From assembly GCF_003054705.1 (NCBI RefSeq), contig NZ_QAYX01000019.1, forward strand, positions 1 to 64,000: 64,000 bases of DNA, given 5' to 3'. The position numbers and the translations under genes are program-made. This DNA comes from Opitutus sp. ER46. GTDB lineage: Bacteria; Verrucomicrobiota; Verrucomicrobiia; Opitutales; Opitutaceae. This document shows, in pieces, positions 1 through 64,000 of the stretch (positions within the stretch are counted from its first letter, which is position 1; every line of letters starts with the position of its first letter). The notes under the pieces were generated by a model. The model saw only the letters and a list, made by a program, of their open reading frames with translations. It ran no database searches and was not told the origin of the DNA.

Positions 1-265
1 CATTCGCATACGCGAGATTGCAGCGCTTCACCGTGCCGCGAATCCCAGCATGATACAGCAGCGACCGTCGCGCAGTCAGGCACGCCTCGATGTCGCGCAG
101 GCTCTCGCGGTACGTGAGCTGCGCGAAGACCATCGTCGCAAAATGATCGTAGGCCGACAGCGCCCGCGTGTCGCGACTCAACGGATACCGCTTCGCGCAG
201 CGCGAAAACTCTTCACCGCTCAAACCGGCGAGAACTTGGGCCAGAATTGTCTTTCCGGAGTTCAC
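1..265 (-). CDS. IS4-family transposase, N-terminal part (DUF4372-type), cut by window edge
   Basis: Reading the minus strand from a GTG at 265 gives an open frame of 88 codons running off the left edge. It starts VNSGKTILAQVLAGLSGEEF and later has AYDHFATMVFAQLTYRESLRD and LYHAGIRGTVKRCNLAYAN. This matches the N-terminal DUF4372 region typical of IS4-group DDE transposases (known family pattern: short N-terminal domain, then 'FAQLTYRESLRDIE', then 'LYHLGI'). The catalytic DDE part lies outside the window, so activity cannot be judged. The terminal inverted repeat should lie between about 270 and 420 but I could not define it from one end. Confidence 0.8.
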   Translation of the reverse strand, partial: MNSGKTILAQVLAGLSGEEFSRCAKRYPLSRDTRALSAYDHFATMVFAQLTYRESLRDIEACLTARRSLLYHAGIRGTVKRCNLAYAN

Positions 266-502
266 AAGCCGAAAACTCCGGAAATTGCCGCGAAATCGTC
301 GGCAAAAATCCAAATCAATCACACCACGGAATCGACGTTACCTTCAACTCCACAGAATCTTAAGAATCTTCCGAGGCTCCTTAATCAGACAGCCGTGGGA
401 TGAGCCCTTACGATCGACTCCGGGGTTGGTTATCTCCGCGGAGTCCCTTCCGACTTCAAGCTGCTATCCGTGGACAACGTGCCCCGGAGCCAGTCTGGCA
501 AT

Positions 503-874
503 CTACTCCTTTTGCTTTTTCTTAGGCCATAACACATAGAGAAGAAACGATACTGCGAACGTGGCTAAGTAGACAAACGTTACCAGTACGGGTGAAAAGA
601 ACAGCACTGCAACAAAATCATCCGAGCTTCTACTATAGAAGATGCCAAAATTGAACGGAATCCACAATAACGACACAGCAAGACTAGCCGCAACCGACGG
701 GACCCACACCCTGCCCCTCCCACAGAGAAATGCACTTACCGCATGAGGCCACATGAGCCATACAGCAAGCTTCACCAAATCAAGAGCTGCAGGTGCCCTC
801 ATTTCCGGGACTACCAACACCATCGAGAAGACACTCAGCCATCGTGCAACTCTCGTCAGACGCGTTCTATTCAT
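503..874 (-). CDS. Small multi-pass membrane protein, hypothetical
   Basis: The 123-residue product is strongly hydrophobic, with about three to four membrane segments: around residues 13-40 (interrupted), 58-80 and 90-117. It ends in a basic tail, PKKKQKE. A GGAG sequence lies seven bases before the ATG at 874, which supports the start. I do not recognise a family. Base composition is lower in GC than the core genes, as in the rest of the first 5 kb, consistent with an accessory region between an IS element and a RAYT element. Function unknown. Confidence 0.55.
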   Translation of the reverse strand: MNRTRLTRVARWLSVFSMVLVVPEMRAPAALDLVKLAVWLMWPHAVSAFLCGRGRVWVPSVAASLAVSLLWIPFNFGIFYSRSSDDFVAVLFFSPVLVTFVYLATFAVSFLLYVLWPKKKQKE

Positions 875-941
875 AGCCGAACTCCATTAGCTGCTAATTA
901 CGATTCTTAGTCACGTCGTTTTCGTTTCAAATCACGCACCA

Positions 942-1224
942 GGGGAGTACCTAAAGGGGACGGACATGTTCGATGCGAGACTGGGCGGGGATCGCTGGTT
1001 GGTCCACTTGATTTCGGACATTGGAAGCTGCTAGCGCGCTTCCGCTGGAACTTTCCCGCGCTCGTCGCGCTTCTGTCGGCGCCGCTTGCCCAACGTCGGG
1101 TCCAAGCCGCGCATCAATGGGCAGCCCCGCCCCGTGCGCGGCCCCCTGCCGCGTTCGCCCACAAGTTCGGTTAGCTCAGCAAGGCTCCGCGAAGCGGTCG
1201 CAAGCCGGCGATTTCACCCCATCC
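942..1224. repeat. 283-bp tandem repeat, copy 1 (REP-type sequence)
   Basis: The segment starting GGGGAGTACC at 942 recurs with an exact offset of 283 bases at 1225. It holds the motif GGGGACGGACATGTTC (from 956) and a GC-rich palindromic middle. The second copy runs into the 3' end of the adjacent RAYT gene, so this looks like a duplicated RAYT-associated end sequence. Confidence 0.85.
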
Positions 1225-1507
1225 GGGGAGTACCTAAAGGGGACGGACATGTTCGATGCGAGGCTGCGCGGGGACCGCTGGTTGGTCCACTTGATTTCGG
1301 ACATTGGAAGCTGCTAGCGCGCTTCCGCTGGAATTTTCCCGCGCTCGTCGCGCTTCGGTCGGCGCCGCTTGCCCAACGTCGGGCCCAAGCCGCGCGTCAA
1401 GGGGCAACTCTGCCCCGTGCGCGGCACCCTGCCGCGTTCGCCCACAGGTTCAGTCAGCTCAGCAAGGCTCCGCGAAGCGGTCGCAGGCCGGCGATTTCAC
1501 CCCAGCC
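1225..1507. repeat. 283-bp tandem repeat, copy 2, overlapping the 3' end of RAYT 1
   Basis: Nearly identical to 942-1224 with a few substitutions. GGGGACGGACATGTTC is at 1239. The copy overlaps the last codons of the RAYT gene (stop at 1454), so copy 1 contains a duplicated fragment of the transposase 3' end. Confidence 0.85.
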
Positions 1508-2434
1508 GGGGTCCGGCAGGTCGTGACGCTTCACACGGTGGGTCAGGCTGTGCTTCGTCCGGTACGCCGCGACGTGCCCGTCGACGAATTCCCGCCCACC
1601 CAGGACGAGCCCCTCGCTGAAGTACCGGATCCGGCAGCGGAGCACGTCGGGCAGGCTCAGTTTTCCACCGGCCTCCACCGCGGCCCGCACCTGCTCGGCT
1701 CGGAGCGACGCCTTCCCTTCCCGCGCCGCGCCCCCGCTCGTGAACAGCAGCAGCCGATAACTGCGCTGCGCCTGCTCCCAGTTTCCACCCACCACCGACT
1801 GCACGCCTTGGCGCGCACGGGCCTGACCACTCACCGCCTCGGCGTACCCGCAGAACCGGTAGTCCTTCGGATCCTTCGAGATTCCGGCCCGGACGCAGTT
1901 CAGATCGATGTACGCCGCCACCGTCTGGACGACCCGCTCCTTGCCCTCGAGCAACTGGCTCTTGAACCGATCCGCCCACACGGGTCCAAACCGCCGATGT
2001 CGGGCGTTGTACCAGATCGAGAAACGCTCCTTCAGCAGCTTCATGTACTGAGATACGTCGTACATCAACGCCCGCTGCCGCTTGCGCCACGCCTCCGCGA
2101 TGGGGGTGTTCGCCGCCAGCCCGGCCCGGATCACCTCCAGCCGCGCAACTTGGTACTTGGTCGGCTTCGGATAAAGCACCGCGTAGCGCCGGAGCAGTTC
2201 CGCGTCCGAGAGCTCCGGTCGCTGCGGCACCCGCACCAGCAGATGAAAGTGATTCGACATGATGGCGTAGGTGAGGATCTCAACCCCGGCGAAGTCTGCC
2301 ACCTGCCACATCTGCCGCCGCAGGATCTCCTTGGCGGTCGTGCCAAACATCCACTCCCCGTTCACCGTCCGGCTGATCAAGTGGTACACGCCCGGCTCCA
2401 GCTCCGAGTTCACTTTGATCCGTGCGCGCCGCAT
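1454..2434 (-). CDS. REP-associated tyrosine transposase (RAYT), copy 1
   Basis: A 326-residue member of the Y1/HUH single-strand transposase superfamily, of the REP-associated (TnpA_REP) type. The HUH metal-binding motif is seen in MSNHFHLLVRVP near residue 60-67. A candidate catalytic tyrosine is in the helix YDVSQYMKLLKERFS, and the RAYT-typical GPVWADRFKSQLL follows. It is longer than simple RAYTs because of an extra C-terminal region of about 100 residues. RAYTs are domesticated single-copy-like relatives of IS200/IS605 transposases that process REP hairpins. REP-like GGGGACGGACA sequences lie downstream (956, 1239) and TGTCTGTCCCC at 2480-2490 upstream, in inverted orientation. A second copy, about 96% identical at protein level by eye, lies at 54264-55244. 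Confidence 0.9.
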   Translation of the reverse strand: MRRARIKVNSELEPGVYHLISRTVNGEWMFGTTAKEILRRQMWQVADFAGVEILTYAIMSNHFHLLVRVPQRPELSDAELLRRYAVLYPKPTKYQVARLEVIRAGLAANTPIAEAWRKRQRALMYDVSQYMKLLKERFSIWYNARHRRFGPVWADRFKSQLLEGKERVVQTVAAYIDLNCVRAGISKDPKDYRFCGYAEAVSGQARARQGVQSVVGGNWEQAQRSYRLLLFTSGGAAREGKASLRAEQVRAAVEAGGKLSLPDVLRCRIRYFSEGLVLGGREFVDGHVAAYRTKHSLTHRVKRHDLPDPGWGEIAGLRPLRGALLS

Positions 2435-2479
2435 GCGCCTACGCCAATTCTTTTTTACCTTTTAGTCAACCCATTTGCG

Positions 2480-2490
2480 TGTCTGTCCCC
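2480..2490. repeat. REP-like end motif TGTCTGTCCCC upstream of RAYT 1
   Basis: Reverse complement GGGGACAGACA differs by one base from the GGGGACGGACA on the other side of the transposase. The same motif in the same context (CCATTTGCGTGTCTGTCCCC) precedes the second RAYT at 55290. The pair therefore marks imperfect inverted ends of the element. Confidence 0.7.
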
Positions 2491-2520
2491 GTTTGCCCCC
2501 CTTCGTGTTACTCGGGCGGG

Positions 2521-2847
2521 ATGCGCCACGGTCGCGCGTTCATCGAGTTCCGGCCCGATGCCCACCGGCGGCTCGGCTTCCCCTGGGCGCAGCTCTGCCA
2601 CTACACGCTCGAACCGCACCGCGGCGACGACGCCGAGACCCCGGAGCGGCTGACGCTCGCGTTCTCCACGGCCGACGTGGTGCTCGTCGGCGCGCGGTTC
2701 GGCAAGCTGGTCGAGCTGATCCACGAGCACGATCTGGAGTGGGTCGCCGTCGTGGACGCGCGCCATGCCGGTCTGCTCGCCCGTGCGCCCTGGGTCGCGA
2801 GCATCGCCATCACCCGGCTCGACAAGTCCGGCGGCGCAGCGGCCTGA
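2521..2847 (+). CDS. Conserved-looking hypothetical protein, 108 aa
   Basis: Starts MRHGRAFIEFRPDAHRRLGF and contains a Val/Ala-rich alternating pattern (TADVVLVGARFGKLVELIHEHDLEWVAVVDAR) that suggests a small alpha/beta domain. No signal peptide or membrane segment. The frame stays open to 2422 upstream but that extension crosses the REP-like end of the RAYT element, so the ATG at 2521 is preferred. Codon use (GC-rich third positions) is like the core genes. I do not recognise the family; function unknown. Confidence 0.6.
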   Translation: MRHGRAFIEFRPDAHRRLGFPWAQLCHYTLEPHRGDDAETPERLTLAFSTADVVLVGARFGKLVELIHEHDLEWVAVVDARHAGLLARAPWVASIAITRLDKSGGAAA

Positions 2848-2897
2848 GATCGCGACTTGGTTTTGCCTAAACGTCGGACTTTGTGCCTTCTTCAGCA

Positions 2898-3485
2898 ATG
2901 TCCGGTCACGTCGTCAGAGCAGCATTCACGGATCACACCGTTCGCGTTTATCAGGCCTATCGCCCCGAGATCGCCGTTGCCGCACTCAAAGCCGGACGCT
3001 TCGTGCCGCCCTTCAAAATGGGACGGATGACGTGGATAAAGCCATCGTTCAACTGGATGATGTATCGCTCTGGCTACGCGACTAAACCAGGTCAGGAGGT
3101 TGTTCTCGAAATCGAGATCACACGCACCGGATTCGAGTGGGCGCTAGAGCATGCAACGCTCTCCTGCTTCAACGCGACTGTGCACGGCTCACCAGAGCAA
3201 TGGGCAAGCGCACTGGAGACAAATTGCGTCCGTGTTCAATGGGACCCCGAGCGTGATTGGCAGCTAAACGCAATCGAAGGCGTGCGCGCCATTCAAATAG
3301 GACTGTCGGGGGAGGCTGTGAAGCGCTTCGTGACCGAGTGGATCGTCGGCATCGAGGACGTGACGCCAACGGCTCGCAAACTGGCAGACGCCGCAGCATC
3401 GGGAGTTCGCTCTCAAAATGCGCCCGATCTTTTCGAGCGTCCCTATCCGCTCGATGCCAGATACAGTCACATTCTGAGCGGCTAA
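2898..3485 (+). CDS. DUF4291 domain-containing protein
   Basis: A 195-residue protein matching the DUF4291 family along its whole length: TVRVYQAYRPEIAVAALKAG, FVPPFKMGRMTWIKPSF, SGYATKPGQEVVLEIEITR, VRVQWDPERDWQL and IQIGLSGEAVKRFVTEWIV are family hallmarks. The biochemical function of DUF4291 is not established. A GTG at 2883 would add five residues; the ATG at 2898 (MSGHVVRAAFTDH) fits family starts better. Its stop overlaps the convergent HEAT-repeat gene by four bases. GC is lower than in the core genes. Confidence 0.88.
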   Translation: MSGHVVRAAFTDHTVRVYQAYRPEIAVAALKAGRFVPPFKMGRMTWIKPSFNWMMYRSGYATKPGQEVVLEIEITRTGFEWALEHATLSCFNATVHGSPEQWASALETNCVRVQWDPERDWQLNAIEGVRAIQIGLSGEAVKRFVTEWIVGIEDVTPTARKLADAAASGVRSQNAPDLFERPYPLDARYSHILSG

Positions 3486-4000
3486 GCCTTGCGCCGCTCC
3501 AGCTGCTGCAGCGCAGCGTCCCGGATCACGGATTCATTTGATGCGGCCAGTTTCCGAAGCGCGGATTCGGCCTCCCCGCCCGGCACTTTCCCGAGCGCCC
3601 AGATTGCTTTGCCTGCCAACGCTCGGCTGTCGTCGTAATTCAGATACTCAGGTATCCATTCGGTCGCTCGGACAAGCGCACTCACGGCCGCAGGGCTCCG
3701 CAGTTTGTCCAGCGCACTCACCACATCTTCATGGCTGACATGCCAGTCAGCTTCGAGCAACCGGGACAAGACGCCAACCTGATCGGCAGCAAACCCAAAG
3801 GCGTGTCCAACGATGAGCACGCACTGCACATCCTCGGAATTTTTTGATTGTAGCGCTTCCTCAAGCAGTCGCGTCGCCACGGCGCCGCGCTCAACCGCTG
3901 AGGGGAGGCGGCTGGCAAATTCCTCCTTTGATATTTTCCTGCCTGCACCTGGAGGAGTGATTACCAGGCCGCGGCACAGACTGCGTTCTTCGGATGTCAT
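3482..4000 (-). CDS. HEAT-repeat protein, possible immunity protein
   Basis: The 172-residue product ends in helical repeat units (SPAAVSALVRATEWIPEYLN, DDSRALAGKAIWALGKVPGG, ESALRKLAASNESVIRDAAL) typical of short HEAT-like scaffolds. Its ATG at 4000 overlaps the TGA of the preceding small frame by four bases (ATGA), implying translational coupling. That preceding frame reads like the C-terminal tail of a polymorphic toxin. HEAT-repeat proteins are a common immunity partner in such loci, so an immunity role is proposed by context. No catalytic motif is seen. It could equally be an unrelated scaffold protein. Confidence 0.65.
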   Translation of the reverse strand: MTSEERSLCRGLVITPPGAGRKISKEEFASRLPSAVERGAVATRLLEEALQSKNSEDVQCVLIVGHAFGFAADQVGVLSRLLEADWHVSHEDVVSALDKLRSPAAVSALVRATEWIPEYLNYDDSRALAGKAIWALGKVPGGEAESALRKLAASNESVIRDAALQQLERRKA

Positions 4001-4260
4001 TTCGGAAGACCAAAGGTCAGGATGTTATTGTTGAACGTTTCGAGGGCCGTGCCTCTGCCCAATCCGATGTTGATCACGTCCCCTTCCAATTTGAAGAACG
4101 CGTTACTTGAGGTCCACCCCCTCTGAACCAACGGAAGGCTCTCAAACGTCTCACCGCCCAAGCCAGCATTCCGGACTCCAATATGGAGGCTCCGCACGAC
4201 AGTACATCCGGAACATTCTCTCTGAACGTCAGTTACCCCAAGTACCTCCTGGTCATCCAT
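3997..4260 (-). pseudogene. Possible C-terminal remnant of a polymorphic toxin
   Basis: The frame (open back to 4347, first Met at 4260) ends RGWTSSNAFFKLEGDVINIG then GRGTALETFNNNILTFGLPK. This has the look of a globular C-terminal domain of a secreted or RHS-type toxin. No delivery domain, signal or RHS repeat lies upstream. The frame overlaps the 5' end of the opposite-strand ORF at 4183, so the two cannot both be intact and conventional. It is directly coupled to the HEAT-repeat gene. I infer an orphaned toxin tip with its immunity gene; the exact toxin family is not recognised. Confidence 0.4.
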
Positions 4261-5127
4261 CGGAAGATTAATGGTGTCAATTTCGACACGTACCTCGGAT
4301 CGGATGGTATCGACACCTTCACGACAACCGAACAGGAGACCACCACATCACCAATTGGTCAGAAGATTGCGAGAGGGCGGGTTGTCCCTGGCATCGTACC
4401 ATCGCACCTGGAAAGGAGCACAGCCACGCCGCAGCTGATTTGGCTGACCTTCCTGCCCCGAGTGATGCCCGATGAAAAGGCTGCATCGGTCGTCACCTCG
4501 TTTCTACCGACCGAGTTGTTCGTTCGTGAACCGTCTGTCCCCTCGAAGGCGTTCCACGTGGATGTGCAGAGAAATGCTCAAGGCGAGACGTCACAGATAG
4601 ACTACGTTGCCCCGGGATATATTTTCGCCTCCCGCCCTACTCCTGACGAATTGCGGGCTCGGGGTTTGCCGGCAAACGCGACAGTCGTTTCACGGGAGGG
4701 CGTCGATCCCAGTACGATCCCCCCTGGAAAATATGCCGCCAACTTGGCTCGGCCCTACGACAAGGGTTACGTCGCAGCGCAGTTCCAGGCGCTGCCGACA
4801 AAAGATTACGGCACCGTCAAGTTACCCTCGGGCGCCCGGCTACTCGAATTCGCAACCATGCCGGGAGCAAAAACCAAGTCGGAACTTCGCGTCCTCGTCA
4901 CCTACGCGGTCAACGTCACCGAGGGCACAGCCGACACCGGCCCTGTGACGACCGGGCTCCCCCCCCTGACTCCGGGCGCACGTATCGACGACTATCGCCT
5001 GTTGGACTCAAGCGGCAAGCAGGTCACCTATATCAGCCCGCACGGCGAATGGCTCCTGCGGCAATCCGAGCGCTTCCAGACTGCAGAACGTATGGCAAGA
5101 CCAGAGGCACTTCTCGGGGAAATGTGA
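4183..5127 (+). CDS. Hypothetical protein, 314 aa
   Basis: The only long plus-strand frame in this gap, closed upstream by a TGA at 4108. The sequence is beta-rich and Thr/Pro-rich with blocks such as LIWLTFLPRVMPDEKAASVV, YVAPGYIFASRPTPDELRA and GTVKLPSGARLLEFATMPG. No signal peptide or membrane segment is seen from this start, and no clear ribosome-binding site. Composition (lower GC, weaker third-position bias) is like the flanking accessory genes. I do not recognise the family. The N-terminal 25-50 residues conflict with the possible toxin remnant on the other strand, so the true start may be downstream. Confidence 0.5.
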   Translation: MEAPHDSTSGTFSLNVSYPKYLLVIHRKINGVNFDTYLGSDGIDTFTTTEQETTTSPIGQKIARGRVVPGIVPSHLERSTATPQLIWLTFLPRVMPDEKAASVVTSFLPTELFVREPSVPSKAFHVDVQRNAQGETSQIDYVAPGYIFASRPTPDELRARGLPANATVVSREGVDPSTIPPGKYAANLARPYDKGYVAAQFQALPTKDYGTVKLPSGARLLEFATMPGAKTKSELRVLVTYAVNVTEGTADTGPVTTGLPPLTPGARIDDYRLLDSSGKQVTYISPHGEWLLRQSERFQTAERMARPEALLGEM

Positions 5128-5393
5128 TTGGTTCCGAGCACCGCACCATGAGTGCGATGTTCAGGAACACCAAAATCCGCGGGTGCACGACTTGAGCTAC
5201 GTTGGGCTCCATTACAGGACGGGTCACAAGGGATCATCTCTTGCCTGTTACCTTTAGCCAGCGCTGCCGCGGCCCCGAATTTGCAGCGACGGCGTCCGCT
5301 CCCCCCCATCAGCTTTTCAGCCCTTTAGCCCTTTCCCGGCCTTCAGCCTTTTCCGACCTTGCGGCTCGGCGCCGCACGCGCAGGTTCACGGGC

Positions 5394-6383
5394 ATGAGCA
5401 TGGTCTACCGGACGCTGGGCAAAACGGGTCTCAAGGTGAGCGCGCTCTCCTTCGGCGCTTGGGTCACCTTCGGCAAACAGATCGGCGACCCCGTCGCCAA
5501 GGACCTCATGTACGCCGCGTACGACGCCGGCGTGAACTTCTTCGACAACGCCGAGGCCTACGCCGACGGCCAGGCCGAGCGCGTCATGGGCGCGATTCTC
5601 AAGGGCGCCGGCTGGCGCCGCAGTTCCTTTCTCGTCTCCAGCAAGGTCTTCTTCGGCTGGGAGGACGATCGCCCCAACCAGTCCGGTCTCTCCCGCAAAC
5701 ACATCATCGAGGGCTGCCACGCCGCCCTCCAACGCCTGCAGGTCGACTACCTCGATCTCTACTACTGCCACCGCCCCGATCCCGACGTCCCCGTCGCCGA
5801 GACCGCGTGGGCCATGCACGACCTCATCACCCAGGGCAAGGTGCTCTACTGGGGCACCAGCGAGTGGAGCGCCGCCCAGATCGCCGAGGCCCACCGCGAA
5901 TGCCGCACCCACAACCTCCACGCGCCGGTCGTCGAGCAGCCGCAGTACAACCTCTTCCATCGCTCCCGCATCGAGATCGAGTATGCCCCGCTCTACAAGG
6001 CGCCCGGCCTCGGCACCACCATCTGGTCGCCCCTCGCCTCCGGCCTCCTCACCGGCAAGTACAATGCCGGCGTGCCCCAGGACTCCCGGCTCAATGCGCC
6101 CGGCATGGAGTGGCTGCGCGACACGATTCTCAAGCAGCCCGGCATCGAGAAGAAACTCGCCGCCCTCCCCGCCCTCGCCGCCCTCGCGCAGGAACTCGGC
6201 ACGTCCCTCCCGCGCCTCGGCGTCGCTTGGTGCCTCAAGAATCCCCACGTCAGCACCGTCATCCTCGGCGCCTCCCGCGTGGAGCAGTTGCAGGAAAACC
6301 TCGGCGCGCTCGAGGTCGTCGACCGCCTCACGCCCGACGTGATGCGCCGCATCAACGCCCTCTCCGAGCCCGTCGCCACGTGA
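5394..6383 (+). CDS. Aldo/keto reductase, Kv-beta-like
   Basis: A 329-residue NADPH-dependent aldo/keto reductase, TIM barrel, cytosolic. The catalytic tetrad is visible: Asp and Tyr in FDNAEAYADGQAE, Lys in SSKVFFG and His in YCHRPDPDVPVAE. The C-terminal cofactor region is present (STVILGASRVEQLQENLGAL). Layout and motifs (GKTGLKVSALSFGAWVTFG, WGTSEWSAAQI) resemble the voltage-gated-potassium-channel beta-subunit-like subgroup. The ATG at 5394 gives the family start (MSMVYRTLGKTGLKVS); the open frame upstream is Pro/Arg-rich and non-coding in appearance. Substrate unknown. It stands alone on the plus strand, convergent with the downstream oxidoreductase gene. Confidence 0.93.
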   Translation: MSMVYRTLGKTGLKVSALSFGAWVTFGKQIGDPVAKDLMYAAYDAGVNFFDNAEAYADGQAERVMGAILKGAGWRRSSFLVSSKVFFGWEDDRPNQSGLSRKHIIEGCHAALQRLQVDYLDLYYCHRPDPDVPVAETAWAMHDLITQGKVLYWGTSEWSAAQIAEAHRECRTHNLHAPVVEQPQYNLFHRSRIEIEYAPLYKAPGLGTTIWSPLASGLLTGKYNAGVPQDSRLNAPGMEWLRDTILKQPGIEKKLAALPALAALAQELGTSLPRLGVAWCLKNPHVSTVILGASRVEQLQENLGALEVVDRLTPDVMRRINALSEPVAT

Positions 6384-6510
6384 ACATAGCCGTGGCGCGG
6401 GACGCATCCCGCCGCCACGAATCTCCGTTCCATTCCACAACCCTGTAGGCCTTCGCCCACCGGCTGCCGGCGCCCTACTCCACCTCCCAAACTGGCGCAG
6501 CCAGTTTGCT

Positions 6511-6545
6511 TAGCATCTTGGCGGACACCGTCCGCCAAGATGCTA
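6511..6545. terminator. Perfect 15-bp inverted repeat at the end of the oxidoreductase gene
   Basis: TAGCATCTTGGCGGA (6511-6525), a five-base loop, then its exact complement (6531-6545). The repeat includes the TAG stop of the minus-strand oxidoreductase. No T-tract follows on either side, so it may be a Rho-independent-like pause, an mRNA 3'-end stabiliser or a dispersed palindrome. A second smaller hairpin, AAACTGGC/GCCAGTTT, lies at 6490-6508. The gap is shared by two convergent genes. Confidence 0.6.
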
Positions 6546-7922
6546 CGACATCACGACATCCACCACGCGGTTCTCGAGCCGGCTGCGCTCCGCCATGAAG
6601 CCCATGATGTGGCTCTCGATGGACGCCTCGAGGCTTGAGCTCAGGTACGAAGGATCGTGGCGCGAAACCGCCTGCACCCACGCCGACGCCAGGCGCCAGT
6701 CGCCGCCGCCGTGGCCGTCGGTCGTCTGCGAGAACTCCTCCTTCTTGCCGGTCACGAAGTTCGTCAGCGTGAAACGCTGCATGTCGCCCACGATGTCGCC
6801 GTGGCTGCCCATCACGCGCGTCTGCCGGCCGGCGTACGAGGTGAACGCCTCCATGCTGAAGCTGCTCGTGACCCCGTTCGCGAACTGGATGTTGGTCACG
6901 TAATGGTCCGGCTGGTCGTTATCCATCCGATACACGCAGCGGCCGTAGTTCGTCGTCCGGAGCCGCTGGAGGATGTGCTCGCTGTGCAGCGCCTTGTCGT
7001 CGGGCAGATCAAACACGAAGGTGCGCTTCCGCCGCACGTGATAGTGACGCACGGCCGAGTACGGACACCCGGCCTCCGCGGGACAGCCGTCGGTGCAACG
7101 TTCGGTGCTGCCGGCCGGCGCGTTTTCCTTCCGGAACCACTTGAGGTCGCCGAACGCCTGGATCTTCCGCGACGGCGAATCCACCAGCCAGCGGATGATG
7201 TCCAGGTCGTGGCAGGACTTCGCGAGGATGATGGGCGTCGTCTCGCGGCTGTTGTGCCAGTTGCCGCGCACGTACGAATGGGCCATGTGCGTGTGCTCGA
7301 TCGGCTCCATGTGCTGGAGGCTGATGACTTGGCCGATCGCGCCGCTGCGGATGAGTTCGCGCAGGCGGATAAAGTACGGGGCGTAACGGAGCACGTGACA
7401 CACGCCGACGATGCGGCCGGTCTCGTTCGCCAGGCGTAGGATGTCGCGGCACTCCTGCTCGGTCGGCGCAATCGGCTTCTCCAGCAACACGTCGTAACCG
7501 GCCGCCAGCGCCTTCATGCAGGGACCGTAGTGCAGGTTGTCCGGCGTCGTGATGATGATGGCGTCGGCAAACTTCGGCCGGGTAAAGACGTCCTCCCAGG
7601 TATTGAACCGCTGGTTCGCCGGGATGCTGTGGGTCTTGGCGTACCGCTCGTTGCGGAGCGCAATCGGCTCGGCGACACCCACGATTTTCAACTGCTCCGG
7701 ATACTTGGCGGCGAAACCGCCGTACACATTGCCGCGACTGCCCGCCCCGAGGGTGATCGCCGTGACCGCCCGCCCGCCCATCGGCGCCGGGTTCGGCAGG
7801 AGAATCGGACGCCCGGCGTCATCCGCGGCGGAGGCGAACCGCGGCAGCGCGGTAGCACCGGCGGCGAGGCCGAGAATCTTGAGCAGGTCACGTCGGGACA
7901 GAGGACGGTATTCGGGGGTCAT
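6543..7922 (-). CDS. Gfo/Idh/MocA-family oxidoreductase, Tat-exported
   Basis: A 459-residue NAD(P)-dependent oxidoreductase. The N-terminus has a twin-arginine signal (PLSRRDLLKILGLAAGATAL, residues about 6-25, then SAADD), so it should be exported folded with its cofactor. The Rossmann domain follows (ITLGAGSRGNVYGGFA; IIITTPDNLHYGPCMKALAAG; LLEKPIAPTEQE, with the family EKP lysine). The C-terminal domain has SCHDLDIIRWLV and a Cys-rich stretch, ERCTDGCPAEAGCPYSAVRH, seen in a Bacteroidetes/Verrucomicrobia subgroup. It follows the GH89 gene by 63 bases on the same strand, suggesting a glycan-degradation role on released sugars. Substrate not determined. Confidence 0.92.
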   Translation of the reverse strand: MTPEYRPLSRRDLLKILGLAAGATALPRFASAADDAGRPILLPNPAPMGGRAVTAITLGAGSRGNVYGGFAAKYPEQLKIVGVAEPIALRNERYAKTHSIPANQRFNTWEDVFTRPKFADAIIITTPDNLHYGPCMKALAAGYDVLLEKPIAPTEQECRDILRLANETGRIVGVCHVLRYAPYFIRLRELIRSGAIGQVISLQHMEPIEHTHMAHSYVRGNWHNSRETTPIILAKSCHDLDIIRWLVDSPSRKIQAFGDLKWFRKENAPAGSTERCTDGCPAEAGCPYSAVRHYHVRRKRTFVFDLPDDKALHSEHILQRLRTTNYGRCVYRMDNDQPDHYVTNIQFANGVTSSFSMEAFTSYAGRQTRVMGSHGDIVGDMQRFTLTNFVTGKKEEFSQTTDGHGGGDWRLASAWVQAVSRHDPSYLSSSLEASIESHIMGFMAERSRLENRVVDVVMS

Positions 7923-7985
7923 TTGAGAGAAGCGATGGGTCGAGCGTGGTTGATCTGAGGGACGATGTCAGGCCTTCGCAGGTGC

Positions 7986-10274
7986 TCACTGGGATCCCGA
8001 AGACGGCGGCGCCAGGTGCCGGCGGTAGAGGCGCTCGGCGGTGGCCACGGGGTCGCCGCTGGGGCGGGTGGCGTAGCCCTCGCCGTGGGCGTGGATCCAG
8101 CGCGCGGAGGCCGCATTGGCCCAGGCGGAAAACTCGGCCTGCGGGAAGGCCGTGCCATTTTCCAGCGCGGCGGTGCAGAGCGCGAAGAACTTCTCCCAGC
8201 GCGGCAGATAGTAGTCGCGCATCAGCCCGTTGTATTGGCGGCATGCGTAGTCCTCGAGGCCGCCGCCGGGCACGTGCCAGGCCGTAATGATCTCGCGCGC
8301 GGCGACCTCGTAGTAATCAGCCTCGGCGGCGTCCTTACCCCACCGTCGTGCCTGAGCCAGCCAGGGGCCGAGCAGAAACTCGTGGCGCGTGGCGAGCAGC
8401 TCGTCCAGGTCGCGCCCGAGCGCCAGGAACGTGGCGGCGGCGCGGCGGAAGGCCGCGACATCCTTGCGGCCGTACGCCGCGACCGCCTCGTCGTACACCG
8501 CCTTCGCGCGGTTGGTGAGCGCCTGGCGAGTGAAGTTCACGACGTCGTAGCGGTAGCCATCGGTCTGCCGCGCTGCCGGTGAGGCCTGCCACGCGGCCGC
8601 GAGCGCGGTGACCAGGTCCTCGGGGTGATAGTCGATGCGCGTCTGCTTCTCGATGCGCGAGTCGGGCCCAGGCCCCTTCAAGGGCGGCTTCGTCTGGAAA
8701 ATCGAGGCGTGGCGGCCGATCACCTTGGTGTCGTCGACGAGGACCTTGGCCGCCACGGCGCGCCAGAGTTCCTCCACCGCGGGATCCGCGCCGCCGGCGC
8801 GCTGCGCCGCGTAGTCGCGCACCCAGGCATCGACGTCGATCGTCGCGCCAGGCCGCCAGGGCTGCTCGAGCACGAGTTCGAAGATCCCGGGGTTGACGTT
8901 GATGCCCTCGAGCGTGGAGCCCACGCCGATGCAGTTGGGCCGCTCGAGCGCATGGGGGATGCGCTGCGCGACCTTGCGCTGCGGCGCGGCGAGGTGCGTG
9001 TTGCCGCCGAAGTTGCCGAGATAATTCCAGATGAACGGCTGCCCGTAGAAGTTTTCGGTCAGCGGGTAGAACTCCACCTCCTCGCAGACGTAATCGAGCA
9101 TCACGAGCCGGCCCGTGGGCACCGCGTTGAGGAAGGCCTCGAGCCGGCCGCCCTGGGTCCAGTGCTTGCGCTGGTAGTAGTAGGTCCACGCCATCTGGTA
9201 CCAGCGGGCGTCGGCATCGACGGCGACCATGCCGTCGAAGATCGCCCGGGAAACCTTGCGGAGATAGTCGAGATCCCAACTCGGCGGGAGCATCTCGTTG
9301 AACGAATCGGCCGCGTAGAGGTGATCGGTGCCGTAGAGCTCGGTCTGCGCGCGCAGGAAACGCTGCTGGATCTCGGGGAAGAGCGGGTCCGTCGGATCGA
9401 GGTAGGTCGTCGCGTACTTCGGATCCATGCCACCCCACTTCGCGCCGATGCGCGTGAGCTTTGCCTGCGGTCGCACGCGCGCCAGCTCGGGCGGCACATG
9501 CCCGGCGAAACCGGACAGGATCGCCTTCATCCCGAGGGCGCGAACGCGCCCGAGAATCTGCCGCTGCAGCGCCTGCTGACCGTCGATGTACGAGCGCGGC
9601 AGCGGACCGCCCCAGCGGTCGAGGTTGGCCATGCGGTGCCACGGCAGGTGTGCGGGGCCCGAGAAGAACGCGCGAATCTCATCCTCGCCCAGCCCATAGC
9701 TCTGCCAGACGCGCAGCCAGACCGCCTCCTGCCCACATTGCAGGAGCGGCCGGTTGATGCCGTTCATGGCCATCCAGTCGATGAAGCGCTGCCACTCGTT
9801 CCAGCCCCACCAGGGCGTGGTGTAGCCAAACGTGCAGTAGTTGAGGAAGAACCGCTCCGCCGCGCCGCACGTGCCCCGCACCTTCGCCGCCGGCGCCGGC
9901 AGCGGTCCAGCCAACAGGAGCGGCTCCACGGCCTGCCAGTCGTAGTTCCGGTGCACCTCGCGGCGCAGGTACTGGTTGAACGCGACCGCCAGCGCCACGC
10001 CGTGGTTGCCGCGGAGCACGACGCGCCCGCCGGGCAGCGCCTCGTACTCGAATACATCCCGCCCGTCCTCCGCCGGGATCACCTCACAGGCGAACGCGTC
10101 CGCGTGCCCCGGGAGCACGCGTCGGATCAGCCCCTCGGCCGCGGCGACGGCCTCCCCCGTGGCGTTGACCGGCGGCGAGTCCGGCGCCGGATTTCCCGGC
10201 GCGGCGGACAGCAACGAAGGCGCGGCGGCAGGCACCGCTAGACCAAGGGAGAGGACGAGGATCGGGATACGCAT
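7986..10274 (-). CDS. Alpha-N-acetylglucosaminidase (GH89, NAGLU-like)
   Basis: A 762-residue glycoside hydrolase with a signal peptide (MRIPILVLSLGLAVPAAAP). The NAGLU N-terminal, catalytic and C-terminal domains are all represented: GTCGAAERFFLNYCTFGYTT, WWGWNEWQRFIDWMAMNGIN, LSGFAGHVPPEL. The two catalytic glutamates known from human NAGLU align with the E in AADSFNEMLPPS and the E in GVGSTLEGINVNPG. It removes terminal alpha-linked GlcNAc from glycans, in the periplasm or outside. The ATG at 10274 sits seven bases after the TonB receptor stop at 10282, so the two genes are co-transcribed; this is a small polysaccharide-utilisation-like unit. Confidence 0.95.
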   Translation of the reverse strand: MRIPILVLSLGLAVPAAAPSLLSAAPGNPAPDSPPVNATGEAVAAAEGLIRRVLPGHADAFACEVIPAEDGRDVFEYEALPGGRVVLRGNHGVALAVAFNQYLRREVHRNYDWQAVEPLLLAGPLPAPAAKVRGTCGAAERFFLNYCTFGYTTPWWGWNEWQRFIDWMAMNGINRPLLQCGQEAVWLRVWQSYGLGEDEIRAFFSGPAHLPWHRMANLDRWGGPLPRSYIDGQQALQRQILGRVRALGMKAILSGFAGHVPPELARVRPQAKLTRIGAKWGGMDPKYATTYLDPTDPLFPEIQQRFLRAQTELYGTDHLYAADSFNEMLPPSWDLDYLRKVSRAIFDGMVAVDADARWYQMAWTYYYQRKHWTQGGRLEAFLNAVPTGRLVMLDYVCEEVEFYPLTENFYGQPFIWNYLGNFGGNTHLAAPQRKVAQRIPHALERPNCIGVGSTLEGINVNPGIFELVLEQPWRPGATIDVDAWVRDYAAQRAGGADPAVEELWRAVAAKVLVDDTKVIGRHASIFQTKPPLKGPGPDSRIEKQTRIDYHPEDLVTALAAAWQASPAARQTDGYRYDVVNFTRQALTNRAKAVYDEAVAAYGRKDVAAFRRAAATFLALGRDLDELLATRHEFLLGPWLAQARRWGKDAAEADYYEVAAREIITAWHVPGGGLEDYACRQYNGLMRDYYLPRWEKFFALCTAALENGTAFPQAEFSAWANAASARWIHAHGEGYATRPSGDPVATAERLYRRHLAPPSSGSQ

Positions 10275-10281
10275 GAAAAAA

Positions 10282-13200
10282 CTAGAATCGGCCCTTGAGG
10301 CCGAAGCTCCAGAGCGAGCCGTACATCTCGCGCTGCTCGAACCGCGCCCATTTCGGGGTATTCGGACCGTACTTCTTGGAGTCCTCCGGCGCGTCACCCA
10401 GGTTACGCATGGCGAGGAAGACGCCGAGCCGCTTGTGGAAGTAGTACTCGGCACCGACGTCGATGTAGAGCCGCTTGGAGCCGTACTCATACGTGCCGGC
10501 CTCCAGCCCGCGGCCGGTGACCTGGCCGCGGCGGTGCGCGCCGCGATAGTTCCAGTTCACGCGTACGTTGTACTTCGGCCGCGTGAGGCTGATGCCCCAG
10601 CTGCCGTAGCGCGGGATGAAGCCGGAGAAGTTCGAAGCCACGTTCTCCGTGCCGACGACGCGCTGCGCACTCGCGTTGGCGAACACCTGCACGCCACGCG
10701 CCCAGTTGGGCAGGAAGGTCAACGCCTGCTTGTAGTCGAACTCGAGGCCGGTCATGCGCACCGTCTCCTGCAGGTTGTACTTGGTCGAGACGTCGTATCC
10801 CTCGTACACGGCCGGATCGAGGCCGTAGAGCGTGAGGAACTCGGGCGTCACCGGGAACACGGTCGAGCCGAAGAAGTTGTCGAACTCGCGGCGAAACGCG
10901 CCGATCGAGACCTGGCCCACGCGCTCGAAATAGTATTCGAGGCGCACCTTGTAGGTCTGGGCCGTCCACGCCTTGATGCCGACGTTCTCGGTCGAGAACC
11001 GGTTGCTCGTGCTCGGCGGCGAGTCCGGATCGGGCAGCGTGATGCCGCTGGCGTACTGGTTCAGGTTGGGCCGGCCGATCGAGGTGTAGTACGCGCCGCG
11101 CAGGATCAGGTTCTCGCGCAGGTTGTAGCTCGCATTGAGGCTCGGGAACCAGCGCAGGTACTCCTTGCTCGCGCGCGTGCCGCGGTGGACGCGGGTGAGT
11201 TTCGCCACGCCGAGCGCATCGGACGTCGGCACAATCAGCAGTGGCTTGCCGGTGCTGTCGTACAGCACGTGCCCGCTGGCGTCGCGCTGGTAGTTGCGCG
11301 TCTTGTCGTTCAGCGGGCCCTCGGCCTTGATGTTGGTCTGCTCGGCGCGCACGCCGCCCACCAGTTTCAGGCGCCGGTTGAAGAAGGCCACGTCGCCGCG
11401 GAAGTACGCGGACGAGACCATCTCCTCGACGCGCTTCGAGCCCTGCACCTCGGCAATGTAGGCCGCGCTCTCGTTGTAAACGAAGTATTCGGGATGGGTC
11501 TGGTACAGCTCCCAGAGCTTTTCGCCACTCTCCCACTCGATCCGCGGGAAGCCGAAGCGTGGCACCCGTTGCGAGAAGAGGTCGTCGCGCACGATGCTGG
11601 CGTTGTCGTCGCTCCCCACGGGCGTCGTGCTCGCCTTCCCGTCGGCGCCGACGAACTGGAAGGTCGGATTTGTGCTCTGCAGGTCGCGGGCCATGTGCCG
11701 CACATCCACGCCGGTCTTGATCGCCACCGGCACGCCGCGGACGTCCAGGTCGCGGCGCAGGTTGGCGAAAGCCGTGCGGCGCTCGTCGTACACCTTGGCC
11801 ATCGTGCCGCTGGAGGTGCCGAGCGCGTAGCTGGAAAGCTGGAAGGGATCGACCGGCGCTCCGGCCGCATCCGTCACCGTGATCGTGCCCGGCCGCAGGT
11901 AGTTGATGTCGTCAAAGGAGACCGTAACGCCGGTGCGCCGCGCCTGCGTGGCGTTGAACGCGCCGACGTCGACGTCCTGGTACTGGGTGCGCGAGCGCGA
12001 GTAGCCCAGGCCGACCTCGGACACCCAGATGGGGCCGTTGTGGCGATAGGTGAGCGACGGCATGATCGTCGCGCCCGGCCGGATACGGGCAGTGTTGTTG
12101 AGCCGGACCTCGCCCTTGCCGGCGACGCCGTGCGTCGCAGTCGGGCTGAAGTCCTTCACCTGCTGCACGAGGAAGGTCTGGTTGCGGGTGCCGAAGGACT
12201 CCTCGAGGCTGGCGAACTGGAGCGACACCGAGATGCGGTCGAACGGCGAGAGCTTGAAGTCCAGCGTGCCGCCGAGCGAGTAGCGCTCCGTCTCCTTGCC
12301 GCTGTCGCGGATCACGTACTCCGCCATGTACGGATTGTCCGGCGTGGTGTCCGGCAGGCCGGTGCCGTTGGTGGCATAGCCGGCGCCGAACCACTTGGAG
12401 GTGGCGGACGGCTGGGCGGTGTACTGCAGCGAGTAGCCGCCGGAAAGGGTGAAGCCGAAGCGCTTGTTCACGGGCACGATCGAGCTGAAGTCGAAACCGG
12501 GGTGCACCTTGCGCGTCGCCTTGAACCGCGGGCCGGGCGTCTTGTGCCAATCCTTCTCGTCGTCCTTCATCATGACGTGGACGCTGTAGGTCGTCACCGG
12601 CCGGGAGCGTTCAAACGCGCTGCGGGGAACCATGTTGACGGAGCCCGCGAGCGCGGAGCCGGGAGACTCGGGTGTCGGCGAGTGCAGCACCTCGATGCGC
12701 GCGATGCTGTTGATCGAGACCTGGTCGAGTTCCACGGCGCGGCGGGTGCCGGCGCCGGCGCTGCTGGCCAGGTCGAAGCCGCCGATCGTGATCGGCACGT
12801 TGTCGGCCGGCACGCCGTTCATCGAGAAACGCCGTGCGTCGCCGCCGGTGTAGTCCGAGACGATGCCGGGGAGGAACTTCATGAACTCGCCCACGCTGCC
12901 ATCGGTGATGGTGCCGAACTCGTCCGCCGAGACGACGTTCACGATGTTCGGCGCGAAGCGCTGCTCATTGATGGCGATGGCCGCGCCCTCCATCTCCTTG
13001 GAGGAGCTGACGACCACCTCCTCCATCTTGATCACCTGGTCCGTGCCGCCCCGGCGGGGGGCGCCGGCGGCGGGCATGAGGATGTCGTGCTCCACCGTCT
13101 GGCCGCCGACGATGGTCACGGTCTCCACCTGGGTGCCGAGGCCGGTGTAGAAAACGCGCAGCTGCACCGGGCCGGCCGGGAGGCTGCTGAAGCGATACTG

Positions 13201-13785
13201 GCCCTCGCGGTCGGAGAGCACCTGTTCCTTGGTGCTCTCGACCGTGAGGAGGGCCTTTTCGATGTATTCACCACGCTGGGTGTCGAGCACCCGGCCGGTG
13301 AGGCCGCCGGTGGGCGAGCCGTCCGCGGCGAGGGCGGGAGATTGGGGTCCGAGCGCGAAGGTCAGGAGCGCGCCGAGCAAGGCCAGAGGTTTCTTGCGCA
13401 TTTTGGTGTTGGTGGTCGGGGGAGAGAAAGCCGTCCCAGGGCGCCGGGCCCGGTGCACGAGCAGTGCGCCGGTGCGCCGGTGCTCCACGACCACGAGCCC
13501 GGTTCCGACCAGCATCCGGTCGAGCGCCGCCCGCGGGGTGAAGGTGCCGTGCACCGCCTGGGTCTGTATTCCCGCCATGGATTCAGCGGGAAACAGGATT
13601 TCGCGTTCCGCCTGCGCGGCGTAACGCTTGAGCATCTCCGTGGCCTCGCCCGCGGGCAGATCGAACGACCGGGGCGTGGTGTCGGCGGCGAACGCCGTCG
13701 CCAGCATCAGCCACCCCAGCAGGGCGAAACCCACCCGCCGTCCCCATCGACTCCACAACAAAACGACGAAAGGATTCGGCAGCAT
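10282..13785 (-). CDS. TonB-dependent receptor with N-terminal STN domain and a second internal signal peptide
   Basis: From the ATG at 13785 the frame encodes 1167 residues. Order: a signal peptide (VGFALLGWLMLATAFAADT), an STN/secretin-like domain (RSFDLPAGEATEMLKRYAAQ to about residue 115), then a second complete signal-peptide-like segment beginning MRKKPLALLGALLTFALGPQ at 13401, a CarboxypepD_reg-like beta domain (GGLTGRVLDTQRGEYIEKAL), a plug domain (EEVVVSSSKEMEGA onward) and a 22-strand-type barrel ending in Phe (GLKGRF). STN domains normally signal to FecR-type anti-sigma factors, and fecR/sigma genes lie just upstream. The receptor probably imports a glycan fragment for the GH89 enzyme encoded next. 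Alternative: translation also starts at 13401, giving a 1039-residue receptor. Confidence 0.9.
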   Translation of the reverse strand: MLPNPFVVLLWSRWGRRVGFALLGWLMLATAFAADTTPRSFDLPAGEATEMLKRYAAQAEREILFPAESMAGIQTQAVHGTFTPRAALDRMLVGTGLVVVEHRRTGALLVHRARRPGTAFSPPTTNTKMRKKPLALLGALLTFALGPQSPALAADGSPTGGLTGRVLDTQRGEYIEKALLTVESTKEQVLSDREGQYRFSSLPAGPVQLRVFYTGLGTQVETVTIVGGQTVEHDILMPAAGAPRRGGTDQVIKMEEVVVSSSKEMEGAAIAINEQRFAPNIVNVVSADEFGTITDGSVGEFMKFLPGIVSDYTGGDARRFSMNGVPADNVPITIGGFDLASSAGAGTRRAVELDQVSINSIARIEVLHSPTPESPGSALAGSVNMVPRSAFERSRPVTTYSVHVMMKDDEKDWHKTPGPRFKATRKVHPGFDFSSIVPVNKRFGFTLSGGYSLQYTAQPSATSKWFGAGYATNGTGLPDTTPDNPYMAEYVIRDSGKETERYSLGGTLDFKLSPFDRISVSLQFASLEESFGTRNQTFLVQQVKDFSPTATHGVAGKGEVRLNNTARIRPGATIMPSLTYRHNGPIWVSEVGLGYSRSRTQYQDVDVGAFNATQARRTGVTVSFDDINYLRPGTITVTDAAGAPVDPFQLSSYALGTSSGTMAKVYDERRTAFANLRRDLDVRGVPVAIKTGVDVRHMARDLQSTNPTFQFVGADGKASTTPVGSDDNASIVRDDLFSQRVPRFGFPRIEWESGEKLWELYQTHPEYFVYNESAAYIAEVQGSKRVEEMVSSAYFRGDVAFFNRRLKLVGGVRAEQTNIKAEGPLNDKTRNYQRDASGHVLYDSTGKPLLIVPTSDALGVAKLTRVHRGTRASKEYLRWFPSLNASYNLRENLILRGAYYTSIGRPNLNQYASGITLPDPDSPPSTSNRFSTENVGIKAWTAQTYKVRLEYYFERVGQVSIGAFRREFDNFFGSTVFPVTPEFLTLYGLDPAVYEGYDVSTKYNLQETVRMTGLEFDYKQALTFLPNWARGVQVFANASAQRVVGTENVASNFSGFIPRYGSWGISLTRPKYNVRVNWNYRGAHRRGQVTGRGLEAGTYEYGSKRLYIDVGAEYYFHKRLGVFLAMRNLGDAPEDSKKYGPNTPKWARFEQREMYGSLWSFGLKGRF

Positions 13786-13862
13786 GGCAGTCGGGGGGCA
13801 GGGGCAAGGGCATGGCGGAGGTGTGTCGCCTCCCAAGATGCGTGTGCCGCGAATCTCCGTTA

Positions 13863-13900
13863 AAAAAACTTCATCCGGGGCCGCAAAATCGCGGTCCCCA
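13863..13900 (-). terminator. Possible attenuator/terminator between fecR and the receptor gene
   Basis: On the minus strand GGGG-A-CCGC pairs with GCGGCCCC around a six-base loop, followed after eight bases by seven Ts. The gap between stem and T-run makes it a weak intrinsic terminator. It sits in the 139-base space between fecR and the receptor and could reduce read-through or separate promoters. Confidence 0.4.
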
Positions 13901-13924
13901 CCCTCGCTCCGCGCCCAGGGCGCG

Positions 13925-14989
13925 TCATTCCGGCGGCCGCAGCACGATCTCGCTGTCGCTCCGCCGTTCGATGCGGACACCGAAGCCGGCCTCGAGCAGG
14001 TGCACGAAGCCTTCGACGTTGTCCGAGCGGATGGCGGCGCTGACGCGGAGCGTGGCGAGCGCAGGGTCCAGGACGAGTTGCACCACGTTGCGGCGGTTGA
14101 ACTCGTCGACGACCTCGCGCAGCGGCACGGCGGTGAAATCGAGCAGCCGATGCTGCCAGGCCATGACCCGGGCAATCTCCCCGGCCGTCAGTGTGGCCAC
14201 CTGCGGCGCCGCCGGCGCCGTCAGCGCGACCACCGCGCGCTGCCGCACGTCGAGGGCGACTGGCTCCCGTCGCCCCGGCGCGTTCTCGGCGGCCGTCGGT
14301 TGCTCGAGTTGCACGCGGCCGTGCGTCACGAGCACTTCCACCACGGCGGCGTCAACGCGCACGTTGAAGGCGGTACCGACCGCGCGCACCTCGAGTCCCC
14401 GGGCCACGACAAAGAACGGCCGGGCCGGGTCTTTTTGCACCGTGAAATGAGCTTCGCCGCGCTCCAGCACCACGCGACGCTCGGTCGCCGTGAACTGGGT
14501 GGTGATGGTCGCGTCGCGGTTGAGTTCGACGCGCGAGCCGTCGGGCAGCACGCGCTCCCCCTCGCTGGGCACGATCGGCCGCATCACCGGCTCCGCAGGC
14601 GCGGCGGGATTCGCGGCCACGACCCGCGGGGCCGCGGGGTGCGGCGTGGCCACGGGACGCGGCAGCCAAAGGGCGGCCACGATCGCGGCGGCGGCAAGCG
14701 TCGCGGCGGCGGGCCAGAAGCGCAGGACGCGGCGGCGCAGCGGCGGCGAAAGCAGGTCGGGATTGGGCTGGGCGCTGTGCTCGGGCCGCCATTGGGCGAG
14801 CGCATCGAGCCGCTGCCAGTGCCGGCGGAAACGCGCGATCTGTTGCCCATGCCGCGGATCCTGCGCCAGCCACTCCGAATAAGCGTCCTGCTCCGGCGGG
14901 GAGAGCCCGCGGTCGACGCGCAGCACCCACGCCGCCGCCTCATCGGCGATGCGGGCGGCGTCGCGATCGAAGGAAGGTGACTCAGCCAT
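13925..14989 (-). CDS. FecR-family anti-sigma factor/regulator
   Basis: A 354-residue membrane regulator. The N-terminal DUF4880-like helical part (AARIADEAAAWVLRVDRGLS, PPEQDAYSEWLAQDPRHGQQ) binds the sigma factor in the cytoplasm. One membrane segment follows (FWPAAATLAAAAIVAALWLP). The periplasmic FecR domain is typical: EGERVLPDGSRVELNRDATI, ERGEAHFTVQKDPARPFFV, VRAVGTAFNVRV. The C-terminal part (DFTAVPLREVVDEFNRRN) is an STN-like fold common in FecR proteins. The ATG at 14989 overlaps the sigma gene stop by eight bases, as expected for a sigma/anti-sigma pair. It should relay the ligand-bound state of the adjacent STN-bearing receptor. Confidence 0.93.
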   Translation of the reverse strand: MAESPSFDRDAARIADEAAAWVLRVDRGLSPPEQDAYSEWLAQDPRHGQQIARFRRHWQRLDALAQWRPEHSAQPNPDLLSPPLRRRVLRFWPAAATLAAAAIVAALWLPRPVATPHPAAPRVVAANPAAPAEPVMRPIVPSEGERVLPDGSRVELNRDATITTQFTATERRVVLERGEAHFTVQKDPARPFFVVARGLEVRAVGTAFNVRVDAAVVEVLVTHGRVQLEQPTAAENAPGRREPVALDVRQRAVVALTAPAAPQVATLTAGEIARVMAWQHRLLDFTAVPLREVVDEFNRRNVVQLVLDPALATLRVSAAIRSDNVEGFVHLLEAGFGVRIERRSDSEIVLRPPE

Positions 14990-15521
14990 GGCGGGGAGGA
15001 CGCGCCCTTTCCAGGCGCTCAAAATACTCGGCGATCTTGCGGAGGCCAATCGTGCCCTGCGCCTCGACGGTGTGCTCCGCAATCCCGAGTCGCGCCGCGA
15101 CCTCCTTCTGCGAGAGGCCGTAGATCTTGCGGAGAGTGATGATCTGCCGGCAACGCGTCGGCAGCGACTGGATGGCTTGGGTCAAGATTTCGAGTTCCTG
15201 GGCACGGGCGACGGACTCACTGACGTCCGCGCCATCATCCAAGATACCGTCCGCATCGATTTCCGCTAAACCGCCCTGCCCGGCCACCCGTTCGTGCCGC
15301 AGCCGCCCGAGCGCGAGGTTGCGCGCCGTGGCGAAGAGGAAGGCCTTGGGCGAATCCATGGGCGTGGTGGCCCGGGCCGCGAGGACCCGGACGTACGCCT
15401 CCTGGATGATGTCGTCGACGTCGGCCCCCGGAAACCGGCTTTTCAGCCAGCTCCGCAGCATCGCCTCATGCGGCTGCAGGAACTGGCAGAACCAGCCGGC
15501 TTGTTCGGGGTCTTCCGGCAT
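14982..15521 (-). CDS. ECF RNA polymerase sigma factor, FecI-like
   Basis: A 179-residue sigma-70 family protein with region 2 (LRSWLKSRFPGADVDDIIQE, AYVRVLAAR, KAFLFATARNLALGRLRHER) and region 4 (AIQSLPTRCRQIITLRKIYG, LSQKEVAARLGIAEHTVEAQ). No region 3 domain, as in ECF sigma factors. Coupled to fecR by overlap. It likely drives the downstream STN receptor/GH89 genes when the receptor is occupied. It begins 30 bases from the end of the transporter gene, so it may also be read from an upstream promoter. Confidence 0.95.
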   Translation of the reverse strand: MPEDPEQAGWFCQFLQPHEAMLRSWLKSRFPGADVDDIIQEAYVRVLAARATTPMDSPKAFLFATARNLALGRLRHERVAGQGGLAEIDADGILDDGADVSESVARAQELEILTQAIQSLPTRCRQIITLRKIYGLSQKEVAARLGIAEHTVEAQGTIGLRKIAEYFERLERARPPRHG

Positions 15522-15550
15522 CGCCTGGTCTCGCGTTCAACGCCGCGGCG

Positions 15551-16999
15551 TCACGCGGCCTTCGGCTTCTGGAAGAGGGTCACGGCGCTGCAGACCATCG
15601 TGAGAACGCAGCAGGCGACCATGGAGATGAACACGCCGCGCCAGCCGAACTTGTCGGCGATCCAGCCCACGCCGGTGCCGGCGATGGCCGAGCCGAAGAC
15701 GTAGCCGAAGAAGCCGGTGAAGCCGGCCGCGGTGCCGGCGGCCTTCTTGGGCACGAGATCGAGCGCGTGCAGGCCGATGAGCATCACCGGGCCGTAGATC
15801 AGGAAACCGATCGCGGTGAGCGCGGCGTAGTCGATCCAGCGCGGACCGTGGAGATTGCCCCAGTAGACCAGCACGCCCACGAGCGTGAGCGCCATGAAGA
15901 GGATCGTGGCCGGGGCGCGGCGGCCCTTGAAGACCTTGTCGGAAACCCAGCCGCAGACGATGGTGCCGGGGATCGCGGCGAACTCGAAGAGCAGCCAGCC
16001 CACGCTGGAGTCCTTGAACGAGAATCCCTTCTGCGTCTCGAGGTACGTGGGGATCCAGTTCACCACGCCGTAGCGCACGAAGTACACGAAGGCGTTGGCG
16101 ACCGCGATGGCCCAGAGCGCGCCGTTGTTCAGCACGTGGCCGAAGAAGATCTCCTTGAAGGTGAACGTGCGTTCGTGATCGGCCGAATAGCCCGGCGGAT
16201 AGTCCTGCCGGTACTCCTCGATCGGCGGCAGCCCGCAGGATTGCGGCGTGTCGCGCATCAGGCCCCACACGAGGAAGGCCACCACGGCGGCGATCAGCGC
16301 ATTGAAATAGAAGGTCGCGCCCCAGTCGTTGAACCAGGCGACGCCCAGCGTGGCGAACCAGGCGACCAAGCCGCCGCCGACGTTGTGCGCCACGTTCCAG
16401 AGCGAGACGGTGAGACCGCGCTCCTTGGTGCTCCACCAGTGCACCATGGTCTTGCCGCACGGAGGCCAGCCCATGCCCTGCACCCAGCCGTTGATAAACT
16501 GCAGGATGATGATCAAGGCGAAGGACGCGTAGAGCGCCTTGAACATGCCCGACGCCGCCATGATGACGCAGGACAGCAGCAGGCCCAGCGGCAGGAAATA
16601 CCGCGGGTTGCTCCGGTCGGAGACCGAACCCATCAGGAACTTCGACAACCCATACGCGAGCGACAGGCCCGTGAGCGCGGTGCCGAGCATCGCCTTGGTG
16701 TACTCCGGGTGCTCCTTGAGGATGCTCGGGATCGCCAGGGCGAGGTTGTTGCGGACGAGATAATACGAGGCGTAGCCCAGGAAGATGCCGACGAACACCT
16801 GCAGGCGCAGCCGTCGATAAAGCCCGGGCACCTGCGCCGCCGGCACGCGCGGTTGCAGGGGCGCGGGTTGGAGGAGATGCAGGCCAAAGGGAAGCCTCCT
16901 GGACGTACTGCCCGACGGCGCCGCAAGGCGGCCGGTCGGCTGGGCGGCGCCCGCCCGGCCCGAGGCCGGGTTGGACGCCGATTTGGATTCGTCGATCAT
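15551..16999 (-). CDS. glpT: Organophosphate:phosphate antiporter, GlpT/UhpC-like MFS transporter
   Basis: A 482-residue major facilitator with about 12 membrane helices. The OPA-family signatures are present: NNLALAIPSILKEHPEYTKA, LTGLSLAYGLSKFLMGSVSD, NGWVQGMGWPPCGKTMVHWW, STKERGLTVSLWNVAHNVGG. The family exchanges glycerol-3-phosphate or sugar phosphates for phosphate across the inner membrane. The gene upstream on the same strand encodes a glycerophosphodiester phosphodiesterase, which favours glycerol-3-phosphate as substrate. The first 60 residues are a Pro/Ser-rich extension before the first helix; translation may begin later than the ATG at 16999. Symbol given on context; UhpC-type is the alternative. 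Confidence 0.85.
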   Translation of the reverse strand: MIDESKSASNPASGRAGAAQPTGRLAAPSGSTSRRLPFGLHLLQPAPLQPRVPAAQVPGLYRRLRLQVFVGIFLGYASYYLVRNNLALAIPSILKEHPEYTKAMLGTALTGLSLAYGLSKFLMGSVSDRSNPRYFLPLGLLLSCVIMAASGMFKALYASFALIIILQFINGWVQGMGWPPCGKTMVHWWSTKERGLTVSLWNVAHNVGGGLVAWFATLGVAWFNDWGATFYFNALIAAVVAFLVWGLMRDTPQSCGLPPIEEYRQDYPPGYSADHERTFTFKEIFFGHVLNNGALWAIAVANAFVYFVRYGVVNWIPTYLETQKGFSFKDSSVGWLLFEFAAIPGTIVCGWVSDKVFKGRRAPATILFMALTLVGVLVYWGNLHGPRWIDYAALTAIGFLIYGPVMLIGLHALDLVPKKAAGTAAGFTGFFGYVFGSAIAGTGVGWIADKFGWRGVFISMVACCVLTMVCSAVTLFQKPKAA

Positions 17000-17171
17000 G
17001 AAACTGGAATTCCGCTGGTTATGCGCCGGGCGGGCGACCCAAGGAAGCTAATCCTGCCGTGGCCGCCGGAATGTCACCGGCAGCGCCGCCTGCTTTGCAC
17101 CCCATCAGGTGCCCGGCGCGGGGAGCCGACGCCGTTGGCGGCGGCTCCGGGACGCGTGACGCGAGGCGATG

Positions 17172-18002
17172 TCAGCCCTTGAGCTGGGCCCGCAGCCAGC
17201 CCGGGCGATTCGTCGTGATGCTCTCGGTGCCGAGCTGGACCCAGTGTTTGGCAACCTCCGGGTCGTCGACCGTCCAGACATGCAGCTCGAGGCCGGCGTC
17301 CTTAATCTTCTTCACGTCGGCCGGCGTGAGCGGCCAGGTAGACTGGAGATCGAGGCCGGTGAAGCCGGCGGCTTTCGCCTGGGCGATGACCTCGTCAATG
17401 GTCGGCTGCGGCTTGGCGGGCTTTTTCGACTTCTTGGCCGGCGCGGAGTCCGGCGCCTTGTAGCCCGCGAGGTACTGCGTCTTGTACTCCGGCAGCTCCT
17501 CCCGGACGGCCTTCAGCGCGTCGTAGTTGAAGGAAATGAATGTGATCATCTTCGGCGTCGCGCCGGTCTTCTTGAGACAGCGGGCGATCGCGGGGACGAT
17601 CTCGGGCCCCACCTTGATCTCGACGAACATCCGCTTCCCGGCCGGGATGAGCGCGATCTGTTCCTCAAACGTCGGGAGCTTCTCGCCCTTGAACTGCGGG
17701 CCCTTCCAGGAACCGGCGTCGAGCGCGCGAAGCTCGTCGAGCGTGCTCTGGGCCGGCACCAGCTCCTGTCCGGTCGTCCGCTTCGTGTTCTTGTCGTGCA
17801 GGACCACGAGTTGCCCGTCCTTGGTCAGGTAAATGTCGGTCTCGACGACATCGGTCCCCTGCTCCCAGGCGAGGCGGTTGGAGGCGAGGGTGTTTTCGGG
17901 CGCGTCGTACGAGGCGCCACGATGGGCAACGATATCGACCGCGCGGCCGGTGGAGGTGAGCGCCAGGCCGGCGAGAACGAGGGGGAGAATGCGCTTGATC
18001 AT
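17172..18002 (-). CDS. glpQ: Glycerophosphodiester phosphodiesterase, secreted
   Basis: A 276-residue GDPD-family TIM barrel with a signal peptide (MIKRILPLVLAGLALTSTGRAV). Active-site motifs are intact: VAHRGASYDAPENTLASN, VVETDIYLTKDGQLVVLHDK, MFVEIKVGPE, and LHVWTVDDPE near the C-terminus. It splits glycerophosphodiesters into glycerol-3-phosphate and alcohol in the periplasm; the antiporter encoded next could import the product. A short Lys-rich insertion, PAKKSKKPAKPQP, is present at about residue 180. The ATG at 18002 is chosen because the upstream frame crosses the neighbouring gene's terminator. Confidence 0.92.
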   Translation of the reverse strand: MIKRILPLVLAGLALTSTGRAVDIVAHRGASYDAPENTLASNRLAWEQGTDVVETDIYLTKDGQLVVLHDKNTKRTTGQELVPAQSTLDELRALDAGSWKGPQFKGEKLPTFEEQIALIPAGKRMFVEIKVGPEIVPAIARCLKKTGATPKMITFISFNYDALKAVREELPEYKTQYLAGYKAPDSAPAKKSKKPAKPQPTIDEVIAQAKAAGFTGLDLQSTWPLTPADVKKIKDAGLELHVWTVDDPEVAKHWVQLGTESITTNRPGWLRAQLKG

Positions 18003-18032
18003 AGGAAAGAGGGGAAGGGACGTGAGTGCGGG

Positions 18033-18066
18033 AAAAATAAAGGCCGGCGCCGTGGTGGCGCCGGCC
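18033..18066 (-). terminator. Intrinsic terminator after TonB receptor 2
   Basis: On the minus strand a 10-bp GGCCGGCGCC stem (18042-18066, five-base loop) is followed by a T-rich run, TTTATTTTT. It ends the receptor transcript (stop at 18082) and separates it from the glycerophosphodiesterase gene. Confidence 0.85.
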
Positions 18067-18081
18067 TGCCTTGATCGAACC

Positions 18082-21000
18082 TTAGAACTTCTTGGAAAGC
18101 TCCATCGCGATCTGCCGACCACGCGGATTGGCCGCGCTGGTACGGTAGCCGTACTGCTCGTCGGCCAGCGGCGGATCGGTGTCGAAGACGTTGTTGAGGC
18201 TAACCTTCATCGTCGTGCCGCTCACCCAGCCGAAGCGCTTGCCTTTGAAGTTATAGGAAACCCAGACGTTGTGCTGGATGTAGGGATCGACGCGGAGGTA
18301 GTACTTGACGATGCCGTTGTCGTTGAAGGTGCTGATGTAGCTCGGGCCACCCAGCGCGCGGTACACGGCCTCGGTGGTCGCGGCCGACGTATCAACGAAG
18401 GAGCCGAAGTAGCTCGCGAACCAGCCGGCGCCCCACGGGGCCTTGCGCCACGAGAGCGAGGCGTTGGCGCGCCACTTGGCGCGGCCGTTGCGGGAGAGCT
18501 CGTCGAGCGGAATCGCGCCCTCTTCGGACTGCGACTTGCGCACGACGTAGTGCGTGGCCTCGCCGTTGAACGTGAAGGTGCCGTACGGGGTCTTCGGGGT
18601 GCGGTACTGCACGCCGAACTCGTAGCCCTGGATGTCGCGGCCGCTCAGGTTGATGTAGTCGTCGCGGACGCTGATGATCTTGCCAACCACCGCGCGCTTG
18701 GCGGCGTTGGACGTCTGCTTGGCATTGTAGGCGGCAAACAGCGCACGGTCCTCGTCGGTGACGGCGGCACGGGTGACGCGATCGAAGCCCTGGTAGCCGG
18801 CGGTGCCGGAACCGAGGTCGATCTGGTCGATGCTCTTGCCGGAGGCGAGGGCCGCCTGCGTTGCGAGGTCGAGGTAGGTCTCGTCGCGGTCGATGGAGGC
18901 GCCGGCGCCGAGGTTCTCGATGACCTTGTTCTGGTTGATTTTGAAGTAATCGAAGGTCAGCGACAGGCCGCGGATCTTCGGGACTTCGACGACCACGCCG
19001 GAGGACCAGGTCTGCGCCTCTTCCGGCTGCAGGTTCTGGTTACCCATGCGATAGCTGGTGCGCTGCATCGAGCTGTCCTCGGGGAGCGCGGTAACCGGAT
19101 AGCGGTACGGGTCGTCGGAGCTGAACTGCCGCTTGAGCGGGGAGATGTTCGTCTGGACGAGGTTGGGAGCGCGGAAGGACTCGGCGATCGAGCCACGAAC
19201 CTTGATCCAGCTCACGGGCTTCCAGATGCCGCTGGCCTTCGGCTTCAGCGTGTCGCCGAAGATCGAGAAATTCTCGTAACGGCCGGCGAGCGAAACTTCG
19301 AGCGAGTTGACGAACGGAATGCGATTCGCGGGCGTGATGAACGGCAGCGCCGTCTCGGCGTAGGCCGCGTAGATCGTCTGGTGGGCGCTGATCGGGATGT
19401 TCATGCTCAGCGCCAGGAAGTCGTTGTCGTTCTCGCGCAGGTACGGATACGAGGCACCGGAACCCGGGGGGTTCACGCCGGAATACACGGCGCGCTTGTC
19501 GGCGTAGTTCTCGTAGCGCACCTCGACGCCGCTCGCGAAACCGATATTGCCGCCGCGGAACAGCTGCCAGAGCTGGCCGTTGATCTTGGCGTCCCACATC
19601 AGGAGCGTCGTGCGGCCGAAGCGGTCTTCGTCATCGTACAGGGAGTCCGTCAGCGCCGTCGGATTGGTGTACTTCTGGTCCACCACGACCTGGTTGTTGA
19701 CGATCTTGAACGTGACGGGGAACGGGTTGAAGGCCGTCGCGTCGGTGCGGGCCAGCGCGTAGCGCAACCGCGACTCACGGACCTGGAAATGCTCGTACTC
19801 GTGGGTCTGGGCACCGGAGGCCAGGAGGGCGGTCTCCCACTCCCAGTTGTCCCAGAGCTTGCCGCGGACGCCGCCGAGGGCACGCCAGGCATAGGAGAAG
19901 ACCTCGGTCACGCGGGGCTTGAAGCCATAGCCCTCATTCTGCCCGGGCGAGACACCGGTCGGCATCGTGACGTCGGCCGGCGTGCCAACAAGGCGCGGGG
20001 TGCCATCGGCATTCGGCGCGCCGGTCGGGTGATAGAAGCGGACACCGAACGGGTTGTAGGGATTCTCCTTCGGCAGGTAGATGCCCTGATCATCCGAGTC
20101 CTTGAAGTTCACGGGCTCGCGGCCGGTGCGGCTGTAGGCCGAGTAGAACATCAGGTCGCCAAACGCGCTCACGTTCTCAGTGAGGGGGCGGTCGATGAAG
20201 GTGGAGAACTGGAAGCGGTCGGTGGCCGGGATCAGCATCTTCCAGCGGTTCCAGTTCGAGTAGGTGGCGTTCTCCGCGCTGTCGATGTTCTTGGAGGGCG
20301 CGCTCTGCTTGAAGCTCACACCGCCATCGGCGGTCGGATAAAGGTAGAACATGCCGTCCTTCGCCATGGTGGCGACACCAGCGGGCGGCGTGGTGCTCGT
20401 GCTGATGCCGACGTTCTTGTCGGGGCGGGAGCCGATGAAATCCAGGTAGTTGGACTGGATGAAGCCGCGCTGCCACTGGCCCCACTGATTGACGCTGTTG
20501 CTGTTGTTGAAGTCGTTGTCGCGCACGGTCGTGCCGGCGGCGTCGACCATCGGCTGACCGGTCCACGGGGCAGGCATGTCGGGCCGGGTGCGCTGGTCGG
20601 CATAGCGCGAATACTCCCGCTGCGAGGCGGCCAGGGCATCGCGGTGGTAGTAGTCCGCCGAAACCGAAATGTGGGTCTTGCCCTTCTTAAATCCCTCGTA
20701 GGCCGAAACGCCGGTCTCGTTGGCGCCACCATGCTGGGTCATCGAGCCGCGCAGCGTAATGCCGGCACCAACGAAGGAGCGGGAGACATAATTGTTCACG
20801 ACGCCGGCGGCGGCGTCAGCGCCGTAGACGGCGGAAGCGCCGTCGCGCAGGACCTCGACGCGATCGACGAGCGTGCGGGGCACGACGTTGATGTTGGCGG
20901 CGAGGGAGGGAACGCCGTTTTCCGCCATCGAGATCGGGTGCGGAGCCATGCGGCGACCATTGATCAGCACGAGCGTGCTGCCGGAGCCGAGGCCGCGCAG

Positions 21001-21345
21001 GTCGATCGAGGCGACGTCGCCACGGGCCAGCTGCGGGCCGTTGTTGATCTCCGTGATCCCGGAGATTTCGGCGGCGCCCATGGTCTCAAACAGGTCGGCC
21101 ATGGTCGTGGCGCCGCGGGCATCGAGTTCCGCCCGGTCGATCACCGAGATCGGCATGGCGGTTTCAGCATCGAGGCGGCGGATATTCGAGCCGGTCACGG
21201 TAAACGCTTCCAGCTGGATTGTCGGCTCGGCCTCGTTGGGTGCGGCCGCGGGCTTGGCTGGCTCCGTCGCGGGCGCAGTCTGCGCGGCGACGGGCAAGGC
21301 AAGGGTAAGGGCCAGAATCAACCAGCAACGTTGGGGTGTAGTCAT
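18082..21345 (-). CDS. TonB-dependent outer-membrane receptor
   Basis: A 1087-residue receptor. Signal peptide MTTPQRCWLILALTLALPVA; TonB-box-like IQLEAFTVTGSNIRR; plug domain (DLFETMGAAEISGITEINNG, SIDLRGLGSGSTLVLINGRR, VDRVEVLRDGASAVYGADAA); long beta barrel ending in Phe (IAMELSKKF). No STN or carboxypeptidase-regulatory domain, unlike the receptor at 10282. It belongs to the class that imports oligosaccharides or other large nutrients in Verrucomicrobiota and Bacteroidota. It is divergent from a SorC-type sugar regulator across a 125-base gap containing a perfect palindrome, suggesting sugar-responsive control. Substrate unknown. Confidence 0.94.
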   Translation of the reverse strand: MTTPQRCWLILALTLALPVAAQTAPATEPAKPAAAPNEAEPTIQLEAFTVTGSNIRRLDAETAMPISVIDRAELDARGATTMADLFETMGAAEISGITEINNGPQLARGDVASIDLRGLGSGSTLVLINGRRMAPHPISMAENGVPSLAANINVVPRTLVDRVEVLRDGASAVYGADAAAGVVNNYVSRSFVGAGITLRGSMTQHGGANETGVSAYEGFKKGKTHISVSADYYHRDALAASQREYSRYADQRTRPDMPAPWTGQPMVDAAGTTVRDNDFNNSNSVNQWGQWQRGFIQSNYLDFIGSRPDKNVGISTSTTPPAGVATMAKDGMFYLYPTADGGVSFKQSAPSKNIDSAENATYSNWNRWKMLIPATDRFQFSTFIDRPLTENVSAFGDLMFYSAYSRTGREPVNFKDSDDQGIYLPKENPYNPFGVRFYHPTGAPNADGTPRLVGTPADVTMPTGVSPGQNEGYGFKPRVTEVFSYAWRALGGVRGKLWDNWEWETALLASGAQTHEYEHFQVRESRLRYALARTDATAFNPFPVTFKIVNNQVVVDQKYTNPTALTDSLYDDEDRFGRTTLLMWDAKINGQLWQLFRGGNIGFASGVEVRYENYADKRAVYSGVNPPGSGASYPYLRENDNDFLALSMNIPISAHQTIYAAYAETALPFITPANRIPFVNSLEVSLAGRYENFSIFGDTLKPKASGIWKPVSWIKVRGSIAESFRAPNLVQTNISPLKRQFSSDDPYRYPVTALPEDSSMQRTSYRMGNQNLQPEEAQTWSSGVVVEVPKIRGLSLTFDYFKINQNKVIENLGAGASIDRDETYLDLATQAALASGKSIDQIDLGSGTAGYQGFDRVTRAAVTDEDRALFAAYNAKQTSNAAKRAVVGKIISVRDDYINLSGRDIQGYEFGVQYRTPKTPYGTFTFNGEATHYVVRKSQSEEGAIPLDELSRNGRAKWRANASLSWRKAPWGAGWFASYFGSFVDTSAATTEAVYRALGGPSYISTFNDNGIVKYYLRVDPYIQHNVWVSYNFKGKRFGWVSGTTMKVSLNNVFDTDPPLADEQYGYRTSAANPRGRQIAMELSKKF

Positions 21346-21403
21346 ACGGATGTGGCGAGTTCGCCCACCCCACTCCGCGGCTAGCCTTTAGGCGAGTAGA
21401 AAC

Positions 21404-21417
21404 TTTATGCGCATAAA
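21404..21417. promoter_or_regulatory. Perfect 14-bp palindrome, candidate regulator operator
   Basis: TTTATGCGCATAAA, its own reverse complement, lies in the 125-base region between the divergent TonB receptor and SorC-type regulator genes. It is 59 bases upstream of the receptor start and 53 upstream of the regulator start. SorC/DeoR-like regulators bind palindromes of this size, so autoregulation and receptor control are inferred. Confidence 0.6.
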
Positions 21418-21470
21418 TAATTCCGTGACATGCATGCGACAACCCGGTACCCCCTTTGGGCGCCCGACTC

Positions 21471-22421
21471 ATGCCGAAGAAAGTCATCTACCCCGACGAA
21501 ATCCTGCGGATGGCCGCGACGCTCTACCACATCGACGGCCTGGGCCAGCAGGAAGTCGCGGCTCTCGTCCACGTCTCGCAGACCAAGGTGTCGCGCCTGC
21601 TCGCCATTGCCCAGGAGCGCGGGATCGTGAAGGTATCGGTCGAGCAGTACAACGCCCGCGACGCCCGGCTCGAGGCCGACCTCAAGCAGCGCTTCGGCCT
21701 GCTCGACGCCGCCGTGATCAAGACCGCCAAGCCGGTCACCGCCGAGGCCGCCCGCCAGACCGTCGGCCATTTCGGCGCCCCCTTCGTCGCCTCCCTCCTG
21801 CCCAGCCCCGGCGTCCTCGCGCTCGGTGGAGGCCGCAGCATCTTCGAGGTCGTGAACCGCCTCCGGCGCTCCGACCAGCACCGGCTCACCGTCGTGCAGG
21901 CCATGGGGAGCATCGACTCCAACATTTCCTCCGTCGACGCCCTCGAACTCGGCCGCACCATCGTCAAGCTCTGGGGCGGCGAGTTTCTCACCCTCAGCAC
22001 ACCCGCGTTCGCGCCGGACAAGAAGACCCGCGACGCCTTCCTGGCCTCCGCCCAGATCCGCTCGGTCTGGCAGCGGCTCAAGAAGGCCGACGCCGCCCTC
22101 GTGGGCGTGGGCCCGCTCGAGCAGACAATCTACGTCGAGCGCGGCGTCCTCAACTCCACCGACGCCGACCAGCTGCGCGCCGCCGGCGCCGTGGGCGAGA
22201 TTTGCGGCCGGTTCTTCGATCGCAACGGCCGCGAGTGCAACTCCCCCTGGCGCACCCGCGCCCTCAGCGTCGAGCTCGACTGCCTCCGCAAGGTTCCCCA
22301 AGTCGTCGGCGTCGCCGCTGGCCCGGAACGCGCCCCCGCCGTTGCCGCCGCCATGCGCGGCGGCCTGCTCAAGGCGCTCCTGATCGACGACAGCGGCGCA
22401 CGCGCCCTGCTTGCGATGTAG
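21471..22421 (+). CDS. SorC-type sugar-binding transcriptional regulator
   Basis: A 316-residue regulator. The N-terminal helix-turn-helix is clear (RMAATLYHIDGLGQQEVAAL, VHVSQTKVSRLLAIAQERGI). The rest is a sugar-binding domain (PF04198-like): VLALGGGRSIFEVVNRL, TVVQAMGSID, DAALVGVGPLEQ, AGAVGEICGRFFDRNGRECN and VVGVAAGPERAPAVAAAMRG are family signatures. These regulators sense phosphorylated sugars. The ATG at 21471 (MPKKVIYPDEIL) is preferred to the in-frame start at 21456. Divergent from a TonB receptor; likely controls it through the palindrome at 21404. Confidence 0.93.
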   Translation: MPKKVIYPDEILRMAATLYHIDGLGQQEVAALVHVSQTKVSRLLAIAQERGIVKVSVEQYNARDARLEADLKQRFGLLDAAVIKTAKPVTAEAARQTVGHFGAPFVASLLPSPGVLALGGGRSIFEVVNRLRRSDQHRLTVVQAMGSIDSNISSVDALELGRTIVKLWGGEFLTLSTPAFAPDKKTRDAFLASAQIRSVWQRLKKADAALVGVGPLEQTIYVERGVLNSTDADQLRAAGAVGEICGRFFDRNGRECNSPWRTRALSVELDCLRKVPQVVGVAAGPERAPAVAAAMRGGLLKALLIDDSGARALLAM

Positions 22422-22457
22422 GTGCGGCGGCGGGGCCACCGCATTCCGCGCCCCAGG

Positions 22458-22967
22458 TCAGCGCCGCTCGACCGGCTTCACGGCCGGTTTCCCGTCCGCC
22501 TTTCCGTCGGCCTTCGGCTCCACCGGCGGCGTAAACGTCCCGCTCTCCGCTGCGGTGACGAATCCCTCCGTCACGGTCTTCAGCTCCTCCCACCGGCGGC
22601 GGATGTTCCTCGCCTCCTCCTTCGTGATCACGTTGTCCGACGACGACACCGCGATCGTCGCCAGCATGTCCGCGAACTCCTGCACAATGTCGTTGGTGAT
22701 TGGGATCAGGGGGCGCGTCGGGGGCAGCAAATGCGGATTCCGAATGAAGAAGCCCCCCGCCTGCTCGCAAACCCACTGCGCCAGCTGCGGATCCCGCGTG
22801 ATGCGAATCATCTGCCCCACCCGCTCCAGCGGGCTGCTCGCGCCACTCTCCCCGTCCGGCGGCTCCGCCCACTTGTAGATGAGCGAGAGCGACAGACCCA
22901 TGTCCGCGGCAATCTGCTTCGCGCTGGTTTTCTTGAGGACCTCCTTCATCACCTCGTGGGAGTGCAT
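22458..22967 (-). CDS. Helix-turn-helix protein, phage CII-like
   Basis: The 169-residue product opens MHSHEVMKEVLKKTSAKQIA followed by ADMGLSLSLIYKWAEPP, a compact helix-turn-helix like that of phage regulatory CII-family proteins. The middle part (VGQMIRITRDPQLAQWVCEQ, DIVQEFADMLATIAVSSSDN) is helical and resembles the tail of those regulators. The C-terminus is a low-complexity Pro/Lys tail with repeated KADGK. Convergent with the SorC gene, 36 bases apart. No other phage genes lie nearby, so this is likely a chromosomal regulator. Target unknown. Confidence 0.65.
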   Translation of the reverse strand: MHSHEVMKEVLKKTSAKQIAADMGLSLSLIYKWAEPPDGESGASSPLERVGQMIRITRDPQLAQWVCEQAGGFFIRNPHLLPPTRPLIPITNDIVQEFADMLATIAVSSSDNVITKEEARNIRRRWEELKTVTEGFVTAAESGTFTPPVEPKADGKADGKPAVKPVERR

Positions 22968-23297
22968 GGCAGTTCCACGCTGCGGGACGCCCCGACCGAT
23001 GGCAATCTTCCCGGCGGCCCCTCCACCCGCGCGTAGGCTCCGGCACCGTCAAACAGTCCGAAAACGTCTCCGGTCCTGCTGCCCGCGCCGGTCTGCGCCG
23101 CCCGCGGCCGCACTCCGCCCTCCGCCGTGCTGCGGCCGCAACCCCCGGGCAGGGAACATCCCCGCGCCCCTCCCCCGGGCCCCCAATCCCGCCTTTTCCC
23201 GCGCATTTCCCTGGTTCCACCCCCGCCCGCCCCGCCGGTTTTTTTGCGTGCCACCCCCGGTTGCGCTGTGGCTTACTGGGCGGACTTTTTCTTTGTC

Positions 23298-24482
23298 ATG
23301 AATATCCACGAATACCAGGCCAAGGCGCTCTTCGCGAAATTTGGCGTGCCCGTTCCGAGCGGCGCGCCAGCCAAGACGCCGGAGGAGTTCGTCACCGCCC
23401 TCGCGCAGCTTCCCGAGGGTGTCACCGTCGTCAAATCCCAGATTCACGCGGGTGGACGCGGCAAAGGCACGTTCACCGACGGCCTCAAGGGCGGCGTCAA
23501 GGTCTGCAAGAGCAAGGCCGAGGCCCGCGAGGCCGCCGCCAAGATGCTCGGCAACACTCTCGTCACGCTCCAGACCGGCCCCGCCGGCCGCAAGGTGCAG
23601 ACGATTTACTTCGAGGTCGGTAGCCAGATCAAAAAGGAGTACTACCTCGCCATCCTCCTCGACCGCGCCACCTCGCGCCCCGTGATCGTCGCCTCCACCG
23701 AGGGCGGCATGGAGATCGAGAAGGTCGCCCACGACACCCCGGAAAAGATCCACAAGGTCTTCATCGACCCGGCCTACGGCCTCGCCGAGTTCCAGATCCG
23801 CGAACTCATCTTCAAGCTCGGCCTCACCCCCGCCGAGGGCAAAAACGCCACCAAGCTCATCCGCTCCCTCTTCCGCTGCTTCTGGGAGTCCGACGCCTCC
23901 ATGGTCGAGATCAACCCCCTCATCACCACCACCGCCGGTGAGGTCCTCGCCCTCGACGCCAAGGTCGGCTTCGACGACAACGCCCTCTTCCGCCACCCCG
24001 AGATCGTCGAACTCCGCGACCTCAACGAGGAAGATTCAAAGGAGGTCGAGGCCTCCAAGCACGAACTCAACTACATCGCGCTCGACGGCAACATCGCCTG
24101 CCTCGTCAACGGCGCCGGCCTCGCCATGAGCACGATGGACATCATCAAGCACTTCGGCGGCACCCCGGCCAACTTCCTCGACGTCGGCGGCGGCGCCTCC
24201 CGCGAGCAGGTCGTCGCGGCCTTCAAGATCATCCTCGGCGACAAGAACGTGAAGGGAATCCTCGTGAACATCTTCGGCGGCATCATGGACTGCAACGTGA
24301 TCGCCCAGGGCATCGTCGACGCCGTGAAGGAAGTCGGCCTCAAGCTCCCGCTCGTCGTTCGCCTCGAGGGCAACAACGTCGCCGCCGGCAAGACCACCCT
24401 CGCCTCCTCGGGCCTCAAGCTCGTCTCCGGCGACTCCATGGCCGACGCCGCCCAGAAGATCGTGAAGCTCGTTTCCGCCTAA
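23298..24482 (+). CDS. sucC: Succinyl-CoA ligase (ADP/GDP-forming), beta subunit
   Basis: 394 residues, the normal SucC length. N-terminal ATP-grasp ([33 protein letters not shown]), metal-binding and CoA-proximal regions ([38 protein letters not shown]). It couples succinyl-CoA hydrolysis to nucleotide triphosphate formation in the TCA cycle. The ATG at 23298 matches the invariant family start. It is 28 bases upstream of sucD on the same strand; the pair forms the alpha2beta2 or alpha-beta enzyme. The 330 bases upstream (22968-23297) are GC-rich with no clear promoter elements by eye. Confidence 0.97.
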
Positions 24483-24510
24483 GCGACGCAACGCTCAACT
24501 CCGTTCCAAA

Positions 24511-25434
24511 ATGTCCATTCTCGTTAATTCCGAAACCAAGATCCTGATCCAGGGCATCACCGGTGAGTTCGGCGCGCGCCACACCAAGCTGTCCCTCGAC
24601 TACGGCACCAAGGTCGTCGCCGGCGTCACGCCCGGCAAGGGCGGCCAGGTGTTCGAGCACAACGGCATCAAGGTCCCGATCTTCAACTCGGTGAAGGACG
24701 CCGCCGCCGCCACCGGCGCGACCGTCTCCGCCATCTTCGTCCCGCCGCCCTTCGCGGCCGACGCGGTGCTCGAGTGCGTTGACGCCAACCTCGACCTCGC
24801 CGTCGCCATCACCGAGGGCATCCCGGTCAAGGACATGGTCCGCGTGAAGCGCGCCATGCAGGGCCGCAAGACCCGCCTGATCGGGCCCAACTGCCCGGGC
24901 CTCGTCACGCCCGGCACCGGCAAGGACTCCTCCGGCGGCTGCCGCATCGGCATCGCCCCCGGCTACATTCACAAGAAGGGTCACGTCGGCGTCGTCTCCC
25001 GCTCCGGCACCCTCACCTACGAGGCCGTGTACCAGCTCACCACCCGCGGCCTGGGCCAGACCACCTCCGTCGGCATCGGCGGCGACCCGGTCAACGGCAC
25101 CTCCCACCTCGATGTCGTCAAGATGTTCAACGACGACCCCGAGACCTACGGCATCATCATGATCGGTGAGATCGGCGGCAACGCCGAGGCCGAGGCCGCC
25201 CGCTGGATCAAAGCGAACTGCAAGAAGCCGGTCGCCGGCTTCATCGCGGGCGCCACCGCTCCCGCCGGCCGCCGCATGGGTCACGCCGGCGCCGTCATCG
25301 GCGGCAAGGAGGACACCGCCGCCGCCAAGATCGCCATCTTCAAGGAGTGCGGCATCGAAGTCGCCGCCACCCCGAGCGACATGGCCGACGCCCTCATCCG
25401 CGCCGCCAAGGCGAAGGGTGTGAAACTCGGCTAA
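24511..25434 (+). CDS. sucD: Succinyl-CoA ligase, alpha subunit
   Basis: 307 residues. CoA-binding Rossmann domain ([35 protein letters not shown]) and ligase domain with the phosphorylated histidine in [26 protein letters not shown] and [15 protein letters not shown] are family signatures. Works with SucC. A strong intrinsic terminator ends the sucCD transcript 27 bases after the stop. Confidence 0.97.
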
Positions 25435-25460
25435 GCAAAAGAGAGTACCTTCCCCCTCAC

Positions 25461-25498
25461 GGCGGGCCCCCCAAAAGCGGCGGGGCCCGCCTTTTTTG
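25461..25498 (+). terminator. Intrinsic terminator after sucCD
   Basis: GGCGGGCCCC (25461-25470) pairs with GGGGCCCGCC (25482-25491) around an 11-base loop, followed by a T-run to 25497. Confidence 0.92.
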
Positions 25499-25504
25499 TG
25501 CCCA

Positions 25505-25890
25505 CCCGCCACCCCGCCACCTCTTCCTCTTCCTCTTACTCTTACTCTTTCTCCCAGCCCCCAGTCGCCGCCGTACGACCCGTCCGCCCCCCGCGACCTC
25601 GCCGTCGCCTCAGCCCCCCGGTTCTCGTTCTCATTCTCGTTCTCGGCCGGCTCGCGCCGGCCGAGAGGACACCACGGGCTTTTCCGACCGATCGCACTGA
25701 TCAGACGGATCCGACTGATCAGTCCGATCCGTCCGATCCGCCCCAATCCGCCCGAAAGCCCCGTTGTGCTCGCTTGCCCGGTGCCCGACCGCTGCACCAT
25801 CGCCCAGCCGCCCCCCTCCGTCTTCGTCCCGCGAGGAATGCAGCTTGAGAGTAAGAGAAAGAGGAAGAGAAAGAGTAAGAGCACCCCGAC
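25505..25890. repeat. Modular intergenic repeat, copy A
   Basis: Fills the sucD-mtnA gap. A pyrimidine-rich arm (CTCTTCCTCTTACTC from about 25518) is matched by a purine-rich inverted arm (GAGAGTAAGAGAAAGAGGAA, 25848-25867, continuing to 25881). Between them lie GTTCTCATTCTCGTTCTC with a GGCCGGC/GCCGGCC palindrome (about 25622-25667) and GATC-rich blocks (GATCAGTCCGATCCGTCCGA, 25716-25735). The same modules recur in other gaps of this window. Confidence 0.75.
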
Positions 25891-25987
25891 TTCTTCCCGC
25901 CTCGTCGCACTTCGCTGCAAACATTCGTCGCCGCCGCCCTCCTTTCGTCGCCAACTCCGCGCCCCCCCTCCCCCCGCCCCCTTCTTC

Positions 25988-27073
25988 ATGAACGTCCAAG
26001 GCCGCCCCACGCGCACGATCTGGCCCTCCGCCGGCGGCGCCGCCGTCGAGATCATCGACCAAACGCAGCTCCCTCACGTCTTCGCCGTCGCCCGGCTCGC
26101 CACCCTCGACGACGCCGCCCACGCGATCCGCGCCATGCTCGTCCGCGGCGCCCCGCTCATCGGCGCCACTGCCGCCTGGGGACTCTGGCTCGCGCTGCGC
26201 GCCGACCCCTCCGACGCCGCCCTTGCCCACGCGCACGCAACGCTGCTCGCCACCCGGCCCACCGCCGTGAACCTCCGCTGGGCCCTCGACCGCGGTCGCG
26301 CCCACCTCGCCCCACTTCGTCAAGCGGAGCGCGCCGATGCCGCCCGCGCCCTCGCCATCGCGATCTGCGACGAAGACGTCGCCCTCAACCGCGGCCTCGC
26401 CGCCGCCGGGCTCGCCCTCATCCGCGCCCTCGCCGCCCGCAAGCCCGCCGGCCAGCGCGTCAACATCCTCACCCACTGCAACGCCGGCTGGCTCGCCACC
26501 GTCGACCTCGGCACCGCGACCGCTCCGATCTACGCCGCCCACGACGCCGGCCTCCCTATTCACGTGTGGGTCGACGAAACCCGCCCGCGCAACCAGGGCG
26601 CCAGCCTCACCGCCTGGGAACTGCTCAACCACGGCGTCCCCCACACCGTCATCGCCGACAACGCCGGCGGCCACCTCATGCAGCACGGCCAGGTCGACCT
26701 CGTCATCGTCGGCACCGACCGCACCACCGCCTCCGGCGATGTCTGCAACAAGGTCGGCACGTACCTCAAGGCCCTCGCCGCCCATGACAACGGCGTGCCG
26801 TTCTACGTCGCCCTCCCGTCACCTTCGATCGACTGGACCGTCCACGACGGCGTCCGCGAGATCCCGATCGAGGAGCGTAGTGCTCGTGAAGTGACGCATC
26901 TCGCCGGCCGGCTGCCCGACGGCTCCGTCGCCGCCGTCGCGCTCACGCCCGAGGGCAGCCCCGCCGCCAACCCCGCCTTCGACGTCACCCCCGCCCGGCT
27001 CATCACCGGCCTCATCACCGAACGCGGCGTCGCCGAGCCGTCCGAAGCCGGCCTCCGCCGCCTCTTCCCTTGA
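25988..27073 (+). CDS. mtnA: S-methyl-5-thioribose-1-phosphate isomerase
   Basis: 361 residues, eIF2B-like fold. It isomerises methylthioribose-1-phosphate to methylthioribulose-1-phosphate in methionine salvage, in the cytosol. Signatures: [52 protein letters not shown] (catalytic Cys), [38 protein letters not shown] (catalytic Asp region) and [20 protein letters not shown]. The ATG at 25988 gives the family start; a much longer upstream frame reads through repeat sequence and is rejected. No other salvage gene is adjacent. Confidence 0.96.
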
Positions 27074-27099
27074 GGGCTCATGAACCCACGGATCTCCGA

Positions 27100-27255
27100 G
27101 GTCTTTCTCTTACTCTTCGTCTTTCTCTCGCTCTCAGCTCACCGAGTCAGTGGCTCCCTCACTTTCACTCCGCAGGCGTTCTCGTTGTCGGCCGGTTTCC
27201 GCCGGCCTCACGGATCGAGAGAAAGAGTATGAGGAAGAGTAAGAGAAAGAGCTGC
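27100..27255. repeat. Modular intergenic repeat, copy B
   Basis: Between mtnA and the TPR gene. A pyrimidine arm TCTTTCTCTTACTCTTCGTC (27103-27122) and an inverted purine arm AGTATGAGGAAGAGTAAGAG (27226-27245) flank the shared segment TTTCACTCCGCAGGCGTTCT (27164-27183) and a CGGCCGG...CCGGCC palindrome. Confidence 0.75.
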
Positions 27256-27302
27256 ATCTCAAACCCTTCGTCCTTCCCCAGCCACTCCCACTCCCGCCTC
27301 GA

Positions 27303-29075
27303 ATGCCCCCGCTTCAGCCCCCGCCGCCAAACCCCCCCTCGCCGTCCTCGCCCGCTCCTGCCGCGCCGGCCCTCCCGCCGGCGCGTCCGTTCTGGCGCCG
27401 CGACGGCGTGCTCGCGGCAGTCCTCGTTGTGCTCGTCGCACTCGCCTACTCGCCCGTCTGGCACGCGGGGTTCATCTGGGACGACGATGACCACGTGTAC
27501 GAGAACCCGCGGATCGTCGGACCCGAAGGACTGAAGGAGATCTGGACCACGCCCGCGGCGAACTACTTTCCGCTCGTCCTCACCACGTTCAAGGCGCTGC
27601 ACGCCGTTTGGGGCCTCAATCCGCTCCCGTATCATCTGGCCAACGTCGCCTGCCACCTCCTCGCCGCGCTCCTGCTGTGGCGCGTCCTGCGCCAGCTCGC
27701 GCTCCCCGGCGCCTGGTTCGGCGCCGCGCTCTGGGCGCTCCATCCCGTGCAGGCCGAATCCGTCGCATGGATCTCCGAGCTTAAGAACACCCAATCCGCC
27801 GTCTTCTTCCTGCTCGCAACATCCTGTTTCCTACGCTGGCAACGTGCCCGCGATTCCCGCGCCAACACGTCTTCCTGGCGGCCGTACGCACTCGCTCTCC
27901 TCTGCGCCGTCCTCGCGCTCCTTAGCAAACCTTCGACTGTCATGCTGCCAGTCGCCCTCGCCCTGCTTTGGTGGTGGCGCGCCGAGCGCTGGTCCTGGGC
28001 GCGCGCCGCGCTCTGGTTACTGCCGTTCTTCGCACTCTCCGCCCTCACCGCCGGCTGGACGGTGTGGGAGCAGAAGTATCACTCGCTCGCCCTCGGCCCC
28101 GACTGGAACCAGAGCGTCGTCGAACGGCTCGCTATCTCCGGCCGCGCCGTCTGGTTCTACCTCGGCAAGCTGCTGTGGCCGCACCCGCTCGTCTTCATCT
28201 ATCCGCGCTGGACGATCGCCGTCGGCTCCGTCTGGTCCTACCTGCCCTTCGCCGCCGCCGTCGGCACGCTCGGCGCTCTCGCCTGGCGCGCGCGCTCCGC
28301 CCGCCACCGCACCGCGTTCGTCGTCGCCGCTTCCTTCGTCGCGCTGCTATTCCCGGTCCTGGGATTCTTCGACGTTTACTACTTCCTGTTCTCCTATGTC
28401 GCGGACCACTTCCAGTACCTCGCCAGCATGGCCGTACTCCCGGCCCTCGCCGCGACCGCCGCGGTGGGACTGCGCGCCGCCGTCTCCGCCCTCGCGTGGG
28501 TCCGCCCCACGCTCGCCACCACCGTCCTCGTCGCCTGCGCCGTCCTGACCTGGCGCGAAGCCGGCGAGTACCACGACAAGGTCACGCACTGGTCCGCGGT
28601 CCGCGCCCGCAACCCGGGCGCCTGGCTGGCCCACGTGAACCTCGGCAACGAGTTCTTCGCCCAGGGGAGATTCGACGACGCCATGCCTCTCTATCTCCAG
28701 GCGCTCCAAGTCCGTCCCAACTACGCCAAGGCGCATTTCGACCTCGGCACCGCCTGGCTGGCCAAGCGGGACGCCGCGCATGCCATCCCGGAGTTCGAGA
28801 CCGCGCTTCGCCTCGATCCGCGCTACACCCATGCGCACCACAACCTCGGCACCGCATTGGCCCTGCTCGAACGCTACCCCGAGGCCGCCACCCACTTCAC
28901 CGAAGCCGTCCGCCTCGACCCCCGCTTCGTGGACGCCCACCGCAACCTTGGCTTCGTGCTCCTCATGCTCAACCAGCCCGCCCGCGCTGAGCGCCACTTC
29001 CGCACGGTCCTCCAACTGAGCCCCGGCGACCCCCGCGCCCTCCGCGCGCTTCAAGACATCGAAGCCCGCCGCTGA
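27303..29075 (+). CDS. Membrane protein with TMTC/PMT-like N-terminal region and C-terminal TPR repeats
   Basis: 590 residues. After a Pro-rich cytoplasmic head, about ten membrane helices begin at residue 34. The first periplasmic loop has the glycosyltransferase-like acidic motif FIWDDDDHVYENPRI, typical of O-mannosyltransferase/TMTC-like GT-C proteins. Residues about 435-590 form four to five TPR units (AHVNLGNEFFAQGRFDDAMP, AHFDLGTAWLAKRDAAHAIP, AHHNLGTALALLERYPEAAT, AHRNLGFVLLMLNQPARAER). This layout is common in Planctomycetes/Verrucomicrobia; function as a protein glycosyltransferase is inferred. Alone in its transcription unit, with repeat-filled gaps on both sides. Confidence 0.85.
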   Translation: MPPLQPPPPNPPSPSSPAPAAPALPPARPFWRRDGVLAAVLVVLVALAYSPVWHAGFIWDDDDHVYENPRIVGPEGLKEIWTTPAANYFPLVLTTFKALHAVWGLNPLPYHLANVACHLLAALLLWRVLRQLALPGAWFGAALWALHPVQAESVAWISELKNTQSAVFFLLATSCFLRWQRARDSRANTSSWRPYALALLCAVLALLSKPSTVMLPVALALLWWWRAERWSWARAALWLLPFFALSALTAGWTVWEQKYHSLALGPDWNQSVVERLAISGRAVWFYLGKLLWPHPLVFIYPRWTIAVGSVWSYLPFAAAVGTLGALAWRARSARHRTAFVVAASFVALLFPVLGFFDVYYFLFSYVADHFQYLASMAVLPALAATAAVGLRAAVSALAWVRPTLATTVLVACAVLTWREAGEYHDKVTHWSAVRARNPGAWLAHVNLGNEFFAQGRFDDAMPLYLQALQVRPNYAKAHFDLGTAWLAKRDAAHAIPEFETALRLDPRYTHAHHNLGTALALLERYPEAATHFTEAVRLDPRFVDAHRNLGFVLLMLNQPARAERHFRTVLQLSPGDPRALRALQDIEARR

Positions 29076-29847
29076 CCGCGAACGCTCGCTCCGTTCATCG
29101 AACCAAAAGTCACCGCGAACGCCTTCCGAACCTCTCGCCCCCCAAACCTGCGCTCACCGCGAACGCTCGCGAAACAGCCGCGAAATCCCGCGGTCCTCCG
29201 CCCCCGCTCCCGCCTTCGCCCCTCGCCCCTCGCCCCCGCCCACCCCAGGTTTTCGCGCCCCTTCGCGTCTTTCGCGGTTCACCGCCTCCGTCTGCGGTTC
29301 GCTATACGCCCCTGAAAACGGTTAACCACGAATGGACACCAATGGACACGAATAGAGCAGGCAGCTTTTGCGGCCACGGCCTCCGCAATCCGTCCCGGAT
29401 AATTCGTGTTCATTAGTGTCCATTCGTGGTTACTCCCGCTCCGGACTGCTCAGTCCGCCAAACCTGAACACCGCGAACGCTCGCGAACCCTGCCGCGAAA
29501 ACCCGCGGTTCTCGTCCCCGGTCCCGCCTTCGCCCCTCGCCCCGCCCACCCCACGTTTTCGCGCCTTTCGCGGTTGCCGTCTTCTCCCTCCGCGGTCCCC
29601 GAAACCTGCGACCTGCAACCTGCGAACCTGTCACGGTCCCGACACACCTCGCCCCCGCCCACCCCCGATTTTCGCGCCCCTTCGCGTCTTTCGCGGTTCA
29701 CCTCAACTCGTCCGTAGTTTCGCCCCCGACTCCGTGATCTGCCCACTCTCACTTTCACTTCATTGGCCATTAGCCCCGGTTTAATGCGCAATTTACCGTA
29801 GCGCGGTGCTGCGGCCGGCGTCTCAAGCGACGTTGTTCCTCGATCCC
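29076..29847. repeat. 772-bp intergenic mosaic of degenerate repeats
   Basis: No gene seen. Contains repeated CACCGCGAACGCTCGCGAA units (about 29075, 29151, 29469), two copies of TTCGCGTCTTTCGCGGTTCA (29262-29281 and 29682-29701), and an inverted pair: TTAACCACGAATGGACACCA (29321-29340) against the complementary strand of GTTCATTAGTGTCCATTCGT (29407-29426). Confidence 0.7.
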
Positions 29848-31620
29848 ATGCTTCGCGTCCCGTCCGAGTTCTCCGATTGCGTCTCCCTTCCCCGCTTCGC
29901 GGTCGCGCTCGGCGCCGCCATGCTGGCTTTCCTGGCCGTGCCGGCTGTCCCCGCCGCTGAAGCCGCGTCCCCAGCCCCCAGCCCCGCGACCACCACCACC
30001 GAGACGACGCCGCCCGCCCCGAAGAAGCGCCCCAACCGCAAGGCGCAGAAGCCCGGCGCCACCACACCCGTCGCGGCGCCGGCCAAAACCACGCCCCCGC
30101 CGGCATCCGCAGTCGCCGCCGCCCCGGCGAACCCCGCCGCCATCTATGAACGCGGCGCCACCCTCAAGCCGGCCACCGAGATCGACCGGCTCGTCCTCGC
30201 CCGCCTCACCGCCGCCAGCCTCGAACCCGCGCCCCTCTGCACCGACGCCGTCTTCGTCCGTCGCGCCTACCTCGACGTCATCGGCACGCTCCCCACCGCC
30301 ACCGAGGCCCGCCGCTTCCTGCAGGACCGCAACCCAGACAAACGCACTGCGCTCATCGACACGCTCCTCGCCCGCGACGAGTTCGCCGACTACTGGACGA
30401 TGAAGTGGTGCGATCTCCTCCGCGTGAAGGCCGAGTTCCCCATCAACCTCTGGCCCAACGCCGCCCAGGCGTACCGGCGCTGGGTGTACACCGCGGTCCG
30501 CGACAACCTGCCCTACGACCAGTTTGCCCGCACGCTCCTCACCGCCAGCGGCAGCAACTTCCGCGACGGACCCGTCAACTTCTACCGCGCCGCCCAGGCC
30601 CGCGACCCGCAGGGGCTCACGCGGGTCGCCGCCCTCACCTTCATGGGCAGCCACGCCGAGAAATGGCCCGCCGCCCAGGCCGCCGGTCTCGCCCCGTGCT
30701 TCTCCGCCATCGGCTACAAGGCCACCCAGGAGTGGAAGGAGGAGATCGTCTTCTTCGACCGCACCAAGCTCGCGACGCCCGCCACCATCACCTTCCCCGA
30801 CGGCACCACCGCCACGCTCAACGGCGACCGCGACCCGCGCGAGGTCTTCGCCGACTGGCTCATCCGCCCCGACAACCCGTGGTTCGCCCGCGCCCTCGTC
30901 AACCGCGCGTGGTCCTGGCTCCTCGGCCGCGGCATCGTCCACGAGCCCGACGACCTGCGCCCCGACAATCCGCCCGCCAACCCCGAGCTGCTCGCGTATC
31001 TGGAAAAGCAATTCGTCGCCGGCGGCTACGACCTGCGAAAACTCTTCCGCCTGATTCTCACCTCGCAGACGTACCAGCTGTCCTCCGTCGCCCACAGCGA
31101 CCGCCCCGAGGCCGCCGCGCTCTTCGCCTCCTACCCGCTCCGCCGGCTCGATGCCGAGGTCCTCATCGACGCGCTCAACCAGATCACCGGCACCACCGAG
31201 AAATACTCCAGCGCCATCCCCGAGCCCTTCACCTTCATCCCCGAGAACCAGCGCTCCATCGCCCTGCCCGACGGCAGCATCACCAGCTCCTTCCTCGAGA
31301 TGTTCGGCCGGCCTTCCCGCGACACCGGCGAGGAGGCCGAGCGCAACAACCGCATCACCGCCAACCAGCGGCTCCACCTTCTCAACTCGACACACGTCCA
31401 GAAGAAGATCGAGGACGGCCCGAAGCTGCAGTCCCTCCTCCGCACCGGCTCCCTCGAGGAGAAACTGCCCGATATCTACTTCACCATCCTCTCCCGCCCG
31501 CCGACCGACGCCGAGAAGGCCGCCATCGCCGCCTACGCCGCCGGCGTCAACTCGCGCACGGCCACGATCGACGTGCTCTGGGCGCTCATCAACAGCACCG
31601 AGTTCCTCTACCGCCACTGA
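29848..31620 (+). CDS. Secreted DUF1549/DUF1553 protein
   Basis: 590 residues. Signal peptide (FAVALGAAMLAFLAVPAVPA), a Pro/Ala/Thr-rich linker to about residue 95, then DUF1549 (EIDRLVLARLTAASLEPAPL, FVRRAYLDVIGTLPTATEAR, WTMKWCDLLRVKAEFPINLW) and DUF1553 (RDPREVFADWLIRPDNPWFA, NRAWSWLLGRGIVHEPDDLR, SQTYQLSS). It lacks the N-terminal planctomycete cytochrome c domain that many relatives have. The biochemical role is unknown; the family is abundant in Planctomycetes and Verrucomicrobia and is always near DUF1501 genes, as here (54 bases downstream). A start at 29806 is also possible. Confidence 0.93.
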   Translation: MLRVPSEFSDCVSLPRFAVALGAAMLAFLAVPAVPAAEAASPAPSPATTTTETTPPAPKKRPNRKAQKPGATTPVAAPAKTTPPPASAVAAAPANPAAIYERGATLKPATEIDRLVLARLTAASLEPAPLCTDAVFVRRAYLDVIGTLPTATEARRFLQDRNPDKRTALIDTLLARDEFADYWTMKWCDLLRVKAEFPINLWPNAAQAYRRWVYTAVRDNLPYDQFARTLLTASGSNFRDGPVNFYRAAQARDPQGLTRVAALTFMGSHAEKWPAAQAAGLAPCFSAIGYKATQEWKEEIVFFDRTKLATPATITFPDGTTATLNGDRDPREVFADWLIRPDNPWFARALVNRAWSWLLGRGIVHEPDDLRPDNPPANPELLAYLEKQFVAGGYDLRKLFRLILTSQTYQLSSVAHSDRPEAAALFASYPLRRLDAEVLIDALNQITGTTEKYSSAIPEPFTFIPENQRSIALPDGSITSSFLEMFGRPSRDTGEEAERNNRITANQRLHLLNSTHVQKKIEDGPKLQSLLRTGSLEEKLPDIYFTILSRPPTDAEKAAIAAYAAGVNSRTATIDVLWALINSTEFLYRH

Positions 31621-31673
31621 GCCCGGCCGCGCCCGCGCCTCCCGTTTCAACGTCCCCGCCTCAACTCCCCGCC

Positions 31674-33107
31674 ATGAATCTCCATCACAGCGACGATCCG
31701 AAACAGTGGGACCTCGACGCCGAACTGCGGCTGCTCGGGCTCCGCGGCGGCCCGATGTCCCGTCGCGACGCCATCCGTCTCGGCCTGCTCGGCTCCGTCG
31801 GCGCCATGCTTGGTGGCCCGCTCCTCTCCCGCGCCTTCGCCGGCCCCGCCGCGCCGGCCGCAGCCGCCCTGCCCGCGCTCGCGCCCAAGCCGGGCCCCCG
31901 CGCCAAGTCCGTCATCCAGATCTGGCTCTGGGGCGGTCCGTGCCACCTCGACACCTTCGACCCCAAGCCCGACGCCCCCGCCGACTACACCGGGCCGTTC
32001 CGGTCCGCCCTCGCCACCAACGTCGACGGCATCCGCATCAACGAGCTCATGCCCGAGTTGGCGAAACAGGCCGACAAGTACGCGCTCATCCGCAGCATGA
32101 GCCACGGCGTCTTCGCCCACGAAACCGCCGCCTACACCGTCCAAACCGGCCGCGCCTCGGGCGGCCGCGATGTCTTCCCCGGCGTCGGCGCCGTGGTGTC
32201 GCTCTTCAAGGGCTACGACGCCGGCTACAAGGGCCTCCTGCCGCCATACATCGTGCTCACCGAGCTGCAGGGCCGCTTCTCCGAGGCCGGCTTCCTCGGC
32301 GCCCGCTACAAGCCTTTCGCCACCGGCGGCGACCCCGCCGCCAGCCGCTTCCTCGTCGAGGGCGTCGTCGCCCAGGGCGTGACGGACGAGCACCAGCGCG
32401 CCCGCCGCGAACTGCTCCACAAGCTCAACACCCTCGAGCGCGCCTCCCGCAGCGGCGATCCGCGGCTCGCCGCCCTCGCCCAGTGCGAGACCGACGCCTA
32501 CGAGATGATCCTCGGCGACGCCGGCAAGGTCTTCGACCTCGCCCAGGAATCCGACAAGCTGCGCGACCAGTACGGGCGCAACACCTTCGGCCAGTCCTGC
32601 CTCATGGCCCGCCGGCTCGTTGAGCGCGGCGTGCCGTATGTGACGATCAATTACAAGGGTTGGGACACCCACAAGCAGCACTTCCCCATCATGCGCCGGA
32701 AGCTGCCCGAGTTGGACAAGGGTCTCGCCACGCTGCTCGCCGACCTCGCCCAACGCGGGTTGCTCGACAGCACCATCGTGTGGACCGGCGGCGAATTTGG
32801 CCGCACTCCGAAGGTGATGTGGGAGGCGCCGTGGAACGGCGGCCGTGGCCACTATGGCACCGTGTTTTCTACCCTGGTCGCCGGCGGCGGGTTCAAGGGC
32901 GGCCGCGTCCTCGGCGCCTCCGATGCCCGCGGCGAAACCGTCGCCGATCATCCGGTGCACCCGAGCGAACTCATCGGGTCCGTGTACGAGCTCCTCGGCA
33001 TCGATGGCGACGCCCGCCTGCCGCACCCCGAGGGCACCGACGTCCGCGCGATGCCCACCACCGCCGATGGCTCGCGGCCGGTGAGCCGCCTCGCCGAACT
33101 GATGTGA
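31674..33107 (+). CDS. DUF1501 protein, Tat-exported, sulfatase-like fold
   Basis: 477 residues. A twin-arginine-type signal at residues about 28-56 (MSRRDAIRLGLLGSVGAMLG). The DUF1501 body is complete: SVIQIWLWGGPCHLDTFDPK, NELMPELAKQADKYALIRSM, HETAAYTVQTGR, YVTINYKGWDTHKQHFP, IVWTGGEFGRTP, NGGRGHYGTVFSTLVAGGG, HPSELIGSVYELLGID. DUF1501 belongs to the alkaline-phosphatase/sulfatase-like superfamily; activity not established. It forms one unit with the DUF1549/1553 gene before and the PPC gene 14 bases after. Confidence 0.95.
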   Translation: MNLHHSDDPKQWDLDAELRLLGLRGGPMSRRDAIRLGLLGSVGAMLGGPLLSRAFAGPAAPAAAALPALAPKPGPRAKSVIQIWLWGGPCHLDTFDPKPDAPADYTGPFRSALATNVDGIRINELMPELAKQADKYALIRSMSHGVFAHETAAYTVQTGRASGGRDVFPGVGAVVSLFKGYDAGYKGLLPPYIVLTELQGRFSEAGFLGARYKPFATGGDPAASRFLVEGVVAQGVTDEHQRARRELLHKLNTLERASRSGDPRLAALAQCETDAYEMILGDAGKVFDLAQESDKLRDQYGRNTFGQSCLMARRLVERGVPYVTINYKGWDTHKQHFPIMRRKLPELDKGLATLLADLAQRGLLDSTIVWTGGEFGRTPKVMWEAPWNGGRGHYGTVFSTLVAGGGFKGGRVLGASDARGETVADHPVHPSELIGSVYELLGIDGDARLPHPEGTDVRAMPTTADGSRPVSRLAELM

Positions 33108-33121
33108 TTCCCTGCTCCGCC

Positions 33122-35521
33122 ATGGCTCTCCCGCTGTCACTCCGCCCGTTCCTCTCCCGGCTCCAACCGGCCATCGTCGCCACCGCGATCGCGGCCGCAT
33201 GCTTCGTCACCGTCCCGGCGCGCGCCCAGAACCAGAACGCCGGTCGCACCCCGCCTCACCTCGGCTACGCCTACCCGGCCGGTGCGGAGAAGGGGCAGAC
33301 GGTCACGATCACGGTGGGCGGTCAGAATCTCAACGGCGTCGACCAGGCGCTCACGACCGACCCGGCCATCACGGCCAAGGTCACCGGCTACGACCGCCCG
33401 CTCACGCAGAAGGAGCTCAACGATCTTCGCGACAAGGTACAGGCGCTGCTCGAGAAGCGCGCCGCCGCTCGCGGCACCGCCGCCCCGGAACGCGTCAAGG
33501 GCGAGGGCCGCAAGGGCGCCGAAAAGAAGGCCGCCAAGGAGCCCGAACCCGCCGCGCCGTCCGGCCCGCGCCCGACCTGGACCGAAGCGGACGAGCTCCA
33601 GCTCGCCGAGCTGCGCCGGCAGATGGCCAAGCCCAACGCCCGCCAGGGCAACCCCGCCATCGCCGAGTCCGTCACCGTCGAGCTCACCGTCCCCGCTGAG
33701 GCCGCCCCTGGCACGTTCGACCTGCGCCTGAAATCCCCCGCCGGCGTTTCCAATCCGATGGTCCTGAACATCGGCGAGCTGCCGGAGTACTCCGAAGCCG
33801 TCGTCACCGCTGCGTCGATGCCCAAACCGCGCGGCAAGCGCGAGGCCGCCAGCCCGCGCCCCAACCGCCCGCAAACCGCGCCCGTTGAAATCACGCTCCC
33901 CGCCACCGTCAACGGCCAGATTCTCCCGGGCGAGGTCGACCGCTACCGGTTCACCGCCCGCGCCGGCCAGCACATCACCGTCGCCGTCGCCGCGCGCAGC
34001 CTGATCCCCTATCTCGCCGATGCCGTCCCCGGCTGGTTCCAGGCCACCGTCGCGCTCTACGATCCCGAGGGCCGCGAGGTCGCCTACAGCGACAGCTTCC
34101 GCTTCAGCCCCGACCCGGTCGTCAGTTTCCTCATCCCCGCCGACGGCACCTACGCAGTGGAGATCAAGGACTCCATCTACCGCGGTCGGGAGGACTTCGT
34201 ATACCGCTTCAGCATCGGCGAACTGCCTTTCGTCACGAGCGTCTTCCCGCTCGGCGGTCGCGTGAATGAGGCCACCACCTTCGAACTCACCGGCTGGAAC
34301 CTGCCCGCGTCGCGACTCACGATGGACACCAAGGACAGGATGCCGGGCACGTTCATGCTCGCGGTGCGCAACCGCGGCCAGCTGTCGAACAACGTTCGCT
34401 TCGCGCTCGATGCTTCGCCGACCGTCCGCGAGGCGGCCGACCACACCGCCGGCGCCGCCCAAGCGCTGCAGCTTCCGACCGTCGTGGACGGACGGATCGG
34501 CCGCCCCGGCGAAGAGGATGTATACACCTTCACCGGCAAGGCCGGCGACGAGGTCATCGCCGAGGTCTTCGCCCGCCGGCTCGGCTCGCCGCTCGACTCG
34601 ATCCTGCGCGTCACCAACTCCACCGGCCAGGTGCTCGCCAGCAATGACGACACCGAGGACAAGGGCGTGGGCTTGATGACGCACCACGCCGACTCGCGCG
34701 TCAGCCTGAAGCTGTCGGCCGACGGCACCTACCTCGTGCGGCTCGCCGACGCCCAAGGTCACGGCGCACCGGAGTATGGCTATCGGCTGCGCGTCGGCGC
34801 ACCGCGGCCGGACTTCGAGCTGCGCATCGCCCCCTCGGCCATCAACACGCGCCGCGGCATGCACACGCCGGTCACGGTGTATGCACTGCGGCACGACGGC
34901 TTCAACGGCGAGATCCGTCTCGCGCTGCAGGATCCGCCACCCGGAATCTTTCTCAGCGGCGCGCGCATTCCCGCGGGCCAGGACAAGGTGCAGTTCACCA
35001 TCGCCGCCGGCCCCAACGCATCCGACGAGCCCATCAAGCTGCTGCTCTTCGGCGTGGCGACGATCGCCGGCGAGTCCGTCGCCCGCGAGGCCATCCCAGC
35101 CGAGGACATGATGCAGGCCTTCGCCTACCATCACCTGGTGCCGGTGCGTGAACTCCTGCTCTCCGCGTCCGGCCGTCCCGGCGCGATCTGCCGCCTCCTG
35201 TCCCGCACTCCCGTCACGCTCACGCCCAGCGGCACCACCCGTCTGACGCTGAGCGCGAGCGCGGCCCGCGGTGTGGAGAAGATCAGCGTCGAACTCAGCG
35301 ACCCGCCCGCCGGCATCGCCGTCAAATCCGCCAAGGTTTCCGGCAACATCGTCGAGGTGGAGCTCACCTGCGACGCCGCAAAAGTGAAGCCCGGCCAGCA
35401 GGGCAACCTCATCCTCAACGCCTTTGGCGAACGCACCAACGCGAAGGACAAAGCCAAGCGCGCCCAGCGGACCCCATTAGGGAGTGTCCCCGCCATCCCC
35501 TTCGAAATCTCAGCTCAGTAA
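33122..35521 (+). CDS. Secreted protein with PPC (pre-peptidase C-terminal) beta domains
   Basis: 799 residues with a signal peptide (IVATAIAAACFVTVPARAQN). It begins with an IPT/TIG-like segment (GYAYPAGAEKGQTVTITVGG) carrying an Ala/Lys-rich charged insertion (about residues 105-160). Two PPC-like domains follow: VNGQILPGEVDRYRFTARAG with IPADGTYAVEIKD, and VDGRIGRPGEEDVYTFTGKA with LSADGTYLVRLADAQGHG. No peptidase catalytic domain is present. Such proteins are the regular third member of DUF1549/DUF1501 modules in this phylum and are presumed surface or periplasmic binding partners. Confidence 0.9.
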   Translation: MALPLSLRPFLSRLQPAIVATAIAAACFVTVPARAQNQNAGRTPPHLGYAYPAGAEKGQTVTITVGGQNLNGVDQALTTDPAITAKVTGYDRPLTQKELNDLRDKVQALLEKRAAARGTAAPERVKGEGRKGAEKKAAKEPEPAAPSGPRPTWTEADELQLAELRRQMAKPNARQGNPAIAESVTVELTVPAEAAPGTFDLRLKSPAGVSNPMVLNIGELPEYSEAVVTAASMPKPRGKREAASPRPNRPQTAPVEITLPATVNGQILPGEVDRYRFTARAGQHITVAVAARSLIPYLADAVPGWFQATVALYDPEGREVAYSDSFRFSPDPVVSFLIPADGTYAVEIKDSIYRGREDFVYRFSIGELPFVTSVFPLGGRVNEATTFELTGWNLPASRLTMDTKDRMPGTFMLAVRNRGQLSNNVRFALDASPTVREAADHTAGAAQALQLPTVVDGRIGRPGEEDVYTFTGKAGDEVIAEVFARRLGSPLDSILRVTNSTGQVLASNDDTEDKGVGLMTHHADSRVSLKLSADGTYLVRLADAQGHGAPEYGYRLRVGAPRPDFELRIAPSAINTRRGMHTPVTVYALRHDGFNGEIRLALQDPPPGIFLSGARIPAGQDKVQFTIAAGPNASDEPIKLLLFGVATIAGESVAREAIPAEDMMQAFAYHHLVPVRELLLSASGRPGAICRLLSRTPVTLTPSGTTRLTLSASAARGVEKISVELSDPPAGIAVKSAKVSGNIVEVELTCDAAKVKPGQQGNLILNAFGERTNAKDKAKRAQRTPLGSVPAIPFEISAQ

Positions 35522-35539
35522 TCTCCTCAACGCCCGTCC

Positions 35540-35855
35540 GCCCAACTCTTTCTCTTACTCTTCCTCTTTCTCTTACTCTCGAGGGATTGAGGGATTGAGG
35601 GATTGAGGGATTGAGGGATTGAGGGATTGAGGGATTGAGGGCCGTCCCCCGATATCGCAGCCACTCCGTCCCCCATCTTCACTTTCACTCTCACTTTCAC
35701 TCCGAAGGCCGTTTTCGTTCTCACAGGAGCTCGCTGAGCTCGCAGAGAATTCGATCAGGAGATCAATCCTCCGGATCGACCTCTGCGCCCTCTGCGCGCT
35801 CCTGTAAGAACTGACTTGGGAGAACGAGTAAGAGTAGGAGCAAGAGAAAGACCGG
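35540..35855. repeat. Modular intergenic repeat, copy C, with (GGGATTGA)7
   Basis: Pyrimidine arm TCTTTCTCTTACTCTTCCTC (35548-35567), seven perfect GGGATTGA units (35583-35638), TTTCACTCCGAAGGCCGTTT (35694-35713), a CTCGCTGAGCTCGCAGAG/CTCTGCGCCCTCTGCGCG inverted pair (35729-35800), and a purine arm GAACGAGTAAGAGTAGGAGC (35822-35841). No gene. Confidence 0.85.
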
Positions 35856-35866
35856 TCGTCGTTCCC

Positions 35867-36709
35867 TCACGGCGCCGCTGGGCCCGCACCGCCCCACTTC
35901 ACATTGCGGTTCGCGCGCAGGCTCTGCTGCAGAAACTCGCGCGCCGCCTCGACGGCCACATCCAGCGCTGCGCCCTTCGCCAACTCGGTGGCAATCGCGG
36001 CGGACAACGTGCAGCCGGTGCCGTGCGTATTGGGCGTCTTGATCCGGCGACTTTCGAACCAGCGGAAGCGCCCGTCCGGCGTCATGAGACAATCCGCGCA
36101 GCGCTCTCCGGGCGCATGGCCGCCTTTCAACAGCACCGCGCAGCCGCAGTCGTACGCCAGGGCAAACGCGACGCGCTCAACCTCCTCGTAGCGACGCAGC
36201 CGCTCGCCCGTCAGCGCCTCGGCTTCGGGCCAATTCGGCGTCACCAGCATCGCCCTCGGCAGCAACTCGCGCTTCAGCGCCTCGCGCCCCGCCGCGTCGA
36301 GAAACTGCGCGCCGCTGGTCGAGCCGACCACCGGGTCCACCACGAGCGGAATTCCGGCGTGCGGCGCCAACGCCCGAGCCACCGCGCGCACCGCCGCCGC
36401 TCCGGGCAATAGCCCCGTCTTGATGGCGCGCACCGGCAACGCGCCGTCGTTCCGCACCACCGCTCGCCGTCCGCCGGCTCGCCCGCGTGCCACCACCTTC
36501 CCCAGGACTGCCTCGATTTGCGCCGCGATCATCGCCGGCGGCTCGGCGCGCCAATCGATCACCCCGCGCGTGTTCTGCGCCGTGATCGCCGTGATCGCCA
36601 TGCACGCAAACCCACCGCGCGCGTGAATCGTCCTCGCATCCGCCTGCACCCCAGCTCCGCCGCCGGAGTCAGAGCCCGCAATGGTGAGGACACAGGGGGG
36701 AGGATGCAT
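35867..36709 (-). CDS. thiD: Hydroxymethylpyrimidine/phosphomethylpyrimidine kinase
   Basis: 280 residues, ribokinase fold. It phosphorylates HMP and then HMP-P to give HMP-PP for thiamine synthesis, in the cytosol. Motifs: VLTIAGSDSGGGAGVQADAR (substrate site), ITAITAQNTRGV, PLVVDPVVGSTSGAQFL, VTPNWPEAEALTGE, VLLKGGHAPGE and the anion hole/catalytic THGTGCTLSAAIATELAKG. An Arg/Gly-rich insertion (VARGRAGGRRAVVRNDGALP) near residue 75 is unusual. It lies downstream of the thi genes on the same strand, separated from thiF by a repeat-filled 306-base gap, so it may be transcribed separately. Confidence 0.95.
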   Translation of the reverse strand: MHPPPCVLTIAGSDSGGGAGVQADARTIHARGGFACMAITAITAQNTRGVIDWRAEPPAMIAAQIEAVLGKVVARGRAGGRRAVVRNDGALPVRAIKTGLLPGAAAVRAVARALAPHAGIPLVVDPVVGSTSGAQFLDAAGREALKRELLPRAMLVTPNWPEAEALTGERLRRYEEVERVAFALAYDCGCAVLLKGGHAPGERCADCLMTPDGRFRWFESRRIKTPNTHGTGCTLSAAIATELAKGAALDVAVEAAREFLQQSLRANRNVKWGGAGPAAP

Positions 36710-36754
36710 GCGCCAAACGTCACACGTCCCGCCCCCTCCCGCCAGTCAGGAAAC

Positions 36755-37012
36755 CACACTCACTCTTTCTCTTGCTCTTCCTCTTTCTCATACTCTCACG
36801 GCGCGGGATTGAGGGATTGAGGGATTGAGGCCGCGTCCCAATCCGTTCCCCCGCATTCACTCTCACTTTCACTCCGCAGGCGTTCTCGTTCTCGTCACGG
36901 AGCTCACAGAGGCCGGAGGAGAACACGGAGGAATACCGGCACGACGCAGGTCTTCGCTCCGTGCCCCTCCTCCGATCTCGGTGCCCTCGGTGTCCTACCT
37001 GTTTCCGCGACG
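36755..37012. repeat. Modular intergenic repeat, copy D, with (GGGATTGA)3
   Basis: Pyrimidine arm TCTTTCTCTTGCTCTTCCTC (36763-36782), three GGGATTGA units (36805-36828), TTTCACTCCGCAGGCGTTCT (36864-36883), then the inverted block CACGGAG...AACACGGAGG (36896-36932) against CTCCGTGCCCCTCCTCCGAT (36957-36976). It occupies the whole thiD-thiF gap. Confidence 0.85.
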
Positions 37013-37015
37013 GCT

Positions 37016-38176
37016 TCAGCGCGCGGACGCGCCCCACGCCTTTATTCCCCCGCGCAAGCTGGTCACATTCGTGAACCCGTGCCGGCTGCGAAAATACTCG
37101 GCCGCCCGCAGGCTGCGCACGCCGCCGGCGCAGTACACGACCGTCGGGCGCCCCGGATCCAGCGCGCCCAGATCGGCGGTGCCCCGCTCGATCTCGCTCA
37201 GCGGCACCAGGACCGAGGGCTCGATCGCACTCAGTTCCCGTTCCCAGCTTTCGCGCACGTCCACGACCTGCACGCGCTGCGTGAGCCGGGCCTTGAACTC
37301 AGCCACGTCCACCTCGCGAGGCAGCGGCGCATCCGCGTTCACCCCGCGGTGCGCCGGCTTTGCGTCGGACGTCGCCTGCGCTCCGTGACCCGGCACCGCG
37401 CAGGTTTCGCCGTAGCCTTCCGGTGGCAGGTCGGTGATTTGCCGGCTCCGCGGGTCCGCCGCGAAGCGGACGACCTGCGTCGCCATGTCGAGCGCGTCCC
37501 AGAGGAGCAGCCGGCCCGACAACGGTTCGCCAATGCCCGTGAGCAGCTTGATCGCCTCCACCGCCTGCACCGTTCCGATCAGTCCTGGCAGCACGCCGAG
37601 CACGCCGCCCTCGGCGCAGTTCGGCACGGTGCCGGGCTCCGGCGGCTCCGGGAAGAGGCAGCGATACGTCGGCCCGCCGCGCCAGTTGAAGACGCTCGCC
37701 TGTCCTTCGAAACCCTGGATCGCGCCGTACACGAGCGGTCGGTTCTCCAGCACGCACGCGTCGTTCACCAGGTACCGCGTGCCAAAGTTGTCGGAGCCGT
37801 CCACCACCACGTCGACCCCGCGGACGAGCTCTCGCGCGTTCCGGCGCGTCAGCCGCATCGGGTGCGCCGTGACCGTGATGAACCGGTTGAGCGCGCGCAG
37901 CCGCCGCGCCGCGGATTCCGCCTTCGGCTGGCCGGCATCGGCCTCAGTGTAGAGCACCTGCCGCTGCAGGTTCGACACATCGATCCGATCGTCGTCGACG
38001 ATCTCGATCCGCCCCACGCCGGCCGCGGCCAGGTACAGCAGCGCCGGACACCCCAGCCCGCCGGCGCCGATGACGAGCACCGACGCAGCCTTGAGTTTCT
38101 CCTGCGCCTCCGGCCCAAAGCCCGGCAGCGAAAGGTGCCGCTGATAACGCGCGATCTCGTCGTGGGAGAGTTTCAT
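37016..38176 (-). CDS. ThiF/MoeB-type adenylyltransferase with C-terminal rhodanese domain
   Basis: 386 residues. E1-like domain: VLVIGAGGLGCPALLYLAAA (nucleotide site), IVDDDRIDVSNLQRQVLYTE, DVVVDGSDNFGTRYLVNDAC, NCAEGGVLGVLPGLIGTVQA (conserved Cys). Rhodanese domain from about residue 285 with active-site loop VVYCAGGVRSLRAAE. It should adenylate and sulfurylate the C-terminal Gly-Gly of ThiS (and perhaps MoaD), like MoeZ/MOCS3. Unusually, the two CxxC zinc pairs of MoeB are missing: TYRC stands where CYRC is expected and DPRSRQI where the second pair should be. Between thiH and thiD, which argues for a ThiS role. Confidence 0.9.
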   Translation of the reverse strand: MKLSHDEIARYQRHLSLPGFGPEAQEKLKAASVLVIGAGGLGCPALLYLAAAGVGRIEIVDDDRIDVSNLQRQVLYTEADAGQPKAESAARRLRALNRFITVTAHPMRLTRRNARELVRGVDVVVDGSDNFGTRYLVNDACVLENRPLVYGAIQGFEGQASVFNWRGGPTYRCLFPEPPEPGTVPNCAEGGVLGVLPGLIGTVQAVEAIKLLTGIGEPLSGRLLLWDALDMATQVVRFAADPRSRQITDLPPEGYGETCAVPGHGAQATSDAKPAHRGVNADAPLPREVDVAEFKARLTQRVQVVDVRESWERELSAIEPSVLVPLSEIERGTADLGALDPGRPTVVYCAGGVRSLRAAEYFRSRHGFTNVTSLRGGIKAWGASAR

Positions 38177-38339
38177 GGGAAGCGAGCCGAGAACCTGATT
38201 CGCCCCTCGAAAAGGGCAAGCAGCAGAGGCGGCTGTAGGCGATACGCTTTAGGCGATAGGCGAAAAGGCGCCTAAACGCCCGACCACATGCCGCGCACCG
38301 TCCCAACCCGCCGCCCGGCCCCGGCCGGGCCGGCGGCCC

Positions 38340-39503
38340 CTACCCCGCCAATTCGGTTTTCGCGCCAGCGAAAGCCGAATCCGAATCGAAAACCGAATCC
38401 CAGTCTTTGAACACCGGCGTGTAGCCCTGGCTGCGGAGGTACGCGGCGACCTCGGGCGTGGTGCGGGTGTCGTGGATCGCAAACTGCTCAAGCGACTCCG
38501 GCTCCGCCGCGTAGCCACCTGGATTCGTCCGCGCCTCCGCGCTCATCGAGGTCACCCCGAGCCGGATGGCGTGGTTCCGGAACCGCGGGCTCTCGCGTGT
38601 CGAGAGCGTGAGCTCCACCTCCGGGCTGAACAGTCGGTACGCGCAGAAGGCCTGGACCAGGTTGCGTTCACTCGTCGGCGTCACCTGGATCTCCGCGCCC
38701 GCATGCGGCCGCAGCCGCGGGAACGAGATGGCCAGCCGCGAACGCCAGTAGTTTTTTTCCAGATACTGCAGGTGCAGGCCGAGAAACCACGCGTCGGTCC
38801 GCCACTCGCTCAGGCCGTACAGCGCGCCGAGCCCGATCTTCTTCAGCCCGGCGCGGCCCAGCCGGTCCGGCGTCTCCAGCCGGAAACGCATGTCAGCCTT
38901 CGGGCCTTTCAGGTGATACCGGACATACGCCTCCGGATCATACGTCTCCTGGAAAACGATCACCGCGCTCAGGCCTTCGCGCGCGAGGGACGCGTACTCG
39001 GCCTCGCTGATCGGCTGCACCTCCATCGAAAGGTTGGCGAACGACGGACGCAGGAGCCGCAGCGCGTTGGCGAAGTAGTCGTGGCTCGCGTGCTTCGATT
39101 CGCCCGTGACGAACAGCACGTGCTCGATTCCACGCGAACGCAGGACCGCCGCCTCGGCGCGAATCTCGTCGTCGTTGAGCACCTTGCGCGGAATCCGGTT
39201 CTGCGCGCTGAACCCGCAGTACGTGCAGACGTTGGCGCACACGTTCGTCAGGTAAAGCGGCGCGAAGAGCTGAATCGTGTGCCCGAACCGCTCCACCGTG
39301 CGCTGGTGACTGAGCTGCGCCATCTCCTCAAGGAAAGGCACAGCGGCCGGGGAAAGCAGCGCCGCCAGGTCGTCGAGTCCGAGCCGCCCGCCCGCGCGGG
39401 CCCGGGCGAGCGCGCTGCCCACCTCGGCCGCGGTCTTCTCCCCGATGCTCGCCGTGACGTCGCCGAAACGGTGCTGCTGCCAGGTATCGTAAAACGTGCT
39501 CAT
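38340..39503 (-). CDS. thiH: 2-iminoacetate synthase
   Basis: 387 residues, radical SAM enzyme cleaving tyrosine to dehydroglycine and p-cresol for thiazole synthesis. The cluster-binding CxxxCxxC is in LTNVCANVCTYCGFSAQNRI. Other family blocks: GIEHVLFVTGESKHASHDYF, SMEVQPISEAEYASL, GALYGLSEWRTDAWFLGLHL, ISFPRLRPHAGAE and SAEARTNPGGYA. The gene is seven bases after thiG. Use of ThiH rather than ThiO indicates an oxygen-sensitive route. Confidence 0.97.
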   Translation of the reverse strand: MSTFYDTWQQHRFGDVTASIGEKTAAEVGSALARARAGGRLGLDDLAALLSPAAVPFLEEMAQLSHQRTVERFGHTIQLFAPLYLTNVCANVCTYCGFSAQNRIPRKVLNDDEIRAEAAVLRSRGIEHVLFVTGESKHASHDYFANALRLLRPSFANLSMEVQPISEAEYASLAREGLSAVIVFQETYDPEAYVRYHLKGPKADMRFRLETPDRLGRAGLKKIGLGALYGLSEWRTDAWFLGLHLQYLEKNYWRSRLAISFPRLRPHAGAEIQVTPTSERNLVQAFCAYRLFSPEVELTLSTRESPRFRNHAIRLGVTSMSAEARTNPGGYAAEPESLEQFAIHDTRTTPEVAAYLRSQGYTPVFKDWDSVFDSDSAFAGAKTELAG

Positions 39504-39510
39504 GGGCGCC

Positions 39511-40311
39511 TCACGCGGTGGCTTCGCTCAGGAACGCGGTGAGCGGCGAGGTTGCGCTCGCCTCGAGCTTTGCCTTGCCCGGCGCGTGCTGCGCCAGGCC
39601 GGCCTCGTACGCGAGCCGGCCGGCCTCAACCCCGCGGCGGAACGCGTCGCCCATCGCCACCGGATCCGCCGCCGCCGCGATCGCGGTGTTCACCAGCACG
39701 GCGTCCGCACCGAGCTCCAGCGCCGCCGCCGCGTGCGAGGGCGCGCCAAGTCCGGCATCCACGACCACGGGCACACGGCTCTGGGCGAGGATGATCTCGA
39801 GGAAGGCGCGCGATTCGAGGCCGCGGTTGCTGCCGATCGGGGCGCCGAGCGGCATCACCGCTGCCGCCCCCGCCTCCTCGAGCTGCTTGCACAGCACCGG
39901 GTCGGCGTGGACGTACGGGAGGACCACAAAGCCGCGGCGGACGAGTTCACGCGTCGCGGCAAGCGTCTCGATCGGGTCGGGCATGAGGTACTTCGGATCG
40001 GGGTGGATCTCGAGTTTCAGCCAATTCGTCTCCAGTGCCTCGCGCGCCAGTTCCGCCGCCAGCACCGCTTCCTTCGCATCGCGCACACCCGAGGTGTTCG
40101 GCAGCAGCCGGTACCGGCCGGGCTCGAGGTAATCGAGGATGTCGTCCGGCCGGCCGTCGGTCCGCACCCGGCGCAGCGCCACGGTGACGAGCGACGCCCC
40201 CGTCGCGGCCAGGCTGGCCCGCATGACGTCGCCCGAGCTGTACTTGCCGGTGCCAACGAAGAGCCGCGAGGAAAGTTCCACGCCGGCGATGACGAGAGGG
40301 TTGGATTTCAT
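39511..40311 (-). CDS. thiG: Thiazole synthase
   Basis: 266 residues, TIM barrel. It joins dehydroglycine, deoxyxylulose-phosphate and ThiS-thiocarboxylate into thiazole phosphate. Motifs: [57 protein letters not shown] (Schiff-base lysine region), [54 protein letters not shown]. The ATG at 40311 is the family start; a much longer upstream frame overlaps the ThiE gene and is discarded. Works in complex with ThiS and ThiH. Confidence 0.97.
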
Positions 40312-40367
40312 GGGAAGATGGGTGCGGGGCTTGCGGAGCGGTTGGGGAAAGGAACTGGCGGGGGCGA

Positions 40368-41657
40368 TCAGCCGATCGCAGGCGCTGGCGCGCGCGAGCA
40401 TGCGCCGACGGCCGCCTGCTCCCACGCGGCCACGAGCGCGGCGTAGTTCGCCTCCACGCGCCCGTCGCGGAACAGCACCGAGGACACCGCCGCGCCAGCG
40501 GCGCCGGTCGAGCGCACGGCCGCGAGGTCGGCCGCGCCGATGCCGCCGATCGCCCACGCCGGCAGCGGCGCGAGCTGCGCCACGAGCTCGCGAATACCGT
40601 CCGCGCCCAGGATCGGCGCGAGCTTCCGCTTGTTGGTCGTGAACCGCCACGGGCCCACGCCGACGTAGTCCAGCGCGCCCGCCGCCCGCGCCGCCGCGGC
40701 GTCCGCCGCATTGTTCACCGTGCCGCCAAGGAGCCGCCCGGGCCCCAGCCGCTCTCGCGCTGCGCGCCAGTCGCCGTCCGTCCGCCCCAGGTGCACGCCG
40801 TCGGCGCCGGTCGCAAGCGCGACCTCGACGCTGTCGTTGATCAGGCAAAGCGCCCCGCGCGCGTGGCAGATGTCCACCACCTGCCGTGCGGTCTCGCGCC
40901 AGCGCGCCGGCTCCGCGCCTTTCATCCGCAATTGCAGGAGCCGCGCGCCCGCGCCCACCAGCCGCGTCGCCTGTTCCACGTGCGACAGCGGGAGGCCGTC
41001 CTGCGTGAGGCACATCAGCGGCGGCAGCGACGGCCGCACCGCGGCGCCGCTCGCCGAAGCGACCCGCGCTTGCAGCTCGCGAAAGGCCTGCACCGGATCC
41101 GGCGCCTCCCAAACCGCGCCGATCACCGCCACGCCGTCGAAGCCGAGCGCAAGCGCCTGAGCGGCGTTCGCCGCCGTGACGCCGCCCAACGCCAGTACCT
41201 CCGGCCTCCGTTCCTCGCCGGTCCGAGCGCGCAACCAGGAACTTACCGCGGCGAGTTCGCCCGCCGCAACCGGTCCGTGCCCGGGTTTCGAGACCGAGGC
41301 AAAGACCGGGCAGAAGAACACGCTCGGATACCGGCCCGCTGCGGCTCGCAGCGTCGCGAGGTCATGACACGAGCGGCTGACCGCGGACGCATCGCCCGCG
41401 ACCGACGCGGGCTCGGCGCCAGGGTCCCTGTGATGCACGCCGCCCAGCCCAAAGCGCGCCGCGAGTTCGTGGTGCTGGTGCAGCACCAGCCGCGCGCGCC
41501 AACGCGTCGGCACCCCCTGCAGCCAGGCTGCGAGCGCCACCGCGGATGCGTGCGGTTTGCGCACGTGGTAACGCTCGAGTCCGGCCGCGCAAAGCGCGTC
41601 GAGCACGGCCAGCTCATCGGCGCGGTCGCGCTCGGGACTTATGACCACCAGCGTCAT
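40368..41657 (-). CDS. thiE: TenI-like/ThiE fusion, thiamine phosphate synthase
   Basis: 429 residues with two tandem TMP-TENI barrels. Residues 1-200 are the TenI-like type ([69 protein letters not shown]), the separate small protein found in Bacteroidetes thi operons. Residues about 212-429 are a full Thi[72 protein letters not shown] and [10 protein letters not shown]. The second half should couple HMP-PP and thiazole phosphate; the first resembles thiazole tautomerase. Six bases after thiS. The pairing makes sense as channeling but is inferred. Confidence 0.93.
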
Positions 41658-41663
41658 GCGGCG

Positions 41664-43879
<2,216 letters not shown>

Positions 43880-43954
43880 CTAGGTTTGGTATGTGGCCTC
43901 CTCCTGCCGCGCTCATCATTACCGAAGGTGCCAGCTCCCCGCTACTTGCAGCGG

Positions 43955-44055
43955 ATCCTGTTTTCCCTACGGCGGTGTTAAGCGCATCAGGTTCGAAGAC
44001 TTTAGGAGCGGAACGTGCTCCATTCTCAGCCCAGCGCCCCGGGCTCGCCTAAACG
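43955..44055 (-). ncRNA. TPP riboswitch (THI element)
   Basis: On the minus strand, upstream of thiC: GGGGCGCTGGGCTGAGAATG, then CGAACCTGATGCGCTTAACA and CGTAGGGAA (43962-43970). These are the conserved CUGAGA and CCUGAU...GCGUAGGGAA boxes of the THI element. A CCGCTgcaagtAGCGG hairpin follows (about 43937-43953), probably part of the expression platform. Thiamine pyrophosphate should repress the thiC operon. Confidence 0.96.
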
Positions 44056-44224
44056 AGGTGACGGGTAAGAGGCACCCCGACGTCGGAATTTTCAAATCAA
44101 AATTGTGGCGTACACCGGCCGCGGGCCGCTGCCGCCGGCCCAACCTCCTCCACGCGAATAGCAACCGAGCGGCGAAATGCCAGCGCGGTCCTTATGACAA
44201 GTTATGTCGAAAAAAGTCTGGACC

Positions 44225-44418
44225 GGCGGATCTGGAGTGTCACCGTCGATCCCGCATCAGGAACGAGTCAGCCGTAAAAAAGCTGGCTCCGCCAACCGGG
44301 CCGGGAGCGGCCACGGTGGATCGAGCGAAAGCTCGGATGTGCGTCGCCCGCAAGGGTGGCGAACCAAGAACGCTCCCGAAGATGAGGACCGACCTGATGC
44401 ACACCAGGTCGGTTTTTT
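44225..44418 (+). ncRNA. Candidate structured RNA ending in an intrinsic terminator
   Basis: No convincing protein. Several helices can be drawn: GTCAGC/GCTGGC (about 44267-44286), CGAGC-GAAA-GCTCG (44322-44335), CGCCC-GCAA-GGGTGGCG (44345-44361), long-range GGGAGCG (44303-44309) with CGCTCCC (44371-44377), and TCGATCC (44246-44252) with GGATCGA (44318-44324), which would cross the previous helix as a pseudoknot. It ends in ACCGACCTG/CAGGTCGGT (44388-44413) plus six Ts. I do not recognise the class; it lacks the boxes of TPP, cobalamin, SAM-I, c-di-GMP-I and RNase P RNAs. It could be a trans-acting RNA or a leader for the small protein 49 bases downstream. The 5' end is a guess. Confidence 0.5.
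44388..44418 (+). terminator. Intrinsic terminator of the candidate RNA
   Basis: Nine-base-pair stem ACCGACCTG/CAGGTCGGT, eight-base loop, then a T-run at 44413-44418. The T-run is on the plus strand only. Confidence 0.85.
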
Positions 44419-44466
44419 GTTTTCACCGGATGCGCGATCACGTCCCACACCGAAAATCACGCACAC

Positions 44467-44730
44467 ATGAACACTAGCAGCTCGTTGTCCGGTCTCCGCG
44501 TCCGCGCGGAAAACCCTAACCATCACTTGTGGAACAACCACGGCACGTGGTTCCTCCACTACACGATCCATCCGACGCCCTTCACGAAGGAGCGCGTCCG
44601 CCGCTCGCTCGGCACCAAGGACCTGAAGGTCGCCCGCACGCGGCGCGATGCCTTCTTCGCCCACTTGGCGACCCAAGCCGGCAAGGAGGCCGTCCAGCCG
44701 GTTGCCACCAAGGCGGCGGTCGCAGCCTGA
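44467..44730 (+). CDS. Small protein resembling the arm-binding N-terminus of a tyrosine recombinase
   Basis: 87 residues. The central part (HHLWNNHGTWFLHYTIHPTP, FTKERVRRSLGTKDLKVARTRRDAF) resembles the start of phage-type integrases, where a three-stranded sheet binds arm-type DNA sites and is followed by 'LGT.D...A...RD'. There is no catalytic domain, and the tail (VQPVATKAAVAA) is low-complexity. It sits alone between two intrinsic terminators. It could be a stand-alone DNA-binding domain, an excisionase-like factor or a degraded integrase. No nearby att-like repeat was seen. Function not assigned. Confidence 0.6.
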   Translation: MNTSSSLSGLRVRAENPNHHLWNNHGTWFLHYTIHPTPFTKERVRRSLGTKDLKVARTRRDAFFAHLATQAGKEAVQPVATKAAVAA

Positions 44731-44761
44731 GTTCGCTCCGTTTTCAGCACACACACACGAA

Positions 44762-44792
44762 AAAGCCGCGCCTTGTTGGCGCGGCTTTTTTG
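44762..44792 (+). terminator. Intrinsic terminator after the 87-aa gene
   Basis: AAGCCGCGCC and GGCGCGGCTT pair around a five-base loop, followed by a T-run to 44791. A-rich bases on the other side would allow weak bidirectional use, ending the giant LysM gene transcript from the right. Confidence 0.88.
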
Positions 44793-44823
44793 TGTCCGGA
44801 GTCGTCGATCGCGCTCGCCGGGT

Positions 44824-44945
44824 AGGTCACTGAGCACACGGAGAGACGACCCGAGGGCACGGAGATCACGCGAACTGAAAACAGCCCGACGCCAGGCCTC
44901 GGTGCCCTCCTCCGGCCTCAGTGCACTCTGTGTCGCTCCCTTCTC
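44824..44945. repeat. CACGGAG-type inverted repeat block
   Basis: GAGCACACGGAGAGACGACC (44832-44851) and GGGCACGGAG on the left; CCTCGGTGCCCTCCTCCGGC (44899-44918) and CACTCTGTGTCGCTCC on the right. The same inverted block occurs in the gaps at 36889-37003 and 57263-57361. Confidence 0.7.
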
Positions 44946-44990
44946 TTCGGGTCGGGGTCGCGGTCGGTCGGAACCCCAGCCAAACAGTGG

Positions 44991-47900
44991 TCAAGGGATT
45001 CGGAGGCGCTGGCCGGGGCGCAGGGAGTTTTCGCCGCGGAGGAGGTCGCGGTTGGCGTCGTAGATGTCCTGCCAGCGGTTGCCGCTGCCGTAATAACGCT
45101 GGCTGATCCGCGTGAGCGAATCGCCCTCGACGACCACGTGGATGCGCGTCGGCGCCGGCGCGGGGGCGACGGGTTGGGCCGTCGTCGGAGCGCTCGGGGC
45201 CGCGACCGTCTGCGGCGCGCTCGGAATCACGTAGCTCGGGGCGTTCGGATTTAGCACCCGCGCGGCCGAGGCAATTTGCTCGAGCGTCGCCTGCGCCTGC
45301 CTGAGGCGCGCCGTGATCGCGGCATTCTCCTGCTGTAGGAAGGTTACCCGGGTGGTCCGGTCGCGATCGAGCGCCTGGACCGTCTCGGTCAGCCGCGCGA
45401 TCTCGGCGCGCGCCGTGGTGAGGTCGCGCTGCGCCCCGGCAAGTTGGTTCGCGGCCGCAGCGAGGCTCGCCGCGCGCTGCTCGGCCTCCTGCCGGGCCTG
45501 CTCGATCTGCGCCAGGCGCGCCCTTTCAGCGCGGAGCGAGGCCAGTTCAGCCTGCGCGTCACGCAGGTCGTTGGTGAGTTTCTCGTTCGCTCCGGTGATC
45601 TCGGCCACGGTGCCGGCGGTGCGCTGGCCGACCGACTGGGCGTCGGCGAACTTGCCGCGCAGGTCTTCCACCGCGGTGCGCAGGGTGGCGGCGTCCGCCG
45701 ATGCCGCGGTCAGCCGGGTGTTGTCGGCCTGGAGACTCGCGACCTGGGCCCCGAGGTCCTTCACGTTGCCCTGCAGCCGCTCGTTTGCCTCGGACAGATC
45801 GTTGATCTTGGCGAGCTGCTCCTGGGCGACGCGGTTCGCCGCCGCAAAGCGCGTGCGCAGGTCGTTGAGCTCGGACTTCGAGCCTTCGGTCGACTGCCGC
45901 AACTGCGCCAGCTGCTGCTCGAGCGTGGTCTTCTCCGTGGCGAGCTTCTCGTTCACCTCCATCAGCTCGCCCACGGTGGTGGCCTGCTGCTGGGTCGCCT
46001 TGGCGGCGTCGGCGTACTTTGCCTGCATCGCGGCGTACTCGGTCCGCACCTTCTCGGTCTCGCCCTGGGCGGCGATCACCGACTGGCGCAGTTCCGCGAG
46101 CTGCTGGTCCGCCGTGTTGAGCCGCGTGAAGAGCTGCTCCACCTGCGTGCGCAGCGTGTCGCGTTCCTGCGTCGGCGCCTTCAGCGCCTCACGGGCCTGC
46201 TCGAGTTCGCGGGTGCGGGTCTCGAGCGCGGTGTTGAGATTCGCCTGCGCGCCGCGGGTCCGCTCCAACTCGGTCTGCGCTGCGGTCAGCTGCGCCCGAA
46301 GGTCGTCCGTCGCCGCCTTCACATTCGAATCCTCCGCCGCCTTCACCTGCATCAGCGCGCGGTTGGCATCGGACAGCGCCCGGTTCGACTCGCGCGCGCC
46401 CTGCAGTTGCGCGGCGAAGGTCGCGAGCTCCTGCGCGGAACTCTTGCGCTCGGCGTCGAGCTGCGACTCCAACGAACGCACGTGCTCCTGGAGCGTCTGC
46501 ATCTCCAGCTTCATGGCGTCGGTCGGCGCCGCCTTGATCGCCGCCGCCTGGGCCGCGAGCGCCGCCGCCGTGCCCTGCTTCGAAACTTCGAGGTCCTTCT
46601 GCAGGCTGTCGTTGGTCGCCGTCAGCTCCGCAATCGTACTGCTCGCCGCCTCGAGCTGAGCGGTGAGTTTCTCCACCGACTGCCGCGCGCGCAGGGCGTC
46701 CTGCTGCACGCCGGTGAGCCGGTCGCGCTCGGCTTCGGCGTCGGCCAGCTGCTTCGCCAGGTTCGTCCGCTCGCGCTCGAGCGTCTCGCGCGCCTGCTGG
46801 GCCTGCGCCCGCGCCTGTTGCTCCTGCGCGAGGGTCTGCTCGCGCTGCTGCAACGCGCGCTGGAGGCTGGCGCGTTCGGCGGCAGCATCCTCCGCACTCT
46901 TGCGCGCCTCGGCCAGCGCCTGCGTCCGCTGCGTCAGCTCCTGCTGCAAGGTCGTCTTCTCCGCGCCGAGCGACTCGGCGGTCTTGCCCGTCTCCGCCAA
47001 CGCCTGTTCGCGTTTCGCGAGTTCCTGCCGAAGCGCCGTCTTCTCTATCGTCAGCGCATCGGCTGTCTTGCCTGCTTCGGCGAGCGCCTGTTCGCGCTTT
47101 GAAAGTTCTTCCTGCAATGCCGTCTTTTCGGACTCGAGCGCCGTACGGGCCTGCTGCGCCTGCGCCAGCGCGTCGCGCTGCTGCTTGAGTTCCGTCTCGA
47201 GTGTCGCCTTGTCGCGGACGAGTGCGTCGCGGGCCTTGCCGGCGTCGGACGCCTCCACCTGCAGCGCCGCGAGCGTGGCCTGGGCGGCCTTGGCCGCCGC
47301 GGTCTGCACCGCGATCGCCGCCGCCCCACCCTGCTTGGCGCCATCGAGTTCCTTGCGCAGCGACGCGACCGTGCCGGAAAGATCGGCGTTGGCGCGGTTC
47401 GCCGCGTCGAGGTCGGCCGCCAGCTTCTCCGCGCGCGTCCGCTCCTGCGCGGCGTCCTGCTGCGCCGCCGTGAGCCGGTCGCGCTCGGCGGTGACGTCGG
47501 CCAGCTGTCGGGTCAGCTCGGCCTTCGTCTGCTCCAGCGCCTCGCGGGCCTGCTGTTCACGCGCGAGCGACTGTTGCTGGGCCGTCTTCTCCGCGGTGAG
47601 GGCTTCGCCCGCCTTGCCCGCTTCGGCCAGGGCCTGCTCGCGTTTCGAAAGTTCCGCCTCCAACGCCGTCTTTTCGGACTCGAGCGCCGTACGGGCCTGC
47701 TGCGCCTGCGCCAGCGCGTCGCGCTGCTGCTTGAGCTCCGTCTCGAGTGTCGCCTTGTCGCGGACGAGTGCGTCGCGGGCCTTGCCGGCGTCGGACGCCT
47801 CCACCTGCAGCGCCGCCAGCGTGGCCTGGGCGGCCTTGGCCGCCGCGGTCTGCACCGCGATCGCCGCCGCCCCACCCTGCTTGGCGCCGTCGAGTTCCTT

Positions 47901-50870
47901 GCGCAGCGAGGCGACCGTGCCGGTGAGGTCGGTGTTGGCGCGGTTCGCCGCGTCGAGGTCGGCCGCCAGTTTCTCCGCGCGCGTCCGCTCCTGCGCGACG
48001 TCCTGCTGCGCGGCGGCCTTTTCGTTGGCGAGTTGGTCCCGCTGCTTCGTGGCCTCGGCGAGCGCCTCCTGCTGACGCGTCGCGTCCGCCCGCCCCTGCT
48101 TCAATTTGTCCGCCGTCGCGGTGAGCTCCCGGTTCGCCGCCTCGGCCGCCTGCAGCTTCGCGGTCAGTCCCTCCAGCTGCGTCCGCCCTTCGTTCGCACT
48201 CGCCTGAGCGGATTGCGCAGTCTGCGCCAGCCGGTCGCGCTCGGCGCGCAACCCGGCCACCTGTTCGTTAAGCTGCTTGTTCGTCTGCTCGAGCTGCTGC
48301 GTGAAGCCCTCGCGATCGCCCTGGCGTTTGGACAGCTCCTCGAGCTGCGTCTGCGCGGCCTGCTTTTCCGCCGTCGCCGCATCGCGTTCCCGCGTCGTGG
48401 CAGCGAGCGCCTCCTTGCTCTGCGTGAGCTGCGTCTGACTCTGCGTCAGCTCCGCCTGGATTTCCGTGAGCTTGCGCGCGGTCTCGGCAAGCCGGTCGCG
48501 CTCCGCGGCCAGGCCGGCGAGGCGCTCGTTCAACTGGGCATTCGTCTGCTCCAGTCTCTCGACAAAGGCGCGCTGCTCCTGCGCTGACTTCTCGGCGGCG
48601 GCGAGCCGGGCCGCGAGCTCGGGATCGACGGCAGGCTTCTCCCGCGCGGCGCGCTCCACGTCGGCCAGCTGTCGCACCGCGCGGTCGCGCTCGGCCCGCG
48701 CGGCTTCAAGTTCCTGCCCGGCCCCGGCGACGGCCTGCTTCAGCGCGGCGGCGCCGGAGGCGGACGCCTCGCTCAACGCGGCGCTGATCCGGGCCTTGTC
48801 GGCGCGCTCCTGTTCCAGGGCGGCCTTGGCGGCCTCGAGCTGCGGTTGCAGATCGGCGAGGGCGCGCTTGGCGGTGCCAAGCTCGGCGGCGGTGTCGCCC
48901 AACTGGCGGCGCAATTCATCGGTCGGCTCCGTGTCGGCGCGCTTGGCCGCCGCCTCCGCGAGCTGCCGTTCCAGCGCGCTCTTCTCGGCCGCGAGCGTCT
49001 CGCGCTGCTTCTCCGCCAGGGCAAGCGCCGCCTCGGCGCGCGTCACGCGATCCTGGATACCGGCGGCCCCAGCCAATTCATCCCGGAGGCGGGCGTTCTG
49101 CACGCGCAGCGTGGCGAGTTCGGCGCCGGTGCCCGCCTGGGCCTGCAACTGCTTGTTCTCTTCCGCCAGCTTCTCGTTCGCGGCCCGGAGGGCCGTGAGC
49201 TGCTGGTTCAACGCGGCGAGTTGGGCGGAATCCGCCGCCGGCGCGGCGGGAGCGGCGACATTCGCAGCGGCGGCGTTGGCGCCGCCGGACTTCTCCTCGA
49301 GCGCGCGCAACTGCCGGTTCATCTGCGTCAGGCGGATCGTCGAGGACTTCACCTCGTCGTTCAGCCGCGCGTTCTCCGTAAGCAGCTTTGCGATGCGCGG
49401 GTCGGCCTCGGCAAGCTGCGCGACGGTCAAGTTCGTGGTCTCGGGCTTGGCGTCGGCCGCCGCGGGCGCGGCGGTCTGACGCGCAGCCGCCAACTGGGCC
49501 GCGAGTTCGGTCGCGCGCTGCTCGGCTGCCTGCCGCTGCTGCGTGAGCTCGTCGACCTGAGCGCGAAGGGCGGCGGCGTTGGACTGCGCCGGCGAGGGCT
49601 GGGCGACAGTCCGCAGGCGCTCGTTCTCCTTGGAAAGCTGGGTGGCGGTCGCCTGGGCCTCCGCCAGGGCGGTCCGCGCGGTGGCGAGATCGGCGGCGAG
49701 ACGCTCGCGGCCGGCGGCCTCTTCGCGGGCCTTGGCATCCGCCGCGGCCGCGGCCTGCAGGCGCTGCTCCAGATCGGCCTTCTCCTTCGCGAGATCGCGG
49801 GCGGTGTCGGAAAGCTTCGTGTTCTGCGCGCGCAACGCCTCGAGCTCCGCCTTGAGGGTCGCAAGCTCCGCGTTGACCGCCGCCAGCTCGGGCGCGGGCG
49901 TTGCCGGCGCGGCGGCCGGCGGAGCACCCGCGGATGCGTTGGCGGCGACCGCAGGCGCAGCGGCCTTGGCATCGGTGGCAAGGCGCGCGCGGAGGGTGTC
50001 GAGCACCACCTGGGCCTGGGTGGCCTGCGCGGGCGTGAGCTGCTGGGCCACGATGTCGCGGCCGGTCGGCTTCGCGCCGTTCTCGACGGCGAGCGACAGC
50101 CAGGCGTGGGCCTCGAGCAGGTTCTGCATCACGCCGCGGCCTTCGGCCAGGAGGATGCCGAGGTTGTTCTGCGCGGGGGCAAAGTTGTGCGCGCCGGCGG
50201 CGCGGTACAGTTCGGCGGCAGCGGTCGGATCTGCGGGCCCGCCGCGGCCTTCCTCCATCATCAGCGCCAGATTGTAGCGGGCGCGGTCGTAGCCCTGGTC
50301 CGCCGCGTCGTTGTACCAGCGTCGCGCGGCGGTCTCGTCCTTGGTCAGCCCGCGGCCGAGTTCGTACGCGAGCGCGAGGTTGTACTGCGCCTCCGGGACG
50401 CCGCGGTTGGCGGCCTGGCGGAACCACAGCGCCGCCTCGAAGAAGTCCTGTTTCACGCCGGTCCCGTTGGCGTACATGTTGCCGACGTTGAACTGCGCGG
50501 GCGCGAAACCCTGCTGCGCGGCCTTGAGGTAGTGCCCGAACGCCGCTGCCGGGTTGGCGTTCACGCCGCGGCCGAGCTCCGTGAGCATCCCCAGGTTGAA
50601 ACTCGCCGTCGCCAGCCCGCGGTCCGCCGCCTGCTGATAGAGGCGGATCGCCTCCCGGTAGTCCTGCGGCACGCCCTGGCCGTTCGCGTACGCACTGCCC
50701 AGCGCATTCAACGCCTCCGCGTCGCCCCGCTCCGCCCGCGACCGCACCGTTTCCAGGTCCACCTGCTGCGCCCGGATCGATGGCGCCGCCAGCCCAAGCA
50801 ACAGCGCGGCGATAAGCAGGCGCTGCTTCCAGATCGGGAATTTTCGGGTGGCCGCTTCGGGATTACGCAC
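44991..50870 (-). CDS. Giant Sel1-repeat/coiled-coil/LysM envelope protein
   Basis: 1959 residues. Signal peptide (RLLIAALLLGLAAPSIRAQQ). About six to seven Sel1-like repeats at residues 36-290 (ALNALGSAYANGQGVPQDYR, ASFNLGMLTELGRGVNANPA, AQFNVGNMYANGTGVKQDFF, AQYNLALAYELGRGLTKDET, ARYNLALMMEEGRGGPADPT). Then an Ala/Glu/Gln/Arg-rich coiled coil of some 1500 residues, and a C-terminal LysM domain (HVVVEGDSLTRISQRYYGSG to RPGQRLRIP) that should bind peptidoglycan. It probably spans the periplasm as a scaffold. An internal duplication with a 546-base (182-residue) period is present. It overlaps the 505-residue gene by eight bases and should be co-translated. No family name is known to me for this full architecture. 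Confidence 0.9.
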   Translation of the reverse strand: MRNPEAATRKFPIWKQRLLIAALLLGLAAPSIRAQQVDLETVRSRAERGDAEALNALGSAYANGQGVPQDYREAIRLYQQAADRGLATASFNLGMLTELGRGVNANPAAAFGHYLKAAQQGFAPAQFNVGNMYANGTGVKQDFFEAALWFRQAANRGVPEAQYNLALAYELGRGLTKDETAARRWYNDAADQGYDRARYNLALMMEEGRGGPADPTAAAELYRAAGAHNFAPAQNNLGILLAEGRGVMQNLLEAHAWLSLAVENGAKPTGRDIVAQQLTPAQATQAQVVLDTLRARLATDAKAAAPAVAANASAGAPPAAAPATPAPELAAVNAELATLKAELEALRAQNTKLSDTARDLAKEKADLEQRLQAAAAADAKAREEAAGRERLAADLATARTALAEAQATATQLSKENERLRTVAQPSPAQSNAAALRAQVDELTQQRQAAEQRATELAAQLAAARQTAAPAAADAKPETTNLTVAQLAEADPRIAKLLTENARLNDEVKSSTIRLTQMNRQLRALEEKSGGANAAAANVAAPAAPAADSAQLAALNQQLTALRAANEKLAEENKQLQAQAGTGAELATLRVQNARLRDELAGAAGIQDRVTRAEAALALAEKQRETLAAEKSALERQLAEAAAKRADTEPTDELRRQLGDTAAELGTAKRALADLQPQLEAAKAALEQERADKARISAALSEASASGAAALKQAVAGAGQELEAARAERDRAVRQLADVERAAREKPAVDPELAARLAAAEKSAQEQRAFVERLEQTNAQLNERLAGLAAERDRLAETARKLTEIQAELTQSQTQLTQSKEALAATTRERDAATAEKQAAQTQLEELSKRQGDREGFTQQLEQTNKQLNEQVAGLRAERDRLAQTAQSAQASANEGRTQLEGLTAKLQAAEAANRELTATADKLKQGRADATRQQEALAEATKQRDQLANEKAAAQQDVAQERTRAEKLAADLDAANRANTDLTGTVASLRKELDGAKQGGAAAIAVQTAAAKAAQATLAALQVEASDAGKARDALVRDKATLETELKQQRDALAQAQQARTALESEKTALEAELSKREQALAEAGKAGEALTAEKTAQQQSLAREQQAREALEQTKAELTRQLADVTAERDRLTAAQQDAAQERTRAEKLAADLDAANRANADLSGTVASLRKELDGAKQGGAAAIAVQTAAAKAAQATLAALQVEASDAGKARDALVRDKATLETELKQQRDALAQAQQARTALESEKTALQEELSKREQALAEAGKTADALTIEKTALRQELAKREQALAETGKTAESLGAEKTTLQQELTQRTQALAEARKSAEDAAAERASLQRALQQREQTLAQEQQARAQAQQARETLERERTNLAKQLADAEAERDRLTGVQQDALRARQSVEKLTAQLEAASSTIAELTATNDSLQKDLEVSKQGTAAALAAQAAAIKAAPTDAMKLEMQTLQEHVRSLESQLDAERKSSAQELATFAAQLQGARESNRALSDANRALMQVKAAEDSNVKAATDDLRAQLTAAQTELERTRGAQANLNTALETRTRELEQAREALKAPTQERDTLRTQVEQLFTRLNTADQQLAELRQSVIAAQGETEKVRTEYAAMQAKYADAAKATQQQATTVGELMEVNEKLATEKTTLEQQLAQLRQSTEGSKSELNDLRTRFAAANRVAQEQLAKINDLSEANERLQGNVKDLGAQVASLQADNTRLTAASADAATLRTAVEDLRGKFADAQSVGQRTAGTVAEITGANEKLTNDLRDAQAELASLRAERARLAQIEQARQEAEQRAASLAAAANQLAGAQRDLTTARAEIARLTETVQALDRDRTTRVTFLQQENAAITARLRQAQATLEQIASAARVLNPNAPSYVIPSAPQTVAAPSAPTTAQPVAPAPAPTRIHVVVEGDSLTRISQRYYGSGNRWQDIYDANRDLLRGENSLRPGQRLRIP
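47094..48003. repeat. Internal direct duplication in the coiled-coil region
   Basis: Sequence at about 47094-47457 recurs at 47640-48003, offset 546 bases (for example TTTTCGGACTCGAGCGCCGT at 47125 and 47671). Both copies encode the same LAADLDAANRAN...GTVASLRKELDGAKQGG...ATLETELKQQRDALAQAQQA block, so the coiled coil grew by recent in-frame duplication. Confidence 0.85.
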
Positions 50871-52380
50871 GGGCCTCTTTTAAGGCCAAAACCGTACAGG
50901 GAAGCAAGGCGGCGTCTTGCATGCCGTGGATGATCTTCTTGTCCGGCGGACAGAACGTCGCGAGCGCGCCGGAGAGCCGCGCTTGTCCGTCCACAGTAAA
51001 GTAATACGGACACAGCCGGAGCCGGCCGGCCTTGGTGGTGGCGATCGCCGGCGCACCCGCATTCACCGGGTCTTCATAAACCGGGTGCTCGGTCCGCCGC
51101 GGCTTCCGGTACGCCTGCAGCACGTGCAAGTTGGTCGCAGCCGCGCCCAGCGCACGGTTGATGCCCTCCTGCCACTCCTCGCGAGAGCAGTCGCTGCCGA
51201 GCACCACGCTGCGCGCGCCCCACGCGGTCTCGTGGTAGCCGCTGATCTTGATGATGAGGTCGCGCTCCTTCTGCGACGCGTGGGCCAGGTCGCGCCAGTC
51301 GGTCAGCGGCCGGCCGGCGGCGCGCGGGCCGTCGAGCACCGCGCCCGGAGGGATCGGCGTCGGGTCCATGATCCACGAGGCCGGGATAAGCCCGCGCAGG
51401 AGCTTGTGCGCGCGGCCGCTGAGCGCCTCGTGCCAGTAGTCCTGCAGGAGGTGGTGGTGGAAGAGCGCGAGCGCGAGCTTCTCCTCCTGGAAGTGCCGCA
51501 TCGGCGGCGCGATCTGCACCTCGCCCGCCGCCCACGCCTCGAAGATGAACTTCTGCGTGCGGATGTTCTCGAGGTCGAAGAGCTCGAAGAACCGGTACAG
51601 GACGTCGATCTTCTCGGGGTTGCCGTCGGCATCGAAGAACAGCGCGTTCTCCAGCGGGAAAATGTCCTCCGGCCGCAGGCAGAAGACGCGCTTGCCCTCG
51701 AGCTGGAGCTGGTGCGCGAGCCACTGCATCTCGGGCCGGTAGGTCGCCGCCTCGTCGCTCACCACGAGCGCGATCAGCGGGTTCGTCGCCGCCGGCGCGA
51801 GCGCCGCCAGCGCCGCGTAGAAATGGCGGATCATCCCGTCATCGGCACCAAGGATCCGGCCGGCGTCAGCATCGCCCGGTGTCGCGGCGGAGGCGGACGA
51901 AGCGGGCGTCGCCGACGAGGTTGCCGAGCGATCCCCCGCGTAGAGCCGGTTGAGAAACGCCGTCAGCCCGATGCCGCCCGGGACCGAGTCGAGCTCGGTC
52001 AGGACAAAGCCGTCGTCGGTGAGCAGCAGGTCGGGCCGGAGAACCGGCGGAAACGCGCCACGGTTGCGGGGATCGCGGGCGTGGGCGACCAGCGCGGCGG
52101 GTTTGCCGCGGTCGAGGTAGTCCGCGACCCAGGGCGCGAGCAGGGGCTTGTTGCGCAGGAGGTTCTTGCCGGCGACGGAACGGAGATAGAGCGTCTCCAG
52201 CGCCTGGTGAAACTCGAGACACGCCGCGCCGATGGCCTCGAGCTGCGTCACCTGCTCCGGCGTGAGCGGCCAGGCGTCGGGCGAGAGCTGCCAGGACTTC
52301 GCCTCGAACAGCGGCTGGTCCGCCAGCGCGGAGTGGATCTGCTCGTAGGTGAGGCCGGTGCTCATGACTGGCCCGAACAT
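50863..52380 (-). CDS. Conserved hypothetical protein, 505 aa
   Basis: A cytosolic-looking 505-residue protein without signal or membrane segment. Conserved-looking blocks: VLRPDLLLTDDGFVLTELDS then VPGGIGLTAFLNRLY; LIALVVSDEAATYRPEMQWL; RVFCLRPEDIFPLENALFFD; KIDVLYRFFELFDLENIRTQ; DLIIKISGYHETAWGARSVV; LRLCPYYFTVDGQARLSGAL. The mix of TELDSVPGG and acidic motifs is reminiscent of ATP-grasp-like ligases (glutathionylspermidine-synthase type), but I cannot place the active site and do not assign it. Its stop overlaps the start of the giant LysM protein, so the two are likely made together. MSTGLTYEQIH at 52365 is an alternative start. Confidence 0.75.
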   Translation of the reverse strand: MFGPVMSTGLTYEQIHSALADQPLFEAKSWQLSPDAWPLTPEQVTQLEAIGAACLEFHQALETLYLRSVAGKNLLRNKPLLAPWVADYLDRGKPAALVAHARDPRNRGAFPPVLRPDLLLTDDGFVLTELDSVPGGIGLTAFLNRLYAGDRSATSSATPASSASAATPGDADAGRILGADDGMIRHFYAALAALAPAATNPLIALVVSDEAATYRPEMQWLAHQLQLEGKRVFCLRPEDIFPLENALFFDADGNPEKIDVLYRFFELFDLENIRTQKFIFEAWAAGEVQIAPPMRHFQEEKLALALFHHHLLQDYWHEALSGRAHKLLRGLIPASWIMDPTPIPPGAVLDGPRAAGRPLTDWRDLAHASQKERDLIIKISGYHETAWGARSVVLGSDCSREEWQEGINRALGAAATNLHVLQAYRKPRRTEHPVYEDPVNAGAPAIATTKAGRLRLCPYYFTVDGQARLSGALATFCPPDKKIIHGMQDAALLPCTVLALKEARA

Positions 52381-52577
52381 TGGAGGTAGAACCTCAAACG
52401 CAACTGCGAGTTACGTCGCGCCCGGGCGCTGCAGCGGCGCGCCGGGGGCGAATGGCGAGAGAACGCGCCAAACGAAGACGCCGGGCGGCCGGGCCGAGCG
52501 GGGAAGCGGCCGAGGGGTAGCGACCGGGCGCGTGGACGCGCGCCCATCGAGGGCAACGCGTCCGGTGCGGGCGGACG

Positions 52578-53721
52578 TTACTCCTCCATCTGAATCTCTT
52601 TGTTCCGGTGCCGCGGACACCCGGCGCGGAGCCAGGCGTTGACGAAGCGGTCGAGGTCGCCGTCGAGCACGCCCTGGGTGTCGCTCGTGCTGATGCCGGT
52701 GCGCAGGTCCTTCACCATCTGGTAGGGCTGCAGCACGTAGCTGCGGATCTGGCTGCCCCATCCGATTTCGCCCTTCTCGCCGTAGAACTTGTCCATCTCG
52801 GCGCGCTGCTCGTCCTGCTTCTTTTCATACAGGCGGGCCTTGAGGACGTTCATCGCGCTGGCGCGGTTCTTGATCTGCGAACGCTCGTTTTGGCAGACCA
52901 CGACGATGCCGGTCGGGAGGTGCGTGATGCGGACGGCGGAGTCGGTGGTGTTGACGCCCTGGCCGCCCTTGCCGGAGGAGCGATAGACGTCGACGCGGAT
53001 GTCGCTGTCGGGGACCTCGATGTTGATCTCCTCGTTGATCTCCGCGATCACGTCGACCGCGCAGAAGGAGGTATGCCGGCGCTTGTTGGCGTCGAACGGG
53101 CTGATGCGGACGAGGCGGTGGACGCCGCGCTCGGCCTTGGCGTAACCGTAGGCGTTCTCGCCCTTGATGAGGAGCGTGGCCTTGGTGATGCCGGCCTGGT
53201 CGCCGACCTGGACGTCCTGCACCTCGACCTCGTAGCCGCGGCGCTCGGCCCAGCGGTTGTACATGCGGAAGAGCATGTCGGCCCAGTCGTTGGACTCGGT
53301 GCCGCCGGCGCCGGACTGGATGGAGAAGATGGCGTTGTTGCGGTCGAACTGGCCGGTGAGGAAGGACGCGATCTCGAGCTGGTCGAGTTCGGCGACGAGG
53401 GCGGTGACCTGGCCCTCGAGTTCGTGCTCGTACATCTCCTTCTCGCCGGCGGAGGCGGCCTCGATGAGTTCGATCATCACACCGACGTCATCGACCTTCT
53501 TCTGGAAGGCGACGACCGGGAGGACGGCCTTCTTGAGGCCATTCAGTTTGGCGATGTGCTTCTGCGCGCGATCGTTGCTGTCCCAGAAAGTCGGCGAGCC
53601 CATCTCGGCGTCCATCGCCTCGATCTCGCGGGTCTTCTGATCGACGTCAAAGAAACCTCCATAGATGGCCGGCGCGCTTCTTGATGTTCTCGATGTGGCT
53701 GAAGGTCTCGGGGGAGAGCAT
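52578..53721 (-). CDS. prfB: Peptide chain release factor 2, programmed +1 frameshift
   Basis: RF2 recognises UGA and UAA. The zero frame starts at the ATG at 53721 ([20 protein letters not shown]) and stops after 24 codons at TGA 53649-53647. The slippery context is CTT TGA C preceded by a Shine-Dalgarno-like TGGAGG, the classic RF2 autoregulatory frameshift. Decoding continues +1 from 53648 ([17 protein letters not shown]) to 52578, total 380 residues. GGQ motif in [16 protein letters not shown] hydrolyses peptidyl-tRNA; SPF in [16 protein letters not shown] reads the stop codon. A one-frame call would begin wrongly at 53615. Confidence 0.96.
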
Positions 53722-54263
53722 GGTCAAATAGGAGAGCTGGTCATGGCCGCAAACGCCGCGCCACTAGGCAAGGCCGAAAACCCGGTGAGCCGGCGACAGT
53801 GGGCGCAAACGCGCCCAAGGCGCGGAGTTACGCCGCAAAACCCGGGCAGAAGACCGAGCCGAGGTTGGACCGCAAAGACGCGCAAAAGGCGCAAAAGGAA
53901 CGAGTCGCGGAGCCGCCGGCAAAGGGCCAAATCGCGGCCGCTAACCCACGCCAAGCGCGGCTTTGGCTTTGTCCCACGCCATGCCCGTTTGCCCTGATTG
54001 CGGCTGAGCGCGGCGTTCAGGTCGCACAGAGACTAGTAGAGGGGACGGACATGTTCTGTTCGACGCTAGAGCGCTAGAGGGTGCTAGAGGGGACGGGGGT
54101 GCTAGAGGGGACGGACATGTTCGAAGCGCACACACATCAGCCGGTATGTTCGGCGCTCGTCGCGCTTTGGTCGGCGCCGCTGGCCCAACGTCGGGCCCAA
54201 GCCGCGCATCAAGGGGCCGCCCCGCCGATACGCAGCACCCCGCCACACTCGCCACAAGTTCGG
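53722..54263. other. Gene-free gap with REP-like motifs
   Basis: No convincing gene. The left half has short A-rich/GC-rich degenerate repeats (CCGCAAAGACGCGCAAAAGG, 53870-53889). The right half has GGGGACGGACATGTTC at 54041 and 54107 with CTAGAG spacers, matching the ends of RAYT 1. Confidence 0.7.
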
Positions 54264-55244
54264 TCAGCTCAACAAGGCTCCGCGAAGCGGTCGCAAGCCG
54301 GCGATTTCACCCCAGCCGGGGTCCGGCAGGTCGTGACGCTTCACGCGGTGGGTCAGGCTGTGCTTCGTCCGGTACGCCGCGACGTGCCCGTCGACGAATT
54401 CCCGCCCACCCAGGACCACTCCCTCGCTGAAATACCGGATCCGGCAGCGGAGCACATCGGGCAGGCTCAGTTTTCCTCCGGCCTCCACCGCGGCCCGTAC
54501 CTGCTCGGCGGGGAGCGAGGCCTTCCCCTCGCGCGGCGCGCCGCCGCTCGTGAACAGCAGCAGCCGATAACTGCACTGCGCCTGCTCCCAGTTTCCACCC
54601 ACCACCGACTGCAGGCCTTGGCGCGCGGGGACATGACCACTCACCGCCTCGGCATACCCGCAGAACCGGTAGTCCTTCGGATCCTTCGAGATTCCGGCGC
54701 GGACGCAGTTGAGATCGATATACGCCGCCACCGTCTGGACGACCCGCTCTTTGCCCTCGAGCAACTGACTCTTGAACCGATCCGCCCACACGGGTCCAAA
54801 CCGCCGATGTCGGGCGTTGTACCAGATCGAGAAACGCTCCTTCAGCAGCTTCATGTACTGAGATACATCGTACATCAACGCCCGCTGCCGCTCGCGCCAC
54901 GCCTCCGCGGCGGGGGTGTTCGCCGCCAGCCCGGCCCGGATCACCTCCAGCCGCGCAACTTGGTGCTTGGTCGGTTTCGGATAAAGCACCGCGTAGCGCC
55001 GGAGCAGTTCCGCGTCCGAGAGCTCCGGTCGCTGCGGCACCCGCACCAGCAGATGGAAGTGATTCGACATGATGGCGTAGGTGAGGATCTCAACCCCGGC
55101 GAAGTCTGCCACCTGCCACATCTGCCGCCGCAGGATCTCCTTGGCGGTCGTGCCAAACATCCACTCCCCGTTCACCGTCCGGCTGATCAGGTGGTACACG
55201 CCCGGCTCCCGCTCCGAGTTCACTTTGATCCGTGCGCGCCGCAT
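54264..55244 (-). CDS. REP-associated tyrosine transposase (RAYT), copy 2
   Basis: 326 residues, almost the same as the protein at 1454-2434; differences seen by eye include SEREPG for SELEPG, TKHQ for TKYQ, AEAWRERQ for AEAWRKRQ and SGHVPARQGL for SGQARARQGV. HUH motif SNHFHLLV and GPVWADRFKSQLL are intact, so it should be active. The flanks share the same motifs: GGGGACGGACATGTTC repeats beyond the stop, and CCATTTGCGTGTCTGTCCCC before the start. Two near-identical copies 53 kb apart show recent mobility, unusual for RAYTs, which are normally single-copy. Confidence 0.92.
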   Translation of the reverse strand: MRRARIKVNSEREPGVYHLISRTVNGEWMFGTTAKEILRRQMWQVADFAGVEILTYAIMSNHFHLLVRVPQRPELSDAELLRRYAVLYPKPTKHQVARLEVIRAGLAANTPAAEAWRERQRALMYDVSQYMKLLKERFSIWYNARHRRFGPVWADRFKSQLLEGKERVVQTVAAYIDLNCVRAGISKDPKDYRFCGYAEAVSGHVPARQGLQSVVGGNWEQAQCSYRLLLFTSGGAPREGKASLPAEQVRAAVEAGGKLSLPDVLRCRIRYFSEGVVLGGREFVDGHVAAYRTKHSLTHRVKRHDLPDPGWGEIAGLRPLRGALLS

Positions 55245-55293
55245 GCGCTACCGACAATTGTTTTTTTACCTTTCAGTCAATCCATTTGCGTGT

Positions 55294-55347
55294 CTGTCCC
55301 CCTTAGCTCTCCTGTCCCCCTTAGCTCTCCTGTCCCCCTTGGCTCTC
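55294..55347. repeat. Three tandem 18-bp units upstream of RAYT 2
   Basis: CTGTCCCCCTTAGCTCTC twice, then CTGTCCCCCTTGGCTCTC. Each unit holds the TGTCCCC core of the REP-like end, so the transposon end has been amplified. RAYT 1 has only one such core at the same place. Confidence 0.85.
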
Positions 55348-55482
55348 CTCAGCGCCGGGGACCTCATCCTTGGCGTCGTTGCCCTCTAGCCTGAACAGCG
55401 GGGCGCGTGTTGCGTGCCGCACCAACGAGCCACGGTCCCTGGCAGCCCGATCAGCCCCTCCCGGCCGTGTGCGCGCGAGCGG

Positions 55483-55725
55483 CTAATCTTCCCTGTCTCG
55501 ATTGGCCTTCTTGAGAAGCTTCCAAAACACGACGCATTCGAGGGCAAAAACCAAAACGAATGTGGCTAGAGAGACATAAAGGATGCGCTCGTAACCTTCG
55601 CGCCCTTCGATCCGCTGATTCGCTAGCCAAAAATAGTAGGTGCAAAGGTTGAAGAGGCGATAAAGCACGAGTGCTGCCACTACAACCGAAGCAACCAAGA
55701 GAAGTGCTGCGGTATTGGCTTTCAT
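55483..55725 (-). CDS. Small membrane protein, 80 aa
   Basis: Two membrane helices (NTAALLLVASVVVAALVLYR and LYVSLATFVLVFALECVVFW) joined by a charged loop, ending KKANRDRED. GGAGG lies seven bases before the ATG at 55725, a clear ribosome-binding site. Family not recognised. Lower GC than neighbours; sits between the RAYT element and tatC. Confidence 0.6.
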   Translation of the reverse strand: MKANTAALLLVASVVVAALVLYRLFNLCTYYFWLANQRIEGREGYERILYVSLATFVLVFALECVVFWKLLKKANRDRED

Positions 55726-55806
55726 TCAGGTCCTCCAAAGCCTGCTACCACTGCGGGCGGTCGAACCGGATCGCGCTTTGAGAAACGTGACCATGATCAG
55801 GTGTCA

Positions 55807-56067
55807 TTACTCACTCATCGCCTGGATGAAGGCAGCGTGCCCGATCAACAAGGCAGTAGCCGCCGAGAGATATGCCACAGGCTCCGCCCGCCAACGCGAG
55901 GTGCGCAACCGTGCACGATCAAACTTCCGCAGTAGCCAATAACGAACGACAGCAAACACCGCTGCAGAGCAGATCGAAACGAACACGAGATTCTTGGGCA
56001 GTCCCCAACCATATGGGACGAGCAGCATGATGGTCGCGATGAACGTATGATACGTCTTATGGGTCAT
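55807..56067 (-). CDS. Small membrane protein, 86 aa
   Basis: Three hydrophobic stretches: HTFIATIMLLVPYGW, LVFVSICSAAVFAVVRYWLL and AYLSAATALLIGHAAFIQA, with a basic loop between the last two (RKFDRARLRTSRWR). Positive-inside pattern is consistent with an inner-membrane protein. Same strand as the previous small gene (81-base gap). Function unknown. Confidence 0.55.
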   Translation of the reverse strand: MTHKTYHTFIATIMLLVPYGWGLPKNLVFVSICSAAVFAVVRYWLLRKFDRARLRTSRWRAEPVAYLSAATALLIGHAAFIQAMSE

Positions 56068-56135
56068 CCGTTATACAAAACCACCTATAGCGCCCGCCGG
56101 CGGGGAAAGGAGTACGGCGGCGGGGAGGCATACGC

Positions 56136-57131
56136 TTATTCGATCAGCTGCGCGGCTTCCTGCTTCTTGCGCTTACGTTCCCAGTACCAGGCGATCCAGA
56201 TGCAGATCTCGTAAAGGAGGTACAGCGGCACGGCCATCGCCACCTGCGTGATCACTTCGGGGGTCGTCAGGAGCGCGCCGAGGATGAAGGAGAGCACGAT
56301 CACGTGGCGGCGGTACTTCGCCAGCTGCGTGTGCGTCAGGATCCCGAGCTTCACCAGGAACAGCACCACCACCGGGAGCTGGAAGCCGAGGCCCATGCCA
56401 AAGATGAAATGTGTGACGAAGCTGATGTACTCGTTCGCCCGCCAGTCCAGGCCCTCAAAGCCGAGCAAGTTCGAGTACGCCACGGACGCCCGCAGCGCGA
56501 TCGGCAGGAGCAGGTAGTACGTCGACAGCACGCCCAGGATGAACAGGAGGAAGCTCCAGCCCACCCACGGCAGGAGCGCCTGCCGCTCCCGCCGGTGCAG
56601 CGCCGGCAGGATGAAACTTGCCATGAAGTAGATCCAGAAGGGCGACGAAATGATTAGCGCCGCGTACAGCGCCACCCGGAACGCCAGGATGAAGCCCTCC
56701 GCCGGACTGAAATTGTGCAGCCGCACCTGCAGCGGGCCGGCCGACGGATCCGTTCGCGGCGGGAGCGTCTTCAACGTCGCCACCTGCTGGTCGCCGATGA
56801 CGGCCGTGCCCAGTTCGTACTCCACCTGCGGCGCATCGCCGCCCGGCAATCCCGCAAACTGCTCCCGCGTCACCTTGTACGGCCCAAGCTTCGTCGTGCC
56901 GATGTGCAGTGTGACCGTCGGCTCCGGCTTCTGAAAGATGTCGATCCGCCGCAGCGGCTGCTCGAGCACACCGACGATCTTGTGCGTGAAGACCATGCAC
57001 AGCACGACCGCGATCCCGATGGCGATCAGCGACCGGACGATCGCCTTCCGCAGTTCCTCCAGGTGCGACCAGAACGACTGGCGCGGACCACCGCTGTCAT
57101 CGGGAAGTTCTTCAGGCGTGTCGTTGCTCAT
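56136..57131 (-). CDS. tatC: Twin-arginine translocase subunit TatC, enlarged first periplasmic loop
   Basis: 331 residues; typical TatC is about 250. The conserved start FWSHLEELRKAIVRSLIAIG is present, as is the six-helix core (GFILAFRVALYAALIISSPF, FFILPALHRRERQ-like segment, FLLFILGVLSTYYLLLPIAL, FIFGMGLGFQLPVVVLFLVK, VIVLSFILGALLTTPEVITQ). The first periplasmic loop carries an extra block of roughly 70-80 residues (VTLHIGTTKLGPYKVTREQF to PPRTDPSAGPLQVRLHNFSP). The Tat pathway is used here by the Gfo/Idh and DUF1501 proteins. tatA is not adjacent. Confidence 0.93.
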   Translation of the reverse strand: MSNDTPEELPDDSGGPRQSFWSHLEELRKAIVRSLIAIGIAVVLCMVFTHKIVGVLEQPLRRIDIFQKPEPTVTLHIGTTKLGPYKVTREQFAGLPGGDAPQVEYELGTAVIGDQQVATLKTLPPRTDPSAGPLQVRLHNFSPAEGFILAFRVALYAALIISSPFWIYFMASFILPALHRRERQALLPWVGWSFLLFILGVLSTYYLLLPIALRASVAYSNLLGFEGLDWRANEYISFVTHFIFGMGLGFQLPVVVLFLVKLGILTHTQLAKYRRHVIVLSFILGALLTTPEVITQVAMAVPLYLLYEICIWIAWYWERKRKKQEAAQLIE

Positions 57132-57249
57132 CGGGTGCAGGCGACAGCAACTTCGGCGACAACCCCGCCGAGTTCGAGGCAGAAATCAACGGTACGCCGT
57201 GGCCCCCATAGGAGCGCGGCACCCTACCCGCTCCCGCCAGCGCCGACGG

Positions 57250-57670
57250 GGCGAATCGTTCTCGTCACAGAGCACACGGAGACCGGAGGAGGACACGGAG
57301 GAAAACCGGCCGGGGATTCGCTCCGTGCCCCTCCTCCGATCTCTGTGGCCTTCGTGTCCTGCCCGGAAGGATCGAGGGATTGAGGGATTGAGGGATTGAG
57401 GGATTGAGGGATTGAGGGATTGAGGGATTGAGGGATTGAGGGATTGAGGGGCGTGCCACTCAGCGGCTCGCCACCTTCACTTTCACCTTCACGCTCACTT
57501 TCACTCCGAAGGACGTTCTCGTTCTCTCGGAATCGATCTCGTTCTCTCAACCCGCGGTTCGCAGAGCGTACGCGAGGGCCATGGCGCAGAGGCGATGGAG
57601 GAGCGGACGGGCGGACGGAGACGGAGTTTGGGAGAGTAAGAGGAAGAGTAAGAGTAAGAGAAAGAGCCTG
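57250..57670. repeat. Modular intergenic repeat, copy E, with (GGGATTGA)9
   Basis: Inverted block CACACGGAGACCGGAGGAGG (57270-57289) against CTCCGTGCCCCTCCTCCGAT (57321-57340); nine perfect GGGATTGA units (57376-57447); TTTCACTCCGAAGGACGTTC (57499-57518); and a purine arm GAGAGTAAGAGGAAGAGTAA (57632-57651). Non-coding; fills most of the 600-base gap between tatC and the pseudokinase gene. Confidence 0.85.
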
Positions 57671-57730
57671 CCGAACCGACCCGGCCGGCTGACGGACGGG
57701 GTTGGAGAACGAGAACGCTTTCTTGGAGGA

Positions 57731-60412
57731 CTAGTGATCCAGATAAACACCCTTCCTGCCGTTCACCTCGACCCAGGTGCGGGGGAGCGGGCGGAACTCG
57801 AGGCGGAAGACGTTCTGGTTCGCCAGCTCGCCGCGCTTTCCATCGAAGAGCATCACGCTGATGTTGTCGCCGTCCGGCACGGGCAGGACGACCAGCGTGT
57901 TGATGGTATCCGGACGATACGGCGCGACGATGTCGCGGCCACGGCTCACGGCAAACTCCACCTGCGCAGAGGTCGCCGACTGCGTCGCACGGACCGGCAC
58001 TTCGGTCGTGTCGCCAGTGTTGCGGTACGGCCAGGAAATCTTGGTCTCCTTCTCCTCCTCCTTCGCGCCAGCGGCCACGACGGGCTTCGCTTCCGGCTTC
58101 GCCGGCACGGGCGCCCAAGCAGCCTTGATCTCCTTCAGCGTCGGGCGATGCGCCTGATAGCGCCAACCCGCGCCACCGAGGCCGGCCACGAACAGCACCC
58201 AGGCGACGACGCCGACGATCTGCACGCGGCGGAAACTCGGCAACGCCGGCAACGGCTCGGGCGTGGGCTTCACGTCAGCCAGCGCCTTGAGCTCGTCCTT
58301 CACCTTGGCCAACTCCGTCTCGAGTTCGTCACCGCTCTTGCCTGAACCCGCCACCCGCAGCTCACGGCGGCAGCGCTTCGGGCCATCGCGCCAGCTCCAA
58401 TGGGCGCCGGCGATCGTGGCCTGCAGCGAGCGCCGGATCTGCGGCGTGCCGGCAAAGCGCAACGCGAGCGCGGCGACCAGCGGCACGAACGCGAGGGCGA
58501 CACCCATGACGCCGGGCCAGAGCACCGCGGCCACCACGCCCAGCAGCAGCCACGCGAGCAGGAACCAACCCCACCCGCCAAAGACAATGCGTCCGGTCTG
58601 CAGCGCGCGCTCAAACTGCAGCCACGCGAGCGCCTGCGTGAGCTCCACGCCGCGGTCCCGCAGCTGCTTTGCCCGCCGGCGCGCCGCCTCTTCGTGGGTG
58701 TAGAACTTCAGGACCTCGGGAATCGATGCGCCCCACGCGAGCAACACGAGTTCCGCACGGCCGGGGTTCGGCAGCTTGAACAGCTTTTCGACCGCCGCGT
58801 GATCCGAGCCCGCGAACGTCTTCGCCAGCTCGTCGCGCGTCGCCTTCAGGTTCGGCAGCGGCTCGAGTGCGAGCCGGAACAGCCGGGCGTTCGCCGCGAC
58901 GTCGTTCTGCGCCAGCCAGCCGTGACGCCGGCACGCGGACTCCACGTCGGCGGTCACGCGGCCGAGTTCCGCCAGCAGGCGGCCGGCCGCCTGGTCGATG
59001 CGCTCGATCTGCAGCGCGATTGAGCGTGTGGTGAGCGCGCGCAGCACCATGAGCCCGTCGGCCTCGCCGAGCTCCGTGAGCATCGCCGGCACCGTGGCCG
59101 GCTCGAAGGGACGACCCCGCCAGATGAGCTTCCCCGCGGAAAGCACCACGAGCGCAACCATCGTGACGGCCTCGCGGCGCGCCGCCGGCGAGGAGAGCTT
59201 CAGCGGCAGCGAGTCCCCGAGCTCGAGCGAGGAGATCAGGCTCTCGTGCGCGAGCGACTGCGTCGTGGACCAGCGCAGGAAATGTGCGAGCGTGCCGGGC
59301 GTGGTGGCCTCAAAGAGCTGCACGGAATTCTCCGCCCAATGCTCCGCGGACTGCAGGATCGCCGCGATCTCGGGCACGGTGCAGGGGCGGCCCCGCCAGC
59401 GGAAGTGGGTCTCGGCGCGCGGCGTGTCGTAAAACTCCTTCACCGACTGCCCGCGCACCCAGCGGTCGACATTGTCGCCCGTCCAGCGCGCATCCTTGGC
59501 ACTCGTCAGCAGTCCGCGCAGGAGCACCTGCAATTGCGGATCAAGTCCGGCCATCTTCTCCACGGCGCCGGCACGCGGGCCCTTGGCCTCGGCTTCGTGC
59601 AACAGCGTCTCGGCGCGCGCGAGCGGATCACCGGCGCGCGAATCCTTCACGAGATCGGGCAGGTCCTGGACGATGTGATGGCCGAGGACGATTTCCTGCA
59701 CCACGCGGCCAAGCGACCACCAGTCCCACGCGCACAGCCCGGGGCCGGGCACGTGCAGGTTGAGGCCAAGCGTCTCCGGCGGGGCATACAGCGGGTTGGC
59801 CGGCGCGGGTACCGACTCCTTGCGGTCGAACGTGGTCAGGTTGTCGAGCCCGGCGATCATGCACTCCACGTTGCCATCGTGCTCGAAGACATGGACCGCC
59901 GCGGGGCTCAGCCCGAGGTGGACGAGTTCAAACGCATGCATCGCCGCAAGCGCCTCGGTGAGCTGCACGACGATCGCCTTGACGGTGTCGGCGTCGACCG
60001 CCGGACGGGCGGCGCGCCACGCCGGGATCGGCAGGCCGCGCGGGGCGTCGGCCACTTCGATGCGCCACTCGCCGGCGCGCTGGGCATCGCGCGGATGCTG
60101 CACGTGCGGCGAATCGATGCCGCCGAGTTTGGACCACACCTGGGCGCGAATCTCCGGCTCGGCCGGCTTGAACGCGCGCAGCACGACCGGCTGGCCGCCG
60201 TCCACGCACGTCGCCTTCCAGCTCTGGCTGCCCGGGGCAGCCGCGAGCGCTTCCACGATGGCGTACTTTTCCCGCCACACGGCGCCCACGACCGGCAGGG
60301 CCGCGTCGCCTGGGTTGGCAGAGGCCGGCGCGGACACAGGGGTGCCATCGCCAGCGGTTCCGGCTGGAGAAATAGGCGCAGCCTCCGCGGCGCGCTGAGC
60401 AGGTGCGGGCAT
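57731..60412 (-). CDS. Membrane-anchored protein-kinase-like protein, probable pseudokinase
   Basis: 893 residues. Residues about 45-340 have a Ser/Thr-kinase-like outline: YAIVEALAAAPGSQSWKATC, VVLRAFKPAE, LVHLGLSPAAVHVFEHDG, YAPPETLGLNLHVP, WDWWSLGRVVQEIVLGH. The catalytic loop HRDxxxxN reads HLGLSPAAV, so the Asp and Asn are missing, and the DFG position reads GLDN; it should not transfer phosphate. Hydrophobic helices at about 607-655 and 732-755 anchor it. The C-terminal 110 residues (from ISWPYRNTGD) look like a periplasmic or cytosolic beta domain. Likely an envelope scaffold or sensor. Alone on its strand between tatC and fcl. Confidence 0.8.
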   Translation of the reverse strand: MPAPAQRAAEAAPISPAGTAGDGTPVSAPASANPGDAALPVVGAVWREKYAIVEALAAAPGSQSWKATCVDGGQPVVLRAFKPAEPEIRAQVWSKLGGIDSPHVQHPRDAQRAGEWRIEVADAPRGLPIPAWRAARPAVDADTVKAIVVQLTEALAAMHAFELVHLGLSPAAVHVFEHDGNVECMIAGLDNLTTFDRKESVPAPANPLYAPPETLGLNLHVPGPGLCAWDWWSLGRVVQEIVLGHHIVQDLPDLVKDSRAGDPLARAETLLHEAEAKGPRAGAVEKMAGLDPQLQVLLRGLLTSAKDARWTGDNVDRWVRGQSVKEFYDTPRAETHFRWRGRPCTVPEIAAILQSAEHWAENSVQLFEATTPGTLAHFLRWSTTQSLAHESLISSLELGDSLPLKLSSPAARREAVTMVALVVLSAGKLIWRGRPFEPATVPAMLTELGEADGLMVLRALTTRSIALQIERIDQAAGRLLAELGRVTADVESACRRHGWLAQNDVAANARLFRLALEPLPNLKATRDELAKTFAGSDHAAVEKLFKLPNPGRAELVLLAWGASIPEVLKFYTHEEAARRRAKQLRDRGVELTQALAWLQFERALQTGRIVFGGWGWFLLAWLLLGVVAAVLWPGVMGVALAFVPLVAALALRFAGTPQIRRSLQATIAGAHWSWRDGPKRCRRELRVAGSGKSGDELETELAKVKDELKALADVKPTPEPLPALPSFRRVQIVGVVAWVLFVAGLGGAGWRYQAHRPTLKEIKAAWAPVPAKPEAKPVVAAGAKEEEKETKISWPYRNTGDTTEVPVRATQSATSAQVEFAVSRGRDIVAPYRPDTINTLVVLPVPDGDNISVMLFDGKRGELANQNVFRLEFRPLPRTWVEVNGRKGVYLDH

Positions 60413-60538
60413 ATTACCCTGTTAAACGACCCGAAAACGGCCCGGCTTGAGGGTGAATTCCGCTTCGGAAGCCGCCCCGCCGCCCTCTCCCGCCCCGGGC
60501 GCCGGCCGGACGTTACCCCGGCTGGCGCAACGTGATGC

Positions 60539-61474
60539 TCAGACCCGCAGCGCGCCCTGCTTTTGCTCCGCGAGGAAGCTCTGGTAGGTGGCGGCGACGC
60601 CCTCGCGCAGGCCGATGCGGGCGCGCCAGCCGAGCTTGGCCAGCCGCGACACGTCGAGGAGCTTGCGGGGCGTGCCGTCAGGTTTGCTGGGATCCCAGAC
60701 GATCCGGCCGCGGTAATCGACCACCTCGGCCACGAGCTCGGTCAGCTCGCGGATGGTCACGTCGGTCCCGGTGCCCACGTTGATCCAGTCCGGCGGGTTG
60801 TCCGCGCGGAGCAGAAAGGCGCAGGCGTCGGCGAGGTCGTCGACGTGCAGGAACTCGCGCATCGGCGAACCGGTGCCCCAGGCCAGAACTTCGGGCTGGT
60901 GCGCCAGCTTCGCCTCGTGGAAGCGGCGGATGAGCGCCGGCAGCACATGCGAATTCTGCGGGTGGTAGTTGTCACCCGGCCCATACAGGTTGGTCGGCAT
61001 CGCCGAGTGAAACAGGACGCCGTGCTGCTGCCGGTAGAACTGGCAGAGCTTGAGGCCGGCGATCTTCGCGATCGCGTACGCCTCGTTGGTCGGCTCGAGC
61101 GCGCTGGTGAGCAGGGCGGTCTCCTGGATCGGCTGCGGAGCGAGCTTCGGATAGATGCAGGAGCTGCCGAGGAACAGCAGGCGCTTCACGCCTTGCCGGT
61201 AGGCGCCGTGCACGGTGTTGGCCGCGATGGCGAGGTTCTCGTAGAGGAACTCGGCCGGATAGGTCGCGTTGGCGTGGATGCCGCCGACCTTCGCCGCGGC
61301 GATGATCGCCACATCGGGTTTCTCGGCGGCGTAAAACGCCTCGACGGCGGCCTGGTTCAGCAGGTCGAGCTCGCGGTGGCGGCGCAGGAGGAGCGTGACG
61401 CCCGGCTCCTGCTGGAAGCGGCGCACGAGCGCCGAACCGACCATCCCGTTGTGGCCAGCAATGAAGAGTTTCAT
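60539..61474 (-). CDS. fcl: GDP-L-fucose synthase
   Basis: 311 residues, extended SDR. It epimerises and reduces GDP-4-keto-6-deoxymannose to GDP-L-fucose. NADP site [19 protein letters not shown]; catalytic [19 protein letters not shown] and [12 protein letters not shown] (Tyr/Lys); [37 protein letters not shown]. The ATG at 61474 matches the family start. It is 11 bases after gmd, so the two enzymes form one operon for fucose donors of surface polysaccharide. Confidence 0.96.
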
Positions 61475-61485
61475 CGCGCTGCGTC

Positions 61486-62520
61486 TCAGGCGCCCACGGT
61501 GGCGTTGTCGCGCGGGAGCGCGGCGACCCGTGCCTCGTGCTGGGCGAGTTCGTAGTCGTGGTCGACCATGAGCTTCACAAGTTCCTTGAAACGGACCTTG
61601 GGCTCCCAGCCGAGCTGGCGACGGGCCTTGTCGGGGTTGCCGATGAGCAACTCGACCTCGGCGGGGCGCTCGTAGCGGTTGTCGTACTTCACGTACTTCT
61701 CCCAATCGAGCCCGAGGTGGCCGAACGCCTCCTGGCAGAACTCGCGCACGCTGTGCGTCTCGTTCGTGGCCACGACGTAGTCGTCCGGTTTGTCCTGCTG
61801 CAGCATCAGCCACATCATCTCGACGTACTCCTTGGCGTAGCCCCAGTCGCGCTGGGCATCAAGGTTGCCGAGGTAGAGCGAGTCCTGGAGGCCGACCTTG
61901 ATGCGGGTTGCGGCACGCGTGATCTTGCGGGTGACGAACGTCTCACCGCGGCGCGGGCTCTCGTGGTTGAAGAGGATGCCGTTCGACGCATGCAGCGCGT
62001 AGCTCTCACGGTAATTCACGGTCAGCCAGTACGCGTAAACCTTGGCGCAACCGTACGGGGAGCGCGGCCAGAACGGCGTGGTCTCCGTCTGCGGCACCTG
62101 CTGGACCTTGCCGAACATCTCCGAGGAGGACGCCTGGTAATAGCGGACCTTCTTCACGAGGCCGGCTTCGCGGATCGCCTCGAGGATGCGCTGGGCGCCG
62201 AGCCCGTCGACGTCGCCGGTGTATTCCGGAATGTCGAAGGAAACGCGCACGTGCGACTGGGCGCCGAGGTTGTACACCTCGTCGGGCTGGAGCTCGTAGA
62301 GCAGCTTCACCATCTGGACCGAGTCCGCCAGGTCGCCGTAGTGGAGGAACAGCCGGACGCCGTTGACGTGCGGGTCGCGGTAAAGGTGGTCGATGCGGGC
62401 CGTGTTGAACGTGGACGCACGCCGGATGACTCCATGAACCTCGTAGCCCTTGGCCAGCAACAGTTCAGCCAGGTACGATCCGTCCTGACCCGTGATTCCA
62501 GTGATGAGCGCTTTTTTCAT
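61486..62520 (-). CDS. gmd: GDP-mannose 4,6-dehydratase
   Basis: 344 residues. Dehydrates GDP-mannose to GDP-4-keto-6-deoxymannose. Rossmann motif [50 protein letters not shown]; catalytic [20 protein letters not shown] and [12 protein letters not shown] (Tyr, Lys); [37 protein letters not shown]. The ATG at 62520 is the family start. First gene of the gmd-fcl pair. Confidence 0.97.
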
Positions 62521-62599
62521 GCAAGTGGGCGGCGAACCTAGGGGGTTACGGAAGTACGCGGCAAGCCCCGAGCATGGAAATCTTCGACCGAAACTTGGA

Positions 62600-62772
62600 T
62601 ATTTTTGACAGCAGGTGCGGCGCGCCGGGGAGCAGCCGAGTGGCGTGATCCGGCAGATCAGTCCGATCAGTCGGATCGGTCCGATCGGTCGGATCACCCG
62701 GCCTCTGACATCTGACCTCCGACATCTGCCATCTGGCCTCCGGCGCAGGCGCGGTCGGCGCCTGCGGGCGGG
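62600..62772. repeat. GATC-rich degenerate repeats before gmd
   Basis: GATCCGGCAGATCAGTCCGA (62647-62666), then CAGTCGGATCGGTCCGATCG and GGTCGGATCACC, followed by CATCTGACCTCCGACATCTG (62710-62729) and further CATCTGGCCTCCGG. GATC/CCGATC units also occur at 25688-25745 in repeat copy A. Within a 252-base gene-free gap between valS and gmd. Confidence 0.6.
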
Positions 62773-64000
62773 TCAGCCCAGCGCCTTGAGCAGGCGCTCG
62801 AGTTCGGTGCGTTTGGCCTGCTGTTCGGCGAGCTGCTTCTGGGCGCCGGCGATCACGGCGGGGGGCGCCTTGTCGGTGAAGGCCTTGTTGGCCAACCGCG
62901 CCTCGGTGCCGGCGATGTGTTTGGTGATCTGGTCGAGCTCCTTCTTGAGGCGCTGCTTTTCGGCGCCCACGTCGACGGTGCTCGCCAGGTCGAGATAGAC
63001 CGTGCCGAGCGGCGTGACGATGGCGGGAGCGCCCTCGACGGCCGCGCGGCGCGTGATCTCGGCGGCGCCGGCCATGCGGGTGAGGCTCGCGAGATTCGCC
63101 TCGATGGTCGTCCAGTCGGCGTTGGCCGCGGTGACCATGAGTTTCACGTCGCGGCGGCTCGCGAGATTATGCTCGGCCTTGAGGGCGCGCGCCTGGGAGA
63201 CGAACGCCTTGAGCTTCTCGACGGCGGCCACGGCGGCGCGATCAAGGACAAGACCCCGGCCGTGCGCGCTGGTCGCCACCTGGGACGCATTCTCCAGCCG
63301 CGCCTCCTCGATGAACTTGCCCTCCTCGCCGTAGCCCAGCAGGTGCCAGAGCTCTTCGGTGATGAACGGGATGAACGGATGCAACAGCAGGAGCGTCTGG
63401 CGCAACACGAGGTCCTGGATCGCGAGGCAGTTGGCCTTCGTATCCGGAGACTGGAGCTTCGACTTCGAAACCTCGACGTACCAGTCGCAGAAGTCATTCC
63501 AGAAAAACCCGTACAGGGTCTGGACGGCCGCGCTGAACTCGAACTCGGCGAAGCAGCGGTTCACCTCACGCGTGGCGGAGAGCATGCGATCGAGGATCGC
63601 GTGGTCGTCGGCGTCGAACTTCGCGGGCTCGAGCCGCGCGAGGATCGCGTTGAGCGTGCGGTTGTCGCCCGCCTCGCCGCTGATCTGCCGGAACCGGCAT
63701 GCGTTCCACAGCTTGTTGCAGAAGTTCTTGCCGGACTCGATGCGGTCCTCCTGGAACCGGATGTCCTGCCCCTGGGGCGCGATCGAGATGATGCCGAAGC
63801 GCAGGCCGTCGGCGCCGTACTTGTCGATCAGCGTCAGAGGGTCGGGCGAGTTGCCGAGCGACTTCGACATCTTGCGGCCCTGGTTGTCGCGGATGATGCC
63901 GGTGAAATAGACGTTCTTGAACGGGATGCGGCGCTCGATCGGCTCGCCCGGATTCATGTACTCCAAGCCGGCCATGATCATGCGCGCGACCCAGAAGAAG
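62773..64000 (-). CDS. valS: Valine-tRNA ligase, C-terminal part (cut by window edge)
   Basis: The open frame enters from the right edge (FFWVARMIMAGLEYMNPG) and runs to 62773, 408 codons. The KMSKS active-site loop is in NQGRKMSKSLGNSPDPLTLI. After it come the anticodon-binding domain (FNDFCDWYVEV-like FFWNDFCDWYVEVSKSKLQS; LLLLHPFIPFITEELWHLLG) and the C-terminal ValRS coiled-coil arm (KQRLKKELDQITKHIAGTEA, RLANKAFTDKAPPAVIAGAQ, KQLAEQQAKRTELERLLKAL). The HIGH-containing half lies outside the window. Confidence 0.97.
   Translation of the reverse strand, partial: FFWVARMIMAGLEYMNPGEPIERRIPFKNVYFTGIIRDNQGRKMSKSLGNSPDPLTLIDKYGADGLRFGIISIAPQGQDIRFQEDRIESGKNFCNKLWNACRFRQISGEAGDNRTLNAILARLEPAKFDADDHAILDRMLSATREVNRCFAEFEFSAAVQTLYGFFWNDFCDWYVEVSKSKLQSPDTKANCLAIQDLVLRQTLLLLHPFIPFITEELWHLLGYGEEGKFIEEARLENASQVATSAHGRGLVLDRAAVAAVEKLKAFVSQARALKAEHNLASRRDVKLMVTAANADWTTIEANLASLTRMAGAAEITRRAAVEGAPAIVTPLGTVYLDLASTVDVGAEKQRLKKELDQITKHIAGTEARLANKAFTDKAPPAVIAGAQKQLAEQQAKRTELERLLKALG

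Follow-up and report, generated by a model that had tools for sequence, protein, structure and literature searches.

A mosaic intergenic repeat family in Opitutus sp. ER46 with G-quadruplex-type octamer arrays that face one way relative to strand skew

It has long been an open question how intergenic repeats that carry no genes manage to spread, and several described systems bear on the repeats reported here. Quadruplex-forming repeats with the units GGGAATC and GGGGA(C/T)T are known from Xanthomonas and Nostoc (Rehm et al. 2015, PMC4692102), and in the available sections of that paper a leading or lagging strand preference is reported to be absent for the GGGAATC repeats of Xanthomonas. REP and REPIN sequences are mobilised by RAYT transposases and occur genome-wide as extragenic, hairpin-forming inverted doublets with a spacer. 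In P. fluorescens, five tandem REP arrays near 2 Mb are forward and six near 4 Mb are reverse (both from Bertels and Rainey 2011, PMC3116915), which by analogy may be taken as a partial precedent for replichore-dependent orientation. Insertions of IS200/IS605 and Tn7 follow the direction of replication, according to the available part of a review (PMC5371812). Intrastrand triplex motifs, as they are defined by Holder et al. 2015 (PMC4666352), place purine and pyrimidine segments, together with spacers, on a single strand.

The repeats that we found in the draft genome of Opitutus sp. ER46 resemble each of these systems in part. With the Xanthomonas and Nostoc repeats they share short G-rich tandem units, a mostly intergenic location, many copies and G-quadruplex potential. 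They differ from the heptamers in having the octamer GGGATTGA as their unit, in the complete polarity of that octamer, and in possessing hexamer arms and a core, neither of which is reported in the available sections of the paper (PMC4692102); given the unit (an octamer and not the heptamer GGGAATC) and the polarity, classification as a Xanthomonas-type G4 repeat was rejected. Like REP/REPIN, they are extragenic, many-copy inverted hairpin doublets (both arms are present in 36 of the 66 arm clusters found in 800 kb). Their orientation is coupled to replication, as in IS200/IS605 and Tn7 (octamer arrays 26:0), but those elements are autonomous and have genes, whereas the copies examined here are gene-free and no end signals were identified in them. 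The arms place purine and pyrimidine segments in one strand, like the triplex motifs in the accessible text of Holder et al. (PMC4666352), though unlike those they are interrupted at variable positions, which carry A or G. Neither this family nor a comparable polarity of intergenic G4 repeats came to light in full-text searches of openly licensed papers.

The window, which is the whole 64,000-nucleotide stretch analysed, covers the first 64 kb of contig 19 in a genome of 5.71 Mb and 25 contigs. A first-pass annotation had proposed that five of its intergenic gaps draw on the same modules, and each of the five does hold modules where they had been placed. A full copy runs from a pyrimidine arm of CTC-TTN hexamers through (GGGATTGA)n, a linker, a CACTYT array with the core, a CGTTCT array and a dyad to a purine arm. 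In the fullest copies the arm reads TCTTTCTCTTACTCTTCCTCTTTCTC and is joined by a CTC[GA]A junction to (GGGATTGA)n and the linker. The CACTYT array, of which the core is the terminal part, ends in CACTCCGAAGG, and to its right the CGTTCT array is followed by a CACGGAG/CTCCGTG dyad and then by the purine arm. The arms are degenerate hexamer arrays (CTC-TTN) in a fixed frame. Within the hexamer, the C, T, C and second T are 97-99% invariant, T fills one further position in 86% of units, and at the sixth A, T or C is found and G is rare; these figures come from arms located solely through the adjoining octamer (22 of the 26 arrays had an arm, and one of the four misses lay at a contig end). The octamer array is a G-quadruplex-type motif and ranges from 2 to 13 G-runs. 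Partial copies are common, right ends are variable, and the dyad precedes the octamers in some copies (57266-57450 in the window, and stretch L175). In the 800 kb in which arm clusters were counted, a purine-then-pyrimidine order occurred in none of the 66, and the loop of 27 had no BLAST similarity to any other cluster.

The five copies, delimited from the sequence and all given on the plus strand, differ in content, in line with the earlier statement that not every copy has every module. The first (25505-25890) has a pyrimidine 5′ arm of CTC-TTN hexamers (25520..25553), CGTTCT/CATTCT units (25621..25645) and a purine 3′ arm (25848..25884), and has neither octamer nor core. A tandem GATC(A/C)G-type array with period 9/18 lies inside it at 25686-25738, and another was seen at 62656-62696. 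The second copy (27100-27255) combines a degenerate pyrimidine arm (27102..27134), the core CACTTTCACTCCGCAGG (27160..27176), CGTTCTCGTTGTC with CGTTCT-type units at 27177..27189, and a purine arm (27218..27252). The third (35540-35855) has a pyrimidine 5′ arm (35545..35579), an array of GGGATTGA with eight G-runs (35583..35641), a G-quadruplex-type motif that strand skew places on the C-rich strand, a CACTYT array with the core at its end (35678..35708), CGTTTTCGTTCTC with CGTTCT-type units at 35710..35722, and a purine 3′ arm (35820..35851). In the fourth (36755-37012), a pyrimidine 5′ arm (36762..36796) is followed by a short octamer array with three G-runs (36805..36823), a CACTYT array with core (36858..36880), CGTTCTCGTTCTC (36881..36893) and the dyad CACGGAG..CACAGAG / CTCCGTG..GTGTCCT (36896..36996), and the 3′ arm is missing. 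The fifth (57250-57670) lacks the 5′ arm and begins with the dyad (57266..57360), after which come an octamer array with ten G-runs and a G-quadruplex-type motif (57376..57450), a CACTYT array with core (57472..57512), CGTTCTCGTTCTC (57514..57526) and a purine 3′ arm (57633..57667). As judged from module order, such mosaics fit the assembly by recombination suggested in the first-pass annotation; that reading misses the common direction of the polar modules relative to replication.

The family is far larger than these five copies. The copy at 35540-35855 had 82 BLAST matches genome-wide, many of them fragments of one copy. Searching the genome with single modules, as had been recommended, confirmed a many-copy family: the core 14-mer, allowing at most one mismatch, was found in 53 places against 1 for the reversed control, and a 20-base octamer pattern, allowing at most two mismatches, in 184 places against 1. 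The arm pattern gave 799 places against 656 for a control that is unusable, because the reversed CTCTTN pattern matches part of the same arrays. A 400-kb tile of contig 19 held 22 arm clusters. Over 800 kb, 109 of 117 arms lay outside genes as called by our simple gene caller, and about 13% of bases lie outside such genes in the 400-kb tile; some of the 8 arms inside predicted genes may reflect false gene calls. The modules therefore are not scattered at random, inside genes too, at the rate expected from base composition. They exist and are not chance, and the description of a modular, mostly intergenic family with complementary arms holds. We assign it to the intergenic mosaic-repeat kind. 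Within the same 800 kb, an element was present in 35 of 245 tandem, 17 of 89 divergent and 5 of 61 convergent gaps, fractions that are not genome averages since 20 of the 40 stretches had been picked around BLAST hits. Contigs C14, C16 and C21 end in, or a few hundred bases from, repeat copies; some copies thus seem to have interrupted the draft assembly, which makes the counts lower bounds.

Outside this species the polar modules are almost absent. The core 17-mer occurred 24 times in this genome and in none of 199 other genomes of its taxonomic family, and the octamer 19-mer had 154 matches here and was present in only two of the 199, with 2 and 1 matches. Among 26 other genomes of the genus, the exact arm pattern was present in 4; hairpins of a like hexamer kind were present in 5, with a reversed control of zero throughout. 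In a collection of 84,980 genomes, which may omit the window's own and very near genomes, the core had 40 single matches against about 60 expected by chance, and none of the 40 was accompanied by an arm within 1 kb or by an octamer pair. A wider occurrence of the core was rejected, as these matches are not above chance. A sister species of the same genus (G203; stretches L263-L282) has an intergenic hairpin family of its own, CTCGTTCTCGTAATCGTTCCTCGTTCTCG..CGGATTGAGAGAACGAG, with 46 matches (control 0). The loop is CGGATTGAGAG in many of its copies, which is near the octamer and the CGGATCGAGAG junction of the present genome, and by this resemblance the octamer array may have grown from a G203-like loop.

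Orientation was scored in 80 stretches from 14 contigs, amounting to 1,598,000 bases or 28% of the draft genome of this one species. They comprised a 400-kb tiling of contig 19, 20 stretches chosen around BLAST hits and 40 across contigs 23, 24 and 25, several of the latter sited on known core matches. Picking stretches that hold an element favours neither orientation. The strand was assigned per contig by third-position GC skew, taken as plus-strand minus minus-strand genes, which removes the effect of transcription. Octamer arrays with at least three G-runs were on the C-rich strand in 26 cases and on the G-rich strand in none, with agreement in 14 of 14 contigs (p = 3e-8). With raw skew per stretch and a looser pattern, 27 arrays agreed, one was in a stretch with flat skew (contig 24, +0.012) and two disagreed, the two dissenters being mixed arrays with a single GGGATTGA among GGGARTGA units. 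Counted as intergenic loci by replication polarity, the octamer was 24:0, CGTTCT 30:5, the core 37:9 and the dyad 12:1, and the octamer GGGARTGA ran in the opposite sense (0:4). Loci without a nearby octamer leaned the same way (core 25:8, CGTTCT 16:4, dyad 6:1). Junctions with one octamer unit were polar (7:0), as were those with two units (2:0) and with more (15:0), so it is whole elements that seem to be oriented, and not long arrays alone. In classes defined by our own patterns, the GGGATTGA junction was found at 30 of 90 5′ arms and at none of 63 3′ arms, and the CGATCC/CAATCC-type junction at 14 of 63 3′ arms and at none of 90 5′ arms.

Two causes of the octamer polarity were rejected. 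One is gene direction, as the octamer ran with the genes in 9 cases, against them in 4, in convergent gaps in 3 and in divergent gaps in 5, with 3 ambiguous. The other is strand composition, as a G-rich octamer on the C-rich strand opposes the bias of the other G4-type motifs, which favour the G-rich strand 207:41, whereas those formed by the octamer favour the C-rich strand 35:2. For some CACTYT arrays gene direction may matter: 15 of 46 intergenic core loci preceded a start codon by at most 80 nt, in the sense of the gene, 11 with and 4 against replication polarity. CACTYT and CAYTCCCT arrays were often seen directly upstream of start codons, in gene sense (L050 ~4906, L196 ~17587, L098 ~1106). 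The hairpin family of the sister species showed no significant polarity (13 of 20 stretches, p = 0.26) in what is a weak test, using raw skew of single stretches of 11-20 kb.

In most bacteria the G-rich strand is the leading strand. If it is taken as leading here, the octamers, being on the C-rich strand, would have their G-runs on the leading-strand template; the polarity relative to skew is itself observed. No match to 16S rRNA was found in the assembly by a search that also missed 5 of 14 control genomes, so that its absence is not firm, and the leading-strand call consequently rests on GC skew and one operon, that of ribosomal protein L14, in a draft genome. L14 is on the plus strand of contig 23, which is the G-rich strand once transcription is corrected for (R = +0.114). 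The 20-kb stretch around it, in which every predicted gene is on the plus strand, nevertheless has a negative raw skew (-0.225), and the first 20 kb of this contig resemble the opposite replichore. Coding bases are slightly biased to the G-rich strand (717,189 vs 641,229). A candidate KOPS-like motif of this genome, GGGNAGGG, is biased to the G-rich strand 226:45 in the 80 sampled stretches.

The polarity suggests that the replication machinery places or keeps the copies. Our preferred reading, which we hold tentatively, is that of a non-autonomous, hairpin-flanked mosaic repeat that spread through single-stranded DNA at forks, in either of two forms, with its arrays lengthened by slippage. 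New copies would enter, or be copied, via single-stranded DNA at the fork (the lagging-strand template). Either an HUH (Y1) transposase would act on them in trans, or stalled forks would allow the template to switch from one repeat to another. Arrays of short units would then grow and shrink by slippage, giving the observed range of G-runs. Since the polarity belongs to whole elements, one-unit copies included, it points to an orientation set at entry or copying and not by array stability alone. Among described systems, those that behave in this way, such as IS200/IS605 and Tn7 (PMC5371812), go by way of single strands or of clamps at the fork. The variable right ends and the unique loops suit template switching better than a fixed-end transposon, and template switching at forks would also yield mosaics of a single polarity. 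Against fork-coupled spread, polarity is not strict at core and CGTTCT loci and is not significant in the G203 family.

Y1 transposases had 13 matches in the genome, 12 of them above the cut-off, and the two Y1 proteins of the window scored 56.5 and 54.6 bits against the REP-associated model, for which the cut-off is 80. Two Y1 genes are on the minus strand at 1454-2413 and 54264-55199, with GGGGACGG-type repeats nearby, and a 283-base tandem duplicate at 942-1511 (94% match), containing AAAGGGGACGGACATG in each copy, adjoins the first of them. A RAYT gene is flanked by its own repeats, and the REP/REPIN sequences of RAYT transposases reportedly possess a conserved tetranucleotide tag, e.g. 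GTAG or CGTC, at one end. Here, unlike in REP/REPIN, the arms are degenerate hexamers combined with octamer arrays and their G4 motif, the RAYT-like genes had no flanking modules at any of the 8 Y1 loci examined out of 13, and no tag was found at the arm feet, the best 4-mer occurring in 42 of 153 outer flanks (GTAG in 11, CGTC in 17). REP/RAYT pairs are defined by tag and gene linkage, and with no tag, and no linkage at the 8 loci examined, the family was not accepted as half of such a pair. A cut-and-paste MITE was rejected on target-site duplications, since among 50 paired elements 4 had one of at least 5 bases against 3.4 expected from shuffled pairs, 3 against 1.0 had at least 6 bases, and the mean length was 2.14 against 1.79 (sd 0.24). 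Absence of a target duplication is expected for HUH insertion, and equally if there was no insertion.

Orientation-dependent stability of repeats is established in general, and copies might arrive both ways, those whose G-rich or hairpin arrays fall on the lagging-strand template being deleted in replication, so that what remains has its G-runs on the leading-strand template. For the octamer the polarity is indeed complete, against a weaker one for the core and CGTTCT, and core loci facing the opposite way are mostly without an octamer (8 without, 1 with). We nevertheless consider such differential survival unlikely, because one- and two-unit junctions, which form no quadruplex alone, are still 9:0, and because GGGARTGA lies on the opposite strand and general G4-type motifs favour it, so that G-runs are not excluded from that strand. 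A polar chromosomal signal, in which selection for a role in replication, fork pausing or segregation fixes the direction of the octamer or the element, would likewise account for complete octamer polarity, but seems improbable in a family that is near species-specific and varies in copy number and module content. KOPS, the FtsK polar octamer, is a G-rich octamer on the G-rich strand, scattered singly along the chromosome. The present arrays are on the wrong, C-rich strand, opposite to the bias of GGGNAGGG; the octamer accordingly does not look KOPS-like, and its identity with KOPS was rejected.

That the repeats act as RNA, through terminators or mRNA-stabilising 3′ structures, appears highly improbable to us. 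The predicted RNA fold of one copy, 35540-35855, is very stable (-142.7 kcal/mol, z = -6.0 against shuffles), and some copies lie a few tens of bases from a stop codon or directly after a terminator. But octamer orientation ignores the genes, and convergent gaps are not favoured, for which reason a terminator role was rejected. Arms within a copy do not covary either (identity 0.821 within copies vs 0.814 between copies, z = 0.7, 49 pairs), and selection for pairing was rejected as what keeps the hairpins. The earlier suggestion that transcripts could fold into long hairpins agrees with the predicted fold of this one copy, which is far more stable than shuffled sequence; maintenance of each individual hairpin is not supported.

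Returning to spread at the fork, G-rich arrays that all face one way point to the fork as a site of entry or of weeding out, and the coexistence of one-unit and many-unit copies makes oriented insertion and orientation-dependent array stability directly testable against each other. It is possible, if rather doubtful, that this is a gene-less mosaic element with a telomere-like G-quadruplex array which enters or persists in one fork-relative orientation only, and so is a natural reporter of fork direction. The family would also mark the direction of replication in this species' draft genomes. A search of the whole window against Rfam 15 at gathering score returned as its sole match a TPP riboswitch away from the repeats (43947-44060, minus strand), barely above that score.
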